Shown here one piece after another: positions 1-64,000 of a DNA stretch of 64,000 bases. Position 1 is the stretch's first letter, and each line of letters starts with the position of its first letter. The notes beneath the pieces were generated by a model, which saw only the letters and a list, made by a program, of their open reading frames with translations, had not been told where the DNA came from and searched no databases. The position numbers and the translations under genes were made by a program. This DNA comes from Dipodascopsis uninucleata var. uninucleata (taxonomy: Eukaryota; Ascomycota; Lipomycetes; Lipomycetales; Lipomycetaceae): positions 620,001 to 684,000 of the forward strand of contig JAJLTO010000001.1 in assembly GCA_030568195.1 (NCBI GenBank), read 5' to 3'.

Positions 1-1671
1 ACCGCAGAGTTTTCTGTCAGTGAGACAGATGGATTTGAGACTGCGAAGGATGCACCCACAAGTGACGAGGAGGTTACAAATGTTGCCCTAGCAGGTTCCT
101 ATACAGAAACAGAGGAATACTTGACCGGCTTGGAATCTGTCGGTTCTAGACATAATTTGGAGGAAGATGACTATACTGAAACTGAACAAGACAGTCCTTC
201 AAAGTCGCGTATCAGAACTATCGAAGACATGACTGATGATGATGAAGATATTATGGGTGCCAATGTCTTACGATCTAGACTAAGCGTCAGAAATCTGAAG
301 ACCAAGGTAAAAAGAAACAGTGGGAGTTTCGCTCCAACTGCTCTTTTCGATGAGCTTGGATCTAGCCCATTTGCTTCGGACAAGACTCCCACCAAGTTCA
401 TTCCTTCCGAGCGTGTTAGTATGGAGCCATTGACTGCGGTTGCTAGCAATAATGTTGTTGAAGTTATCAAGACCGTGGAAGTTCCTGTTGAAGTTATCAA
501 GGAAGTTATAAAGGAAGTTGAGGTGATCAAAGAAATTGAAGTTATTAAGGAGGTTCAGGTACCTACCGAAGTCGTTAAGGAGATCGAAGTACCTGTCGAG
601 GTGATTAGAGAGGTTGAGGTTCCTATTGAAGTGATCAAAGAAGTGGAGGTTCCTGTAGAAGTTATCAAGGAAGTACCCGTTGAGATAATAAAGGAAGTTC
701 CTACGGAAGTTGTCAAGGAAGTAGAGGTTCCCAAGGAAGTTGTGCGTACTGTGCATATCACCAGAGAGCCACCTCCTCCAACAGTTGAGTCTGTTATTGC
801 TGATGCAAAGCGCTTCTCTATGGTTGCACTCTCGCGTAATGATTATGATACTCTCATGTCTAACTTGCATGATTATGAGTCAAGAATGATTGATACATCT
901 TCCGGAACGCAGGCTGATACTTATGAAGGATTACACTCGAGCCATGATCCTGATGAAATCACATTCGGTTCTCCAAACACTTCGATAGAGCAGCCGAAGT
1001 CTATTAACGTGCAGGGTACTGTGAGTCCTGCTGTCATTCGAGAAAATAATCAATACTATCATGGTAGCATGGTTGCTCCACAGCTTATCCATGCTATTAC
1101 GCAGACCATGATCGGCGAGGAAATATGGAAATATACGAGAAAGCGCGGAAGACAGACTATGTCACAGAATAGGCATAGGCGTTATTTCTGGATCCATCCG
1201 TATACCAGAACTATCTATTGGAGTGATCGTAATCCCTCATTGGGTAATGAAGCAAGAGTGAAGTCTGCCCAGATTGAAGATGTGAAGGTCGTTGGTGATA
1301 ATAATCCTTATCCGCCAGGATTATGCCACAGCAGTATTGTTGTTTCTACAGCCACCCGAACTCTGAAGATCACTTGCCCTACCCAAGAGCGACATGATAT
1401 TTGGTACAACGCATTATCGTTCCTGCTTTTACGCGATTATCCATCTGTCCAGGGGCACCAGCAGGATGTAAGACATTATCATGAATTTGAAGGTTTAGAA
1501 AGTATTCAAAGAAGTAGGATTGAAAGGGAGGATGAGAATATGGAAGGATTAGAGAATGTGCGGGTTTGTTGTAATGGTATGTATCTATAAATGATTTCAA
1601 TTGCGGCGATATATTGTTTTTATTAACGTTCATGTACAGGAAAACATGATGTTTCAAGACTGCATCATTAA
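1..1671 (+). CDS. NUM1: Num1/Mcp5-type cortical anchor protein, 3' part (PH domain)
   Basis: Partial gene, open at the left edge. Exons are 1-1576 and 1640-1671 (donor GTATGT, acceptor ACAG), giving 535 visible residues and a C-terminus ending GKHDVSRLHH. Residues about 150-255 are tandem repeats of the unit VPVEVIKEV and variants (nt 448-770). Residues about 355-475 form a pleckstrin-homology domain starting near IGEEIWKYTRKRGR. In yeasts Num1 binds plasma-membrane phosphoinositide through this PH domain, anchors mitochondria at the cortex and captures dynein for nuclear movement. The PH domain position and the GKHDVSRL tail fit Num1/ApsA/Mcp5. The N-terminal coiled coil that contacts mitochondria lies outside the window. 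Acidic Ser/Glu-rich sequence precedes the repeats. Confidence 0.85.
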
Positions 1672-2983
1672 ATATTGACAATTTGGTTTACGTTTATATC
1701 GGGATATTTACTTCAGTTCCATATATTCCTTCGCAGATCAGTTAGAATCTACTATCAAATGCTTTAAAAAAGACATCAGCTAATCAGATGCGCTCAAAAA
1801 ACTGTACAACACAATCGAATCGAACCGAAACTGTTATATCGCATGCTGTTGAGTTAGAACCTAGTACTACTACGTTGATGGAATTGTTGAAACTTGTTAT
1901 AAAGTTCATTCGTTTACAATATTAAATCTAACAGAAGACAACTATTCAATTTTCCGTCTTATAGTTTGATTATAGCATGCTTACCTGCCTTGATTCAATA
2001 ACTTGCTCAGCGATCATTTATACTGTCCTTAATGTCACTCGTTTAATTAATACCGGCCTGATCGTTAATGCTAACTATTGCTGATATGTATGCGCTTTAT
2101 ACTCATCTTAAGAACCTTTTGCTGATCCAACCATTCGATGCACTCCTATCTTTTCTCCTTAATAGATACATATGTATCTATATTTTCTTAGTTTTTACTT
2201 GAGCTAAATAATTTGAATATATAAGTTTTAATTGGTATATACTCTCAAAGTTCTTTGTAGAATATATACTCGATCTATTGGAATATAGGAAGAGTAAGAA
2301 ATTCTTGAAGAGAAAGAAGAATATTACAAGAAATAAAGTTATTTGGTGACGAGGTCTTTTTCTTGAATATAAACGTACACTTTTTCCCTTAACCCTTTTA
2401 TACGATTTAATATTACTAGGAATCATTGTTAAATTTCTAGCCAAACTTTTTCCTTCTATAAATTGTTGTGATCTCAATATTCAAGCATTCCATTTTTATT
2501 GTCTTTATATATTTGTATTTGGCGCCATAAACAGCTTATAGTTGCTTTATTTTACTATAAATTTTGATATCAGTCCATTTATTCTTCTTCTATATTCTTC
2601 TGTATTTACTATATCTCGATCCTAGCAAGGATGAACGGCTAAGGAATCGAGACAGTGCACGATATACACAACAGAAGTACGATATTCTAAGTTGCATTAT
2701 TACATGCGGCTCATTCGTGCCAAAACGGTAGAGATGAAGGAAATGCGAAGAACGTTTTATATAAATGATGTGACAGTATTAAAATAATATATTATAGTAT
2801 AATCCAATGTAGTCTAGTGTATAAGGAGATATACTTCGTTAAATATAAACATAATAATTCGAAAAAAGTACTGTTTATGAGACAAAATCAAAACTTCTCT
2901 ATATCAAGAAGAATAAGACAAGGATCATGAAACTTTCTTCACAAAGGTGATGAGCTACGTAAGAGCTACATAACTCTGACTAT
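1672..2983. other. AT-rich intergenic region between convergent genes
   Basis: The stretch lies between the 3' ends of NUM1 and the THEM6-like gene. It is strongly AT-rich with no credible ORF. It contains a 20-bp perfect palindrome at 2162-2181. Nothing else was recognised. Confidence 0.6.
2162..2181. repeat. 20-bp perfect palindrome
   Basis: The sequence ATAGATACATATGTATCTAT equals its own reverse complement. It lies between two convergent genes. No function is known; it could be chance in AT-rich DNA or form part of a 3'-end signal. Confidence 0.6.
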
Positions 2984-3834
2984 CTAAATACCCTCTTCAT
3001 GTTCTAGTTGATCCAAATCAAGAAGTCCCTGAACCTTTTTTCGGCCCTCTCGGCCCTTCAGTTCGACTTCTGGAGTCCATAAACCACAGGCTTCGAGGCA
3101 TTCTTTGGGAGGAACGGTCTTGCGACCGAATTTACATACATATTTCGCGACAGACACCGCACAGAACTTCTTACCTCCGTCCGTGTAGAATTTACTGACA
3201 ACGAAAAGCCACTTGTCATCCCAGCCCACAACTTTCGATTTGATCTGAAACTGAACCAATGGCTTGATCTCGCGACGGAAGATGGTGCTCACAGCACCAA
3301 GAGCAACGTATGGGAACTTGCCGGTCTTACTTCTACTATCATTAATCCACTTCTTGAAAACATCAGACACGACTTCCGTTCTAGCGATATCCAGGTCTGA
3401 GAAGTAGGTGGAGTTTGACTTATGACCATTCAAGTCACATTCGGATAAAGGTGAGCGTGTAGTGTATGTTCTACTGCGGAAGACATCAGCTTCGAGAGCT
3501 GGTGGATTTTTGATAAACAAAAGATTATAAAACAAGGCTGTATAGAACCTTACATGCCTAGAGTAGAGACAACAGATGTCCAGAATTAGCTAATGATATT
3601 CAAAATTATTTTAGTCCTGAGGCCATTATAGTGCTTCATCAGAACATATTCCTCCTGGCTATTGATTTTTTTCGAGTTATTTTCTTCGTAGCGCTGTTCC
3701 ACTCCACGAAAAAACTACTCAAGTCCGTATAGCATAACAAGTCAAGATTCTTACCAATAAAAAGGCGCGTTCTTTAGATTTACAAGCCAGTATATGCCAT
3801 TTAGGGCTCCGAAGATGCTCGTAAGACTCCACAT
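2984..3834 (-). CDS. THEM6-like hot-dog-fold (4HBT) thioesterase family protein
   Basis: Two exons, 3834-3755 and 3557-2984, join in phase 2 (TG/G = Trp) to give 217 residues. The intron has donor GTAAGA and acceptor CTCTAG. The N-terminus (residues 1-27, rich in aromatic and hydrophobic residues, ending KNAPFYW) looks like a membrane anchor or signal segment. The body has the family signature ECDLNGHKSNSTYFSDLDIAR near residue 65, followed by a hot-dog core. Fungal and animal THEM6-like proteins share this arrangement. The family is related to acyl-CoA thioesterases, but substrate and activity are largely unproven. The split Trp codon and the unbroken match to NSTYFSDLDIAR support the gene model. 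It reads convergently with NUM1. Confidence 0.75.
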
Positions 3835-4414
3835 TGTGTACAGGTCTCTGACTCACGGATTGTTGTCCCAGTATATAAGAACGAATAAATAAATCACATT
3901 AAACTGATAGAGTATAAGCGTTAAATAACGTATACTACCGTCAGTTGAAGGCGAAAAAGATCCTCCCCGAAAACGCCGATACAAACGACCAATGTCTCCG
4001 GCAACTGTGTTTAAGCCGAGGTTCAATCTACCAATTTATATGACCCAACAAAAAGAGTTCATCGCAAACTGAAAAACTACATACAAATAGAGTCTGCGGC
4101 TGTTCTGGAATGAGAAAGACTATTTACCAGTAAACCTTAAGTTACCATACCTCTAAATGTCTAGCTGATATGATTTTTACAACAAGAATTAGACCATCTC
4201 GCATTAAGATCATATTCCCAAAATATCTAGAATTGCATTGCTTAGAGTACTGTTGACTAGCATAAATTACATTTCATTCTGATTGTATATAGCATACTTA
4301 ACAAATCATATATATACATGCTGGACCCTGTTTCATTATTCCATTAACAAGGCTCTCAGGTAAAGCTATTATAAAACCCTACTTGTATAATTCCGCTGCA
4401 TTACAAACGTCAAA
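3835..4414. other. Intergenic region, promoter of the THEM6-like gene
   Basis: This holds the upstream region of the minus-strand THEM6-like gene and the 3' end of the next minus-strand gene. It is AT-rich and no motif was recognised. Confidence 0.5.
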
Positions 4415-5578
4415 TCAGAGAGCTCTAATGTCGTCTAATGTCACAGGCGACATAATCTCAAAGGACCGTTCATTTTGATCATCAGTCTCCTCCTTATCAT
4501 GCTCATAAGGTCCAGATGAAATACGGCCCGCATCCTGCTTCAGTAAAGTAACATCAATAACATTCTCATTGCCCATTCGCCTGGCAGATCTGCTATAAGA
4601 TGCACTTGACGCAGAGCTCACCACTTCCTTGACTCTATTGGTAGGTATCCGTGCACTAACCTCGCTAATTAAAGCACTTGGACGTTCAACCAGATTCTGC
4701 TCATCTGCTGTTTTAGTAATTCTCTCTCCTTCATTTTCCTCCTTGTCCTTTTCGTTAGATACCTCTTTATCTTTCCCGTACGATTGATCATCAGAGCCGT
4801 CGTTGACATCGCTCCGTTCGTCAATATTGCTCTCATCCTCTTCAACTTGTTTTCGTAGACTTCTAGTATCCTCTTGCATTCTACTTCTCTCAAATTCCAT
4901 TGCCCTTATATATTCATCCTGCTCTTCCACTTGATTTTTTAGCAACTGAATAGTCTCGATGGCATCACGCAGTTCACGCTCGAGACCAAATATTCTGTTT
5001 CGTAAAATACTCTCGATTGTGCCTGGCTTATATCTTTCCCTTCTAATCGTCTCTTCAGAATATCCATCGCGTAGAATCCTCTTTTGCTTGAGTTCACTTG
5101 AAGGGATGATGTTCTCTTGCTGTGTCTTTTGTGGTTGCTGTTGCTGTGATTGAGGCGTTTGCTGCAAATGCAGTGATCTATGAAAATCCGAGTAAGGAGC
5201 CGATGAGCTACTCTCTCGCATGCCATCTAGATTTCGGAGTTCTCCTGGATTACTCTCGATCTTTCTCCTTTTACTATAAATTAGGATCTCATCATCGTCA
5301 TCCAATTCTTCGCTTTCCGCTAAGTCAACATTGCTTCCAGCGGGGTTCGAGTGCGATTCTCTCGAAGCCACCACAGGTTTACCATTCGCAAGTGATGATA
5401 AGGCAGCGTTCTGTAGTCCACGTTCCTTAGTATCTGTATATCTGGTCCTTGACGACCGTGCCTGATCCGCTCTTCTCTTTCTTTCTTTCCTAGCATTTTG
5501 CTGTGCTTCAAACTCTTGAAATTCCTGCACGGTCTTTGCCCATGCAGATTTCACGTTTGTGGCTAACCTACCGAACAT
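4415..5578 (-). CDS. Unknown coiled-coil protein, 387 aa
   Basis: Intronless gene starting MFGRLATNVKSAW; I do not recognise the family. The N-terminus is a basic amphipathic stretch (MFGRLATNVKSAWAKTVQEF, then QNARKERKRR). Residues about 45-180 are polar and low-complexity, with a Gln-rich patch near 140-155. A clear coiled coil occupies about residues 185-250 (heptads around RIFGLERELRDAIETIQLL and VEEQDEYIRAMEFERSR). The C-terminus is acidic, then Ser/Arg-rich, ending MSPVTLDDIRAL. The layout resembles spindle-pole, golgin or kinetochore accessory proteins, but this is inference. An ACGCGT (MCB-like) site lies 110 bp upstream, which would fit G1/S expression. Confidence 0.7.
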   Translation of the reverse strand: MFGRLATNVKSAWAKTVQEFQEFEAQQNARKERKRRADQARSSRTRYTDTKERGLQNAALSSLANGKPVVASRESHSNPAGSNVDLAESEELDDDDEILIYSKRRKIESNPGELRNLDGMRESSSSAPYSDFHRSLHLQQTPQSQQQQPQKTQQENIIPSSELKQKRILRDGYSEETIRRERYKPGTIESILRNRIFGLERELRDAIETIQLLKNQVEEQDEYIRAMEFERSRMQEDTRSLRKQVEEDESNIDERSDVNDGSDDQSYGKDKEVSNEKDKEENEGERITKTADEQNLVERPSALISEVSARIPTNRVKEVVSSASSASYSRSARRMGNENVIDVTLLKQDAGRISSGPYEHDKEETDDQNERSFEIMSPVTLDDIRAL

Positions 5579-6315
5579 CCTTTAATTTGCACTTTGAGCT
5601 TTCTTTTCTAAATAAATTGAGGATCGCTGGGTTTATTATATTAGAGAAAGAGGGACTAATGCAATTCTCAAAACAAAAAATTATGCAACGCGTTAGTTTA
5701 TTGCTGTGCGCACAGATAAGGGCAATTAAAGCACAACACCTCAGATGGTTACAAAAGAACCTACCGTAATAAAATAAAATAGATCAGTATCTTACGTATG
5801 TTCATTAAGATAAGATGAGATAATTGCTAGCATACATGAAAACATACAACATATAATACATTATTAAATAATACTAAGAACTGAGGTTACAAAAAATAAA
5901 ACAACAGTTGAAAACAAAGATATAACAAATAGCTTAGCCAAAGCCGATAACAATAAACAATAAAAATTATATAAATAATATCAGGAATTCGTGAAATAAA
6001 TAGAGTAAAAAGAAATATTTCTCTCAGATAGCAAATTTTGGATGATTAAAAAGATAGCCTGTATCAATTAGTTAATATATAAAATCTCTATAGCCTTCGA
6101 ATGAATATCTGCATTTAGCACGTCACATTCGCTCCGAATATTTAGAATCCTACCCATTATGTACATATGAAAGAAAAGAACTTTAAAACTAGAAAGGAAC
6201 AGAACTGTAAAAAAAAAAGAGTCCATCAGAAAGTACTGTTCGTTAGAGGCATTTTAAATCATGAAGCAATGAAATGAAAAAAGCAAAGAGATAAATATTT
6301 TGAATGCCATTATCC
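5579..6315. other. AT-rich intergenic region
   Basis: Upstream region of the coiled-coil gene (minus strand) and 3' flank of the transcription factor gene. A small plus-strand ORF across 5503-5769 overlaps the coiled-coil gene start and looks accidental. Apart from an ACGCGT site at 5688 nothing was recognised. Confidence 0.5.
5688..5693. promoter_or_regulatory. MCB-like box (ACGCGT)
   Basis: ACGCGT is the MluI cell-cycle box bound by MBF in yeasts. It lies 110 bp upstream of the start of the minus-strand coiled-coil gene. Single copy, so suggestive only. Confidence 0.35.
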
Positions 6316-9118
6316 TTAAATCATATAACGACTATTGGGATGCGCTAAACCACTAATATAGTTCGTGCCCGTTGATGGTTGGGGGTAGGTCCTAAAGGAC
6401 ATATTATTGTCGGCTGTATCTGTTCCATTATTATTATTGTTGTTCGTGTTGGTGGTGGTAATAGAAGCATTATTGTTATTGCTGTTATTGTTGTTAGCAG
6501 CATCCGTGGGAATTTCAGGAATCCATAGATCAGCAAAGTCATCGACTGAAAACGCTTGATCCAAGAAGCTAGTGGGATTTGGTAAATCGGAAAACATCTC
6601 AAGGATCTGATTTTCTAATGGCGTAGCTCCAGCGTTCGCAGTTCCAGTACTTTGCGGAGTCTGGGGATCAGTTAACGGAATATATGTAGGTACAAATTGA
6701 GGTACACTAACAGTATTTTGGGGACCTGTCGTTAGCATACCCGAATCTGCGATTCTAGAACTAGTAACAGCCATGGACGGCGGCTGGATGCCGATCGAAG
6801 TTGCCATAGATGACGGTATGGTCGTCGTAGGTCTAGAGATTCCAGAGACTCGAGAAGCCAATGATGTTGCTACCACATGTTGAAGCGCCTCTTCAGCATT
6901 TCTGAATTCCACGTCTTCTTCCAGCTTTCTAAACACTGTTCTTGCCATACCACCCATGGCTTCTGCAACCCACCATGTCTTTGAGAGGTTATCAAGAACT
7001 GCACAACTCTCATGCCATCCAGCAGTTGCTTCCGGTGAAGGAAATAATCTAAGAAACACTGTCAAACATAAAGAGACTGTGTAAGGAACAACCGGGAAAG
7101 GTGGAAGGTTTGGTTGAGACTTAACAATGTGAAGAATCTGAGAAGTAGAGTGCAGCAAAATAGACGCATTGAGCTCAGGCTCCTCTGGAGCACGCTTGTG
7201 AGCTAGGATACAAGCCGCATGTCGAATCAGCTGTAATAATGCAGCAAAAGGTGAAGACTTAATATCATATCCATATGACACCTCGACGTCAACTTCTAAC
7301 GGCAATTGAGAACCCACAGGACGATACATTCCTATGACATCTTCAAGGATTTTACAAACTTCATACAGCTTTGAGAGCCAGCCTTCCTCATAAACAGTCA
7401 GAGGACTAACGCCAACATCATCTAGCCTTGATATCAGCGGTCTCGCAGAAACACATGCAGAGATACGATCCAGGCACCACAAACACCACCATAGTCGTCT
7501 CATAGCGGCTTGATCAGGGTGTGATCGTCTTTCATGGTGGATACCTAAAAAGTGAGCATAGTGAAAGGCCAGTTCCAAATCAGAACAAGACCTTTCCAGT
7601 CCATCAGAACCTTCGGAATGTAGAGAGAGAAGAGCAAGTACACGAGTAACCGTAAGCTTATCTCGCTCAACTTCTGCAAACATGAGAGCGCGTATTTTCG
7701 TAGCAACCATAGAAGCAAATTGTCGTGGAGAGCGCGGAGTGATATACTTTCTTGCAGCCGGATGACGGCATGCGGCTAAAGTGACAGCGTGCAAGAGAAG
7801 AGTAGGGCATTCGTCACGCATGTGCTGTTGCATAAATGTTTGCTGGTCAAACAACGGTAAAAAAGGATGTATATTTTCAAAATATACATTCAACAGGCCC
7901 TCTCTGTCGTGTCGTGATGGCAAATCAAATGCATGAACTGAATCGAGATACGTCAGTAAATGTTGATTGACTGGCTGGTGCATGGATGCTCCTTTCACCC
8001 AAACACCTATTCGATCTTTCTCTACGTTATGTAAAGTTAAGAGAACGGAAGCAGGGTCCAAATCACCAATAAATCTAGTTGAACCTATGTCATTTGTTGC
8101 AGAAGATGTTGCTATATTCTTCCGGCTTGTTTGATGTCTCGCAGCAGATTCACGACTATTGCCATCTAAAATAGAAACGTCATTGCCAAGATCTGAAAAT
8201 GTAGCAGCCGTTGAGGATGCTACAGGGGCATGTGCTGCTGCTTTAGCAGCTGCTGCTGAAGCTGAAGCACTCTTCATAGGTATAGATGCTGTGGCTGTTG
8301 TAGGTCGCAAACCTTGAGAATGCTCAGTCTTAACATTGAGTGAACCGGAAGATGAATGCATACCACCATTGCTAATTCCAATGCTAGAGTTGCTATTGCG
8401 ATGAAGATCCGAATCCGTTCCGAGACGTCCAATGTTGTCATTGATATTACTATTATTAATTTTATTATTATTACTACTATTGCTGCTTTTGCCGTTACTG
8501 CTGCTACCGTTGCTACTATCGTTATTAACCGAACTACCAAAATCGGGAAACTCTGCAGATGTTGGCGAGATGGACGCTCTAGCTGCTTTCACCAGCTTCT
8601 CGGTTAACTTTTTGCTGTCTTCATAATCGTCAGATACACTAGATTCTTTCCGATCCTCTTCAAGCGATATTGGAACAAGACTGAGAGTTATATTAGCAAC
8701 TGCAACCTGGTGCTCGTTTTAGCATATACCAGCGAATCCAAAAGCACATACCTGCAGGGGATGTTTTCTTTCATGCATGGCGCACATCTTTCGTGATTTT
8801 TGAAGGGCGGTTCACATCGTTTCTAAACATGAAATCAGAGTGTTAATTAGCAGTTAGATCTACCACAATCTAGTACAAGCACTGTCCGCCTCTTACTGGT
8901 GCTAATGACACCTGCTCTTCGAGAGCAGGTGCCATCACGATAATACTAATTTCCACCTACAGCGCAAAAGCAAAACAAAATCGCATCATGCCGCAATGAA
9001 TAGTATTAGCAATAAAAATTAAAATTTAACGTACCCTTCGCCGTTTGCACTGCTCGCATGCTTTGTGAGCACGCTTACGTTTACGATAGCCCTCATCGTT
9101 CGCCGGAAAGACGAACAT
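6316..9118 (-). CDS. Zn2Cys6 transcription factor with fungal_trans domain
   Basis: Three exons, 9118-9035, 8822-8752 and 8680-6316, give 839 residues. The binuclear zinc cluster spans all three exons: CEQC at residues 20-23, then a cysteine after KRRRKR, then C-x9-C-AP-C-x6-C, i.e. CX2CX6CX9CX2CX6C, preceded by the basic stretch RKRKRAHKA. A Ser/Asn-rich low-complexity linker follows. The middle homology region (fungal_trans) starts around VYFENIHPFLPLFDQQTF and includes RRLWWCLWCLDR. The C-terminus is Asn/Thr-rich (runs of N near the end) and may be an activation region. Family members bind CGG-type sites as regulators; the target is unknown. Intron 1 holds a perfect 10-bp-arm hairpin, and a very long non-coding region lies upstream. 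Confidence 0.9.
8909..8931. repeat. Perfect inverted repeat inside intron 1 of the transcription factor gene
   Basis: Arms CACCTGCTCT and AGAGCAGGTG flank a 3-nt loop. The element lies in the 211-nt first intron (9034-8823), so it could fold in the pre-mRNA or act in DNA. Each arm includes an E-box-like CACCTG/CAGGTG. Confidence 0.7.
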
Positions 9119-9886
9119 GGCAGCAAATGAAAGGACAGGACTTTAAGCAGAAGTTTGGAGAAACCCGAAGAATAACCAGGAAACGCTCCGCCTAACACCG
9201 ACAGCAAGCACTTAATACAGAATTTATATATGTATGTATTATATTTGAGAGAGCTGAAACGAAACGAGACGAAAGTCCAGTGTGCTTATGAAGGCGTTCT
9301 CATACACAAACAATAGATAGTCGCGGCGAGTCAAACAAAATCCAGTTTAGGACGCAAAGGTACTTAGGTTAGATTGCTGCAAAAAGCTTGGATACCTGTT
9401 TCAACGAGTGGCCTGGGACGAGTGTAGTTTTGCTAGTTCGCGAATCGATTAAACCAGTATTGCAGCTGTTTCCGCCGCCTTAGAGGATCCCGCTTCTCAG
9501 ATACCGCAAAATAATATGCGTACACCTTCAGCGGAAGTCATGCTATATTCAATAGCGCATGAATGCTTAGTTCGCTGGAAAAAAATCAAAAATCTGATTG
9601 AGTTAAGCTGCTTTGTCGTTGTACATAAGTGAATCTGCGAGCAATAAATATATGTATGGATTTTATTTTTATTTATAATCGAGGACGAGGAAAGATGCTT
9701 TGAGAGAGCTTAAACGCAATAAAAATTTAGAGTGAAAAGAAGACTCTTACTACTATTTATTGTGGGGGCCACACCTCTCTTTAATCCACCTTTTCCTTGG
9801 GTTACAAAGCATAAAATAAAACGACTTCACGATAATTACACTGCTATGGTCTTCGATGCATCCTTACCCTCTGGTCTCTAGCTGAG

Positions 9887-9896
9887 TATGCGCATA
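9887..9896. repeat. 10-bp palindrome TATGCGCATA
   Basis: Perfect palindrome in the region upstream of the transcription factor. Possible homodimer binding site; no known match was assigned. Confidence 0.35.
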
Positions 9897-10351
9897 GTAG
9901 AAAGCCTACGGTGTGTGTATGTCCACTTAGGTGCCACATTGAGAGGGAAATAGCAGCAGAAACGTTAACAGTACCTAAACTCTCAACCACACTAACAAAC
10001 TGTGTTCACAGAAAAGTCTGACTGTTCTTATAATAGAGCAATTCCCTCTCCGCATATATTGTTCGTTATTTACGCAGCGCAGACTGTATCGTATTTTATG
10101 GAAGTACGTAGCTATCCCTGATAGATTGTCAGCTATGTGATCACTTAGCACTTGGTGACCACTAACGCTAGCTCACGAGCCAGTAAGCAGTACAGGCTGC
10201 GTGGGCAATGGTGTCTAATTTGGCGCCTGATTACTTGCTTGAATGTGTCTGACGATCGTGAAGGAGCCAATTGAGGTGTAGTAGCAGTAGCAGCTACCGT
10301 AGTGGTCATAGGCATAGGCGGAAAACTGAATTTTAAACTACTACCGGTGGC

Positions 10352-10359
10352 TATATAAA
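10352..10359 (+). promoter_or_regulatory. Consensus TATA box (TATATAAA)
   Basis: TATATAAA followed by G matches TATAWAWR on the plus strand. It sits at the left border of the GC-rich non-coding core, about 2.3 kb from the next plus-strand coding gene. If used, it would drive a transcript through the island. No RNA evidence is available. Confidence 0.35.
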
Positions 10360-10386
10360 GCGCTAGTTTGAAGCCACTTGTCCACC

Positions 10387-10398
10387 GTGGCCGGCCAC
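10387..10398. repeat. 12-bp perfect palindrome GTGGCCGGCCAC
   Basis: Self-complementary 12-mer about 30 bp downstream of the TATA-like box, with no spacer. It could be a regulator binding site or a chance palindrome. Confidence 0.45.
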
Positions 10399-10914
10399 TT
10401 TGAACGTCTTTTGGGTCTGGTATCAGCAGACGACGTTGCGATTCTGCGTAAAACCACCACCGCCATCGTGGCTATTAGCAAGACAGCAAGCTGCGAGCGA
10501 GCGCGGCCGGGGAGGACCAAAGTGCCTTCGTGTTCTACAGCCTTTGTCAATGCGTTGTTTTTTTTACTTTCTGTTAATGTCCGTAAGAGCCGGCATGCTG
10601 CTGGCATTCCGTGCTAACACCAACCAGTGAGGACTACTACGTGCCTACTACATGCAAAACATCAGCTGCGCGCTGTTGTAAGTGGTGCAGTTGCTGGGAT
10701 ATACAGGGCAATCACACCAGTACTGTGGATACCTACGAGATTATTCTTTTCACGGCCCCTCACCCTTGAGCACGCGGTACAGGGCCTGGAGTACAAGATC
10801 CTTTGTGCGATCCGCACACTCGCTGCGTAGCGTTCGCGGGGCAGCCGGAAAACCAGCGATCTTATTATATAGAGTGCCTAGCTTTATTGCTTACATCCTT
10901 CATCCTCCACCTGG

Positions 10915-10940
10915 AGCGCTGGTCTACTGTGACCAGCGCT
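10915..10940. repeat. Perfect inverted repeat, 10-bp arms
   Basis: Arms AGCGCTGGTC and GACCAGCGCT are separated by six bases (TACTGT). It lies in the middle of the GC-rich non-coding region. It would form a stable hairpin in RNA and a two-fold symmetric site in DNA. Confidence 0.7.
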
Positions 10941-11473
10941 ATCGTAGTACACGATCTTCCAGACTACGCTTGCTGCAAACTACGGTTTGTGCAGATTAAG
11001 GACTAGGCGAGCATGAGCCTGACCGCAGGAAAGACGCTGTACGTACACTTCAGAGATCCTGCACTTAGGAAACACGGAATTACAATGAACCACGGCCATT
11101 AATTACAAACTGCATATGCCGATAAGCTAAGCATATTACTAGATCAACGGTACTAAAATACAGGCAAATCGCGATCGTAGTAGTCGCTGCCTAGTAGAGG
11201 CTGGCCAGGGCAGGAGTGGAGCTACTTTTGCGCTCTACTTAGCATTAAGCAAATGCAAACTTTATAAGAAGACACGCCCGTGTACCTTAGTGCTAGTAGC
11301 AGCCAATCTCAGGGCTGGCGCTGCACAACTCGCCTTAGTAAAAGGCCTGTCGTGCTTCCGCGCACAGCCCAGCTGCGTGACACTTACGGCCCACCGCAGC
11401 GTTAAGTGGCACGACTCGAGGTAGCCGAACCCAGATGACATGCACGTTAGTAATCATAGCGTGCTCCGCTTGC

Positions 11474-11479
11474 ACGCGT
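11474..11479. promoter_or_regulatory. MCB-like ACGCGT within palindrome GCACGCGTGC
   Basis: ACGCGT is the core of the yeast MBF site. Here it is centred in a 10-bp palindrome (11472-11481). It lies about 2.3 kb upstream of the transcription factor and 1.2 kb upstream of the metallo-hydrolase gene, so the target is uncertain. Confidence 0.3.
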
Positions 11480-11658
11480 GCCTGCAACTGCGCTGCTGCC
11501 TCTCAGACTGCTCTTGCCGTCGATCAGCCTAGCATGTCGCAGCACCAGCTCAGCTACAGCAGCTCGTAGTCTGCGTTGCATTCAGCTCACCGCGTCCCGC
11601 AACGCCCAACACGCTTGCGCTGCAACTGCAGGACCAAGCCGCACTCCGCCCGCCGCCT

Positions 11659-11684
11659 GCGTGCTGTTCGGGCGAACAGCACGC
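11659..11684. repeat. Perfect inverted repeat, 12-bp arms
   Basis: Arms GCGTGCTGTTCG and CGAACAGCACGC flank only two bases (GG). This is the strongest inverted repeat I found in the non-coding island. It may be a symmetric protein-binding site or a hairpin in a transcript. Confidence 0.75.
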
Positions 11685-12335
11685 CCCTGAAGCGTGGCCC
11701 ATATGTATTATGTAATACCTTATGTAACGGGCACAGAAAGTGCGTGCCTGCGCGACCAGCAGTTGAATTTTCATCTTGTTTGCTCCACTGCTTTTGGCAG
11801 AGTCGAGCGCCGCACTGTCTGTGGCTCAAGACTATGCGTGCGCATATGCAGCAGTCGCTGGGCAGTGGGTATTGCAGCTGGACCGGATGTGAGATATTCT
11901 GCTTTTCAGAAGCTGGGCGGGCGTTCAGCTTACGGCTCATATATTACTTTCCTTAGGCTGCTCTGGCTGAGCGCTGCGTGAGGCATTGTCTCTTGATGAC
12001 TGAGTCGTCCCGTGAATTAGCTAACTCAGGCATATTTATCCTGCTTAGGCCCGCTGGATAAGAGCAGATAGATGGGCGCAATTAAAGTTTGGTACTTCTT
12101 TACTTTTTTGTATGCTATTTCCTGATCTCGAGGAGCTGGCTTTGGAGACTATCTGCGACCGCAGTTGGCTCGCTCAATTAAATTCCATGTGCTTAGCTCC
12201 GCGAAAGCAGTACCAAGCAGTCACTCGTCCATTCTATGAACCATTTTCGCTGCGGTATCCACAGATAATTGAGATGCTTGTACTGTTTAACAGCGCTCGA
12301 GAGCGAAGCTCGACGAGTTGGTTTTCCCAAGGGAC

Positions 12336-12350
12336 AAAGCTTCAAGCTTT
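12336..12350. repeat. Inverted repeat AAAGCTT-C-AAGCTTT
   Basis: Seven-base arms around a single C, about 300 bp upstream of the metallo-hydrolase start codon. Possible regulatory site. Confidence 0.4.
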
Positions 12351-12653
12351 AAGACCTGCGAGGCTTATCGCACGCTTTTTCTTTCCTGGGCAAATAAATA
12401 GACTTATGACTGATAAGCATACAATCTGCGCGCTCTTGCTCTCTACGGTAGTGTGGCGAGCGCATTGAACTAGTCGTCGATGTTCAGTTAGTTTGGCTCT
12501 TGTAATTTAGTCGAGCCGAACACCATTCTTTCGTCCAATACTCCCTGACCATATTATAGAAGCGGTTTATATACGCTCGTAGTGCGCGTGCTTTCACCAG
12601 ACTTTATTTTCTTCCTGAAAACACGATAACATTTTTTTCTAACCGTCTTCATA

Positions 12654-13616
12654 ATGGCGACCTCCTGTTTTTCGTTTGAACCTCTGAATAAGACTACATA
12701 TAAGATTGTCCAGGATGACTCTCTGAAAGAGCTTCCTTTCATTTATGTCAAGGTTTATGAGACCCTCTTGGTATTAATTGATACTGGATGCGGTGAGAAC
12801 CACGCCAGAGATTCTTCTGTAGAAGAGAAGTTTCTCCGACGATTCATTGAGACTAAGCTCTCAGAGACCGGCCAACTTACCTATGAGGATCCAGAAACCA
12901 AGGAGGTCAAGAAGAAGCACTTTCTTGTCTTCATTACGCACACTCACTATGACCACATCGGTGGTCTCCACGAGTTCGCTCACGATTCGTCTATCTATAA
13001 CTCAGGATACGACAAGGAGTACATCCTCAAAGATCTTGGATGTAATTCACTATGCTGCGCTTTCAATATTCCAACTCCAAAATTCGAGGTTTACCATTGG
13101 CTCCAGCAAAATGAGAAGCTTAGCTACAATGGTATCGATCTTCATTTGGAGGCCCTGATCACTCCCGGTCATACGCCAGATGAGATTGCACTTTACGACT
13201 CAGAGGAGAACGTTCTCTTCGCTGGAGATTCAATCTATGAGACACTTCCGGTCTATATTATTGAAACCTCCAACATGCTAGACTATATTAAGTCTATGAC
13301 CATGCTGCTAGAGTTCGTCAAGACGAAGAACCAGGAGACTGGCAAGAGAATTACTACGGCTTCAGGACATATCACCGACAAAGCCGATGCCCAAATTCTA
13401 CTCGAGGAGACTATAGAATGCTTCTGGAAGACCCTCAAGGGAGAATCTGTTCTTACTGAACAGAATGTCCTTCGTGGACATCAATTGCTGTTCTATTTCA
13501 ATGAGAGAAAGAATGTTGGATTTATGGCTATTGAGAGCAAGCTAAAGGAAGCCATGAAGCACTTTGGTTATGAATGGGAACTTCCAGTACCAGTTAATCA
13601 GCAAGTCAAGTATTAA
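12654..13616 (+). CDS. Metallo-beta-lactamase-fold hydrolase, 320 aa
   Basis: Intronless gene. The zinc-binding signature HTHYDH is at residues 96-101 followed by IGG. PGHTPDEI at 171-178 supplies the next histidine (173), AGDS supplies Asp192, and SGH at 238-240 supplies a likely last histidine. The order and spacing fit the metallo-beta-lactamase superfamily with a two-metal site. The N-terminus (FSFEPLNKTTYKIVQDD, then LLVLIDTGCG) is the usual opening strand pair. There is no signal peptide, so it is probably cytosolic. The superfamily includes glyoxalase II, lactonases and nucleases; the substrate cannot be assigned. The ATG at 12654 follows an A/T-rich leader and has no in-frame alternative upstream. 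It converges on MRH4. Confidence 0.85.
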   Translation: MATSCFSFEPLNKTTYKIVQDDSLKELPFIYVKVYETLLVLIDTGCGENHARDSSVEEKFLRRFIETKLSETGQLTYEDPETKEVKKKHFLVFITHTHYDHIGGLHEFAHDSSIYNSGYDKEYILKDLGCNSLCCAFNIPTPKFEVYHWLQQNEKLSYNGIDLHLEALITPGHTPDEIALYDSEENVLFAGDSIYETLPVYIIETSNMLDYIKSMTMLLEFVKTKNQETGKRITTASGHITDKADAQILLEETIECFWKTLKGESVLTEQNVLRGHQLLFYFNERKNVGFMAIESKLKEAMKHFGYEWELPVPVNQQVKY

Positions 13617-14037
13617 TTTCAGTTATTAGTAAGTTTGTGAATAATTTATTTTATATATAGTTCATTTTATTCGAGTTTCACTTCGATAAAAAATAAAACA
13701 AAATCTAATATTACATTTACTTTATGAGCAATGTTCGGGCTATGGTAAGGTCATTTGATTATTATTAAATCAAACGGCTGAACTTTAAGCCCCAAAAATG
13801 CAATGAATAATATTCATTGCCTCTCTAATTGATGTTCCGATTTTGTATAATCCAGCAGGTACTCATATTAACCAGTGGATGAAGTTGCATCGGGTACTTT
13901 CTAAAAGTAGCTATACTCATGTTGCGAATAATGCCGACTATAGTACAAAATTATCATGTTTGGCTATTTAAATAATTCATATTTACATTACATATCGTTA
14001 TATATGTCTATAAAACAACTCTTCCTTGAATCCATTC
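13617..14037. other. Convergent 3' intergenic region with hairpins
   Basis: AT-rich spacer between two convergent genes. It holds a perfect 10-bp-arm inverted repeat at 13800-13820. A 7-bp-arm one lies at about 13754-13774 (TTTGATT/AATCAAA). Confidence 0.5.
13800..13820. repeat. Perfect inverted repeat, 10-bp arms, in convergent 3' spacer
   Basis: Arms GCAATGAATA and TATTCATTGC surround one base. It lies between the metallo-hydrolase and MRH4 stop codons and may fall in one or both 3'UTRs. Confidence 0.65.
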
Positions 14038-15756
14038 CTAAGCCAATGCCATATTTTTTCCAATAGTTTTTTCAAGCCCGCGTACCCAGGGCTTTAGCTC
14101 ATTTTTGGTAGCAAATAAGATAACCTGCCCTTGGTTTCCCATACGACCAGTCCGACCAGCTCTATGTATAAGATCAATAGATGTAAATGGAACATCGTAT
14201 AGTATAACGGTCTCAATATTTTGCATGTCAACGCCTCTTGAAAACACGTCAGTGGTAACTATTACACGCAAAGTCTTCATACGTCCATCTACCAGACTAA
14301 CTGTCTTCAGTGAAGGTGGTCGTTTCATCAGTTCTTCCATTACTTCCCCGCGGTGCTCTATGCCCGAGTCTCTATTCAAGCCCTCGGCTTCAATATTATG
14401 CTCCTTCAGGTAATTAACCACTTCATCCACTGATTCGCGGTGATTGACAAACACGACAACTCTCTTTAACTTTCCAGATCCCGCTTCCGAATCTCTGTCG
14501 ATTTTGAACAATGTCTCAGTCAGTGCTCTCCTCTTGTCATCAAAAAATGGCTTCTCTGATACTCTTAAAACCCTGAATGCAACCTTTGCAGGGACTTGAT
14601 GTAAATGTGGAGTCACGATTCGCTGCATATTAGGATAGTCGTGTCTTAACATTCGATCAAATTGCTTTGGAATTGTTGCAGAACAGAATATTAGCATTTC
14701 ACGCATCTTGATCGCTCTGATAATTTCTTCTGTGTCATCCTTGAATGATCTATCCATCAAACTATCAGCCTCATCAACAATTATTTTACGGCAATGGCTG
14801 AGGAACTCATTTCCTTCATTCCTGCGCAAAATCCTTAGGAGAGGTATAGGTGTGCATACTAATATGTCAACTCTCTTTTTTAGTAAACCGAATCTCGAAC
14901 GCTTACTAGTTTCTTGAGAGAGACCAGCGGAAGAAAGCTTGATATCATGACACATGTTTTTCACTATTGCAAGAACCTGCTTGACGAGCTCCGCAGTTGG
15001 TACAAGGACGATAGATCTAACATAGGGTTCATTCTCACCGAATGACCAAACGGCAGGTGATCTCTCAATTTCCTCCTCTTTTAGCTGACTAAGTAGAGGT
15101 ATTAAATATGCCAAAGTTTTTCCAGATCCTGTTTCTGCTGCAATTAGATATGACGATGAGCGCTGCAGAACATTCGGTAAGCTTTTTCTGTATTCTCTGC
15201 GGCCATAGTATTCTTCATCACTTTCAAGTTCTTCCTCTTCTGGACTTTTCAAACCCAGTGCTCGCATTCGCTGTTTTATCGCAGGAAGTTTCTGTATTCT
15301 ATGTATCGCTAGAGCTTGAATTGCTGAAGGTCGTTTTATCTTTTCCCTTATAAGTGCTCGATTATAAACTGCCTCCCTGACTAGCGGTAAGATTCTAAGC
15401 GATTCGAAAGACCCTAAGCGCCCCACTGTAGCATTGAGAGGATTACGAACTTCATATGGAATTCGTGTCAGTGACCCAAATGATCCCGAGTTAGGTGGGC
15501 CCTCTAGCAAAGAGGTAGTTTCCTGTCGTTGCCTAAATTCATTGTATTTAAGTCTCTGTAATCGAAAATCCTCATGGCTCATTCGCGATTTCTGAGCAGG
15601 AGATGGCTCGATAACCTTTTTTGAGAGTATTTTCCTAGAAGGTGGCCCCCTTTTAGATTTTGAAGCTCTTCCAGCATAATTTCTTACGAAAAGTTGAAAT
15701 GCAAAAGGATGTAACCTGCAGACTCTCCGATATGTCGAGTCAGCGAAGATATTCAT
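14038..15756 (-). CDS. MRH4: Mitochondrial DEAD-box RNA helicase Mrh4
   Basis: Intronless DEAD-box helicase. From the ATG at 15756 the protein has 572 residues, close to yeast Mrh4. Its start (MNIFADSTYRRVCRLHPF) is basic and hydroxyl-rich like a mitochondrial presequence. Visible motifs are the Q-like region IQALAIHRIQ, Walker A AETGSGKT (207-214), PTAELV, DEAD in IIVDEADSLMD (about 328), SAT in CSATIP, TTDVFSRGVD and HRAGRTGR. Mrh4 acts on 21S rRNA in assembly of the mitochondrial large subunit. The frame stays open 40 codons further up to an ATG at 15876, but that N-terminus is less typical and crowds the upstream gene. The nearest upstream gene, TRS130, ends 189 bp away on the same strand. 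Confidence 0.85.
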   Translation of the reverse strand: MNIFADSTYRRVCRLHPFAFQLFVRNYAGRASKSKRGPPSRKILSKKVIEPSPAQKSRMSHEDFRLQRLKYNEFRQRQETTSLLEGPPNSGSFGSLTRIPYEVRNPLNATVGRLGSFESLRILPLVREAVYNRALIREKIKRPSAIQALAIHRIQKLPAIKQRMRALGLKSPEEEELESDEEYYGRREYRKSLPNVLQRSSSYLIAAETGSGKTLAYLIPLLSQLKEEEIERSPAVWSFGENEPYVRSIVLVPTAELVKQVLAIVKNMCHDIKLSSAGLSQETSKRSRFGLLKKRVDILVCTPIPLLRILRRNEGNEFLSHCRKIIVDEADSLMDRSFKDDTEEIIRAIKMREMLIFCSATIPKQFDRMLRHDYPNMQRIVTPHLHQVPAKVAFRVLRVSEKPFFDDKRRALTETLFKIDRDSEAGSGKLKRVVVFVNHRESVDEVVNYLKEHNIEAEGLNRDSGIEHRGEVMEELMKRPPSLKTVSLVDGRMKTLRVIVTTDVFSRGVDMQNIETVILYDVPFTSIDLIHRAGRTGRMGNQGQVILFATKNELKPWVRGLEKTIGKNMALA

Positions 15757-15944
15757 TTTGATCGTTCTGATAGGAGAGTAAATTAAATTATGAGGGCTCG
15801 AAAATTCTATCTTACTACGAAAAAATTTGAAGATGAACATTCTGAAATTTCTTTTGTATCCCCTAACCCAAAACATGTTTTTTCACAAGCTTAGGATACA
15901 AACATCAACAGAAACAATACATGCTATATTTACACATGCATACT

Positions 15945-18900
15945 CTACTCACTGACAGCGAGCATTACATTAGAAACCTCTGGAAGCACTAAAAGAGATT
16001 GTGCATTATTCTTGTAGTCTATCTCCGCAGAGAAATGATCAAAATCCTTGTGCCCCGGTCGTACCTCTATAGTCGGTAGAAGTAGGTTGCCATGACGCAA
16101 GGGTAACAGAATCAATGGTACTGACAGTTTCTAGATTATATGTCAGAAAAGTAGACTCCTACTCCAATATACACTGTTAGCTTACCTCTCTAGAGACCTT
16201 AAAATGACCCCTTCTTCTACCAGATATCACCCATGTATCAGGAATAGAAATAGCCTCGTAAGAGAACTCGATGTTTCCAGAAAGTAGTTCGTCATCACTG
16301 ATCGATTGTCTCGGAGCCCATAATGTGGAATATTCAATTTCAAGATTGACGGGAATCGAATCTCCAATATAAAATACGTTATCGACAATATCATGCATTT
16401 TATGACTACCGCCTACTGATGATTGTAAAGTAGAATTAGTGCTCAGTTGTACAGTGAATAAAATTTGTACTCTAGGGACAACTACAGGTATAATAACCTC
16501 TCGAGTCTGATGCTCTAATTCATGAAAAGCTACAGGATATTCCCTATACATCCCAATGATTGCGTCTTCGATTATCGGACAGTCTGTGTACGGGATGTGC
16601 TCATAAATCGATGACCAGTCAGCTTTCATATAAATTCCGAATGAAATGGTATCCGTAAACCCATAATCAATAATATCCTGATTAAAAATTGATTGCATAT
16701 GATCTTGTATCATGCAACAATATTTGCCATCGCACACATTACCAAGCTTCTCTCTTACAATACGTGATATCTCAAACCGTAATTCATCAGACAGTTTGCG
16801 ATATTTAATACGGAGAGATAATGGAGACGGATTCTTCAAAATATTCATCTCCTTCTTCGAAATTTTGTAAACTAATGTAACAGGCTGTCGAGGAAAAGCA
16901 ACGTATGAATTCAAACTTCCACTACCGTGTGCAATATTGTAAGATTCGTTCTCTTCCAATAAGCTAGATATTATACGTAAAGGAGATTGCCCAACGCATG
17001 ACACTGAAAATTTTGAAAACAAATAATTCTGTTTGAATATGTCTTGAACGTTGACAGATAGAGATAATGATACAGGGACTTTCTTCAAAGTAGAAAAGGC
17101 GTATGATTTGTCCGTGTCCGTCCTGAATTCTACTTGAATTCTTAGTGTGATTTCTCTGATATCAGCTTCGGACTGGTATGGAAGGAATATCGACAACTCT
17201 GAGTCTGAATTCAGAGATCCAAAAGTAAGACGAGGTTCAGGGTCGCGAGAATATTTCAAATCATCGTGCACAACATCGTCGGTCATCGTACCATTTGCTT
17301 CCATCAGTAAGAGCCTAACTCCATTTGTCATACTCTTAATAGTTACATTTCCAGATTGAACGTTATTCCATCCTGTCTTCAAAGAAATTACCACACATTT
17401 AGGCTCTCCTAAATTCATGATGCGAGGAGTTGAGAGCACAACATCGAAATTTTTTGGCCGATTAAACAATCGCAGGCACTGACCATTATAACGATTTTCA
17501 GTATTGTACGTCTCCGTAAGCGCAAGAGAACCTATCCATAGCTCTATCTTCGAAACATCATAGAGACCTGGAAAATTTTGACGACTAGTTAATTCGATTG
17601 TATTTTTCCCATGCTTCAATTCAATAGCTTCGCTCCTCGACTCGAATGTTATAACTTTCCTCATTCCTGACACTTCCACCAAACTAACAGTGACTTTATT
17701 TATCGTCCAATCTATATTAAATTCATTAATAATGTCTGCTGTAATTGAAAAAGAGTCATCAGTAGCGGATGCATTGATATATTTAGGTAAAGAGACTTCA
17801 AACAAAGACTTCAAAGGGAAATAAGAAGGCGCATCTAATTCTCCACTGACTAGTTGCAGATTTTCACAAATTTCACAATATTGAGTTTCGATTTCACTGT
17901 TCTTATGAGATAAAATTTGAAGATATATTGCCAAGCAATCAGTATTTCTTCCAAGTTTGAAGAGACAGTCAGCATATATCAGAAAGAGATTCATAGCAAT
18001 GACATCCCATCCTTGAGAGAGATAGAGTTGGGGAAGTTTGGTTAGAAGATCTGCCGCCTGTTGATATTCCTTTTGTTTATATTTCAGTATAGCCATCTGA
18101 GCTCGAAGCTTATCAACAGACCTAGTGCGATCTGCTACTTCAAAAAAAGCCATTGCCTCCTCACTGAGTTCCATGTATCTCTTAGTAAATGATAATTCAT
18201 TTACAAGAGCCTCACGTATTCCGGGATGTAAGCTATCTTCAATATTCTTCTGTATCTCTTCTGTATCGGGTTGCGTCAGCTCATCAAGATCTACATCCTC
18301 AAGAGCATCCTTTCCAACTCGCCAACCTTTCCATGTACCCAATTGCTCGAGAGAAGATCGAGCCAGTAAGATAAGTTCAGCTTTTCCTTCTGCAACATCT
18401 CTGGTTTTACCACCTTCAATTGCAATCGGCTCCATTTCAGAGGCCTCTAGAATTTCTTGTGTAATGCTATATATCCAATTGGCAACCAAGAACGGATTTC
18501 TACCGTACGATACAAGCATTTTTCTGGTCTCAGCAGTAAATTTTCTTGTTCTAAATAAAAATTCTGCAATTCGAACAGCAGCAATCGTAGGTGACGATGC
18601 AGACGTCGCGAGCCGAAGTAAAAGAGATGCTTGACGAGAAAATAAGTACTTCTTAAAATCCAGTAGACTGATTTCGTTCTCTACAATCTTCTTTCGAATT
18701 TCATCTTCGTTTGACTGTGCAAGGAGATGTTCTGCAAGGTCAGCCGAGGAGCCTACACTTTGAAAGAACGTTATAGAATTTGCTATCAATTGCAGATTTT
18801 TGTCAGTATTCATTAATTAATGGGTTGCACATACTAAATTAACACATACCTTTCATAAGTTCTGTGAATATGTTCTCCAATTCATCATATTGAGTCAGCG

Positions 18901-19675
18901 CATCCTCAATTAGAGCGAAGCTTTCAAAGGAAAGTGCTAGTCCCTCCTATATCGATACCAGCATTAATTTCATTATTTTTTTAGTATATAAAAACTTTTG
19001 TTCTAGCAATATATATACTACCTTCATAATGAAGAATGTCAAAAAATTCCATCCCGGGATGCTCTTTTGAGATTCTATTCGCTTGACTTCGTCCTCATAC
19101 ACTCGTACACGGCTGCTAAAAGCATCTAGAACACCATCTTTGACTTTGGCAATAGCATCAGACCATGCTTCATTTGCCTCTACTTTGGAAGAGTAGTTAA
19201 TACTAATTAGAATACATCGATCTTCTTTGGTGTTATTGAAATCTGCTCTTATTTTGTCAAAAACGCTATTCTTAAAACGCAATGCCGACGAGGAACTCGT
19301 AGAGCCATTTGCTGCGTAGTATATAATTAGCCATTCAGTTGTATCTCTCTTCGATGCCACTTTAGTACTAAACCACTCCCGAATATTTTTGCGAACAGAT
19401 TCTCTGTACGTTTCATTATCTTCGCATCGTACTAATATTAATTTCAAGTAAGGACTTTCTAGTAGACCATTGATTTGGTGCGACGGCGTATTACTGTCAT
19501 CCAAGCTCTCCTCTACGAATGATAATGATAGATTGGTAATATTTCGTAACGGCCTTGGAGGATAATACCATGTCAAGTTCTTTAGAGGTAGTCGTACCTT
19601 TATTTCGTTGATAATATTTGATCCTATATCAAAGGGATCATAGTAGCTAACCAGGACGGACCGTGTTGCATTCAT
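15945..19675 (-). CDS. TRS130: TRAPP II complex subunit Trs130 (TRAPPC10)
   Basis: Four exons, 19675-19022, 18946-18850, 18782-16186 and 16130-15945, give 1,177 residues. The N-terminus MNATRSVLVSYYDPFDIG, the segment ERYSD-free SIPGWNFLTFFIMKEGLALSFESFALIEDALTQ split by intron 1, and the last exon (VPLILLPLRHGNLLLPTIEV, then EIDYKNNAQSLLVLPEV) match the TRAPPC10/Trs130 family. The protein is a large scaffold of the TRAPP II exchange factor that activates Ypt31/Rab11 at the late Golgi. Intron 1 starts GTAGTA, a weak donor. Intron 2 uses the branch-like TACTGAC just before its acceptor GATAG. Exon phases close exactly. No anomaly was seen. Confidence 0.9.
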
Positions 19676-20233
19676 TCTGGTAGCGGCAGTAAGCAATGAG
19701 TAGCCAGCTTTTTGAAGCCAACAATCTATGACTCGTACAGCTCTATTTATGTAAACACTCTTTTCATAATATTAGAATCACACTGAAACATGTGACAATT
19801 GATTGTCTGGCACGGACAATCTGAAACGATTTCTTAAGCAAAAAATAACTAGCTAAGCTATCAAGGTGGATAGAAATGCATTTGGGAGAATTAATCCAAC
19901 AGAGCTCTGCCATAAAATTACAACTACAGACCAGATACCTCTCACGAAAATATATTACTAAAACTTTTATCTATGATTCCTATTTCAATAAATAGCTATT
20001 TTATATTTCTTAGAAAAGATAATTTAACATCATTTGGTAATACCCGTATCAATATTATGATTATTACATTTACAACAACAACCTCAGTCACCACGTAAAA
20101 AAACACCATGCAAACCTATCAAATATGAAAATTAAACGGACACTTTTAAATCATGCTTCTGTATTCCTGTTACCTCACTTGTTCAAGCATAATGGTCACA
20201 TTGAGGTTTGACTGCAAATCAACAGTAGCAAGT
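19676..20233. other. Intergenic region upstream of TRS130
   Basis: AT-rich 558 bp holding the TRS130 promoter and the 3' flank of the DUF202 gene, both on the minus strand. A small plus-strand frame at 20153-20410 only shadows the DUF202 last exon. No motif was recognised. Confidence 0.5.
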
Positions 20234-20858
20234 TTATTGCAGACGAAACACTTCTACAAACATGGCAATGTAGGCAAGGACACACACAATGGTCATTCCC
20301 AAAACCATATTACCAGCAGTAAGCACGTATCTCTGAGGTTTTATCTTCAAATGAAACCTATTCGTCTGCAATCGTCGCAAGAGTCCAATTGCCATAAACG
20401 CGAAACCTAGAGTAAATAGATTAACATTAACAAGCCTTTAGTTAGGTATGAGCAAAGACGAGCTTACCAATAACTGCAAAAGCTGCACCAATAGGATAGA
20501 ATTCGATATCAAATACACGAATAATCGACAATGCTGGACCTTGTTAGCAATCTTAAGTAATAATTATAATCATCTAGCACTTACATAATGTAACTTCCAA
20601 CATTGCAGTACGTAAGTAAGCACCTTCGTATGTTCTTTGATATGCTATCAAACTTATTAGACCTTACAATACTAAATCTACAACAATTACAGCCATGGAC
20701 TTGATAGTATTCTTACCTCTATACCATTGTTAGAATCAACGCAAACCTTTCTCTATGAAAATTAACTACATTGCGATAAACACTTACCTGACATCTATAA
20801 TCTCTGTATTGTCGACGAGCATATCGTCATGCTTCCTCCTTCTGAGGTTCGATTCCAT
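20234..20858 (-). CDS. DUF202-family membrane protein with a 2-nt internal exon
   Basis: Exons are 20858-20788, 20718-20717 (two bases, AG), 20644-20585, 20533-20468 and 20406-20234, giving 123 residues. The conserved fungal DUF202 segment RAYQRTYEGAYLRTA spans exons 1-3. It reads correctly only if the two bases AG are included between exons 1 and 3. Hydrophobic helices lie around residues 41-75 (VTLSLSIIRV to AFMAIGLLRR) and about 93-117 (NMVLGMTIVCVLAYIAMFV). Basic loops and an N-terminal MESNLRRRKHDD tail complete it. DUF202 proteins are small multi-pass membrane proteins of unknown biochemical role. A further intron, GTGAAT to GAACAG, probably lies in the 5'UTR. It is divergent from SEY1. 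Confidence 0.8.
20717..20718 (-). other. Two-nucleotide microexon of the DUF202 gene
   Basis: On the minus strand the sequence reads CTAACAATGGTATAG, then AG, then GTAAGAATAC. This is a branch site and acceptor directly followed by two bases and a good donor. Exon 1 ends in phase 2 and exon 3 needs phase 1, so exactly two bases (modulo 3) are missing. The other AG acceptors I tested upstream give stops or the wrong frame. Confidence 0.7.
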
Positions 20859-21302
20859 TTCCGCAGTTGTCTGTTCAAAAATCATGTTAAAATTTCAAGC
20901 TATACCATACTTCTGATATTCACCTACTCCGACCATGTTTCGTCTAGCGTCGTCAAGCGAACTTGCATTCAAAATATCTATCTATCGTAATATCGCATGT
21001 AGCAATTAGAACTTCAAAAAATGAGATCTCTCTTGGTAGTCACTCCATATAAGGAATAAGTGGAACGATATGTTACATTTATACTACTCATTCCAACTAC
21101 ACTAATAAACTAGGCCAAATGCAAGGCAAATCCACCACTACACTTTACCAAGCGACAGAAGCGCTGTGGAGTTATAACTAAGGTCGCTTAGATATATCTT
21201 GTAGAATCGAGTCAAGCCAAAACATTTGCGTTAATTTACTGATATTTAGGAGTATTTTTTTTTCCACCGAAGAACCAAGCAGACGACAGTCACAAGCTGG
21301 AC
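20859..21302. other. Bidirectional promoter region DUF202/SEY1
   Basis: Shared 444-bp upstream region of two divergent genes. The DUF202 side appears to include a 5'UTR intron of about 55 nt (donor GTGAATAT near 20924, acceptor GAACAG near 20871). No factor site was recognised. Confidence 0.5.
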
Positions 21303-24005
21303 ATGACATCATTTCAGGGTGAACCGTCGGCCGACGCGCCATATTCAATGACTGAAGATTCGACGAGTTCTCATCAGTTGCAAATTATCAATGAAGACAA
21401 GGTTTTCTCGTAAGTATAGCATGAAAAGATTTATAAATACCGTTGTTGTTAACAAGTTACAGGAACGAAGTCAATTCTTATCTATCGAGCGTTGGCTTAC
21501 TTGACGCAGGACTAGGCTACCATTTGATTTCAGTATTTGGTAGTCAGTCCACTGGTAAGAGCACACTATTAAATGCTCTCTTTGGCACTAGGTTTGACGT
21601 TATGGATGAGACTAGAAGGTCACAAACAACTAAAGGTGGGTGATGCAGCCATGGAGCAAATACTGTGACTATGTACTATGTACTACAACTGTTCTATTTG
21701 TTTTTGAAAACGTCTGTTTGAGCTAACATGTTTGCACTTTTATTAGGTATCTGGATGTCGAGAGCTAAACAGAATCAAATTCTTATAATGGATGTTGAGG
21801 GTACTGATGGAAGAGAACGAGGCGAGGATCAGGTATGTTGATATCAGTCATTGATACTAGTACCTTCGATTTACGAGGCGAGGACGATTTGGGCTATTAT
21901 TTACTGATGTATTGGATTCACCTCAATATATAGGACTTCGAGCGCAAAGCTGCTCTGTTCGCGCTGGCAACTTCTGAAGTTCTCATTGTTAACATATGGG
22001 AACATCAGGTTGGTTTGTATCAGGGAGCAAATATGGGTTTATTGAAGACTGTATTTGAAGTCAACCTTAATCTCTTCCAAAAGTAAGGTTGCTAAAGAAA
22101 TTGAAAGATTGGTGATATGCATGCTAACAATAATTTCTGTTCTTTTAAATTAGCTCTAAAAACAAATCTTTGTTACTGTTTGTCATTAGAGACCATATAG
22201 GTGTGACTCCCTTAGAGAATTTGGCTGCTACTTTGATATCTGATTTGAACCGAATTTGGGATTCTTTGATGAAGCCCGATCACCTAAAAGATGCCAAAAT
22301 TGATGATTTTTTTGGGCTACAGTTCACTACCTTACCTCACAAAATATTACAACCAGAGAAGTTTGGCGAAGAGGTTAAGGATCTGGAGAAGCGATTTGAG
22401 TCATCTGATGATCCAAACTATGTTTTTGATAAGACGTATCACAGAAATGTTCCTGCAGACGGATGGTCAATATACGCTCAGAACGTTTGGGAGCAAATTG
22501 AGCTGAATAAGGACCTTGATCTTCCCACACAACAAATATTAGTGGCTAGGTTCCGATGTGACGAAATTTCGAATTCTGCGTGGGATAAATTTGAGGATGA
22601 CTTGGCACCTGTTGAACAAATGTCTGGCATCATCGCAGATCTTGGATCCACTACTGGTATTGCAAGATCATCTGCAATTGAACTTTTTGACTCTCAGGCC
22701 TCTCGCTACATGAAAACTGTGTACAGCGAGAAGAGATCTGATCTTATTGGGAAGATTGACACAAAACTTTCGCAAGTTTTTTATAATCAGCTTGCGCTGA
22801 TGCACAAGCTCGCTATTCAGGAATTCAGATCAAAAGTCTCCACGGAACTAAATAAGCCTAATTATAAATTTATAGACGTAATTGATTCTTCCAAAGAACT
22901 GATTATTGGAAACTTCAGTTCTTCTGCTATTACTGCGCGTGCCGAGGGCACATCGTTTAGTTTCGATAGCCCATTGGCCTCACTTGTTTCAGACTTGGAA
23001 GAAATAATAATCAGAATGAGGGAGACTGAGACCAAGAAACTTACTACTCGACTACTCAAGCATGTTGCAGTTGACTTGGATGAAAATATCAGCACGATAT
23101 TCAAGGTCCCTAGTGAGACTATGTGGGATAGAGTCAATGAATCTTTTAAAAATTCCCTTGATTCGAGGTTGCAAAAGTATAAGACTGTCAACGGGTATGA
23201 TTTCCATCTCGGCGGTACTAACGAAGAGAGGGAACAGGCATCACTCAATATATTATCTAGTGCTTGGAAGGTATTTTACTTCAAGCTCAAAGAACTTACT
23301 AAGCCGGACAATATAATTATGCGACTGCGAGAGCAGTTTGAAGATAAATTTAAATATGACGAAAAGGGCATTCCTCGGGTTTGGAGACCATCTGATAACA
23401 TTGACGACGTGTATTCTGTCGCCCTTAAGTCTACTCTGGAGCTAATTCCTTTGTTTTCAACTGCTAAATTCTCGAATGGAGAATTTCTAGCACCTGATGA
23501 AAATGTTATCGAATTGATGGAAAGTGAAGATGAAATTGAAGTTGAGAACTTTCACAGCTTTCTTTCCGAAGCACAACAGTCAGGACTTCAATCAAATTTC
23601 AAGAAATATGCTGATTCTGTTTACGTGGATGCCAAACGTGGTACGATACAGAGCATCAGACAAGTACCATTATATTTTTACATCATGCTTCTCATTTTGG
23701 GTTGGAACGAAATCATGGCTGTGCTTCGAAATCCAGTTTATTTTGTTATGCTTGCTATGATATCTGGATTGGTATATACTCTCTATGCTCTCAATTTAAT
23801 GGGACCATTGACTACAATGACAAATGCAGCTTTGGACCAAGCTATAGGTATTGGCAAAGAGCGTCTCCGTCAAGCTTTAGATGTTCAGGTATCTCATAAT
23901 AATGTTACTGAAGCATCTGTTGACAGCGAGAGCATTGAGATGTCAACTCTTGATGAGAATGGAAGCACAGATAATTCATCTACAAAGGTTCCCGGTCAGT
24001 TTTAG
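21303..24005 (+). CDS. SEY1: Dynamin-like GTPase Sey1 (ER membrane fusion)
   Basis: Five exons, 21303-21409, 21463-21635, 21747-21832, 21934-22082 and 22154-24005, give 788 residues, a normal length for Sey1. The P-loop GSQSTGKST is at 62-70, followed by [14 protein letters not shown] and the switch region [11 protein letters not shown], then [13 protein letters not shown]. The helical middle domain is intact. Two closely spaced membrane helices near the C-terminus ([18 protein letters not shown], then [20 protein letters not shown]) form the ER hairpin. A Ser/Thr-rich cytosolic tail follows. Sey1 is the fungal atlastin counterpart that drives homotypic ER fusion. Intron 2 uses the unusual donor GTGGGT. 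Confidence 0.95.
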
Positions 24006-24348
24006 AATGATGAACTGATTTTCTTCAGTGCGCTTAATTGTACGATATTTGGCGTACATTTATACATTTCCATTCTTTCTTCAGTACTATATATTTTCAT
24101 AAATAACCTTACGAAATTCTGAAACACAAAATTATCTTCTCCTTCAATATTCCTTATGGAATACTGAGAGAAGATGTGAATGTTTTCCCTACTAATATGT
24201 ATGTTAATAGTGATGAGTGATGATCATAATTATTAATCCCTTGAAAACAATAGCTTCGTTTTGATTTGAGTTCAAGTTATAATTCTTGTGTAAATCTTTA
24301 TATATATTTCGACTTGAAAGATATTGAGGAAGACTTACTTTTGGGTGA
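24006..24348. other. Convergent 3' intergenic region
   Basis: AT-rich spacer between SEY1 and the isochorismatase-like gene. It contains a short inverted repeat TATTCC/GGAATA around 24147-24162. Nothing else was seen. Confidence 0.5.
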
Positions 24349-25101
24349 CTATATTTTACGGACGGCATTTTCAATGGCATCAAGAGTCGTAATTTGAGCG
24401 AAGCCATATGATAAGTTGAGAATAGATGCTCTATGCATCTCCTGGGTCAATGTAGCATTGCCATCGTCAGGAAAATAAACCCAGAAATCTCGATCGAAAG
24501 CGCTCCGGGCACTAATAGGTATGTTAGTAATATAATGGCGGCCAGCAAATAATGATAATGTAAGGCACACTTACGTAGTTTCACAGCAGAGGTTTGTCAT
24601 GGTTCCTGTGATCACTACCTTCTTAACCTTTAAGTTTCTGAGTATGCTTTCGAGATCGGTATTCAGAAATGCATCATATCTATCTTTATTTTCAAGTCGT
24701 ATTACATTGGCAGAGTCCATACAAGCTGCCGTGTCCTCAATTTCCTTCATAAGCATCCATGAATCACTATATCGTTCTATGGATCCTTCTTTGCCCCACC
24801 ATCTTAGTAATTGAGAATCATCAGAACTAAATACATGTCCATGCTGTGTAAAGACAACTGGCAATTTCTTCTCCTTGAAATGTTTGATCCTATGTTAACA
24901 TTTGGTTAGACTACTACTATTATAAAATAATGTGATGATCTTGAGGAGGACTCGTCGTCGGATCAGCCATCACACTTACAGTGGAACAAGACTATGGATT
25001 AGACCTCCCGCTACTTCTCTAAAGTTCTCCTGCATGTCAATTACGAGAAGTGCAGTATCTTGGAGGTCTACCGGCATTGAACGCACTACTTTGTATGCCA
25101 T
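24349..25101 (-). CDS. Isochorismatase-like cysteine hydrolase
   Basis: Three exons, 25101-24980, 24889-24575 and 24511-24349, give 199 residues; phases 2 and 2 close exactly. Features of the family are the catalytic Asp in ALLVIDMQENF, the Lys/Arg-Tyr segment NKDRYDAFLNTDLESIL, and the nucleophile region GTMTNLCCETTARSAF, where Cys-Glu-Thr-Thr-Ala-Arg is typical. Enzymes of this fold hydrolyse amides or vinyl ethers (nicotinamidase, isochorismatase, ureidoacrylate and related hydrolases); the substrate cannot be told from sequence. The frame remains open to an ATG at 25182, giving a 27-residue longer form, but MAYKVVRSMPV fits the family start better. No targeting signal was seen. Confidence 0.85.
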
Positions 25102-25524
25102 AGTAGAAATTTCGTCGCTAATTGCATTACAATATTTTGCTTCAACTTTATGCAGAAATAGTCGTGAGCCCAGATATTTCAAATAAACAAATAAAACTAG
25201 AGTAATATTTCTATTATAGGATTATATATTATTCTGATCAGATTCTAGGAAAGTCATGCCATTATAGGATGGTCGAGGTAAATCACAGTAAATCTAGTAG
25301 TGAATAAATGAAGGGTAGGGATGATTGATTTCGATTACGTCATTTTGCATAAAAGCTTGGTTTCGTTGCTGACTGACAGATGAAGAGCTCTTGATGCTTG
25401 TAATACAAATCGCGTAAACCAAATTAGTTATAGGAAAATATTATGCATCGCATAAGGCATATCACAAGTTCACATTTGCTGCTAAATATCACATATCTGG
25501 CTATTAGGTGTAAGATAAACTATT
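25102..25524. other. Bidirectional intergenic region
   Basis: Upstream region shared by the isochorismatase-like gene (minus) and the unknown gene at 25525 (plus). AT-rich; no motif was recognised. Confidence 0.45.
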
Positions 25525-26675
25525 ATGCAGGAAACGAGCTTTGATAATTCGCAGACGCCGTTCCTGGTGCCGAAACGGAGAGCATTTCAACAGCATCTGC
25601 GAGAAGACCCAATAAACCCTGTACCAAGTGAGCCGAAGGAAGGAGATAGGAATGATCACGAGCAAAATAAAGATGCATATCAATTACCTAATGGTAGACT
25701 AGACATCAAAAGTGTTGGAGATATTTTAGAGACACTCGTCATATCAGATGTGAAGGACCGACGACAACCCTCAAGCAATGCTCAAAGATGGCAAGTCCAG
25801 AATATGCCTCTACCGGTGATAGCGAGTGTGAGAAATACAATTTGCAGGCAGTATGGAAGCTACACGCCAATACTGACCAAAATGTGTACAGTGTCTAACG
25901 AATATGGAAGATTAGATACTTTCTCTAACAGATGTAGAGTGGCGTCAGTGGAAGAACATTCTAAACGAAGAAAGAGAGTAAGGGCTTTTTCGGATGGCAT
26001 CGGTGCATCGTATGAGTACTCGGAGGCTTCCAATAGCAGTGTATGCTCAGAGAAGGAATCCTATTACCGATATAGAGCTAAGCGAAAATCAAAGAGCGAG
26101 CGTGGAATAACAGCATTAAACTCTTCATGCACCGTCAATTTCTGTAATAGTCTTCCAATTACAAGTCTCTCTGGCGCCGTAAATAAGGAAAGCATACCTA
26201 CATTCTCAATAAATTTATGTGCTAACTACAACGATCTAAGTGAACCATTTAACTTTGGAAAACTCTGGAGAGCAAAAACCATATAGTTACAGGTTCGATT
26301 GATGTATGTGAACTAGAAAAGCCAATCCTTGATATCACGACATTGAGATGTAGTGTTCCAACTTTGAAATCCAGTATTCAATCTAGCGAATCACTTGATC
26401 TTGCTTATTCTAGTTACACAAGTAATGAAGTATTACGTCCAGTCGCAATGCCATTGTAGTCGCTGGCACAACACAAAAGAACAAAGAGGAACAGAGCTAG
26501 AAACAGCATTACCAGAACAAGATCGTATTCAAACAAACATGCAATTTCGCTCGCTCGACGAATAAGTGAGACCACTCATAGTAAAAAAGATTATTTGATA
26601 CTTGAGACGATTATTGATCAGATGAATCTGTTGGCGTTTGAGAAGTCAGATGTCAAAGTTGATTTCGTACTATAA
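25525..26675 (+). CDS. Unrecognised gene, 3' structure uncertain
   Basis: The frame 25525-26286 encodes 253 residues starting MQETSFDNSQTPFLVPKRR. It is polar, with a basic cluster (SKRRKRVR, then RYRAKRKSKSERG) that looks like a nuclear localisation signal. I do not recognise it. A second open frame continues from about 26271 to 26675. It could be joined by splicing: donor T/GTAATA within codon 212 to acceptor TTACAG at 26292, or donor GTAAAT at 26179 to an acceptor at 26270. The second frame contains one in-frame TAG (26457-26459) followed by 71 more open codons rich in Arg/Lys/Ser. So there is a further intron, a real stop there, or decay of the 3' end. A third frame is also open nearby. 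Function is unknown. Confidence 0.45.
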
Positions 26676-27030
26676 ACTATATGTTGTTTTGCTTAGCGTG
26701 TAGTGGTTTGGTTCATAAACATCTAAATAACTTCAGAGACCTAGCTCTACCAATACTATTTATATTTGTATATGAAACTTCAGCTCTAATAATATCTTTA
26801 TAATAATAAATTATTTTTATCAGGAGAATTTTAGTAATTAAAGGAACGTAACAGAAATTGGCATTACGCTACATTAAAAGATTCTAGACTTGATATAAAA
26901 CATACACAGCAACTGCTAAACGTAAAATAAATGCTTACTATTGCATCTTTTTGATTGAGACAAGTAGACCAAGATATATAAAGTATATTAAAAGTTTTTA
27001 TTCAGAGAATGCCCAGAATGATATATTCTT
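26676..27030. other. Convergent 3' intergenic region
   Basis: AT-rich spacer between the unknown gene and THI6. Nothing was recognised. Confidence 0.45.
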
Positions 27031-28762
27031 TTACTTGGCTGGTGCATACTTCTCAATTTTAGCGCTGGAAAGCCATGAGATGTCATTCTTTTCAGTTGAT
27101 TTCGTCAATAAGTATAGTTCGTCTAACAATGCCGGTTGGAAAGTACCTGGTCCACGTACAGAAGGGAGCGCAGCAGCTCTTTCGGCAGCAATTGTAAATA
27201 GAAGTAAGGCTGCAATAGCAGACAATAGCCTATCTTCCTTATTAACCGCCACCGCGGCAGAAATTATTGATCCAAGAACACAGCCACTGGCAGTAATATT
27301 CCCAAGATATTCATGTCCGTTCTTTAATATATATGTTGATATACCATCAGAAACAATATCCTCCTTTCCAGTAAGAACAACAATAGTCTTTTCTTTGGCA
27401 GCAAGGCCCTCAACGACATCAATCTTTTTCTCTAGAGATGCGAAAGCGTTGCTATCAACGCCACGCATCTGTGAGATCTCACCAGCTACAGTAAAGATTT
27501 CTCCTTCATTTCCTTTGATCACATCGTATTGGCCTCTATTAAGCAATTCTTTGACAGCATCTCTTCTCAACTGCGATGCCCCCGCACCAACGGGATCCAA
27601 TATCACAGGTTTAAGATTTTGCTTATATGCAGTAATGGCTCTAAAATACATTGCTAGTTTATCTTCAGTAGCAAAGCCCATATTCACTAAAAGTGCACTA
27701 TTCGGAATTAATGATAAATCACTAAATTCAGGAGTATTTTCTGTCATAATTGGACTTGAACCAATAGCGAGGTCCACATTAGCAGCAAAGTTTGTAGCGA
27801 CACGATTGATAATATTATGGACTAGAGGTGTTGTCTGTCTGATCTTTTGGAGAACCGCAGGCACTTGAATCAAGATGTCCTTTTCATTTCTAGGAGATGC
27901 TACTGACATCCAGTAAGGTGGCTCTCTTACCATTTTAGACAGCTCTTGTGCCACTGACGTCGGGTCTTCAGCACAGATTAAGGCAGAGACAACCGCCACA
28001 CCATCTAAACGTCTTTCGGGAACCTGAGACAGATACACCACGTTTCTAGCATTTGTAGTATTTACCGATCCAATAGCTACCGTGTACACGTATCGTGGAA
28101 GCGATGAGAGGTAAGCTAACACTTTTCTTATGCCATTAATTCCAATTGGTGCTTTCTTCGATTTTTTAGTATTCGTTTCGAAAATAGTACCAATTCCGAC
28201 ATAATCAATGCTAGTGAAGCACAAAAAGTCAGCATCTTGCTTCCTTCGGTATCGCTTAGATATCACAACTTACTCTTCTGTAGCAACCACGGTCGTCTCT
28301 GAGACATATGTCACTGACAGACCTACAATTTTATCGGGACCTAGGATTTTTCGCACAGTTGCAACATCTAATTAAATGTTCATGTCAGCTAGTCCTTGAA
28401 TGAAAGTTGATGCCTTGCGAAAAGAGTTTAAGCTTTTTAAATCTTTTCAGATAATTCATTTATATTGTCGTTTCCTTACCGATATCATCTTGACCGATAT
28501 GTACACCATCAGCATCGATAGCCAACGCAACATCTATACGATCATTGATCAGTAGCGGGACCCCAGCCTTATGGCAAATGTCACGGATTGCCAGAGCCTT
28601 TTCGATAAAATCTTTTGTCTCCGCATCCTTCTCTCGCAACTGTACAATAGTCACACCGCCCTCAATAGCCTTCTGAACTTGCTCTTGAAGCGTTTTACCT
28701 TCCGGAACCAGTCCGGAATCTGTCACCAGATATACAGAATAGTCTACTGAAGGTTTAACCAT
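27031..28762 (-). CDS. THI6: Bifunctional thiamine-phosphate synthase / hydroxyethylthiazole kinase
   Basis: Three exons, 28762-28480, 28367-28274 and 28210-27031, give 518 residues. The N-terminal half is a TIM-barrel thiamine-phosphate synthase: VDYSVYLVTDSGLV, VTIVQLREKD, LLINDRIDVALAIDADGVHIGQDD, and IDYVGIGTIFETNTKK after the second intron. The C-terminal half is a ribokinase-like 4-methyl-5-(2-hydroxyethyl)thiazole kinase: TPLVHNIINRVATNFAAN, PVILDPVGAGAS, VIKGNEGEI and TASGCVLGS. The fusion is standard in fungi (yeast Thi6). It joins the pyrimidine and thiazole moieties into thiamine phosphate and salvages thiazole. I looked for a TPP riboswitch in the introns and leader and saw none. 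It is divergent from TIF5 over 1.08 kb. Confidence 0.95.
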
Positions 28763-29844
28763 CTTTTATTACTTTTGCTTGCCTTAATGTTTATCAGAGC
28801 GATATTTTCCTCCGTAACTTATGACAATTGCAAAGATGTCTATATAACTATCTCTTGTGCTTTTAGTCTCAGAAGATAATAGCCGATTTGAATTAACTAG
28901 TGCTGTATAGTATCAAGTCTCTTTAAGGACTAATGATAAATAACTTAGTGGTGTTAAACAACAACTATAGCAATTGGCGACAACTGCCAAACGATAAACA
29001 CAAAGGAATCGTGGTTAAGCTGTCAACAATAGGCTTTTTTAGCTCCTGTAGTTTCATGACCTACGGAATCGCCATATTATGCAATTACCGATATACGCAA
29101 GAACCTTTTTTACCCTAAACATCTCAGACTATCATATACTAAACCCTTGCTATTAAATTTTCGATTTGTAGTGAATGATCGGAATGCAACTTTACTATAT
29201 ATAATATATTATAGTTATGCCATATTTACATATGACATATATAATTATAAGATTTAGTGTGTCTTATGGTGTATCTATGTATGGATGACGCTTGGAGTGC
29301 AAAACTGTAAAATGTATGAGACCGTTAAATACTGAGGACTACATTTTTTATGTGCTATTAATTTTCACTATTATCGAAATTTTTTTTGTCATCTTATCCA
29401 ATTTTTTCCTATCAAATTAAGCGATATATTCTTTTAGAAACACTCATTAATCCACAGCTTAGTGAATCAGTACGATAGTCAAGTACAGAGAGAGCTGTTT
29501 AGGATCAAATATTTCCAATATTTAGGAGCATCCGGTTTATTGTCTTATATGCATTATTCGGTTGTTAAGTCCGAGTCTGATTTCGGTACCGCTGATAAGT
29601 TTGACGCCTGTTGCGTGCGAGATTTACAGCAGTATCGCCAAAACGTATTTCCAACGATATTCAATAACCTAGATTTATCTAGAGCGTACGGGTTTATGAA
29701 CTGTAGCAGCTAAAAAAGGAGGTTGGATATATAGCCGGGGAGACCTATTATTGATAACCATCGTTCATATAACTCTCTTACGTTACTACGTGTTATAAGA
29801 CTACATTTCGATTATTGGACAGATTTAAGGATATCACCGTCAAT
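28763..29844. other. Long bidirectional intergenic region THI6/TIF5
   Basis: 1.08 kb between divergent genes, very AT-rich (for example 29200-29260). Small frames at 28933-29118 and 29462-29713 lack family features and are probably accidental. No TPP aptamer core or other motif was recognised. Confidence 0.5.
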
Positions 29845-31281
29845 ATGTCTATAAGTAAGTGAGATTTTTTGTCTATATTGTGGCTTGGAAGATGTTTTGC
29901 CAACCAGAGATTAATATTTTTTTGGAATGTTCTCGCGGAATGAAGTGGATTGAAAGACTACTAAGGGTGTAGAAGAAGACATGGAAGAGGCAATATTATG
30001 TTCACGCAAGAGAGCATATGTACGCTCATGTTAAGTGTAGCAAGAGTAAACGGATCTAAATATTGAATACTGACAATTTTGAATTATTCAGATATTTGCC
30101 GTGATAATCAGGATCCTTTTTACCGTTACAAAATGCCACCGATTATTTCCAAGATCGAGGGCCGAGGTAACGGTATCAAGACTGCTGTTGTAAATAACAG
30201 CGATGTTGCGAGGGCTCTTGCACGTCCTCCTATGTACGTTACAAAGTTTTTTGGCTTGGAACTTGGGGCCCAAACATCCTGCAATGAGTCTACTGATAGA
30301 TATATGGTTAATGGTGCGCACGATGCCGCAAAACTTCAAGATTTGCTTGACATATTTATTCAGAAGTTTGTTCTATGCAAGGCCTGTAAGAATCCTGAAA
30401 CCGACATTGTCATCACCAAGGATCAGATGCTCTACCGTGACTGCAAGGCCTGTGGCAAGCGATCCCCAATTGATCTTAGCCATAAGTTAGCTGGTGTGAT
30501 TTTGAAGAATCCACCACCAAGCGCTGGTGGTGGTTCTAAAAAGAATGGAGTACCGGGCAAGAAGAGTGGTAAAAAGTCTAAGCAGAATGACGATGCGGAT
30601 GTTGAGGATGGAGAAGGCTCAGACGATGAGCTTACAAAGAGAATTGCTGCTGAAGCTTCGTCGCTCCCTACTAATGACAATGATGATGATGATGATGATG
30701 ATGACTGGGCTGTCGATACTTCCGAAGAAGCTGTCCGCGCACGTGTTAAGGAACTCGAAAGCCAAGTTGGTGCTCTTGCAGTTGTAGATGAGGAAACTGA
30801 TCCGAATGATACTTATTCGCAGCTTGGAAATTGGATTATGGAGCAGCGCGAGAAGCCGAACAATGTCGAAGTTTTCAAAAAGATTAGGGAGTTAGGTATT
30901 GAAAATAAGCACAAAACTCTACAGGTTCTTGCTCAGACTCTCTTTGATAAGGACATGTTGGCTCAAATCAAGGATAGAGCTCCTCTGATCAAGAAGCTCA
31001 TGGCTAGCGAGAACCATGAAAAGGCTTTCCTTGGTGGAACAGAGCGGTTCATTGGTTTGGAGCGCCAAGAGTTGATTCCTGCTATTCCTAAAATACTCCA
31101 CCAGTATTACAACTATGACTTGGTTTCTGAGGAGACTATTTTGAAGTGGGGTTCGCGTGCCAGCAAGAAGTATGTTGAGAAGGATATTAGCAAGAGAGTT
31201 AGAAAGGCAGCTCAACCTTTCTTGACTTGGCTCGAAGAAGCTGAGTCTGAGGAAGAAGAAAATAGTGAGGATGACGAGTAA
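29845..31281 (+). CDS. TIF5: Translation initiation factor eIF5
   Basis: A 10-nt first exon (29845-29854, ATG TCT ATA A) is spliced over a 237-nt intron to exon 2 (30092-31281), restoring the family start MSINICRDNQDPFYRYKMP. Length is 399 residues. Arg15, the arginine finger that stimulates GTP hydrolysis by eIF2, is present. The N-terminal domain carries the zinc ribbon (CKACKNPETDIVITKD, then CKACGKR). A Lys/Ser-rich and Asp-run linker (residues about 150-215) leads to the C-terminal W2/HEAT domain with acidic-aromatic boxes ending FLTWLEEAESEEEENSED. eIF5 promotes start-codon recognition in the 43S complex. The intron has the branch sequence TACTGAC before TTCAG. Confidence 0.95.
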
Positions 31282-32022
31282 GCACTTGCGCAGAATTGAT
31301 ATAATGTTTGCTACAATTAAGGAAGGCATTTTTCTAATATTGCTCTTAACTTCTTGTCATGGTCTGTGATTCACAGCTTTTAAGATCCTCTCGAGCTTTT
31401 GATGCTATCAGGCTTATCAATGGTTTCTTCTTTCAGTTGTTTTCTTGATAGATAGCCTACTGCAATTTTTAGTTGCATGTATTGTCCGGGAACTCTAATA
31501 GGATTTTCTTGTCTTCAGTAACTTGATTTCATAAGCATTACATGTGTGGACTTTCAGGTCATAGTTGAACTGAATAAAAGTAACCTTGATATTTATTCTG
31601 ATTTTAGTGATTTAATATAGTATGTAAAGATATCATAAATTAATTCTTCATATTTCGTGTTCTGCAGTTGCCTGCTATGTAAATATGTATCTCCATAAAT
31701 AGGCTGTCAGCATTAACTAGTAATTTAAATATTTTATATGAACAGCCAAACGAACTTTAATCACGTGATAAGATTCATTTTTTCAGCTAGTATTATTATC
31801 TTCTACGCTTTTGTGGCTTAAATGTTGTACATTGTGATTGTTGTTTCCACTGAATTACTCGCACATCAAAAAACCTTTTGGCTTATGTTGAACTAAACTG
31901 GCGAAACTACACACTCGGCTGGGTATCTCACTACTTTCTATCTCGTTCAGTCCAAGTCGTGGTCATCCATCAGCAGATCTATCGAATATTGGTCAATAGA
32001 TTTATAATAACAAGCTATATCA
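31282..32022. other. Intergenic region TIF5-SGF73
   Basis: 741 bp of 3' flank of TIF5 and promoter of SGF73, AT-rich. It contains an ATCACGTGAT site at 31760. Nothing else was recognised. Confidence 0.5.
31760..31769. promoter_or_regulatory. E-box palindrome ATCACGTGAT
   Basis: CACGTG with flanking AT on both sides matches the preferred site of Cbf1/TFEB-type bHLH factors. It lies about 255 bp upstream of the SGF73 start codon. Confidence 0.45.
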
Positions 32023-33771
32023 ATGACGGCTCCCGGTACAGATGTTATCAGCGCAGGTAAGCCAGAAATAGATCTCCTTCTTACTATTCGAAGTTGCTAT
32101 CGCAATCGTTGAGTTCAGTTATTCAGACAGACGTGGCGTTAAGTGGTAATGCGTGGCGGTGCTTGGCCTTTCGTATCTTTCATAGCTTCTTTTATACGTT
32201 TGTATAATGCGTTGTTGCAGAAATTGACTCAACCACATTGATATGAATGGCTATAAGTTTGAGTAAACTGAATAACTAGTTTCGCTGCTGAATATAGCGT
32301 TAGCTATCTTAAAGATTAAGAAATGGAATAGTCATTTGTTTAAATTTATTTTTTATTGAACTTTCAGATAATTTATTGGCTACTGCAGCCATTAACTGTT
32401 GCATGGGTTTATTTGATTGAGCATAGACTAACGTTAGAATTCTCACTCTTTGTATTTTTTTAAATGGTATCTACAGATTCTCCGCTGGTTTCATCATTGT
32501 CAGACAATGCGCTGCTAAGTAAAGTTTTCGGAGCGGATAAGTTGGGCTATTCGGCAAGTCTTAAATTGCAATTTTCGCTTCCAAGTCTATCGTCGTCGTC
32601 ATCGTCATCATCGTCATCATCGGTATCCTCAGTTGCATCTCAAGATACTTCTCTTTCATCCTCAATATCTTCAGCATCAGACTCAGATGAAATATCGCGT
32701 AGGCTAAATTCGGAGTCAACATGGCTTGAGTACGCTAAGTCTTTAGAAGATGAAGATGCTTTAACTGCAAATGCTACTCAGAGTCCACCTTCACACACTG
32801 AATCACCTTCACCATATCTCGACAGTAAAGATCGGTATGCTCTTAGTTCATCTCATCCACTGAATGGAAAGTTGGAATATGGTATTTGTAAGCATTGCGG
32901 TAAACCGTTCTTGCTACAGATCTTAGTCGATCACGTTAGACAATGTATAGGTTCTGATGCGGATAGAAAAAGCAAGCATAATGGTCAACCAGATAAGCAG
33001 GACCATAATTTAGCTGTTGACTCGAGTAAGAGTAAAGACAGTATCAAATTATCTAGTGGTGGTGGAAGATCCAGCAACGAAGCTAAGGGCAGTTCGGGAA
33101 ACTCAAATATGTCTTCATCAAAGAATGGTGCTTCTTCTGGTGCATCTGGCAGCGGTGGAAATGGAAACGGTGGTAATAGTAATGGAAATGGCCATAATGA
33201 TCATGGAAAAGGTGATAAACCTCCAAAAGGGAAGAAAGGAGATGATTCGAAGAAGGATAAAGACAAAGAAGGAAAAGACTCTACCACCAAGACGACAAAG
33301 AAAAGGAAGGCTGATACTAATGGTGAATCACCCATGCCTAAGAAGAAAAAGAAGCAACCAGTTAAAGCAACTCCGAAACCGAAGGGTCCAGTCGATGTTG
33401 AACGCCAATGTGGTGTTCCCCTACCAAATGGAGGCTTTTGCGCTAGATCTCTTACTTGCAAATCGCATTCTATGGGTGCTAAGAGAAACGTTCCTGGACG
33501 ATCACAACCTTATGATGTTTTGCTGGCAGCCTATCAGAAAAAGAACCAAATGAAGCAGGCAGCTCTGACATCTTCTGCTCAGCTTGCTGAAGATATGGAG
33601 TTGGCAAACGGCCCTGTTGATTCAGATGAAGAAGTCGAATCCGTTATGATGGGTGTTCAGCGGGCATATCCAATACCAATGGAGCATAAAATTATTATGC
33701 CTGTACGCATAAAACATCATTTCTTTCGCATGCGCGAAATGTTTGCCAATGCATTTTCGCGTCAGATGTAA
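32023..33771 (+). CDS. SGF73: SAGA deubiquitinase-module subunit Sgf73 (ataxin-7 family)
   Basis: Exon 1 (32023-32056, [11 protein letters not shown]) and exon 2 (32477-33771) give 442 residues. A Ser-run tract (residues about 45-60) is followed by a C2HC-like zinc finger, [21 protein letters not shown], which in ataxin-7/Sgf73 anchors the DUB module. A long Ser/Gly/Lys low-complexity linker leads to the SCA7 domain: [20 protein letters not shown], then [19 protein letters not shown], with conserved Cys/His residues. Sgf73 tethers Ubp8/Sgf11/Sus1 to SAGA and helps nucleosome binding. The 420-nt intron is the longest coding-region intron recognised here; its 3' end has GACTAAC and CTACAG. Confidence 0.93.
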
Positions 33772-34213
33772 ATTATGTGATGGTTATAGGATCATGTTCA
33801 AGTTCTTTGGTTTCTAGATGAATTGTATATATACTATGTGTATTGTGATTATTACGGTCTCTGATTTTTACGACAACTCTTGTATTATATTTTGTATTTC
33901 GGCGTTCATATAAGCTCGAATTCACTTTAGAGTGGCTGTGCATTAACCCGTATAAAAAGGTTTCGAGGAATTCTATCTTCCATATACTGTAGATTATGTC
34001 AGTGCTGTGTTAATTGAAATTACCAAGAGTAAGTTGCTGTAGTAACGATCAGAGTGTTTACATTTTTCCTTTAACAGGGTAAATAATCATGTAATTAATA
34101 GAGCAAGCTTGTCCAGCTCTCAAAAATCTCAGAGATCTCCCTCTTGTTGTATTCCGCATAATCTATATTTCGAACATAGTTACCTATATCCTATAATTTT
34201 TTATTGCAAGTAG
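33772..34213. other. Intergenic region SGF73-Aurora kinase
   Basis: AT-rich 442 bp holding the SGF73 3' flank and the kinase promoter. Nothing specific was recognised. Confidence 0.45.
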
Positions 34214-35787
34214 ATGGCATCTATTCGAGTACTTGAGAATCGCCTGTCTCGGGCGACTCTGAATGATCCCCATGGTCAAGGCTATGGTGGTGTCTCAGCA
34301 CCAAATGGTGTCAGCGGATCAAAACTGAAGGTGAGCCAAGCAAAGCTGTATCTTTGAACACTTTTTGCTTTCTATTGTGACCATATTTGCTCTTATTTTA
34401 CTGACCGTCCCATAGAACAACATAATAGGAACAAGTAGCCGACTTTCACAGCATATCAATTCTGCCTCCATTAGCGGAGCAGCGAGTGGGAACAGTTGTA
34501 GTAGTACCAGCAGTGCTAATACGAATAACACTAATAGCAATATGAATAACAAGGAAAATATCAGTTCTGCTGTTGGCTCTGGTCCCGTGCGAAACCCACT
34601 GTTGAAGTATGCCTTGCACAATACATCCGGACCACCTTCTAGCACCACGAGAACTTCTCAGATGCTACCTCCGTCATCACCTAACATGCATAAAGCACTT
34701 CCTGGACAGACACCTCTTGGTTATATTTCATCTCTAGAAGTAGTAAGTGGGCATAATGACACAAGCAAGGACTCGTCAAACTCCCCGACGAGTAATTCAT
34801 TAATGAAGTATACACCATCTCCTGTCCATAGACAATATTCATTGGATTCTTTCGAAATTGGTAGAAAGCTTGGTAAAGGAAAATTTGGCAAGGTTTATTG
34901 TGCAAGAGATAAAGCCACCGGATACGTCTGTGCTCTTAAGGTCATGGAAAAGAAAGAACTTATTCAGTTTAAGGTAGAAAAACAGTTTCGACGTGAGATT
35001 GAGATCCAATCCAATTTGAGGTATGTCTAGTTCATGAGTCACTGTAGAGATTGTTTTACAAAATCCTAAATGCTAAATTCCAAATTGGTAGACATCCTAA
35101 TATTTTACGATTATATGGTCATTTTCATGATGCTACACGAGTATTTTTGATCTTAGAGTACGCAGGACAAGGCGAGATGTTTAAGGTCCTCAGAAAAAGA
35201 GGTCGATTTGACGATATATTGGCATCACAATATGTCTGTCAAATTTCTAGTGCATTATCATACCTTCACAAGAAGCATATTATTCATCGTGATCTAAAAC
35301 CAGAGAACATTTTAATCGGCCTCGATGGTGAAGCGAAACTCTCAGATTTTGGGTGGAGTGTTCACACTCCGTCGTCTCGAAGGAAAACTATGTGTGGTAC
35401 ACTCGATTATCTTCCACCAGAGATGGTAGAAGCAAAAGATCACGATTATAAAGTAGACCTTTGGGCTCTGGGCGTTTTGACCTACGAATTTTTGGTTGGT
35501 AATCCTCCATTTGAAGAGCCAGCCCACAAGGCAACATATAAGCGTATATCTAAAGTCGATCTAAAAATACCAGCTTATGTCAGCATTGAAGCTGCAGATT
35601 TGATTCGAAGAGTAAGTAAGCTTGCTCGTATTGGTAACGATAGAAACTAATAATTGTATTAAAGCTACTACAGCACCAACCAGATAGACGATTTCCATTA
35701 GAGCAAGTTCCAGACCACCCCTGGATTGTCAAGTATAGACCTCATTGGCCATGCAATCAACACAAAACCGAGCGCCGAAATTGCTAA
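34214..35787 (+). CDS. IPL1: Aurora kinase (Ipl1/Ark1)
   Basis: Four exons, 34214-34330, 34416-35020, 35092-35611 and 35665-35787, give 454 residues. A Ser/Asn/Thr-rich N-terminal region of about 200 residues precedes the kinase domain. The domain starts [17 protein letters not shown] (glycine loop), with the catalytic Lys in [38 protein letters not shown] (activation-loop RRKT) and the Aurora-typical LDYLPPEM. The last exon ends with [10 protein letters not shown]. It is the catalytic subunit of the chromosomal passenger complex that corrects kinetochore attachment and supports cytokinesis. Exon phases close, and no catalytic residue is missing. Confidence 0.95.
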
Positions 35788-36089
35788 ACGGTGGCTTGAT
35801 CAGATTCACTGCTATTTAGTTTACATCATTTACTTCTCAAACTTTGTCGTTCAAACTACTGATTACTTCGTTGTTGGAAGTGATATGGTGTCATTATTAT
35901 TATCAGGATTATCGTGTTAAGGTCATATTTTTTGTAACGGCGTTTCAATTACCTATAAGGGCATGTAACGGAACTATTTAATGCACTGCTATAATAGTCG
36001 TCTAAGAATACCTCAATATTTTTATTATGCGTTTATTGCATTTGAAGGACCAAGAAAACGAGCAATATAAAGCTTAGTATAGTAGAGAT

Positions 36090-36123
<34 letters not shown>

Positions 36124-36212
36124 CAGTTGCAAGAATATGCAATGTATATAATGCTAATAAGAGAGTTATTTTAGAAGAATTTGATATAGCCATTAGTCAT
36201 TTGACGTATTGT
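35788..36212. other. Convergent 3' intergenic region
   Basis: AT-rich spacer with a short TA-rich alternating tract around 36100-36125. Nothing else was seen. Confidence 0.5.
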
Positions 36213-37127
36213 TTATCGGTAGATTTCATCAAATGGTCTAGTATCATTGAAACATGAGTCCCATACCTGGTCGACGACTCTCGCAGCATGTTCTTGATCT
36301 TTGCAATTCGGGTTTCCCATTACTGAAAGAATAGCACGTCGCCGTACACATATTTGATGTTGCCTGGTAAAGTTCAATTGTAATTTTCTAACAAATTCGT
36401 TCATAAAGCGACATTCTCCGCTTAAATTAGACGCTCGAATCTATTATAATTGGTTTAGTTGTTAGTATAACCAAAACGAGAGCCTTCTTCCTTAATATTC
36501 ACGAATAAAAATAAGTAATACCTCAGAACAAGCATGGTGCTTTAGATTCATCCAGTCAACGTGGAATTTTAATTCATCATATGCGTGTATAAGCTCATGT
36601 GATAGGGTATCCTCTAGATGTAATTTATTATACGTATGATTTTGGCAAAGAAGAATGCCATGATCTGGGCTGAAACCACCAGCTTTATATTCATCGCAAT
36701 GATCACAGAAAATATTTTGTGGTCCAACCTTTCCCCCTAACTTTGTAATGTGATCTTTCAAGAAAAGAACAGTAGGGCCTTGAAACGTACAGACGTTAGC
36801 AGATGCTATGAGGTACATTGCATTTATACTTAATTGTAACAACTGTCTAGCTGTAATCTTTCCGGAAGGGGTTCCTTGAAGCAGTCACTTACTAAATCTC
36901 AGATTCCAATTTCGATAATCTTCGCACCTTTCACATTCTGTCAATTTAGTTCGCTGTTCAGCAAACTCCTTATATTGTTTTTCTTCGGATGCATCTAAAC
37001 TTCCCGTGTAGTGAGCAGCCATCATTCGCAGCCACTGGAAACCTTTCGGAACTTTCACATTACTCTGCGAGCTTGAAACATCTTCAGAATCACGGCTATC
37101 ACTATTAGAATTTTCCTTAGCTGCCAT
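36213..37127 (-). CDS. ATP23: Mitochondrial inner-membrane protease/chaperone Atp23
   Basis: Three exons, 37127-36893, 36778-36522 and 36440-36213, give 239 residues. The metalloprotease motif HELIHAYD lies in [22 protein letters not shown]. Paired cysteines characteristic of this intermembrane-space protein are in [32 protein letters not shown] and GECRF. The C-terminal exon ([14 protein letters not shown], then [17 protein letters not shown]) is typical. Atp23 processes the mtDNA-encoded ATP synthase subunit 6 and assists its assembly. There is no cleavable presequence, as in family members imported by the Mia40 route. It is divergent from PRO1. Confidence 0.95.
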
Positions 37128-37527
37128 GACTGCTTGCTTGACCTAATCAGAACAACACGCTCTGTATTAATAAAGAATCCTGGTCTCATTCAGGCATATG
37201 ATTTAGAAAATAATTGCTTTTCATGTATTAGGGTAATCCAAAAACTGGTTCCGCAGATATTATTGCATGGTGACTAATCATCATCATCTCGTCATCATCA
37301 TCATCATCATCATCAGTACAACAATAATAAATAACCAACTAAAAAAAATTCTATCTCCGCGGAGAACAAGAAATTTTCTTTGTTTACATGCACCACGAAC
37401 ACAACGAACATAAAGTGGGAAGATCCCGCTGGTAATATTGACGCGAGTTTCACTAGATAGTTTAGTATTAGTGGAGCAGCAAAATTGACAATTATCAGGC
37501 GTATTCAACTACAGCATCAAGGAGAAA
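37128..37527. other. Bidirectional promoter region ATP23/PRO1
   Basis: 400 bp between divergent genes. It contains a TCA/CAT trinucleotide microsatellite at 37278-37315. No other motif was recognised. Confidence 0.5.
37278..37315. repeat. (TCA)n microsatellite
   Basis: An imperfect array of TCA units interrupted by one CTCG lies in the ATP23/PRO1 divergent promoter. Confidence 0.8.
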
Positions 37528-39195
37528 ATGAAGCGAAGAGCATTGACAATAGTAATAAAGCTTGGTAGGTTATAAGCAGAATCAAGCATGAAAACTGACT
37601 CCTTGGTGGTATAAGAACTAATCAGCTGGCTTCTAGGAACATCGTCAATCTGTGACGAGGTGACACATGAACCGCGAATGGCTAACATGTCACTGATTGT
37701 CGAAACTGTAGTTAAGCTGCGGAGAGAGGGTCACAGAGTAATTATCGTTTCTTCAGCAGCTATTGCAATGGGCCTGAAACGGTTGGATATGCCTAAAAGA
37801 CCAAAGCATCTTGCTACGGTTCAGGTGGGTTAATCATTACATGTGTTTATTAATTTTTAGAGAAACAATTGCTAAATATTATATACTATTAAACTACAGG
37901 GTCTGGCTGCCGTCGGACAGTGTCGTTTAATTGCACTATGGGATGAGTTATTTAGACAATATAATCTACCGGTAGCTCAGATTTTACTCACGCGGAACGA
38001 TATTGTTGATGTAAGTAATACTGCTTCTAGTGGTCGAAGATCGGTCTTGTACAACTCTAACTAGTTTCTTACCTTTGAAGCGTGCTCAATATCTCAACGC
38101 GGCGAACTGTTTGCATGAGCTTTTGAATATGGAAGTTGTACCAATTGTAAACGAAAATGATACATTATCTGTCATGGTGAGTCGCATTGCTTCACTTTCT
38201 TTCTTCTCTAAAAATAATATTTTATTGCTTTTTAAACACCAAACTAACCAAGCCAAGGAAATCAAATTCGGTGACAATGACACATTATCAGCTATTACTG
38301 CAGGAATGGCCAATGCGGACTACTTATTTCTTATGACAGATGTAGATGGTCTCTACACTGACAACCCTAGACATAATCCTAATGCTATACCAATCGAAGT
38401 AGTTTCCGACATAGGCCAGCTCAATGTGGACGTTTCTACGGCTGGCAGCAGTGTAGGAACGGGAGGAATGGCTACAAAATTAATCGCAGCAGAGCTTGCA
38501 ACATCTGCGGGTGTGGAGACGATCATCACTAAATCAGCAGTACCAGGGAATATTCACGCTATTATTGAATATTTATCCTATCTCAAGGAGCAGAGTCGCT
38601 CTCGATCAAATTCGCCATTTGATGATGATAACGGTCATGATTCGACTACCCAGGAGCTTCTTGTAACGCCTCCACGCCACACCAGATTTATCCCACAAGA
38701 GCACCCTATTAAAGATCGTCAATTTTGGATTTTGCATGGTCTTAAATCTCATGGTACTATTTATATTGATCATGGAGCTTACAGAGCTATCACTAGAACC
38801 AATAAAGCGGGCCTTCTTCCAGCAGGTGTTCTTCACCTCAAAGGAAGCTTCAGTGCATCAGAAGCTGTCACTCTGGCTGTCTTAGACAAAAATCATTTGG
38901 ACTCCTGTGATACATCCAACGAGGAAGCTTATACTTTGTTGCTAGACAAGAGTGAAATTGTTGGTCGCGCAATTGTCAATTATTCATCAGCTGAGATATA
39001 CCGCATCATGGGTCTTAAAAGTAGAGAAATTGGGTCGATTTTGGGGTACTCAGGTATGCTGTTTCAATAAATTTTTTTTGTGTCGTAATAAACTAATTAT
39101 ATTTTATTAATTTAGATTCTGAGTATATCGCTCATAGACATAATATGGCTTTTCATCATAAGCATACCAATGCTAAGATATGCAGTGACAATTGA
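37528..39195 (+). CDS. PRO1: Glutamate 5-kinase Pro1 with PUA domain
   Basis: Six exons, 37528-37564, 37637-37824, 37900-38010, 38081-38176, 38258-39053 and 39116-39195, give 435 residues, close to yeast Pro1. The amino-acid-kinase domain has [12 protein letters not shown] at the start, [45 protein letters not shown] and [14 protein letters not shown]. The PUA domain follows ([19 protein letters not shown], then [13 protein letters not shown]). The enzyme makes gamma-glutamyl phosphate, the first step of proline synthesis, and is normally feedback-inhibited by proline. Intron donors vary (GTAGGT, GTGGGT, GTAAGT, GTGAGT, GTATGC). The first four introns are only 66-81 nt. Confidence 0.95.
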
Positions 39196-39551
39196 GTGGC
39201 ATGGATGAGATGTCTTGGTGTTGGTTCTATATTGTAATTGCATGGATTATCTGTATTAGAGATATATTTACTCATTTCATTACTTATACTTGATTTACGT
39301 AAATAAAAACAATAGATGATGCACTGTATCCTATAAAGTTGCCTCTCTAGATGAACTCAGGACATAAAAATGCTAGGTATACCAGCAACAGGCACATATT
39401 ATCACGAATATCTTCTGCTTATACATAGAATCATTATTTGTTTGATAGCATCAAATAATCGCAATGGGGCCTTGCCTTTTAGGGTAACTGGCAGTTGTAG
39501 TGCGGCTCATATATTATAGGGCTATATAGCTGTTCAGGGCTAGCGATAATA

Positions 39552-39559
39552 TGTGACTG
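39552..39559. promoter_or_regulatory. HomolD-like box (TGTGACTG)
   Basis: TGTGACTG is the reverse complement of CAGTCACA, the HomolD core promoter element of fission-yeast and other ascomycete ribosomal protein genes. It lies about 150 bp upstream of the inferred 5'UTR intron donor of RPS22, a sensible distance for a core promoter. Confidence 0.5.
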
Positions 39560-39701
39560 CGTTTTGTTTCGGTATCTGTGAGTTTGCACTACACTCATAA
39601 AAATTATTGCTAAAATCTCACGGCAATAACTCGCAAAGTCGAGAACACACCTTCTTTGTTGACAAAAACGCATTCTATTCTTCAACAGCATAATATAATA
39701 G

Positions 39702-39932
39702 GTATGTATGTAGTGATTACCAGACCCGATCAATATGTCATAAGATATGGAGAAAGTTTTACTTTAGTTCTTTAAAATGGACGTAACTATCCTCGAGTTG
39801 AATATATATATTCCTTTCGACACGATAGACTACAACATCCAAATGCTTTTTGACTCCTTGTCGGCTCTCGATAAATCTGCTTTTTTCAAGGACACTCATT
39901 GAGCGAATTCTTTACTAACTAAGCACTATCAG
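39702..39932 (+). other. Probable 5'UTR intron of RPS22
   Basis: Donor GTATGTATG at 39702; branch sequence TACTAAC then CACTATCAG at 39932, 11 bases before the ATG. All three signals are near-perfect. Yeast RPS22B also has a 5'UTR intron. Confidence 0.6.
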
Positions 39933-39943
39933 ATTGATTTAAA

Positions 39944-40709
39944 ATGACTCGTACTTCACCACTCAACGACGCTCTTAATGCGATCAATAATGCTGAGAAG
40001 ACTGGAAAGCGACAGGTCTTGATCAGACCATCCAGCAAAGTCATTGTAAAGTTCTTGACTGTCATGCAGAAGCACGGTATGTTATGTAATTGGTTAACTT
40101 GTATCTAGTGGTTTAATTGGGGTAAAGAGTCAATGAATATGCTATGAGGTTGAACAGTTATATTGATTTCAAAAGTTACTGGTACCGTGTGATAACTGGA
40201 CGAATTGTTTGTATTTCTATCTCACTTCGTCTTTTAATGACTCGGAAGATTGAAACAGTAGTTATTACTGTAAGAAGGAATGATCTTACACGTTGGCTTG
40301 ATAAATTTGGTTCTCGTCATACGTTTACGTCTCTTCTACATTTCACAACAAGATGCCGTTCATGCTATTCAATATCATATGCCTCTTGTTTTCTCGACCC
40401 TGATATGATTTATTAGATCTTAAGAATGTATACTAATATTCTTGTGCAGGATATATCGGTGAATTTGAGGAAGTCGATGACCATCGATCTGGAAAGATTG
40501 TTGTTCAGCTGAATGGTAGATTAAACAAGTGTGGTGCCATTTCTCCACGATTCAACGTCCGTATTGGTGATGTTGAAAAGTGGGTCACTAATCTTTTACC
40601 ATCCAGACAGTTTGGCTATATCATTCTTACTACTTCTGCCGGCATTTTGGATCATGAGGAGGCTAGACGAAAACACGTTGCGGGAAAGATCTTGGGCTTC
40701 GTATATTAA
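39944..40709 (+). CDS. RPS22: 40S ribosomal protein S22 (uS8)
   Basis: Two coding exons, 39944-40076 and 40450-40709, give 130 residues, the exact family length. The start [19 protein letters not shown] and end [14 protein letters not shown] are nearly invariant in fungi. uS8 binds 18S rRNA helix 21 in the small-subunit central domain. The coding intron is 373 nt, long for this window, with branch TACTAAT and acceptor GTGCAG. It contains two overlapping hairpins (40255-40290). In Saccharomyces the RPS22B coding intron hosts the snoRNA snR44, so this intron is a candidate snoRNA host, although I could not identify H and ACA boxes with confidence. Confidence 0.97.
40255..40290 (+). other. Two mutually exclusive hairpins in the RPS22 coding intron
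   Basis: Hairpin A pairs ACAGTA (40255-40260) with TACTGT (40266-40271). Hairpin B pairs TGTAAGA (40269-40275) with TCTTACA (40284-40290). They share bases 40269-40271 and cannot both form fully. They may be part of a snoRNA or an intronic regulatory switch. Confidence 0.45.
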
Positions 40710-41134
40710 GTAGTATTAGGTTGTAACAGATGTAAATTTTCAATATGTAAAAAGTACTGCTTTTTTTCATGAGAATAAAAATAATTACTTATGTAATAAA
40801 TTTGTTCCTATTCGTACGTTATTATATATCGCTATATTCAGTATTTAACTTAATTTTTAAAGTGAGCATTATAGAAGTAATAGAATGAGTGCACTTCCAC
40901 AGTAATATCATCAGATTTTTGTTGGAGTAACATGGCTTGAAGAGAGCCAGTCAGGGTAAGAGCACATTGGGAGTAAATATCTAAAAAAAATTTATGAAAA
41001 ATATTTCATAGACAAGAGTAATAGAAAAAATCTCTGATTTGCTAAATCCACTAAATTCTTCTTTGGAGTATTCAGACAAAAGTATTAGAGGCTCTGAGTA
41101 TACAGGTATTGACTTCCTTGCATTGAAAATTGTT
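40710..41134. other. Intergenic region RPS22-UTP10
   Basis: AT-rich 425 bp with the UTP10 promoter, including an A-tract/T-tract RRPE-like element at 40986. In-frame sequence upstream of the UTP10 ATG is open but has no further ATG. Confidence 0.5.
40986..40993. promoter_or_regulatory. RRPE-like element (AAAAATTT)
   Basis: AAAAATTT resembles the ribosomal RNA processing element found upstream of yeast ribosome-biogenesis genes. It lies about 140 bp upstream of the UTP10 start. Weak on its own in AT-rich DNA. Confidence 0.3.
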
Positions 41135-44100
41135 ATGGCATCCTCTTTGCAGAGGCAGTTGGCAAATTTGAAGGCAAATGCCTCTACAGCGTCAACATTA
41201 AGTAAAAAGAAGAGACAGAAAGCTCATGCTGTATCTCTAATATTTGATCCGAAGACAGCAAGTACTTATGATTTTGATTCTATATTTCAAATATCATTAG
41301 AGGGTCTCAAGAGTCTAGAGGCTATTGACAGTCGGTTTATTACTTTTGAGAAAAGCTTGTTTTCTGAGACAAGTATTGCTATTGATCGATTTGTTCAGGT
41401 GAGTCTGATTCTAGAGAAATAATTTTACAGAATACTAAGACTTTTAATAGACTTCAGAAGAAAATGGAGCAATTGATAAAGCTGTAGAAAGTTTTCTCTC
41501 TCTTTTAGCACCTAGAGTTCTACTTCAACCCGCTATACAGGCACTAGAATGGCTAGTACGAAGGTTCAGGTATGTTGTCAACACTTTTGATGGATACAAA
41601 ATTAGTAGCTAATAGATGTTTAATGGCAGAATAAACGAACTGAATTCTGAATTGTTATTAGTTACATTTTTGCCTTACTATAGTCATCCAGTATTTGTAA
41701 GGATCTTGGATGTTGTGGCTACGCCATTACCTCCTCTCTTTGCATTTTTAGCTAACTCTAAGGCTACGGCTACAGTTCCACCAAAGTCTCTAATTTTTAG
41801 AGCACTGTCTCGTGACGCTGAGCTTTTCTCTCTAATTTCCGAGCATGTTGTAAAGCAAGTGAAGACACACCGGGATTATCGCACATTATTATCTTTCTGG
41901 GCTTCTTCCACCATCGCTGTTATAGCTTCAATGAAGGCCAGTAACGTATCCGAGGAGTCTATTGCTGAGCAGATGCTTCCCTTCGTTTCGGATATTATCT
42001 CAGAATCGAAGTCGCCAGAAGCCCATACTGCTGCGTACATGGTTACCATTGTTCTCATTTCGCAATGTGCATTGAATAATGAAATTCTCGAGGCATTTGC
42101 GAAGACAATCGCTGGTACATGGACTAAAAAATCTTTCGCTCAAGGCTTGACGACTTTAACTCAAATCCTTCAATTTCAAGATGCTGACGTATCGGAGCAA
42201 TTTAGACCTTTCGATGCTTCTCTTTGGAAGTGTTTATGTGATAAAGATAACGTCAGAAGCGTACTCGAAGAGCACTCAAAAGATATTCGTGTTGACCGTT
42301 TTATTACGGCATATATACTCTCAGTGTTAGAGTATTCTACGTCAAAGATAGCTGAGTGCCTTGATTATCTTGAGACTGACATGCTCTCGCAGGCACAGAA
42401 AGTGCACATCATGCAGCATATCCTTCGAGCCGCAATAAATCATGTGGAAGATGGCAATCTGCAAGAAACTCTTGGCCAGGAATTGAGTGATAGGAGCGTC
42501 AGCGAAATGTTTCGTGAAATAATAGTTAATGCTGCAGAACTCGAAAGGATTGATCTTGACACACTCGAACTGCAGCTTAAGTGCTCTTTATCTCATCAAT
42601 TATTCAAAGACGCTTCTGACAGTGCAGAAACGATTATGCAAATTGACGCACAATCGCCATTGACATTTGACCAACGACTAGTTGCATTTAATGAAACGAA
42701 GATCACGTCATTCCTCCGATATATATCTTCTACCGAGTTTTATAATCTTGCTGATCTTTTCTTGCAAGGTGTCTACGAGAAGAAGGATATGTACGCTATG
42801 TTTATTAGGAACGAAAAGCTGTTCGGAGGAAATCTTGACTTGATACTTACTTTTTTAATGAGACTATGGACTGAACAATTTCCAGTACTGGCACGAGTAT
42901 CTTCGCTTCAAGTTTTTCTTAAAACTATAAGACACAAAAGCGATGCTATTGATTTCCAGGGGTGTCTCTTATATCTGTTCGTTGCTCTTTCGGACACATC
43001 AGAAAAGGTAAGATTGTTGGCAAGTGATTGCTTAAGGTATCTTAGTCAGAGGTATGAGCGGGTGTCCAAGTTTACAGAAGTATGGGGCCTTGAAAGCATC
43101 TATGGGAGCGGACCAGAAACTGAAGAATTAAAATGGCTCGCTCCGAAAGAAATAGTTCTTTTCACTTCTGTATTCGTTGTCCCAAGGCTTGAGGAGACAG
43201 TAGTAGATAAAAGCTATATAAAATTATTATTGTCGGAAGTCGTGGATACTTCTAAATCTGCTGATGGCACAACCAAAAAGAAGGAAGCTCATTTCAAAGC
43301 TTCTGTATTGGCATTTCTCTGTAGCCATCTCGTGGGCAGTCCGAGCTATAGGTTAAAATTATTTTTGCTTCAGAGCTTAGCAAATACTACAATGGTAGCA
43401 GCTCCTATCACTTCATTAAGCGAGCCACTTTATGCTTCGTGGGTGGCCAATCGGGAAGACGCCACGAAAGTGATGGTATCGGAAAAAATTAACATTGAAG
43501 TATTTGAAAGAGCTTTGGTAGATGCAATACAGCCTGGTGATAAGGATTCTGGTGTTACGTATTTAATATCTTACCTCAAAGCTAATATCTCGGGTCTTAC
43601 TGATGCCGCTAGCAAAAGAATAATTAATATCTGGCCGAGACTTCGATCTAATACACAAGCTGACATAGTCAGACAATTAATGGAATTGGAGCTAAATGAC
43701 AGCTCCGATATTGCGGCGTTTTCTTATATGTCACGACTTGAAATCGATAGTAATATATTTCAGAGCCTGTTGAGTGAAATTGATTTAGCCGGATCTTCTC
43801 AAGTCCAAAGCCAGCAGCCAGTTAAACGGAGACGAAGGAGTAGCTCTTCGCAAAATCAACAATCTGGAAAGCTGATGGAGACTTTGGGCAGGAACTTAAA
43901 ACGTTTGACGCTTACTTTGGAGCTCCTCGAGAGAAATAGTCCTGAAACACATCCTAGCTTGCTTAAGATTCTATTCAATATACTAAATGATCTTCTACTC
44001 TTGAAAATGGACAGCTCTCTACCTGTCCTTTATACGCAACAGGTTCTTGTGGATTGCATGCTTCCTATCCTTAAAGGTATGCAGAAATCAAAGTTAGATC

Positions 44101-46706
44101 CTAACCTTGTGAGAATTGATATTGTTGTGAATTGTATTAGGTTCTCAACTTCTCCTCAAATACAGAACAGATTTTTATTGCTTATTGCATGTCTGGCAAA
44201 TTTATCTCCTGAACTTGTTTTACACAGCGTTATGCCTATTTTCACTTTTATGGGTGCTAATACAATTCGCCAGGATGACGAATTTTCAGCGCATGTCATC
44301 CAACAGACAATTTCTCAGGTAGTGCCTGCTCTAGCAAGTTCAGCTTTCTTTGAAACCGATGAATCCGGAAACAAGAGTTCTTTCAATACTGTACAACTGC
44401 TATTGAGCTTTGTCAATGCATTCCACCATATACCATATCATAGACGCGTGAAACTATTTAGCACTCTTGTTAAAACTGTTGGTCCAGATAAGAGCCTTCA
44501 TTTGGTCTTGCGTTTGCTTGGCAAGCTTCGTTCTGATGCTGTGCAACGAGGAAAGAAAAATGAGTTGGAATCGTTGGATGATTTCTTGATAGTATTTCTT
44601 AACGAGTTCGCTCTAGATGAACAAATATCTGCAATTAGTCGATATATTAGTGTTGTGAACGAGTTAGCAGTTGTTCTATCAAATGATGACATAAATTCCA
44701 TTGATCTCAGTGGACTGTCTCCCGAAAAACTTATATTGTTTAAATCTGATTTACTCGAATTCATTAGAATCGCTATTAGCAACCAAGGAATTCGTTTCAG
44801 TATTTCGGATGCTTTTGAGAAAAACTTTCCGAATGATGGAGCCGTAGAACAGCTTCGAAGTGATTTCGCTATAATTATCGAACAACTGTTAGGAATGATA
44901 GCGAAATCACAGGATCGTCATCTTGTTACCTATCGAAATACTACTTATAATCTACTGGACGATGTTTTGAACTTGATGCCTATCAAAGATTTCGTGAACA
45001 TCTTAGAAAAATTGATTGCAGGAAACGAAAATGAGATTACTATCAAGCGCGGATTAGTCTTGATTAAACAGAAGTTTGAGAGTACCAAATCTACAGATAC
45101 TGTTGCTTGTAATTCTGCTTTACGAATTCTTCCTGCAATCACTACTGTCGTCACGGCATTTACTAACAAAAATACTGATGTTGTCAAATTAGGAATTCAA
45201 GCGATTGAAATACTCGCTGGAAAATTTGCGATGGTTGAGGCAGATGCCTTCTTTGGAGATGTTTTAGACCTAGTTGTCGCTCATATCGATCAAGCATCGG
45301 ACAATAAATCAGTTATGATCTCGGCACTGATATGCTTAAGTACTATTTCTGTCGGATTAGGTGCAAGGATGATTTCATACCTACCTAGAATAATGCCAAT
45401 AGTATTATCAGTTCTCAAGACTTCGATTTCTAACGGGGACGAATTAGTGATTATTGCAACCTTTACCCTTTTGGATTCGCTCTTGAAGAGAATTCCAATG
45501 TTCATGGCCAGTTACGTGAAGGACGTATTTGTTTTATATTTCCTTTCTTCTACTTCTAGCTCTGTTGCTGGTTATGATGACCCGTTATCTGTCGAAGAGG
45601 CACGTAATATATTACTAGATCAAATACTTGCGAAGATTGAAACGAAACAACTTATTTTATCGCTAATAAATTCGTGGGATGATGTGGTGGATACATGTGA
45701 TAATATTGCTATAGAGCTCTATCTTTCCACTCTTCACAGAAGCATAGAACATGGATCTCGTAAAGCTGTTCTTGCAGATTCAAGTAGACTCTTCAATTTC
45801 ATTCTTATTGTCTTTGATGCTAGAAATAACTATAGAGATATTACGGAAGATATAATAAGCATTATGGAGACGAAGATTATTGAAGTTGCGATGCAGATTA
45901 TATTAAAGCTCAATGATAAAGCATTCAGGCCACATTTCGTCAAAGTAGTACGATGGACATTTGAAGAAAATATAACACCAAATTATAGAAGAAATAGACA
46001 ATACATATTTTATAAGTTTGTTGAACGCATGTTTAACACTCTTAAGTCGATTGTCACGAGCTACTACGGATATATTGTTGATAACACGGCAGAATTACTT
46101 GAACAATTTATTACTATACATAGCAAGCTTGATATTGCTCTCTGGGAATCAATACTGCGATCTCTGATAGCCGCGTTCTCTAATGATCAAGAAGAATTTT
46201 GGCAGGCACCTGTTCGCTTTGACAGAATCAGTCAGCCTTTGTTGGCTCAGATTGCATTGGGTATGTGTTCTAGTGACTTATTGCAAAGGGCTATTGTTGC
46301 TTTTACTGTATCGTGTTCTTCTGAAGAAAATCATAAGATTATCAATAAGGGTATTTTGAGCTATATGAAAGACATGGATTACAGTGAAGATAATGAAATG
46401 GATATGATCGATGACTATCCTGGTGATGACGCAAAGATAGATCTTACCCCGCTAAGGGTTATCAAGAATGCAAGAAAAAACTCTGGAAACTCTGCCTCAG
46501 ATGTGAAGATTGCGGCAATTCATACTTTGAAATCAATATACGAACGGTTAGGTGAGGAATGGCTCAGCATGTTACCACAGCTGGTACCAATCGTTGCTGA
46601 ACTATTGGAAGATGAGGATGAAAATGTTGAGACTGAAGTTCGGAAGTACCTGGTACCTGTTATTGAAAGTGTCCTTGGCGAGAGTTTAGATAGATACCTG
46701 ACTTAA
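41135..46706 (+). CDS. UTP10: U3 snoRNP / t-UTP subunit Utp10 (HEATR1)
   Basis: Three exons, 41135-41398, 41451-41569 and 41630-46706, give 1,819 residues. The N-terminus MASSLQRQLANLKANASTAS and the segments FDPKTASTYDFDSIFQIS, ALEWLVRRFRINELNSELLL and YYSHPVFVRILDVVATPL match Utp10. Most of the protein is HEAT-type helical repeats. A basic Ser-rich patch (VKRRRRSSSSQ) near residue 740 may be a nuclear signal. The BP28CT-like region lies near FRPHFVKVVRWTFEE, and the last HEAT is LPQLVPIVAELLEDEDENVE. Utp10 belongs to the UTP-A complex that links rDNA transcription with early 18S rRNA processing. The third exon begins at the second possible AG (GGCAG), needed for the RFRIN junction. Confidence 0.93.
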
Positions 46707-46897
46707 GGCTGTTATGCCTTAAGTTCATTGAAAGAGTATACTTAAAATGTTTGGACGATATTAATTGTTATGCATTCAATATCTTTCTTAATTTTGCAAT
46801 AGTTTTGTATATATTAAAAGAAATTGGACTTTCGTTAAACTAGATTACATGAGAATGTCATTTACATAGTCCTGTTATAAAAAAAGAGTATCGTAAT

Positions 46898-49142
46898 TTA
46901 GAATAGACCTTTGATATAAAATGTAGTTGTCACTGGTCCATTATCCTATAAAATATTTAGTTAGTACGAAATAAACAGCCGAGTTAAGTTGCATGCTACA
47001 TACACCATCCTTTGTTGTGGACCAAGTTTTCTTCTTCGCGTTTAGACTATTTAAGCCATTATCAGTTGGTTTCTCGATTGTTTCCAAATCATTTTGGGGT
47101 ACTTTATAGTACACCCACCAATCCCTTGAGTGAGGAATTTTTGAGGTCATCTCTTGCATATACTTCAAAACCTCTGTTTCAGGTAAAACAGATCTTCGAA
47201 ATATGTCAAACGCTTTTTTGGGTACTCCATAAAGCTTAAATGTAACAGGAGTGTAGTAGTCATAGATTTTATCTTCTACCGACTTCCCCCCTGTAGAATC
47301 AAGAGCTTCTCCGCTTCTTTGCTGAAATATCTTATCCTCGTTATCTTGATGACTCTCATCTATCCTTCCTTGCTCTTTGAACTCCGTCGGATTTTTTTCA
47401 TCTCTCTTGGACTTCTTTGTCTTCTCCTTTGATTTTTCCTGCCTTTTCGCTGCCTCAGTAGCCTCCTTCTCCGAATATAACATCAAAAATAGCACTTTTA
47501 CAACACCATCAGCTTGAAATCGTAAAATTGATTGTTTGGGAAACAAAAATCTATTATTTGGATTGTCTTTGAACTCGAAGACAATTGTCTGATCGTGCAC
47601 TATCTCTTTCTCTTTCTTCTTCATTTCTGGCTTCGGTTTTGATGTCGTAGGCGTTCGATTATAAGTTACGGAAGATGACATAACTGGTGTTCTGTTTTGA
47701 TTGACGTAAAGCTGAAATCGACGAATTTCGTCAATTGTAGCATGTCCTGACGCCACAGTTCTCATTAATAACCCAAAGTTCGGATCAGATCTGGCGAGAG
47801 CGTGTAGTCTCTCAATAAGTGCTGCACTTGGTGCTCTCGGTTTTGGTGTTGCAGGTGCTATCGGAGCAGCTGTAGATAATTTAGATGTTATAGCGGATTC
47901 AGTTTGCTTTGATGAAGAAGTCACATCTACACTAGCAGCTTCAAAAGATGTAGATGTACTACTTCTGATTTCTGTAGACACATCTCCTGTGTTTGTTGTG
48001 CCTAAAGCTCCTGTCACCATTATATCAGTTGTAGGTGCAGATGCTTGCTCTGAAGTTGGAAAATGCTGTACATCAGATGTCTCTCTTGTCACCGATTCGT
48101 TGTCGTCTTCACTGGCAGTCTTATCCTTGGTGTTGTTTTCATTCTCTGATACCTGTAGAACATTGCTATCATCTTTATCGAAAACTGGTTCATATTTTAT
48201 CTTCTTGGGCTCTATATTTTCGATTTCTACTGATCCATGCCCTTGCAATCTCCTATTTACATTAAGATCATCCGGTGTACTAGTCGTAGCAACATCTTCA
48301 TTCACTGAATCATTTTCTTTACTAGGAGTTATTGTTTCGAGAGAATACTCTGACACATTGTTGATAACGGGCTCCGTGTTATTATGCGAGCTCTGAAGAG
48401 AATTAGTAGCTTCCACATGAGATTTCGAAATATCCGCTATTTCATCCAGTCTAGGCTTAACGCCAACTCGCTCCTTATACAATGACTCTTGTGTATGTTG
48501 CTGGGTATGTGGCGAAGGTGCGGAATGTGCGTTCTGTGTAATCACTGGCGCTAATGATGAGCTTTGAGATACAGTTTGACATGTGTTCTGACTCGTAGAT
48601 GCTATGGCACCTTTCTTAAGCTCTTTAGCAGACTTCTCATCTTTTATAGTGAAAAACCTCATATCAAAAAAGTGAGGACCTATCTGACCAGTACATTCAC
48701 ACAGCTTCGACATTTTATCTCTTGCGTTATATTGTCCTTCTTGTAGCTTTCTACCTCTTTGAGGACGTGTCCAGAATCGCTCAAAGCCTGCGCCGGCCAT
48801 CCATGTCATTCTCGATCGCCGCAAAGAGATATTCAATAAGTCACTAGATTTGATGTATAGTTAACAGAAGCCCAAATTAGTTTTCAATAGAAGAAGTAGA
48901 AATTGGCATAACAGCTCACTTGAGTGTACGTCGTATCACACATACGCTTCCTTAATATCAACAGTGTCGTCGAACAAAGAGTAATCTGGTCTAGCCTCAT
49001 GCACTAATAGTCCATTAACCTTCTTCAAGCTGAATTTATCATCGTCTCTAGCTTCCTCTGCCAGATCCAATACAGGCTCTTGAGGAGTCGGTGATTTATT
49101 CTTATGCAGATCTCTAGAATATTTCCTTTTTTTAGATACCAT
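46898..49142 (-). CDS. SWC3: SWR1 chromatin-remodelling complex subunit Swc3
   Basis: Three exons, 49142-48946, 48843-47004 and 46945-46898, give 694 residues. The final intron is textbook (GTATGT to TACTAAC to TATAG) and replaces a false C-terminus with DNGPVTTTFYIKGLF. Family features are KRKYSRD at the N-terminus, SLRRSRMTWMAGAGFERFWT (compare the SRxxW...FEKYWTKP segment of filamentous-fungal Swc3), IGPHFFDMRFFTIKD, and later TIVFEFKDNPNNRFLFPK and VTFKLYGVPKKAFDIFRRS. A long low-complexity acidic/Ser-Thr region separates them. Swc3 is a peripheral SWR1 subunit; SWR1 exchanges H2A for H2A.Z. The assignment rests on remembered family signatures. Confidence 0.8.
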
Positions 49143-49595
49143 TTCTATGCCTATAAACTAATGCATGGGTATACATGTACAAGTGATGTATTTCTAGCAC
49201 ATCAGACTAGTAACGTGAACTTAAGAATCAAGAATTTCTGGAGATAATCAAAGTAGTAGTGCAGGTTAGTGAATAATTTCTCACACCTTTGCTTTAGAGT
49301 CACTTCAGTTGGGAAAAGCAAAACTCAACGCAAGTATTTAGTAGCTAAGTGCGTCACTGAAAGAACAACACTTCCATTAGAATATATTAATAATCATTTA
49401 CTCTCCAATAAGATTATTCTTTGAGAATTTCTCATATTTGAATATCACTTACTCAAGCGTATATAGGATAATATATCGTATTGCGCTGAAATAGAATATT
49501 TGCTTCGTTGCACGATAGTGAAGTAAGATTGTTAGGATTCGTCTGGTTAGCGGGTGATTATTACAATCAGAACTCTTTAGTGAAAGCGAGAGGAA
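49143..49595. other. Bidirectional promoter region SWC3/SNX4
   Basis: 453 bp, AT-rich, between divergent genes. Nothing specific was recognised. Confidence 0.45.
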
Positions 49596-51000
49596 ATGCA
49601 GTCGCCTCATCCATCATCGGCTACTATCGTAGTCGAGCGAGCGCCAGAAACTGAAGAGGATAAGAATACTCTTTGGTCGTCAACGCTGGTATGCAGGGTA
49701 TCAGATCCTCAGAAGGAACAGGAAGGAACTCAGAATGCGTACATCTCGTATCTGATTACAACCGAGTCAGATTTTCCAGCATTCCAATCACCTGAATTCC
49801 GGGTACGTCGAAGATTTTCAGATTTTGTCTATTTATACAATGTAATTGTTCGAGATCACCCAGCCTGCGCAGTTCCACCGCTGCCAGATAAACAGAGAAT
49901 TGGTATGTAGACAATGGCAAGAAACCAAATTGAAGAGCATGCCTTACTAACCATGCTTCCTATATTATAGAGTATATTACGGGCGATAGGTTTGGAAATG
50001 AGTTCACTTCTAGACGCGGTAGCTCATTACACAGATTTCTACAGAGGCTCTCCAATCATCCGATATTACGTAGAGCCCCGGTATTAATAGTGTTCCTCGA
50101 ATCTCAAGAATGGAACGCTTATATGCGAGCACATCCTTACAAGTCTGCTGGATCTAACGAGTCTAGTGGTGTATTTGAAGGTTTCAGCGATGCCTTACTG
50201 AATGCATTTTCTAAACTTCCTAAGGACAGAGATGAGTTTCTACAGGCAAAGGAGAAGGCAGATAAACTGGCCGATGATGTGTCCCACACTGAAAGGATTC
50301 TTTCTAGGCTAGTCCGAAGACAGCAGGACTGGGAATCCGACTGCTATGAGTTTGCTACTCAAATCACAAAGCTTGCTAGTCTTGAGCCCAATCTTGAGAA
50401 TGAGATACGAGCCTTTTCTGACAAGATTAAGGTCACGGGTGATGCTGTCCATGATCTGCGAGAGCGCGTCGATGTCAACTATATAGTATCTTTAAAAGAT
50501 ATGGAGAGTTACATATCTTCTATCAAACAACTGCTTAAACAGAGAGACCAAAAGCAGCTAGACTATGAAAGTCTCATGGAATATCTCAACAAGACTACTG
50601 TAGAGCGTAATATTTTGGCATCGGGCGGCGGTAATGGATTTCTAAGGACCAAAGTAGAAGATCTTCGTGGTGTCGACCATCATCTCGCTCGCGTAGAGCG
50701 ACTTCGTAAGCTTGATGCTAAGCTAGAAGAGCTCAATCGAGAAGTAGATGACACGAAACATATTTCGGAAACATTCGATAAGGAGGTTACTAGAGATTTA
50801 GTAGATTTTGAGAGAATCAAAGCCCTCGAGATGAGAGAGACTTTAGGTAATCTGGCTGACACTCACATAGAGTTTTTTAGATCGGTAAGTGGATCTCATA
50901 CGAATTTAGGATCGATAGTTCTTTAAGTACTAACGCAGGACGATGCCATATCTAGATGCTTGAAGAATGGGAAAAAGTGATTCCTGAACTGGAAAAGTGA
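49596..51000 (+). CDS. SNX4: Sorting nexin Snx4 / Atg24
   Basis: Three exons, 49596-49902, 49971-50884 and 50956-51000, give 421 residues. The PX domain (about residues 25-160) includes the basic phosphoinositide-binding segment FRVRRRFSDFVYLYN, the PPLPDKQRI loop and RRGSSLHRFLQRLSNHP. A BAR-type coiled-coil domain follows (SKLPKDRDEFLQAKEKADKL to the C-terminus MLEEWEKVIPELEK). The 15-codon last exon matches the family end. Snx4 recycles SNAREs from endosomes and supports selective autophagy. The PX-BAR order and tail distinguish it from Vps5/Vps17 or Snx3. Confidence 0.92.
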
Positions 51001-51235
51001 GTGTCGAAACTTTATGAGGGAAGAAATATGTACAAACTTGATAATAAAATAATCTGAGTAACAATTACATACGATTATTGTATGTAATCCAATAATTTAG
51101 ATGCTTTATTTCTCTAAATTAATTCAATGGTCTGATTCTTGCTTAGCGGACAAGAGAATTTAGAAAGTAGTAGACAGATTAGAAAGATCTGATTCTGAAA
51201 ATATCATTGAGCGCCTTACTCGGTAATTGAGGTAA

Positions 51236-52174
51236 TTACCTTCTCTTTCCGCCTTCATTTCGTAAATCTGATTCTACATTGAGCAAAAGAGTACTGCTAT
51301 CTAAAAGCATTCTATTACCAGAAGTACTCATAATTTGAGCAATCTCACGGGCAGTATCAAGCCGTCTAAGTTCAATATAGTCCTTAGATTTCTTAACAGC
51401 TTCACCTATAAGTTGAGCAGATTTTGCTTCTCCCATAGCCTTGACAATCATACCCTGTTTTTCTTGCCTGGCACGATCAACAATGAACGCGGCTCGCTGA
51501 GCTTCTTGTTGGGCAATCTGCTTTGCCTCCACAGCAGCCGTAAATTCTGGACTGAAAGTCATATGCGTGAGAGATACGTCATCCAATAAGATGTTGAATT
51601 TGTAGGCACGTTTCACTAAGTTATCACGTACAAGTCTAGATACTCGTTCTCGCTGTGTGATGAGTTGTGATGCGTTGAACTGAGCAACAACACTTTTCAA
51701 AACTTCATTTACAATGCTAGGCAAAACTCTTTCATCATAATCAGCTCCTAATGTTCGATATATTGTTGGCAGTGCATCAACTCTAGGTCTAGAAAGAACT
51801 CTGCAAGTAATATTAACCATCTGAAGGTCCTTAGTTCCAGTTAACGATGCTACATTCCTTGGACGAGCTCGAACGTCATATGTTATTGGTGTTTCAAACC
51901 AAGGAATAACGAAATGAGTTCCCTCTGCGTAAATTTCCGATCCAATTCCTCCAAGTCTCGTATACTTTATAGCTCTATGGCCACCATCAACGTTAAAAAG
52001 AGCATTATTGAAAGCATAGATCCCAACACCAAGAGCGATCAATCCGGCGAGTCCTGAAAACGCCCTTCCAGGCATTGGCCCGCCCCCCATTCCACTTCCC
52101 CCCGATCTAGACGCTTGCTCTTGTAAAGCGGCAGCAAATCTTCGCCATGCCTCATTTGGATTTGGAGCTGACAT
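51236..52174 (-). CDS. PHB2: Prohibitin-2
   Basis: Intronless, 312 residues. An N-terminal Gly-rich stretch is followed by one membrane anchor (AFSGLAGLIALGVGIYAFNN). Then comes the SPFH/PHB domain: VDGGHRAIKYTRLGGIGSE, EGTHFVIPWFETPITYDVRA, LTHMTFSPEFTAAVEAKQIA, and the coiled coil with QQEAQRAAFIVDRARQEKQG. Phb1 and Phb2 form a ring in the mitochondrial inner membrane that stabilises new membrane proteins and restrains the m-AAA protease. The longer N-terminus with the anchor and the RPR motif identify Phb2 rather than Phb1. It is divergent from MOB1. Confidence 0.96.
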   Translation of the reverse strand: MSAPNPNEAWRRFAAALQEQASRSGGSGMGGGPMPGRAFSGLAGLIALGVGIYAFNNALFNVDGGHRAIKYTRLGGIGSEIYAEGTHFVIPWFETPITYDVRARPRNVASLTGTKDLQMVNITCRVLSRPRVDALPTIYRTLGADYDERVLPSIVNEVLKSVVAQFNASQLITQRERVSRLVRDNLVKRAYKFNILLDDVSLTHMTFSPEFTAAVEAKQIAQQEAQRAAFIVDRARQEKQGMIVKAMGEAKSAQLIGEAVKKSKDYIELRRLDTAREIAQIMSTSGNRMLLDSSTLLLNVESDLRNEGGKRR

Positions 52175-52573
52175 CGTTACTTAGATGTAAATAAAATCGC
52201 TTATGAGCTAGTGGATGGCAATTAGAAAGTTCTGGTTACTAATTTGCTCTTCTTTAACTATTGGCGATCGCGGAAGAAAAAATCATTGATCAGAAGTTGA
52301 GAAAAAGAACGTATATTTCAAACCCGTTTTCCATATATGGCATCTGGTTCAACGAATCTTGGTTACAACTCAAAATGTGGTTGCTCTGGTAACAATTCGA
52401 AAAACAGCAAATCCCAACTGCCGCAGCTTAGGATATAAACAAGTCAGTTTATGAAAGATAAAGGTTTCCCTAGTCGCCATCCACAGTGCAAAGAAAGAGC
52501 ACTGAATAAGTTACTCTGAAGTTTGGTTGGTTACTGACTGGGGAATTTTTCGATTTCGATATTATAAATTTCA
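52175..52573. other. Bidirectional promoter region PHB2/MOB1
   Basis: 399 bp between divergent genes. Nothing specific was recognised. Confidence 0.45.
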
Positions 52574-53545
52574 ATGTCATTTCTTCAGTCACTGTAAGTA
52601 TTGATACCGATAAGAAATGAAATGTAATTTATGACATCTAATAAGCATTGAATACAGAAACTCAAGATCTGCGAAGGCTTTCAAGCCAAATCCATCTAGA
52701 CATGGATCGTCACAATTTCAACTACGACAGTATGCAGAAGCGACACTTGGTTCGAGCTCTTTAAGGCAAGCTGTTCTTCTCCCTGAGGGTGAAGATCTCA
52801 ACGAGTGGTTAGCAGTTAACAGTAAGTAGTTTTGACTCTCGCTGCGACAGAGGTGTACATTAAATTTGTCATTGATATAGTATAGTACATATGGATATTA
52901 ATTCTTTTTTTATTCCCATGATCTAGCTGTGGATTTTTATAATCAGATCAATATGCTCTATGGAACGGTTACAGAGTTCTGTTCGCCTTCATCTTGTCCT
53001 GAAATGAAGGCTACGGATGAGTGCGTTTTTTGCTTGCAACATCTGCTTGTCGATCTACTTCTATAATACTAATTGGTATAGGTACGAATACTTGTGGCAA
53101 GACAATAATAAGTATAAGAGACCGACGAAGCTCACCGCACCAGAATACATTGAAAACTTGATGAATTGGGTACAGACTTATTTTGAGAATGAGAATGTGT
53201 TTCCCTCTAAGATAGGTAGGTCCCAAAATTTTGGAAACTAGTTGGTTAGATCGAATCTAGTATTGTTGGCTGATCCATACGGATACTTTCAATCCAGGTG
53301 TACCATTTCCAAGGAATTTTTTACAGATCGTACGGACAATTTTCAAGCGACTCTACAGGGTGTATGCGCACATGTATTGTCACCACTCAGATATCATAAC
53401 TGAGCTTGGTATGCAACCCCATCTGAACACATCTTTTAAGCATTTTATGTTTTTTGCTCGAGAATTTGACCTCATTGACAAGAAGGATCTCGGCCCGTTA
53501 GCTGACTTTATCGAGAAGATGATAAACGAGGGCAAGAAAAAATAG
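52574..53545 (+). CDS. MOB1: Mob1 kinase-activator (mitotic exit/SIN network)
   Basis: Five exons, 52574-52593 (20 nt), 52658-52821, 52927-53020, 53082-53215 and 53298-53545, give 219 residues. The start [19 protein letters not shown] and the body [70 protein letters not shown] and AHMYCHHSD fit Mob1. The zinc ligands (two Cys in CSPSSC, His pair in the HMYCHH region) are present. Mob1 binds and activates Dbf2/Sid2 (NDR/LATS) kinases for mitotic exit and septation. Intron 3 uses donor GTGCGT, so splice signals are loose here. Confidence 0.96.
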
Positions 53546-54093
53546 CAATCTTCAATTTATTCTGATACTCAAATTAAAGAAGATATAATGAAGTTAATTC
53601 TTACGCCACAACTGACATAGCAGTCGATGTTATATAACTAGTCTTTATTTTATGTGTTTTCTCAATCATCTGATTTATTTATTTCTTCCTCGTTTTCTTG
53701 TTTCTCTGAAGGAATTGATATCATATAATAGGTGCGACAAGATAATGTAGATACAATAATAATTCATTATTAATTTACTATTCTTATTAAGCTGTTCCAG
53801 TATAATATTTCGTACCTAGATTATATGGTGTGCCTCCCATATCATTTAAGCCATAGTAATTGAATGTATCATGAGTTAGAAGAGGTATGGTGGTACTGTA
53901 CCCTTGGATAAGTGACTCCTGTCTACACGAATTGTGATTGGACGGTATTTGAAATTCCTTGTGTTCTGATAGTTACGCTGTCCTTCCCGAAACGCCCGCT
54001 CCTCTCGATTTAATGAAATTTTACATCGCTCAAAGACAGTTTTCTCGTAGAGAATCCATTGATTTATTTCGTCTTCAACGCCGATTCTACGAA
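53546..54093. other. Intergenic region MOB1-ATP5
   Basis: AT-rich 548 bp with the MOB1 3' flank and ATP5 promoter. An in-frame upstream ATG for ATP5 exists at 54013. Nothing else was recognised. Confidence 0.45.
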
Positions 54094-55180
54094 ATGATTT
54101 CAGCTAGAACATTTGCTCGTGCTCTTCCAGCAACTCGCCGATCGGCTTTACGTGCCTATGCTACCGCTGCATCAACTGCTCCTCCAGTTCAGCTTTTCGG
54201 TGTCGATGGTACCTATGCTTCCGCTCTCGTAAGTGGCTTTTTTCGTTTCCTTTTTTTCGACAGTACAATTCGTGATATAATCGACGTTGTTAAAGGATAT
54301 AACATGATATACATTATCGAAGGAGTCGTATACTTGACGTCTATATAGAATTGTAGTATTTGGATGGTTCTAATGGAAGGAAAACATGACTGAAGAATTA
54401 TTGTCAGTTAATATATGACGAACTGGAGGACTAACTACTTTCATTGTTTTGTTTCTTTAGTATACTGCTTCGGCTAAGGAATCATCGCTCGATGCTACTA
54501 GCAAGGGCCTTGCTTCATTAAAGGCTGTCATTGAGAAGGATTCTACTCTTACTTCTGTTCTTGAGAACCCTGCGCTTTCTGCTTCAGATAAGAAAGTAGT
54601 AGTTGAGTCGCTTACTAAGTCTGTCTCTGGAATTACCCCAGCTGTTAGCAATTTTTTGACGATTTTGGCTGAGAATAACAGACTCGGACTTCTCAGTGAC
54701 GTTATCGGAAAGTTTGATACTCTGATGAGCGCCTACAAGGGAGAGATTGAAGCTACTATTACCTCTGCTGCTGTGAGTTTTTTTGCTTTTTTTTTTTTCT
54801 GAAGTGTTTATTTTCATCCGTTTTGAGATATATTTTATTGTTTTAAGAGCGGATACAATTAATTTATATTCAATGAGAAATGCTTGTCTAACTAATTGAA
54901 TATAGCCGTTGGACAACAAGACTATCAACCGTATTGAGGCTGCTATTTCCAAGTCTGAATTTGTGGGAGCTGGAAAAAAGCTCAAGGTATCTAATAAGGT
55001 ATGATAAATGATCAGTTAAATAGTTGACATCTTCATATCTTTCAATTTATTCTGACTTTCTAATAGGTGAATCCTGAAATTCTCGGTGGTCTCATTGTTG
55101 AAGTCGGTGATCGTACCGTTGACTTAAGTGTCTCAAGCAAGATCTCTAAGCTCAACACCCTCATCAGCCAAGCTATCTAA
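54094..55180 (+). CDS. ATP5: ATP synthase subunit 5 (OSCP)
   Basis: Four exons, 54094-54228, 54461-54772, 54906-54998 and 55067-55180, give 217 residues. The start [26 protein letters not shown] is a classic mitochondrial presequence. The mature protein has [14 protein letters not shown], the helical body and the conserved end [20 protein letters not shown], then [14 protein letters not shown] joins the F1 head to the peripheral stalk. An in-frame ATG 27 codons upstream (54013) would bury the presequence behind MKFYIAQRQFSRR, so I prefer 54094. Exon 3 could also end at an earlier donor (CTCAAG/GTATCT), which would remove four residues in frame. Confidence 0.95.
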
Positions 55181-55563
55181 GTAGTCGGGAAAAAATCTTT
55201 AAGGACGTCCTTTGACGTGCATAGTACATCAATTTTTTTTTCCTAAATGCTATTTTACCATTAATTCTAAATAGTTGGGATACATGTAACGTAATGTAGA
55301 TTCAAATAATTTAAGCAGTTTTAAGTTGGTTTAAACCAATTATAAACTATTTATCAGCTTATATCACTTTGTAGATTCGTGGTGCGACGCATTGCGTTTA
55401 CAAGCGTATTATCTTTGAATGTATCTGTCGAGCTATATACGTGATATCTTTACATGATTAAATATTATTCTATCTCAAGCTCTAAATATTCTCCCAGCTC
55501 GTATTGTTTGCAACAGTTAAGGATCTATTGCTAAAGATAGTTGCTCTGATAACAAGGCAAATT
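55181..55563. other. Intergenic region ATP5-PCD1
   Basis: AT-rich 383 bp. Nothing specific was recognised. Confidence 0.45.
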
Positions 55564-56491
55564 ATGCTGACAAAAAAAACAATCGAATGTTTACAGCGGA
55601 TTCGACAGTACACTGTACCCCCTACTTCATGGAATGTGCTTCCAGTATCTCGTAGGGCGGCTGTCCTAGTTTTGCTCTTTCCTGATAACCGTGGTGATCT
55701 TCAAGTTGTTTTAACTATGCGAGGAGCTTCACTAAGCTCATTTTCTAGCCAGGCCGCTTTTCCAGGAGGTTCGTAAGAGCATAGCGAGATGAAACTTTCT
55801 TATATTTAATTTCTTTTTGTCAAACTGATTATTATTTATGTGGTGTATAGGCAAGGCGGACGACGCAGACGAATCACCTTTTGCTATTGCAAGACGTGAA
55901 GCGCACGAAGAAATCGGATTCCCTCGAAACTTGAACACTGCCAAGTATAATTTCGAAGAGCTTACTATTCTACCTCTGCATCTGGCTCGTAATTGGCTCT
56001 GTGTAAGACCCTGTGTTGCATTTCTTTCGCATAAAAATGATATCGATGGTACAGGAATCGATATTTGTGATGTACTAGAAATCGATCATAGTGCTAAGAA
56101 TATGGAAGTCAGTGCCATTTTCACAGCACCATTAGAACGATTTTTACATGTCGGTAAGGGATGGTATAAGGGATCATGGATGGATTGGTCTGGGCTATCA
56201 TGGCGACAGCATATATTTTCTGTAAAGTCAAAAGAAAGAGATATCATACTTGATTCAGCAAAGAAGCCCTCAGTATACAGCGTATGGGGTCTCACAGCAA
56301 GAATACTACTTGATATAGCGAGACTAGGGTATGATGAGGAGCCTCAGATGGAATATATCAAAAAAGAAGGTGATGAACTATTAATTTATAAGATGCTTCA
56401 AGTTGGGCAGCTTAGACCAGAACGTAATAAAGCGGAACTGAACATTCGATTTACAGATTTGTTCTCCAAGGATCTGTTGGACAAGTTATGA
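55564..56491 (+). CDS. PCD1: Nudix CoA diphosphatase Pcd1
   Basis: Two exons, 55564-55768 and 55851-56491, give 281 residues. The CoA-type Nudix box reads FPGGKADDADESPFAIARRE then AHEEIGFP, split by the intron between the two Gly codons. Upstream are RRAAVLVLLFPDNRGDLQVV and LTMRGASLSSFSSQAAFPGG, typical of Pcd1/NUDT7-8. The enzyme hydrolyses CoA and oxidised CoA, usually in peroxisomes. The C-terminus FSKDLLDKL is not a clear PTS1. The only donor that keeps the box is GTTCGT, a weak signal; using GTAAGA four bases on would destroy the frame. Confidence 0.9.
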
Positions 56492-56542
56492 TACAGCTTT
56501 TTATAATATTGATATATTTACTACATTTATAATGCATTTGAG

Positions 56543-57450
56543 TCAATTTTTTTTCCCTGTTCTTCCCTGTTTCTCTGTTTGATATTTCCAATTTTTTTCA
56601 AGCTCTTTCATGACCTTGTTTTTCTCACTTGCGGTCACGCCCAAGTCTTCGTCTTCCGTTGAAAACGCCATACGTGACTGACTTCGGAATGTAGGTAACA
56701 GATATGACGAGGACACTAGGTTCTTGTTAGTTCACTTTGTGATAATGACGTAGGGTGCTTTTACGCTACTTACAGCTTGTTTCCTTGAGGACTTCTTCAA
56801 GGCGCTTTTCCAAATCAGTAGACTTATAAGACTTTGCATCTACTCTTGTAGTGTTTTGCTTTCCTTTCTTGGAGGGATCTTTAAGCAATGCCTTCCGTGA
56901 TATAGGCTCCGAATGTTTGCCAGATGATCTTACTTCTACTTCAAATAGTTTTCCATGTACAACTGATTGCCGTTGTTCCTCTTCTGATTGTGTGTATGAT
57001 TTCGATTTCATCTCAACTCGATCATTAGATATACTTGCCTCTTCCCGCCCTTCAGTATTTATAAGCTGCGATATTGGACTCTCTTCCAATTTATTGTATC
57101 CATTAAGTCTCCGTTTCAGCTCCGTTTCAATAAACTCGTTCCTATATGCGGAGTTAGTAGTATTCTATGTGCTACTTAAACGTAAGACCGTAAGATCACA
57201 CGTCTTGCTAACAGATAACTTACATATACTTTTCGCTCTGTACATTATGTCTTGGGTTTTCCATCTTCTTCGAACCCTGATTCTTGCTTGCTCCAGCTAA
57301 TAAGCTGTTAGCATCTATGCCTAATGGCCGTCGTTTGAATTTTACACTGGCGGTAGTTGGCTTCTGGGTGGATACCAGGTCATCGTTATCGCCACCTGAA
57401 GAACCAGAAGAATACGGCGAGGCCGATCTAATTCTCTTTCTGCTCCGCAT
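56543..57450 (-). CDS. Tls1 / C9orf78 (Hep59) family protein
   Basis: Three exons, 57450-57224, 57141-56774 and 56715-56543, give 255 residues. Family landmarks are an Arg/Ser-rich N-terminus (MRSRKRIRSASPYSSGSSGG), then FKRRPLGIDANSLLAG (compare LRKRPNGVSAVALLVG in human C9orf78). SEKYMNEFIETELKRRLNG (compare MMKYIETELKKRKG) crosses the first splice junction. QSVVHGKLFEVEV occupies the position of the conserved GIPEVDLGI. Fission-yeast Tls1 and human C9orf78 associate with Brr2 and the spliceosome. An alternative ATG six codons upstream (57468) exists. Similarity is by remembered motifs, so the assignment is good but not certain. It is divergent from UTP20 over 233 bp. Confidence 0.75.
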
Positions 57451-57625
57451 GCAAGACGGTGGGTCCATGAACTATCCTTTGAGTCGGCGTGGCGTCCTTG
57501 AATTTGGACGTAAGAATATAAAGAAGTACGGAAATTTCGAAATTGAGGTGCTTCGTTTACTTCCTCGAAAAAACACAATCGCCCCTGATTTTCGAAAAAC
57601 TCCCAAACGTTGAATTTTTTGAAAT

Positions 57626-57634
57626 AAAATTTTT
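57626..57634. promoter_or_regulatory. RRPE-like element (AAAATTTTT)
   Basis: AAAATTTTT matches the rRNA-processing-element core and lies 50 bp upstream of the UTP20 start codon, within the 233-bp divergent promoter shared with the Tls1-like gene. Confidence 0.4.
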
Positions 57635-57683
57635 AACTGACCTCGTCACTTCAAGATCTCTATTGTATATTGATTAATAAGAT

Positions 57684-60600
57684 ATGGGAATCAAGAGAAC
57701 AAAGCCCAAAGAGGGTCGTAAGAGGCACAGGGTACGTCTTATATACATATGAGTTAATACTAATAGTGTGGACTAATGCGTTTCTATTGAGTATAGTTCG
57801 TCTCCTTTCGAGATAGAATCGATAGCATTAAAATCGACCCGTTACGAAAGGCAAGACAGCAAATAGAAGTTGGCGATAAGGTACGATTTGATTTATTGAG
57901 CATATCTTCGATTACCAGAAGTGCTACAGTGCTACTTTTTTGACTGATAGCTTGTTTCTGTATGCTAACTTCTACTTAATTAGTCTACCGAGTCATTTTT
58001 TCATGTATCACTATTGTCGTGGAGAGAAATGAATAGTACGAAGTGTTTCACAGATTTTTTTTTTGCTGTGAGAGACATATCGCAGTCACTTCCACAGGTC
58101 TTGTATCATAAGCAGAAAATATTTGATGAGTTTGAGAAGTCGATCTCATTAAAGGATCAGTATAGTCTACAGCCATTGCTAGAGTATGTATATATTAGAT
58201 TATATTTCTAGTGTGCTGGATAATTTCTAATATTATTTTGTAGCTTGTTAACAAACTTTGCGCATGATCTGGGTCCTGAATTCGAGGAGTTCTTTCCTCG
58301 TGCAGCTAAGGTTTTAGTCGACGCTACTAATCATGAGGAAATAGTTGTCGTGGAGGTATGCTAAGCAGGTTACTTGGATAAAATTGTAGTATCACTATCG
58401 AAGCATTCTCTAACCGTCTCAACATATTATATAGTGGACATTTAATTGCATGGCATATCTTTTTAAATATCTCTTTAAGGTTCTTATGAATGATTTAGCT
58501 GCAATTTTTGAGTAAGTAATTGATTCGCCTGTCTAAATGATACTAATAATTTATGGATGATTCTGATATCGATTTCTGATCCTATAGTCTTCTATTTCCA
58601 ATGCTCTTGCAGAGCCAGCGAAAACCGCACCTGGCTCGGTTTGGAGCCGAATCATTTTCCTTTTTTCTCAGAAATTCGAAATCAGTTGATATTGAACCCT
58701 TCATAAGCCATGTATTTGAGAAAATTACAGAATCAAAGTCGAAGGGTCTTCGTGAATCAGTTCCTTTATTATTCTCAGAAGCACTCAAGGGCCCTGAAGG
58801 AACATTGCACTCTAAGTCTCCAAGACTCTTACTGAAATTACAAAATTATTGCTCAATCGATTATTCAGGTAAGTGATAAATTTTACGCTAGCTTACTTTA
58901 TGATTACTGACTTTTTTCAGATGAGAAACTTGTCGTCTTTATCTCTATTTTAAGTCTCACTCTGCATCATGTCTCGTCAGAGACATCGCAACCTCTGTAC
59001 GATACGTTACTTGGATGGATGGATCGTAAACTAGAGGACGACAAATGTTCAATGAAGATGTTGAGAATGATAATTGTGGAGCTATTTGTAATGGCCGGTC
59101 TTCGGAAAGGATCTAGGGTGCCTGATTGGGGGAAGCTTAGACGGGTCTATCAGAGACTAGTTGTAAAACTTGCAAATTTCAGTAGAAGCAGTGATTTTGA
59201 GCTGGCTGTATGGGAGCTTGGTAAGGTAACTTATTGTATCATTCAATATTGTGAACTAAGTGATGCAGAAGTAACAAGTATCATAGAAAATATTTATAGT
59301 ATAGACGTGAGTATCAACAGATTTTTACTATGAATTATGTCTCATAGAGTAATCACTAATTGACTTCTGTTTTCTAGAACTCTAAGGAATTTCTTTTGTT
59401 TGTCCACATGCTACTTGATCTCAACATCAAAGATGATAGTCTGAGAATTTGTTCGTTCTATCTCCGCAGATATATCAATGACCTGAATTCTATTGACGAC
59501 TACATCGAGATGGTTTTAATAGAAGTTTGCGACAAGCTCGCAGGAAAACTTAATAGAAATGACTCTCTTATTCAGCCAAATGAGAAGTTTTTCACAGTGG
59601 TTACCAAGCGAATGCAGTTTTTGCTCCAGCACGAAGACTTAGCAAATACGGAACGACTACAGCAGGTCAGACTACTCCTTGACACGATATATAGATTAGG
59701 TTTTAGTCACAATCTCTTGGATATTATCAAAACTACGTTCGTGAAGTCAATTACACTTTTGGAAACACCGGAAAATTTTCTATTAATAGGATCTATTATT
59801 GGACGATGCGTCAGCTTATTGTCAAGTATGCATAATGAGACATCTCTGAAGGAAGCAAATGTTATAGAGTCAGTTTTTGTTAGGTTTTCAGTCTTTAGAA
59901 AAAGTTCCACTTTTATTATAGGTGTTAGGAACTGGATAGAGAATAACTCGAATGATATGCAGCTGATATCACTCAATGATTTGACTTTATTTGTTCGCGA
60001 ACTATCTGATAATTTAACAGAGCAGTCCAATGACTTAAGATTACAATCGCTTCTATTGTTACGCACAATATTTCGTAAACTCGGAACACCCTGTGATGTC
60101 TTAGATAACTGTATATCTGTCGAAGAGACAGAGTTTGGGGTATCAACTGCTAGGGCACTTTCTATGCATATAAGGAGAATTGGTCTTGACTTCGCCTTAA
60201 TTACAGATGATCTAGTGCGTGAAACAGTTATCAAATACTGTTATGGAATTTTGAAATCTCCATACCAGCCAGTGTGGGAAGAGGCTATAAAGACTATAAT
60301 AGCGATCTACCCTAAACAAAAAGATCGGTTTTGGCATCTGACATTCTCTGGTATCGTTGATGCTATGAAGGAAGAGGATGGAGGGTCGCTGATTTCTGAT
60401 GTATTAGGTGAAAACAAAGGACCTTCAAGCATAGGTTTTCACTACAAATTTGAGTGTACCAATCTTGAGTTTATCAATGGAATTGCAAATTCTTCTTTTA
60501 TGAAACGCAAGGAATTCATTTCGTGGCTTTCAAGATTTTCACGCATATCTGACTCGTATGAGTTAAAAGTTCAGAAGCTTATGATCAGCCATAGGTGCTT

Positions 60601-63600
60601 TCAAGTCCTTAATGCTGTTTCTTCAATAGCAGAGCAGAAGTCGGCAAATCTCAAGCCACTCTTTTTCAACTCAATAAGTAATGGCTGTGCTGTACAAAGA
60701 TCAATTTTAATTGATATCATGAAGCTTTTTTCTTCGTTTGATAATTGCAAAATGTCACTGGGAGAAGAAGTGTACAATGCATTGTATTTGCTACTCTCTA
60801 GTCCTGATACGGAGATCCAGAAACAAGCTCTTTCTTGCGTATTTGCTTGGAATGATTCTAGTATCAATATATACCGAGAGAACCTCAAAAGACTGCTTGA
60901 TCCGCGGCTGTATAGTGAAGAGATAAATAATCTTATTATAACCGGCGATGAGACCACTGTTATTTCAATTGATCATAGATCAAAGATCTATTCCATTGTT
61001 GTTAGACTTCTCTATGGAAATGCTATAGGATTTCATGGTAGCAATAATGGTAAAGCGAAAACGAACCATAGGATGAGTATTATATCTGTAATCGTGAGTT
61101 TACCTTCGCAGTTTATTTTGGAGTTTACAAAGCTAGCTGCAGGAGGTTTGCCTCCTGCGATTGGCATTGATTTTGAGGGGCTATCATACAAACTACCGGA
61201 TTATAGCCTTGTACATACGACGAGCGATAGCCTGAGGAAAATTGTAGGCTTCATGTCAATGGGCGAAGACATTTTAGAGACGATGAAATCTAAGTTAGGA
61301 GATTCTAGTGACTATCTGCTTCAAAACATCTTGTCCTGCATTGCTTATGCCCAAAATCTTATAGATGGTGATAGTAGTGATGAGATCATGATATTAGCGA
61401 GATCGATCCGAAGTTCTGGATCTAAGTGTTTGGAAGCAATATTTACAGACATCACCTTCATCGATTTTAATCGCTATTGTGCAGCAATCTTCAATATTGT
61501 TATTCGACCCAGAATGATTAGATTTAAAGATGAAAATAGTCAGGATATATCGCCAGCTATGCGAATATTCCTATTATGGAGTTCTTCGGATATACTTATC
61601 GATCTCTTCGCTTTTGATGATACCATTCTATCTATTGTATTGGAAACCTTGGATGCTAATAATGTCAAGAGTCCTATCTTCATAGCTATTATTACGATGA
61701 TGGGCAATTTTCTTGATCTCGCGATGATCACTGAAAATAAGAAACAGTCGTCAGTTCTCCAAACGTTATTGACCAAGACTATGCCATTATTTATTCCAAA
61801 GCTTGTGCGCGTTCTCTCGGAAAGAAAGACAAAAGATATTTTAGAAGTTGGAATTTCAGTTTTACGAAAATGTTTAGCTACTGGTGTCATGACAGATGCT
61901 GATGGCTTATTATTAGAACAATATATTAGTGTATGTCTTACTGTTCTGGATAGTAAGACTGTATCGTATTCGTCTATGGAGGATATTTTTGAAGTTTTAT
62001 CATCACTAGTATCGACATGTGGTAATAGTATCATTCTTGAAAAATGTTATGAAGAACTGAGTCCTTTACTCAAAAGTGTTAAAGACCGTCACAGCAGGAC
62101 ATCTTTGGTGAAGATATTCCGTGCTTTAGGTCAGAAGAGCCAAAATCTTGTTCTTGTGGGCACTCTCCTTACGGATATGAATTCTTATTCTAAGAAACGT
62201 CTTGATGAGCCGGATTATGATAGAATACTCTCTGCTTTTTCCAGAGTGAATGGCGAGCTATACCGAGATATGTCGGCCACTCAGTTCGCTCCAGTATTAT
62301 ATCAAAGTATATTTTACTTAATGAATGGAGATGAGATAACTATTTTGAAGCATGCTTCGTTAGTGCTAAAGAGATTTATCGAGATAACTTCTTCTAAACT
62401 TCCTGAAGATGGTATTAAGTTTCATTCGCTGGTTGAAAGTGTTATAGTTCAGGCACTTCGATCCGGTCTTAGAATGGACGCGGAAATCTCTCGCAATGAA
62501 ATGGTCGAGATACTGAGGTATTTAGTGCAAAATTCATCAGCTTATCCTCGTGTATCTTCAATGGCCTGCTTGCTTATTGATGGTGACGAGGAAGCAGATT
62601 TCTTCCTAAATATAACACATATTCAGTCCCATAGGAGACAAAGAGCTATATACCGTCTAGGTCAGATCTCATTAGTTAATGATTTAGGTGATTATAATAT
62701 CGCACAATTTCTACTTCCTCTTATGGAGCACTTCCTGAAAAATGTAACAACTGCTACATCTAGTATGGCAGAGGAGGCAATATCTACTATAGGCAAGCTG
62801 AGTTTAGGTCTTTCATGGAACCAATATCAGGCAGTAGTCAAACGGTGTATCATCAATCTAGAAAATAATCGAGACAATGTGAGATTCTATTCGAGACTTC
62901 TTGAGTCAATTTCTGGTGCTGTATATAAAGGATATAGTCCATTGCAAGAAATGAAGAAGCAGCATAATCAGGCGAAAGTTTCTTCATTTTTAGTCTCTGA
63001 AGTCATTCCAAAACTACGAGAGATTATCAAGCTCACAGAAGAAAGTAGGCTGACTGATCGAGTTTCAGTTACAATACCTTTGGTAAAATTTTTGACAGCC
63101 ACTTCAGAAGATGTTTTGATTTCGAACCTATCAAGCATTGTACTTGAGTTATCTCAGCACTTGAAGAATCGTTTGCAAGACATTCGAGACAATATCAGAA
63201 AAGTCTTCACTAAGATATGTGTATTGATTGGACCACGATGCCTTGGTCTTATGTTACGACAAATGCAAACTGTTTTAAAGCGTGGTTCTCAAAAGCACGT
63301 TTTGTCTTACACTACTCATAGTCTTCTTATTGGAACTCTCTCGTCAGAAAGTACAAAACACGGAGATTTAGATGATTGCTTGGATCAAGTCATGGATATT
63401 TGCATGGATGATATACTAGGATCAGCTGCCTCTGAAAAAGACGCAGAGGAATATCGAAGCAAAATGAAGGAAGTTAACGAGAATAAGAGTTACGATAGTA
63501 TCGAGTTGCTTGCAAAGAATATTCATGCAAACAAGATAGAGAGTATGATTTTACCTATCAAGGATATTGTAAAATCAGAGACTCTAACTATCAAGGCTGA

Positions 63601-64000
63601 GCGTAAAATAAATGAAGTTCTTCGACATATCAGTCTGGGTTTGAATCAGAATGAAGAAGGCTGTTCTAAATACGTCATAGAATTATGTCTCAGAATATGC
63701 TCAATGAGTCAATTAGAAACTGCAGATCGGCCGAAACGACAAGTTTCTGCTTTGGAAAGGAAAAAAGAAAGATTCTTGATGCAGAAGAACAAGAAGAATG
63801 TACCAGGAAGCAAAGGACAAGCCAATAACATCCATTACTTACAGAGATTCGCATTGGAGGTTGTTAAGAACTGTCTCAAAAAGAATCGGGCATTGATTGA
63901 AGGATTTGAGCTTCAACAATTTTTGATTTCGCTGAAGGCTTTCTTAACATCAAGGCACGATGATATTGCCCTCTCATCGTTGAAGTTACTAGCAACAGCA
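57684..64000 (+). CDS. UTP20: U3 snoRNP subunit Utp20 (DRIM), 5' part
   Basis: Eight exons so far: 57684-57731, 57797-57880, 57984-58183, 58244-58355, 58435-58511, 58588-58868, 58921-59306, then 59378 to beyond the window. About 1,937 codons are visible; family members reach roughly 2,500. The start MGIKRTKPKEGRKRHR, then FVSFRDRIDSIKID and FFHVSLLSWREMNSTKCFTD, is characteristic. Later parts such as LLTNFAHDLGPEFEEFFPRA, ARFGAESFSFFLRNSKS and DRPKRQVSALERKKERFLM fit Utp20. The protein is a very long HEAT/ARM solenoid in the 90S pre-ribosome needed for 18S rRNA maturation. Introns cluster in the first 1.7 kb; the rest is one exon. Confidence 0.93.

Follow-up and report, generated by a model that had tools for sequence, protein, structure and literature searches.

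The window analysed here is a stretch of 64,000 nt from Dipodascopsis uninucleata var. uninucleata (assembly GCA_030568195.1, contig JAJLTO010000001.1, positions 620,001 to 684,000 of the forward strand). On its minus strand, a gene runs from ATG 20885, or from the in-frame ATG 20858, to a stop codon ending at 20234 (Table 1). The gene is located upstream of what we take to be a TRS130-like gene, and the divergent neighbor on the plus strand is presumably a SEY1-like gene.

Table 1. Features of the gene and of one alternative first coding exon (positions in the window).
Feature	Position	Strand	Description
Exon 1	20788..20885	-	MIFEQTTAEMESNLRRRKHDDMLVDNTEIIDV plus AG; open frame; ends GTC AG at 20788
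Intron 1	20787-20719	-	69 nt; CAG/GTAAGT, branch TTCTAAC, TATAG at 11 nt; 26.2 bits
Predicted two-base exon AG	20718-20717	-	basis: reading frame and flanking signals
Intron 2	20716-20645	-	72 nt; GAG/GTAAGA, branch GTCTAAT, GATAG at 12 nt; 16.9 bits
Exon 3	20585..20644	-	(A)YQRTYEGAYLRTAMLEVTL; starts CA TAT CAA AGA at 20644
Intron 3	20534..20584	-	51 nt; CAG acceptor at 10 nt; 23.1 bits
Exon 4	20468..20533	-	part of the gene
Intron 4	20407..20467	-	61 nt; 15.1 bits; required by the frame on either side
Exon 5 with stop codon	20234..20406	-	end of the gene
Alternative first coding exon ATGTCAG	20788..20794	-	start 20794; single intron 20787-20645, 21.7 bits

The original prediction held that exons 1 and 3 are in incompatible phases and that two bases between them restore the frame, and both statements agree with the sequence. 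GTC AG at 20788 and CA TAT at 20644 are out of frame, and the AG at 20718–20717 (flanked by ...TTCTAACAATGGTATAG and GTAAGAATAC...) lies, as claimed, between an acceptor TATAG with branch point TTCTAAC and a donor GTAAGA. Both flanking introns are complete, each having a donor, a branch point and an acceptor. When the two bases are included, the A forms the third base of the arginine codon AGA and the G the first base of the alanine codon GCA, and the frame is open over 132 codons from ATG 20885 and over 123 codons from ATG 20858. If AG is left out, reading from ATG 20885 ends at a stop after 60 codons; a stop is also met if intron 2 is retained. The predicted product, MIFEQTTAEMESNLRRRKHDDMLVDNTEIIDV-R-AYQRTYEGAYLRTAMLEVTLSLSIIRVF..., has 132 residues and reads DV-R-A-YQRTYEGAY at the junction, with exon 3 encoding YQRTYEGAYLRTA. 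The arginine preceding AYQRTYEGAY is a residue which we take to be conserved.

Hydropathy analysis revealed hydrophobic stretches around residues 63–88 and 102–131. The best Pfam match is DUF202 (PF02656) with 18.2 bits and an E-value of 0.0035, which is below the curated cut-off of 23.4. Consequently, the DUF202 label of the original prediction stands as the best match but is weak, and the protein may at most be called a small DUF202-like, putative membrane protein. The Pfam score is 18.2 bits with the two-base exon, 17.9 with acceptor AAG 20653 and 19.2 with start 20936, and does not tell these gene models apart. No relatives of the locus were found in viral contigs, and degenerate patterns for the RTYEGAY stretch returned no hit in viral or prokaryote contigs. 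Among solved structures, the two matches obtained (E-values of 0.81 and 0.83) do not represent a relative, and a literature search limited to open-licence papers returned none with the string RTYEGAY.

The splicing rules of the window were derived from manually placed introns, which replaced the 42 mostly unusable candidates of a codon-score intron finder. Out of 22 candidates (21 distinct donors and TIF5), 17 were kept as references and five were dropped: 18849 (two in-frame acceptors), 47003 (no supported join), and 52594, 57718 and 56773 (gene not identified). Gap-free alignments with glutamate 5-kinase and Utp10 cover the PRO1 and UTP10 joins, both IPL1 joins are inside a protein kinase match, and the two sorting-nexin joins are inside PX and Vps5 matches; the remaining 11 introns are based on open frames on both sides. 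Reference introns are 52–237 nt long (median 71), with acceptors 10–26 nt past the branch point chosen by the model (n = 17 for both). All four references that have an AG 3–5 nt past the branch point skip it, namely PRO1-1 (TAG at 4) and UTP10-2 (TAG at 3), as decided by the frame, PRO1-2 (AAG at 5), as decided by the alignment, and SNX4-2 (CAG at 5), as decided by the Vps5 match. Two of the dropped introns touch on the same point and were left uncounted: in its open frame, 56773 would likewise skip an AAG located at 4 nt, whereas the frame of 52594 remains open if an AAG at 4 nt is used, making it a possible counter-example. AAG itself serves as acceptor in three of the 17 references. The PRO1-like gene (38011–38257) has two introns ending in AAG, each of which skips a nearer AG at 4 or 5 nt, and thus illustrates a minimum branch-to-acceptor distance cleanly in a natural gene. 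A further pair of acceptors was observed in intron 3, where two in-frame sites lie 6 nt apart; the AAG at 4 nt scores 18.2 bits, and by the local splicing rule the CAG is used.

Introns 1 and 2 of the gene, with 69 and 72 nt, match the median reference length, and their acceptor distances of 11 and 12 nt fall within the reference range. In contrast, the undivided interval of 143 nt is longer than 16 of the 17 references and is exceeded by TIF5 (237 nt) only. Under the two-base-exon model, intron 2 passes over an AAG 4 nt from its branch point. Introns were scored with weight matrices for donor, branch point, distance and acceptor, each reference being scored when left out, and the 17 references ranged from 16.5 to 25.8 bits. 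Intron 1 outscores all of them, intron 2 is near their low end, and intron 4 is below the lowest reference. Since intron 4 is forced by the frame, 16.5 bits is not a sharp limit.

Exon 1 looks coding. Its codon log-odds score is 5.5 in frame, compared to −19.3 and −14.4 in the other frames, both of which contain stops. Over 33 codons, it reaches 5.24; coding stretches, themselves included in the training set, give 4.0 ± 2.0. Of 375 ATG-open stretches that are off-frame or intergenic, 16 attain the value of 5.24, as do 13 of the 217 that overlap no listed gene, some of which are possibly unlisted genes.

Alternative gene models were enumerated as in-frame chains, requiring more than 2 bits for donors and more than 8 bits for introns and allowing starts from 21350 on. 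The enumeration yielded 76 chains, eight of which have a single intron, including those with acceptor AAG 20653 (V-S-L-I-A-Y-Q-R-T-Y), start 20794 (M-S-A-Y-Q-R-T-Y) and start 20936 (M-V-G-V-A-Y-Q-R-T-Y). The AG is needed for the frame from ATG 20885 or 20858 unless AAG 20653 is used, and it is not needed from ATG 20794 or 20936. Because other in-frame chains exist, the two-base exon is favored but not obligate. Thus, the original prediction was too strong in calling it obligate, the strongest of the other models starting at ATG 20794, and, while none of the alternative acceptors it tested kept the frame, the view that nothing else does so is wrong, as AAG 20653 keeps it. What stands is that the two-base exon is part of the best-scoring gene model and fits the splicing rules of the window. 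At a charge of 16 bits per intron, a value of our own choice, and without any deduction for how rare two-base exons are, this model ranks at the top with 11.1, followed by start 20794 with 7.4 and 5.7, start 20936 with −0.7 and acceptor 20653 with −0.9; two further chains, which combine other starts with the same two-base exon, have 6.2 and 5.5. A rarity penalty of about 4 bits would bring the model level with start 20794 in its recursive form, and one of about 5.5 bits with the simple form. The missing penalty is the main weakness of the ranking, as the lead of the two-base exon would vanish at roughly 4 to 6 bits, and evidence outside the ranking therefore matters.

With a start at ATG 20794 (ATGTCAG|CATATC, MSAYQRTYEGAY...), a single intron of 143 nt would be removed either in one step or recursively and no two-base exon would exist; in the recursive form, TATAGAG|GTAAGA would be a zero-base exon whose first removal recreates CAG|GTAAGA. 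The intron has 21.7 bits in one step and 22.5 and 16.9 bits in the two-step form, these forms rank second and third, start variants aside, and a first coding exon of 10 nt is also present in TIF5 of the same window. However, the intron has twice the median length, the strong internal sites would be a coincidence in the one-step form, and exon 1 looks coding. The start context is poor as well: ATG 20794 has a T at −3, while ATG 20885 and ATG 20858 have a purine, like nine of ten comparison genes, whose starts are partly assumed. In addition, ATG 20794 is preceded by four ATGs in 91 nt, two of which, 20885 and 20858, have a good context and start a frame overlapping the protein, whereas the comparison genes have no (8 genes) or one (2 genes) preceding ATG (n = 10). 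This argument cuts only partly, since 20885 and 20858 are preceded by three ATGs each. We regard the start at 20794 as unlikely, although it is the most serious of the rivals. A single intron of 135 nt ending at AAG 20653 would also keep the frame with an acceptor of a type in use in the window, but its 15.1 bits come nearly entirely from the donor. Its best-scoring branch point is a poor TTGTAAG, the AAG is only 4 nt from CTAAT, a distance at which the four informative references skip an AG, and TTCTAAC...TATAG would be bypassed; we give this model the least credence of all. Hardly more probable is a first exon further upstream, an assembly base error or a decaying gene, taken together. For example, a 13-nt exon from ATG 20936 (MVGVAYQRTY...) has a good context, keeps the frame and has the marginally best Pfam score, but its donor TAG|GTGAAT reaches 5.4 bits and its intron 15.3 bits, and this intron of 279 nt would exceed every one of the 17 references in length and bypass CAG|GTAAGT. 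Moreover, once introns 3 and 4 are taken out, the remainder of the gene reads as an open frame, which speaks against this group of explanations. Weighing the sites and their strength under the local splicing rules together with the reading frame, we consider it likely that a real two-base coding exon is present in the gene and is used in the RNA.

The chance expectation of such a structure was estimated by dinucleotide-shuffling the interior of the 143-nt interval 20,000 times, keeping the donor and the last 22 nt. An internal acceptor/donor pair at most 30 nt apart, with both introns scoring at least 16.5 bits, occurred in 2,777 shuffles (13.9%); in 1,222 (6.1%) a qualifying pair had a length of 2 mod 3, and in 191 (1.0%) it enclosed two bases. 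A qualifying pair with a first intron of at least 26 bits was found in 14 shuffles (0.07%). Thus, a microexon-like pair is not rare by chance per se, but the strength of intron 1 is. The in-frame pair at the bare threshold in 6.1% of the shuffles counts against the two-base exon. An origin of introns 1 and 2 by tandem duplication is unsupported: their alignment score of 45 equals the highest value among 55 pairs of other introns (mean 30.3), but that of the cores alone is reached by 148 of 2,000 shuffles.

For splicing of the two-base exon, we propose that the spliceosome brings together the sites at either end of each short intron. Intron 1 would be removed at TATAG, the first AG at a permitted distance (11 nt), leaving CAG-AG|GTAAGA; intron 2 would then be removed from this junction with GATAG, 12 nt past the branch point. 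The two bases left would finish the arginine codon and begin the alanine codon. Removal would have to be stepwise, because only 2 nt separate acceptor 1 from donor 2, which precludes binding of both at the same time, and intron 1, being stronger, is probably removed first. The original prediction emphasized that exons this short escape normal exon recognition. This surprise was overstated, since the flanking introns are of ordinary size and can be recognized across the intron, so that the two-base exon itself need not be recognized. The site also has the form of a recursive splice point, as the acceptor AG abuts the donor GT (TATAGAG|GTAAGA; first step 22.5 bits), and a zero-base step shifts the frame of exon 1. 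Use of the AG 2 nt after TATAG would leave nothing and recreate CAG|GTAAGA, giving a frameshifted product; such loss of the two bases, with its stop after 60 codons, would result in an unproductive transcript. That the tandem acceptors form a built-in switch between a productive two-base exon and an unproductive zero-base frameshift strikes us as decidedly doubtful.

A fungal precedent for exons this short exists. According to PMC12940212, Fusarium CYP621A has a one-nucleotide exon with transcript reads, called the first for a fungal gene; exons of 2–5 bp in Arabidopsis, Drosophila and humans are cited there. Both cases concern an exon below 3 nt in a fungal nuclear gene, found via a phase clash, located in a motif taken as conserved and in an interval about twice the median intron (139 nt in CYP621A, 143 nt here). 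However, the CYP621A exon has 1 nt and is accompanied by 20 orthologs, an intronless relative and transcript reads, whereas the exon described here has 2 nt and is predicted from the DNA of one genome. In plants, two reports describe one-nucleotide exons in APC11 (Arabidopsis; PMC4674806) and VPS55 (PMC8831610), which are likewise far below recognizable size but RNA-verified and conserved. For APC11, the Discussion of PMC4674806 prefers intron definition combined with recursive splicing. Fungal [D] stwintrons, e.g., in Lipomyces, resemble the present case in having two nested or abutting intron units that are removed consecutively, but there the internal intron splits the external donor and nothing is left (PMC7138796). 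Here, the second donor (GTAAGA at 20716) is uninterrupted and two coding bases stay. A fungal microexon is also described for Trichoderma Xlr2, with its inclusion depending on the glucose level (PMC11121469). A literal phrase search of the open-licence literature returned no two-nucleotide nuclear exon in fungi by title. The exon is probably a new member of a rare known kind, the exons below 3 nt.

If confirmed, it would join Fusarium CYP621A among the fungal exons below 3 nt and provide a compact natural substrate of 143 nt for studying how the spliceosome deals with an acceptor lying 2 nt from a donor. The model predicts an mRNA with GATGTCAG-AG-CATATC, and the contrary joins would be GATGTCAG-CATATC or GATGTCAG-TTTGATAGCATATC. 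Conversely, cDNA containing CAGAGCATATC would contradict the models with start 20794 and acceptor AAG 20653. Genes of this kind would be truncated or misread by automatic annotation.

Apart from this gene, ARAGORN (bacterial code) found no tRNA genes across positions 1–64000. The bin 8001–12000 has a GC content of 0.469, compared to 0.37–0.41 in the other 4-kb bins, and no ORF of at least 130 codons starts between 8719 and 12048. An open stretch of repetitive composition was observed on the minus strand at 280–879. On the opposite strand, the ATG-open stretch at 421 has the highest codon score (11.3) of the 375 compared, so the gene near 280–879 is probably located on the plus strand.
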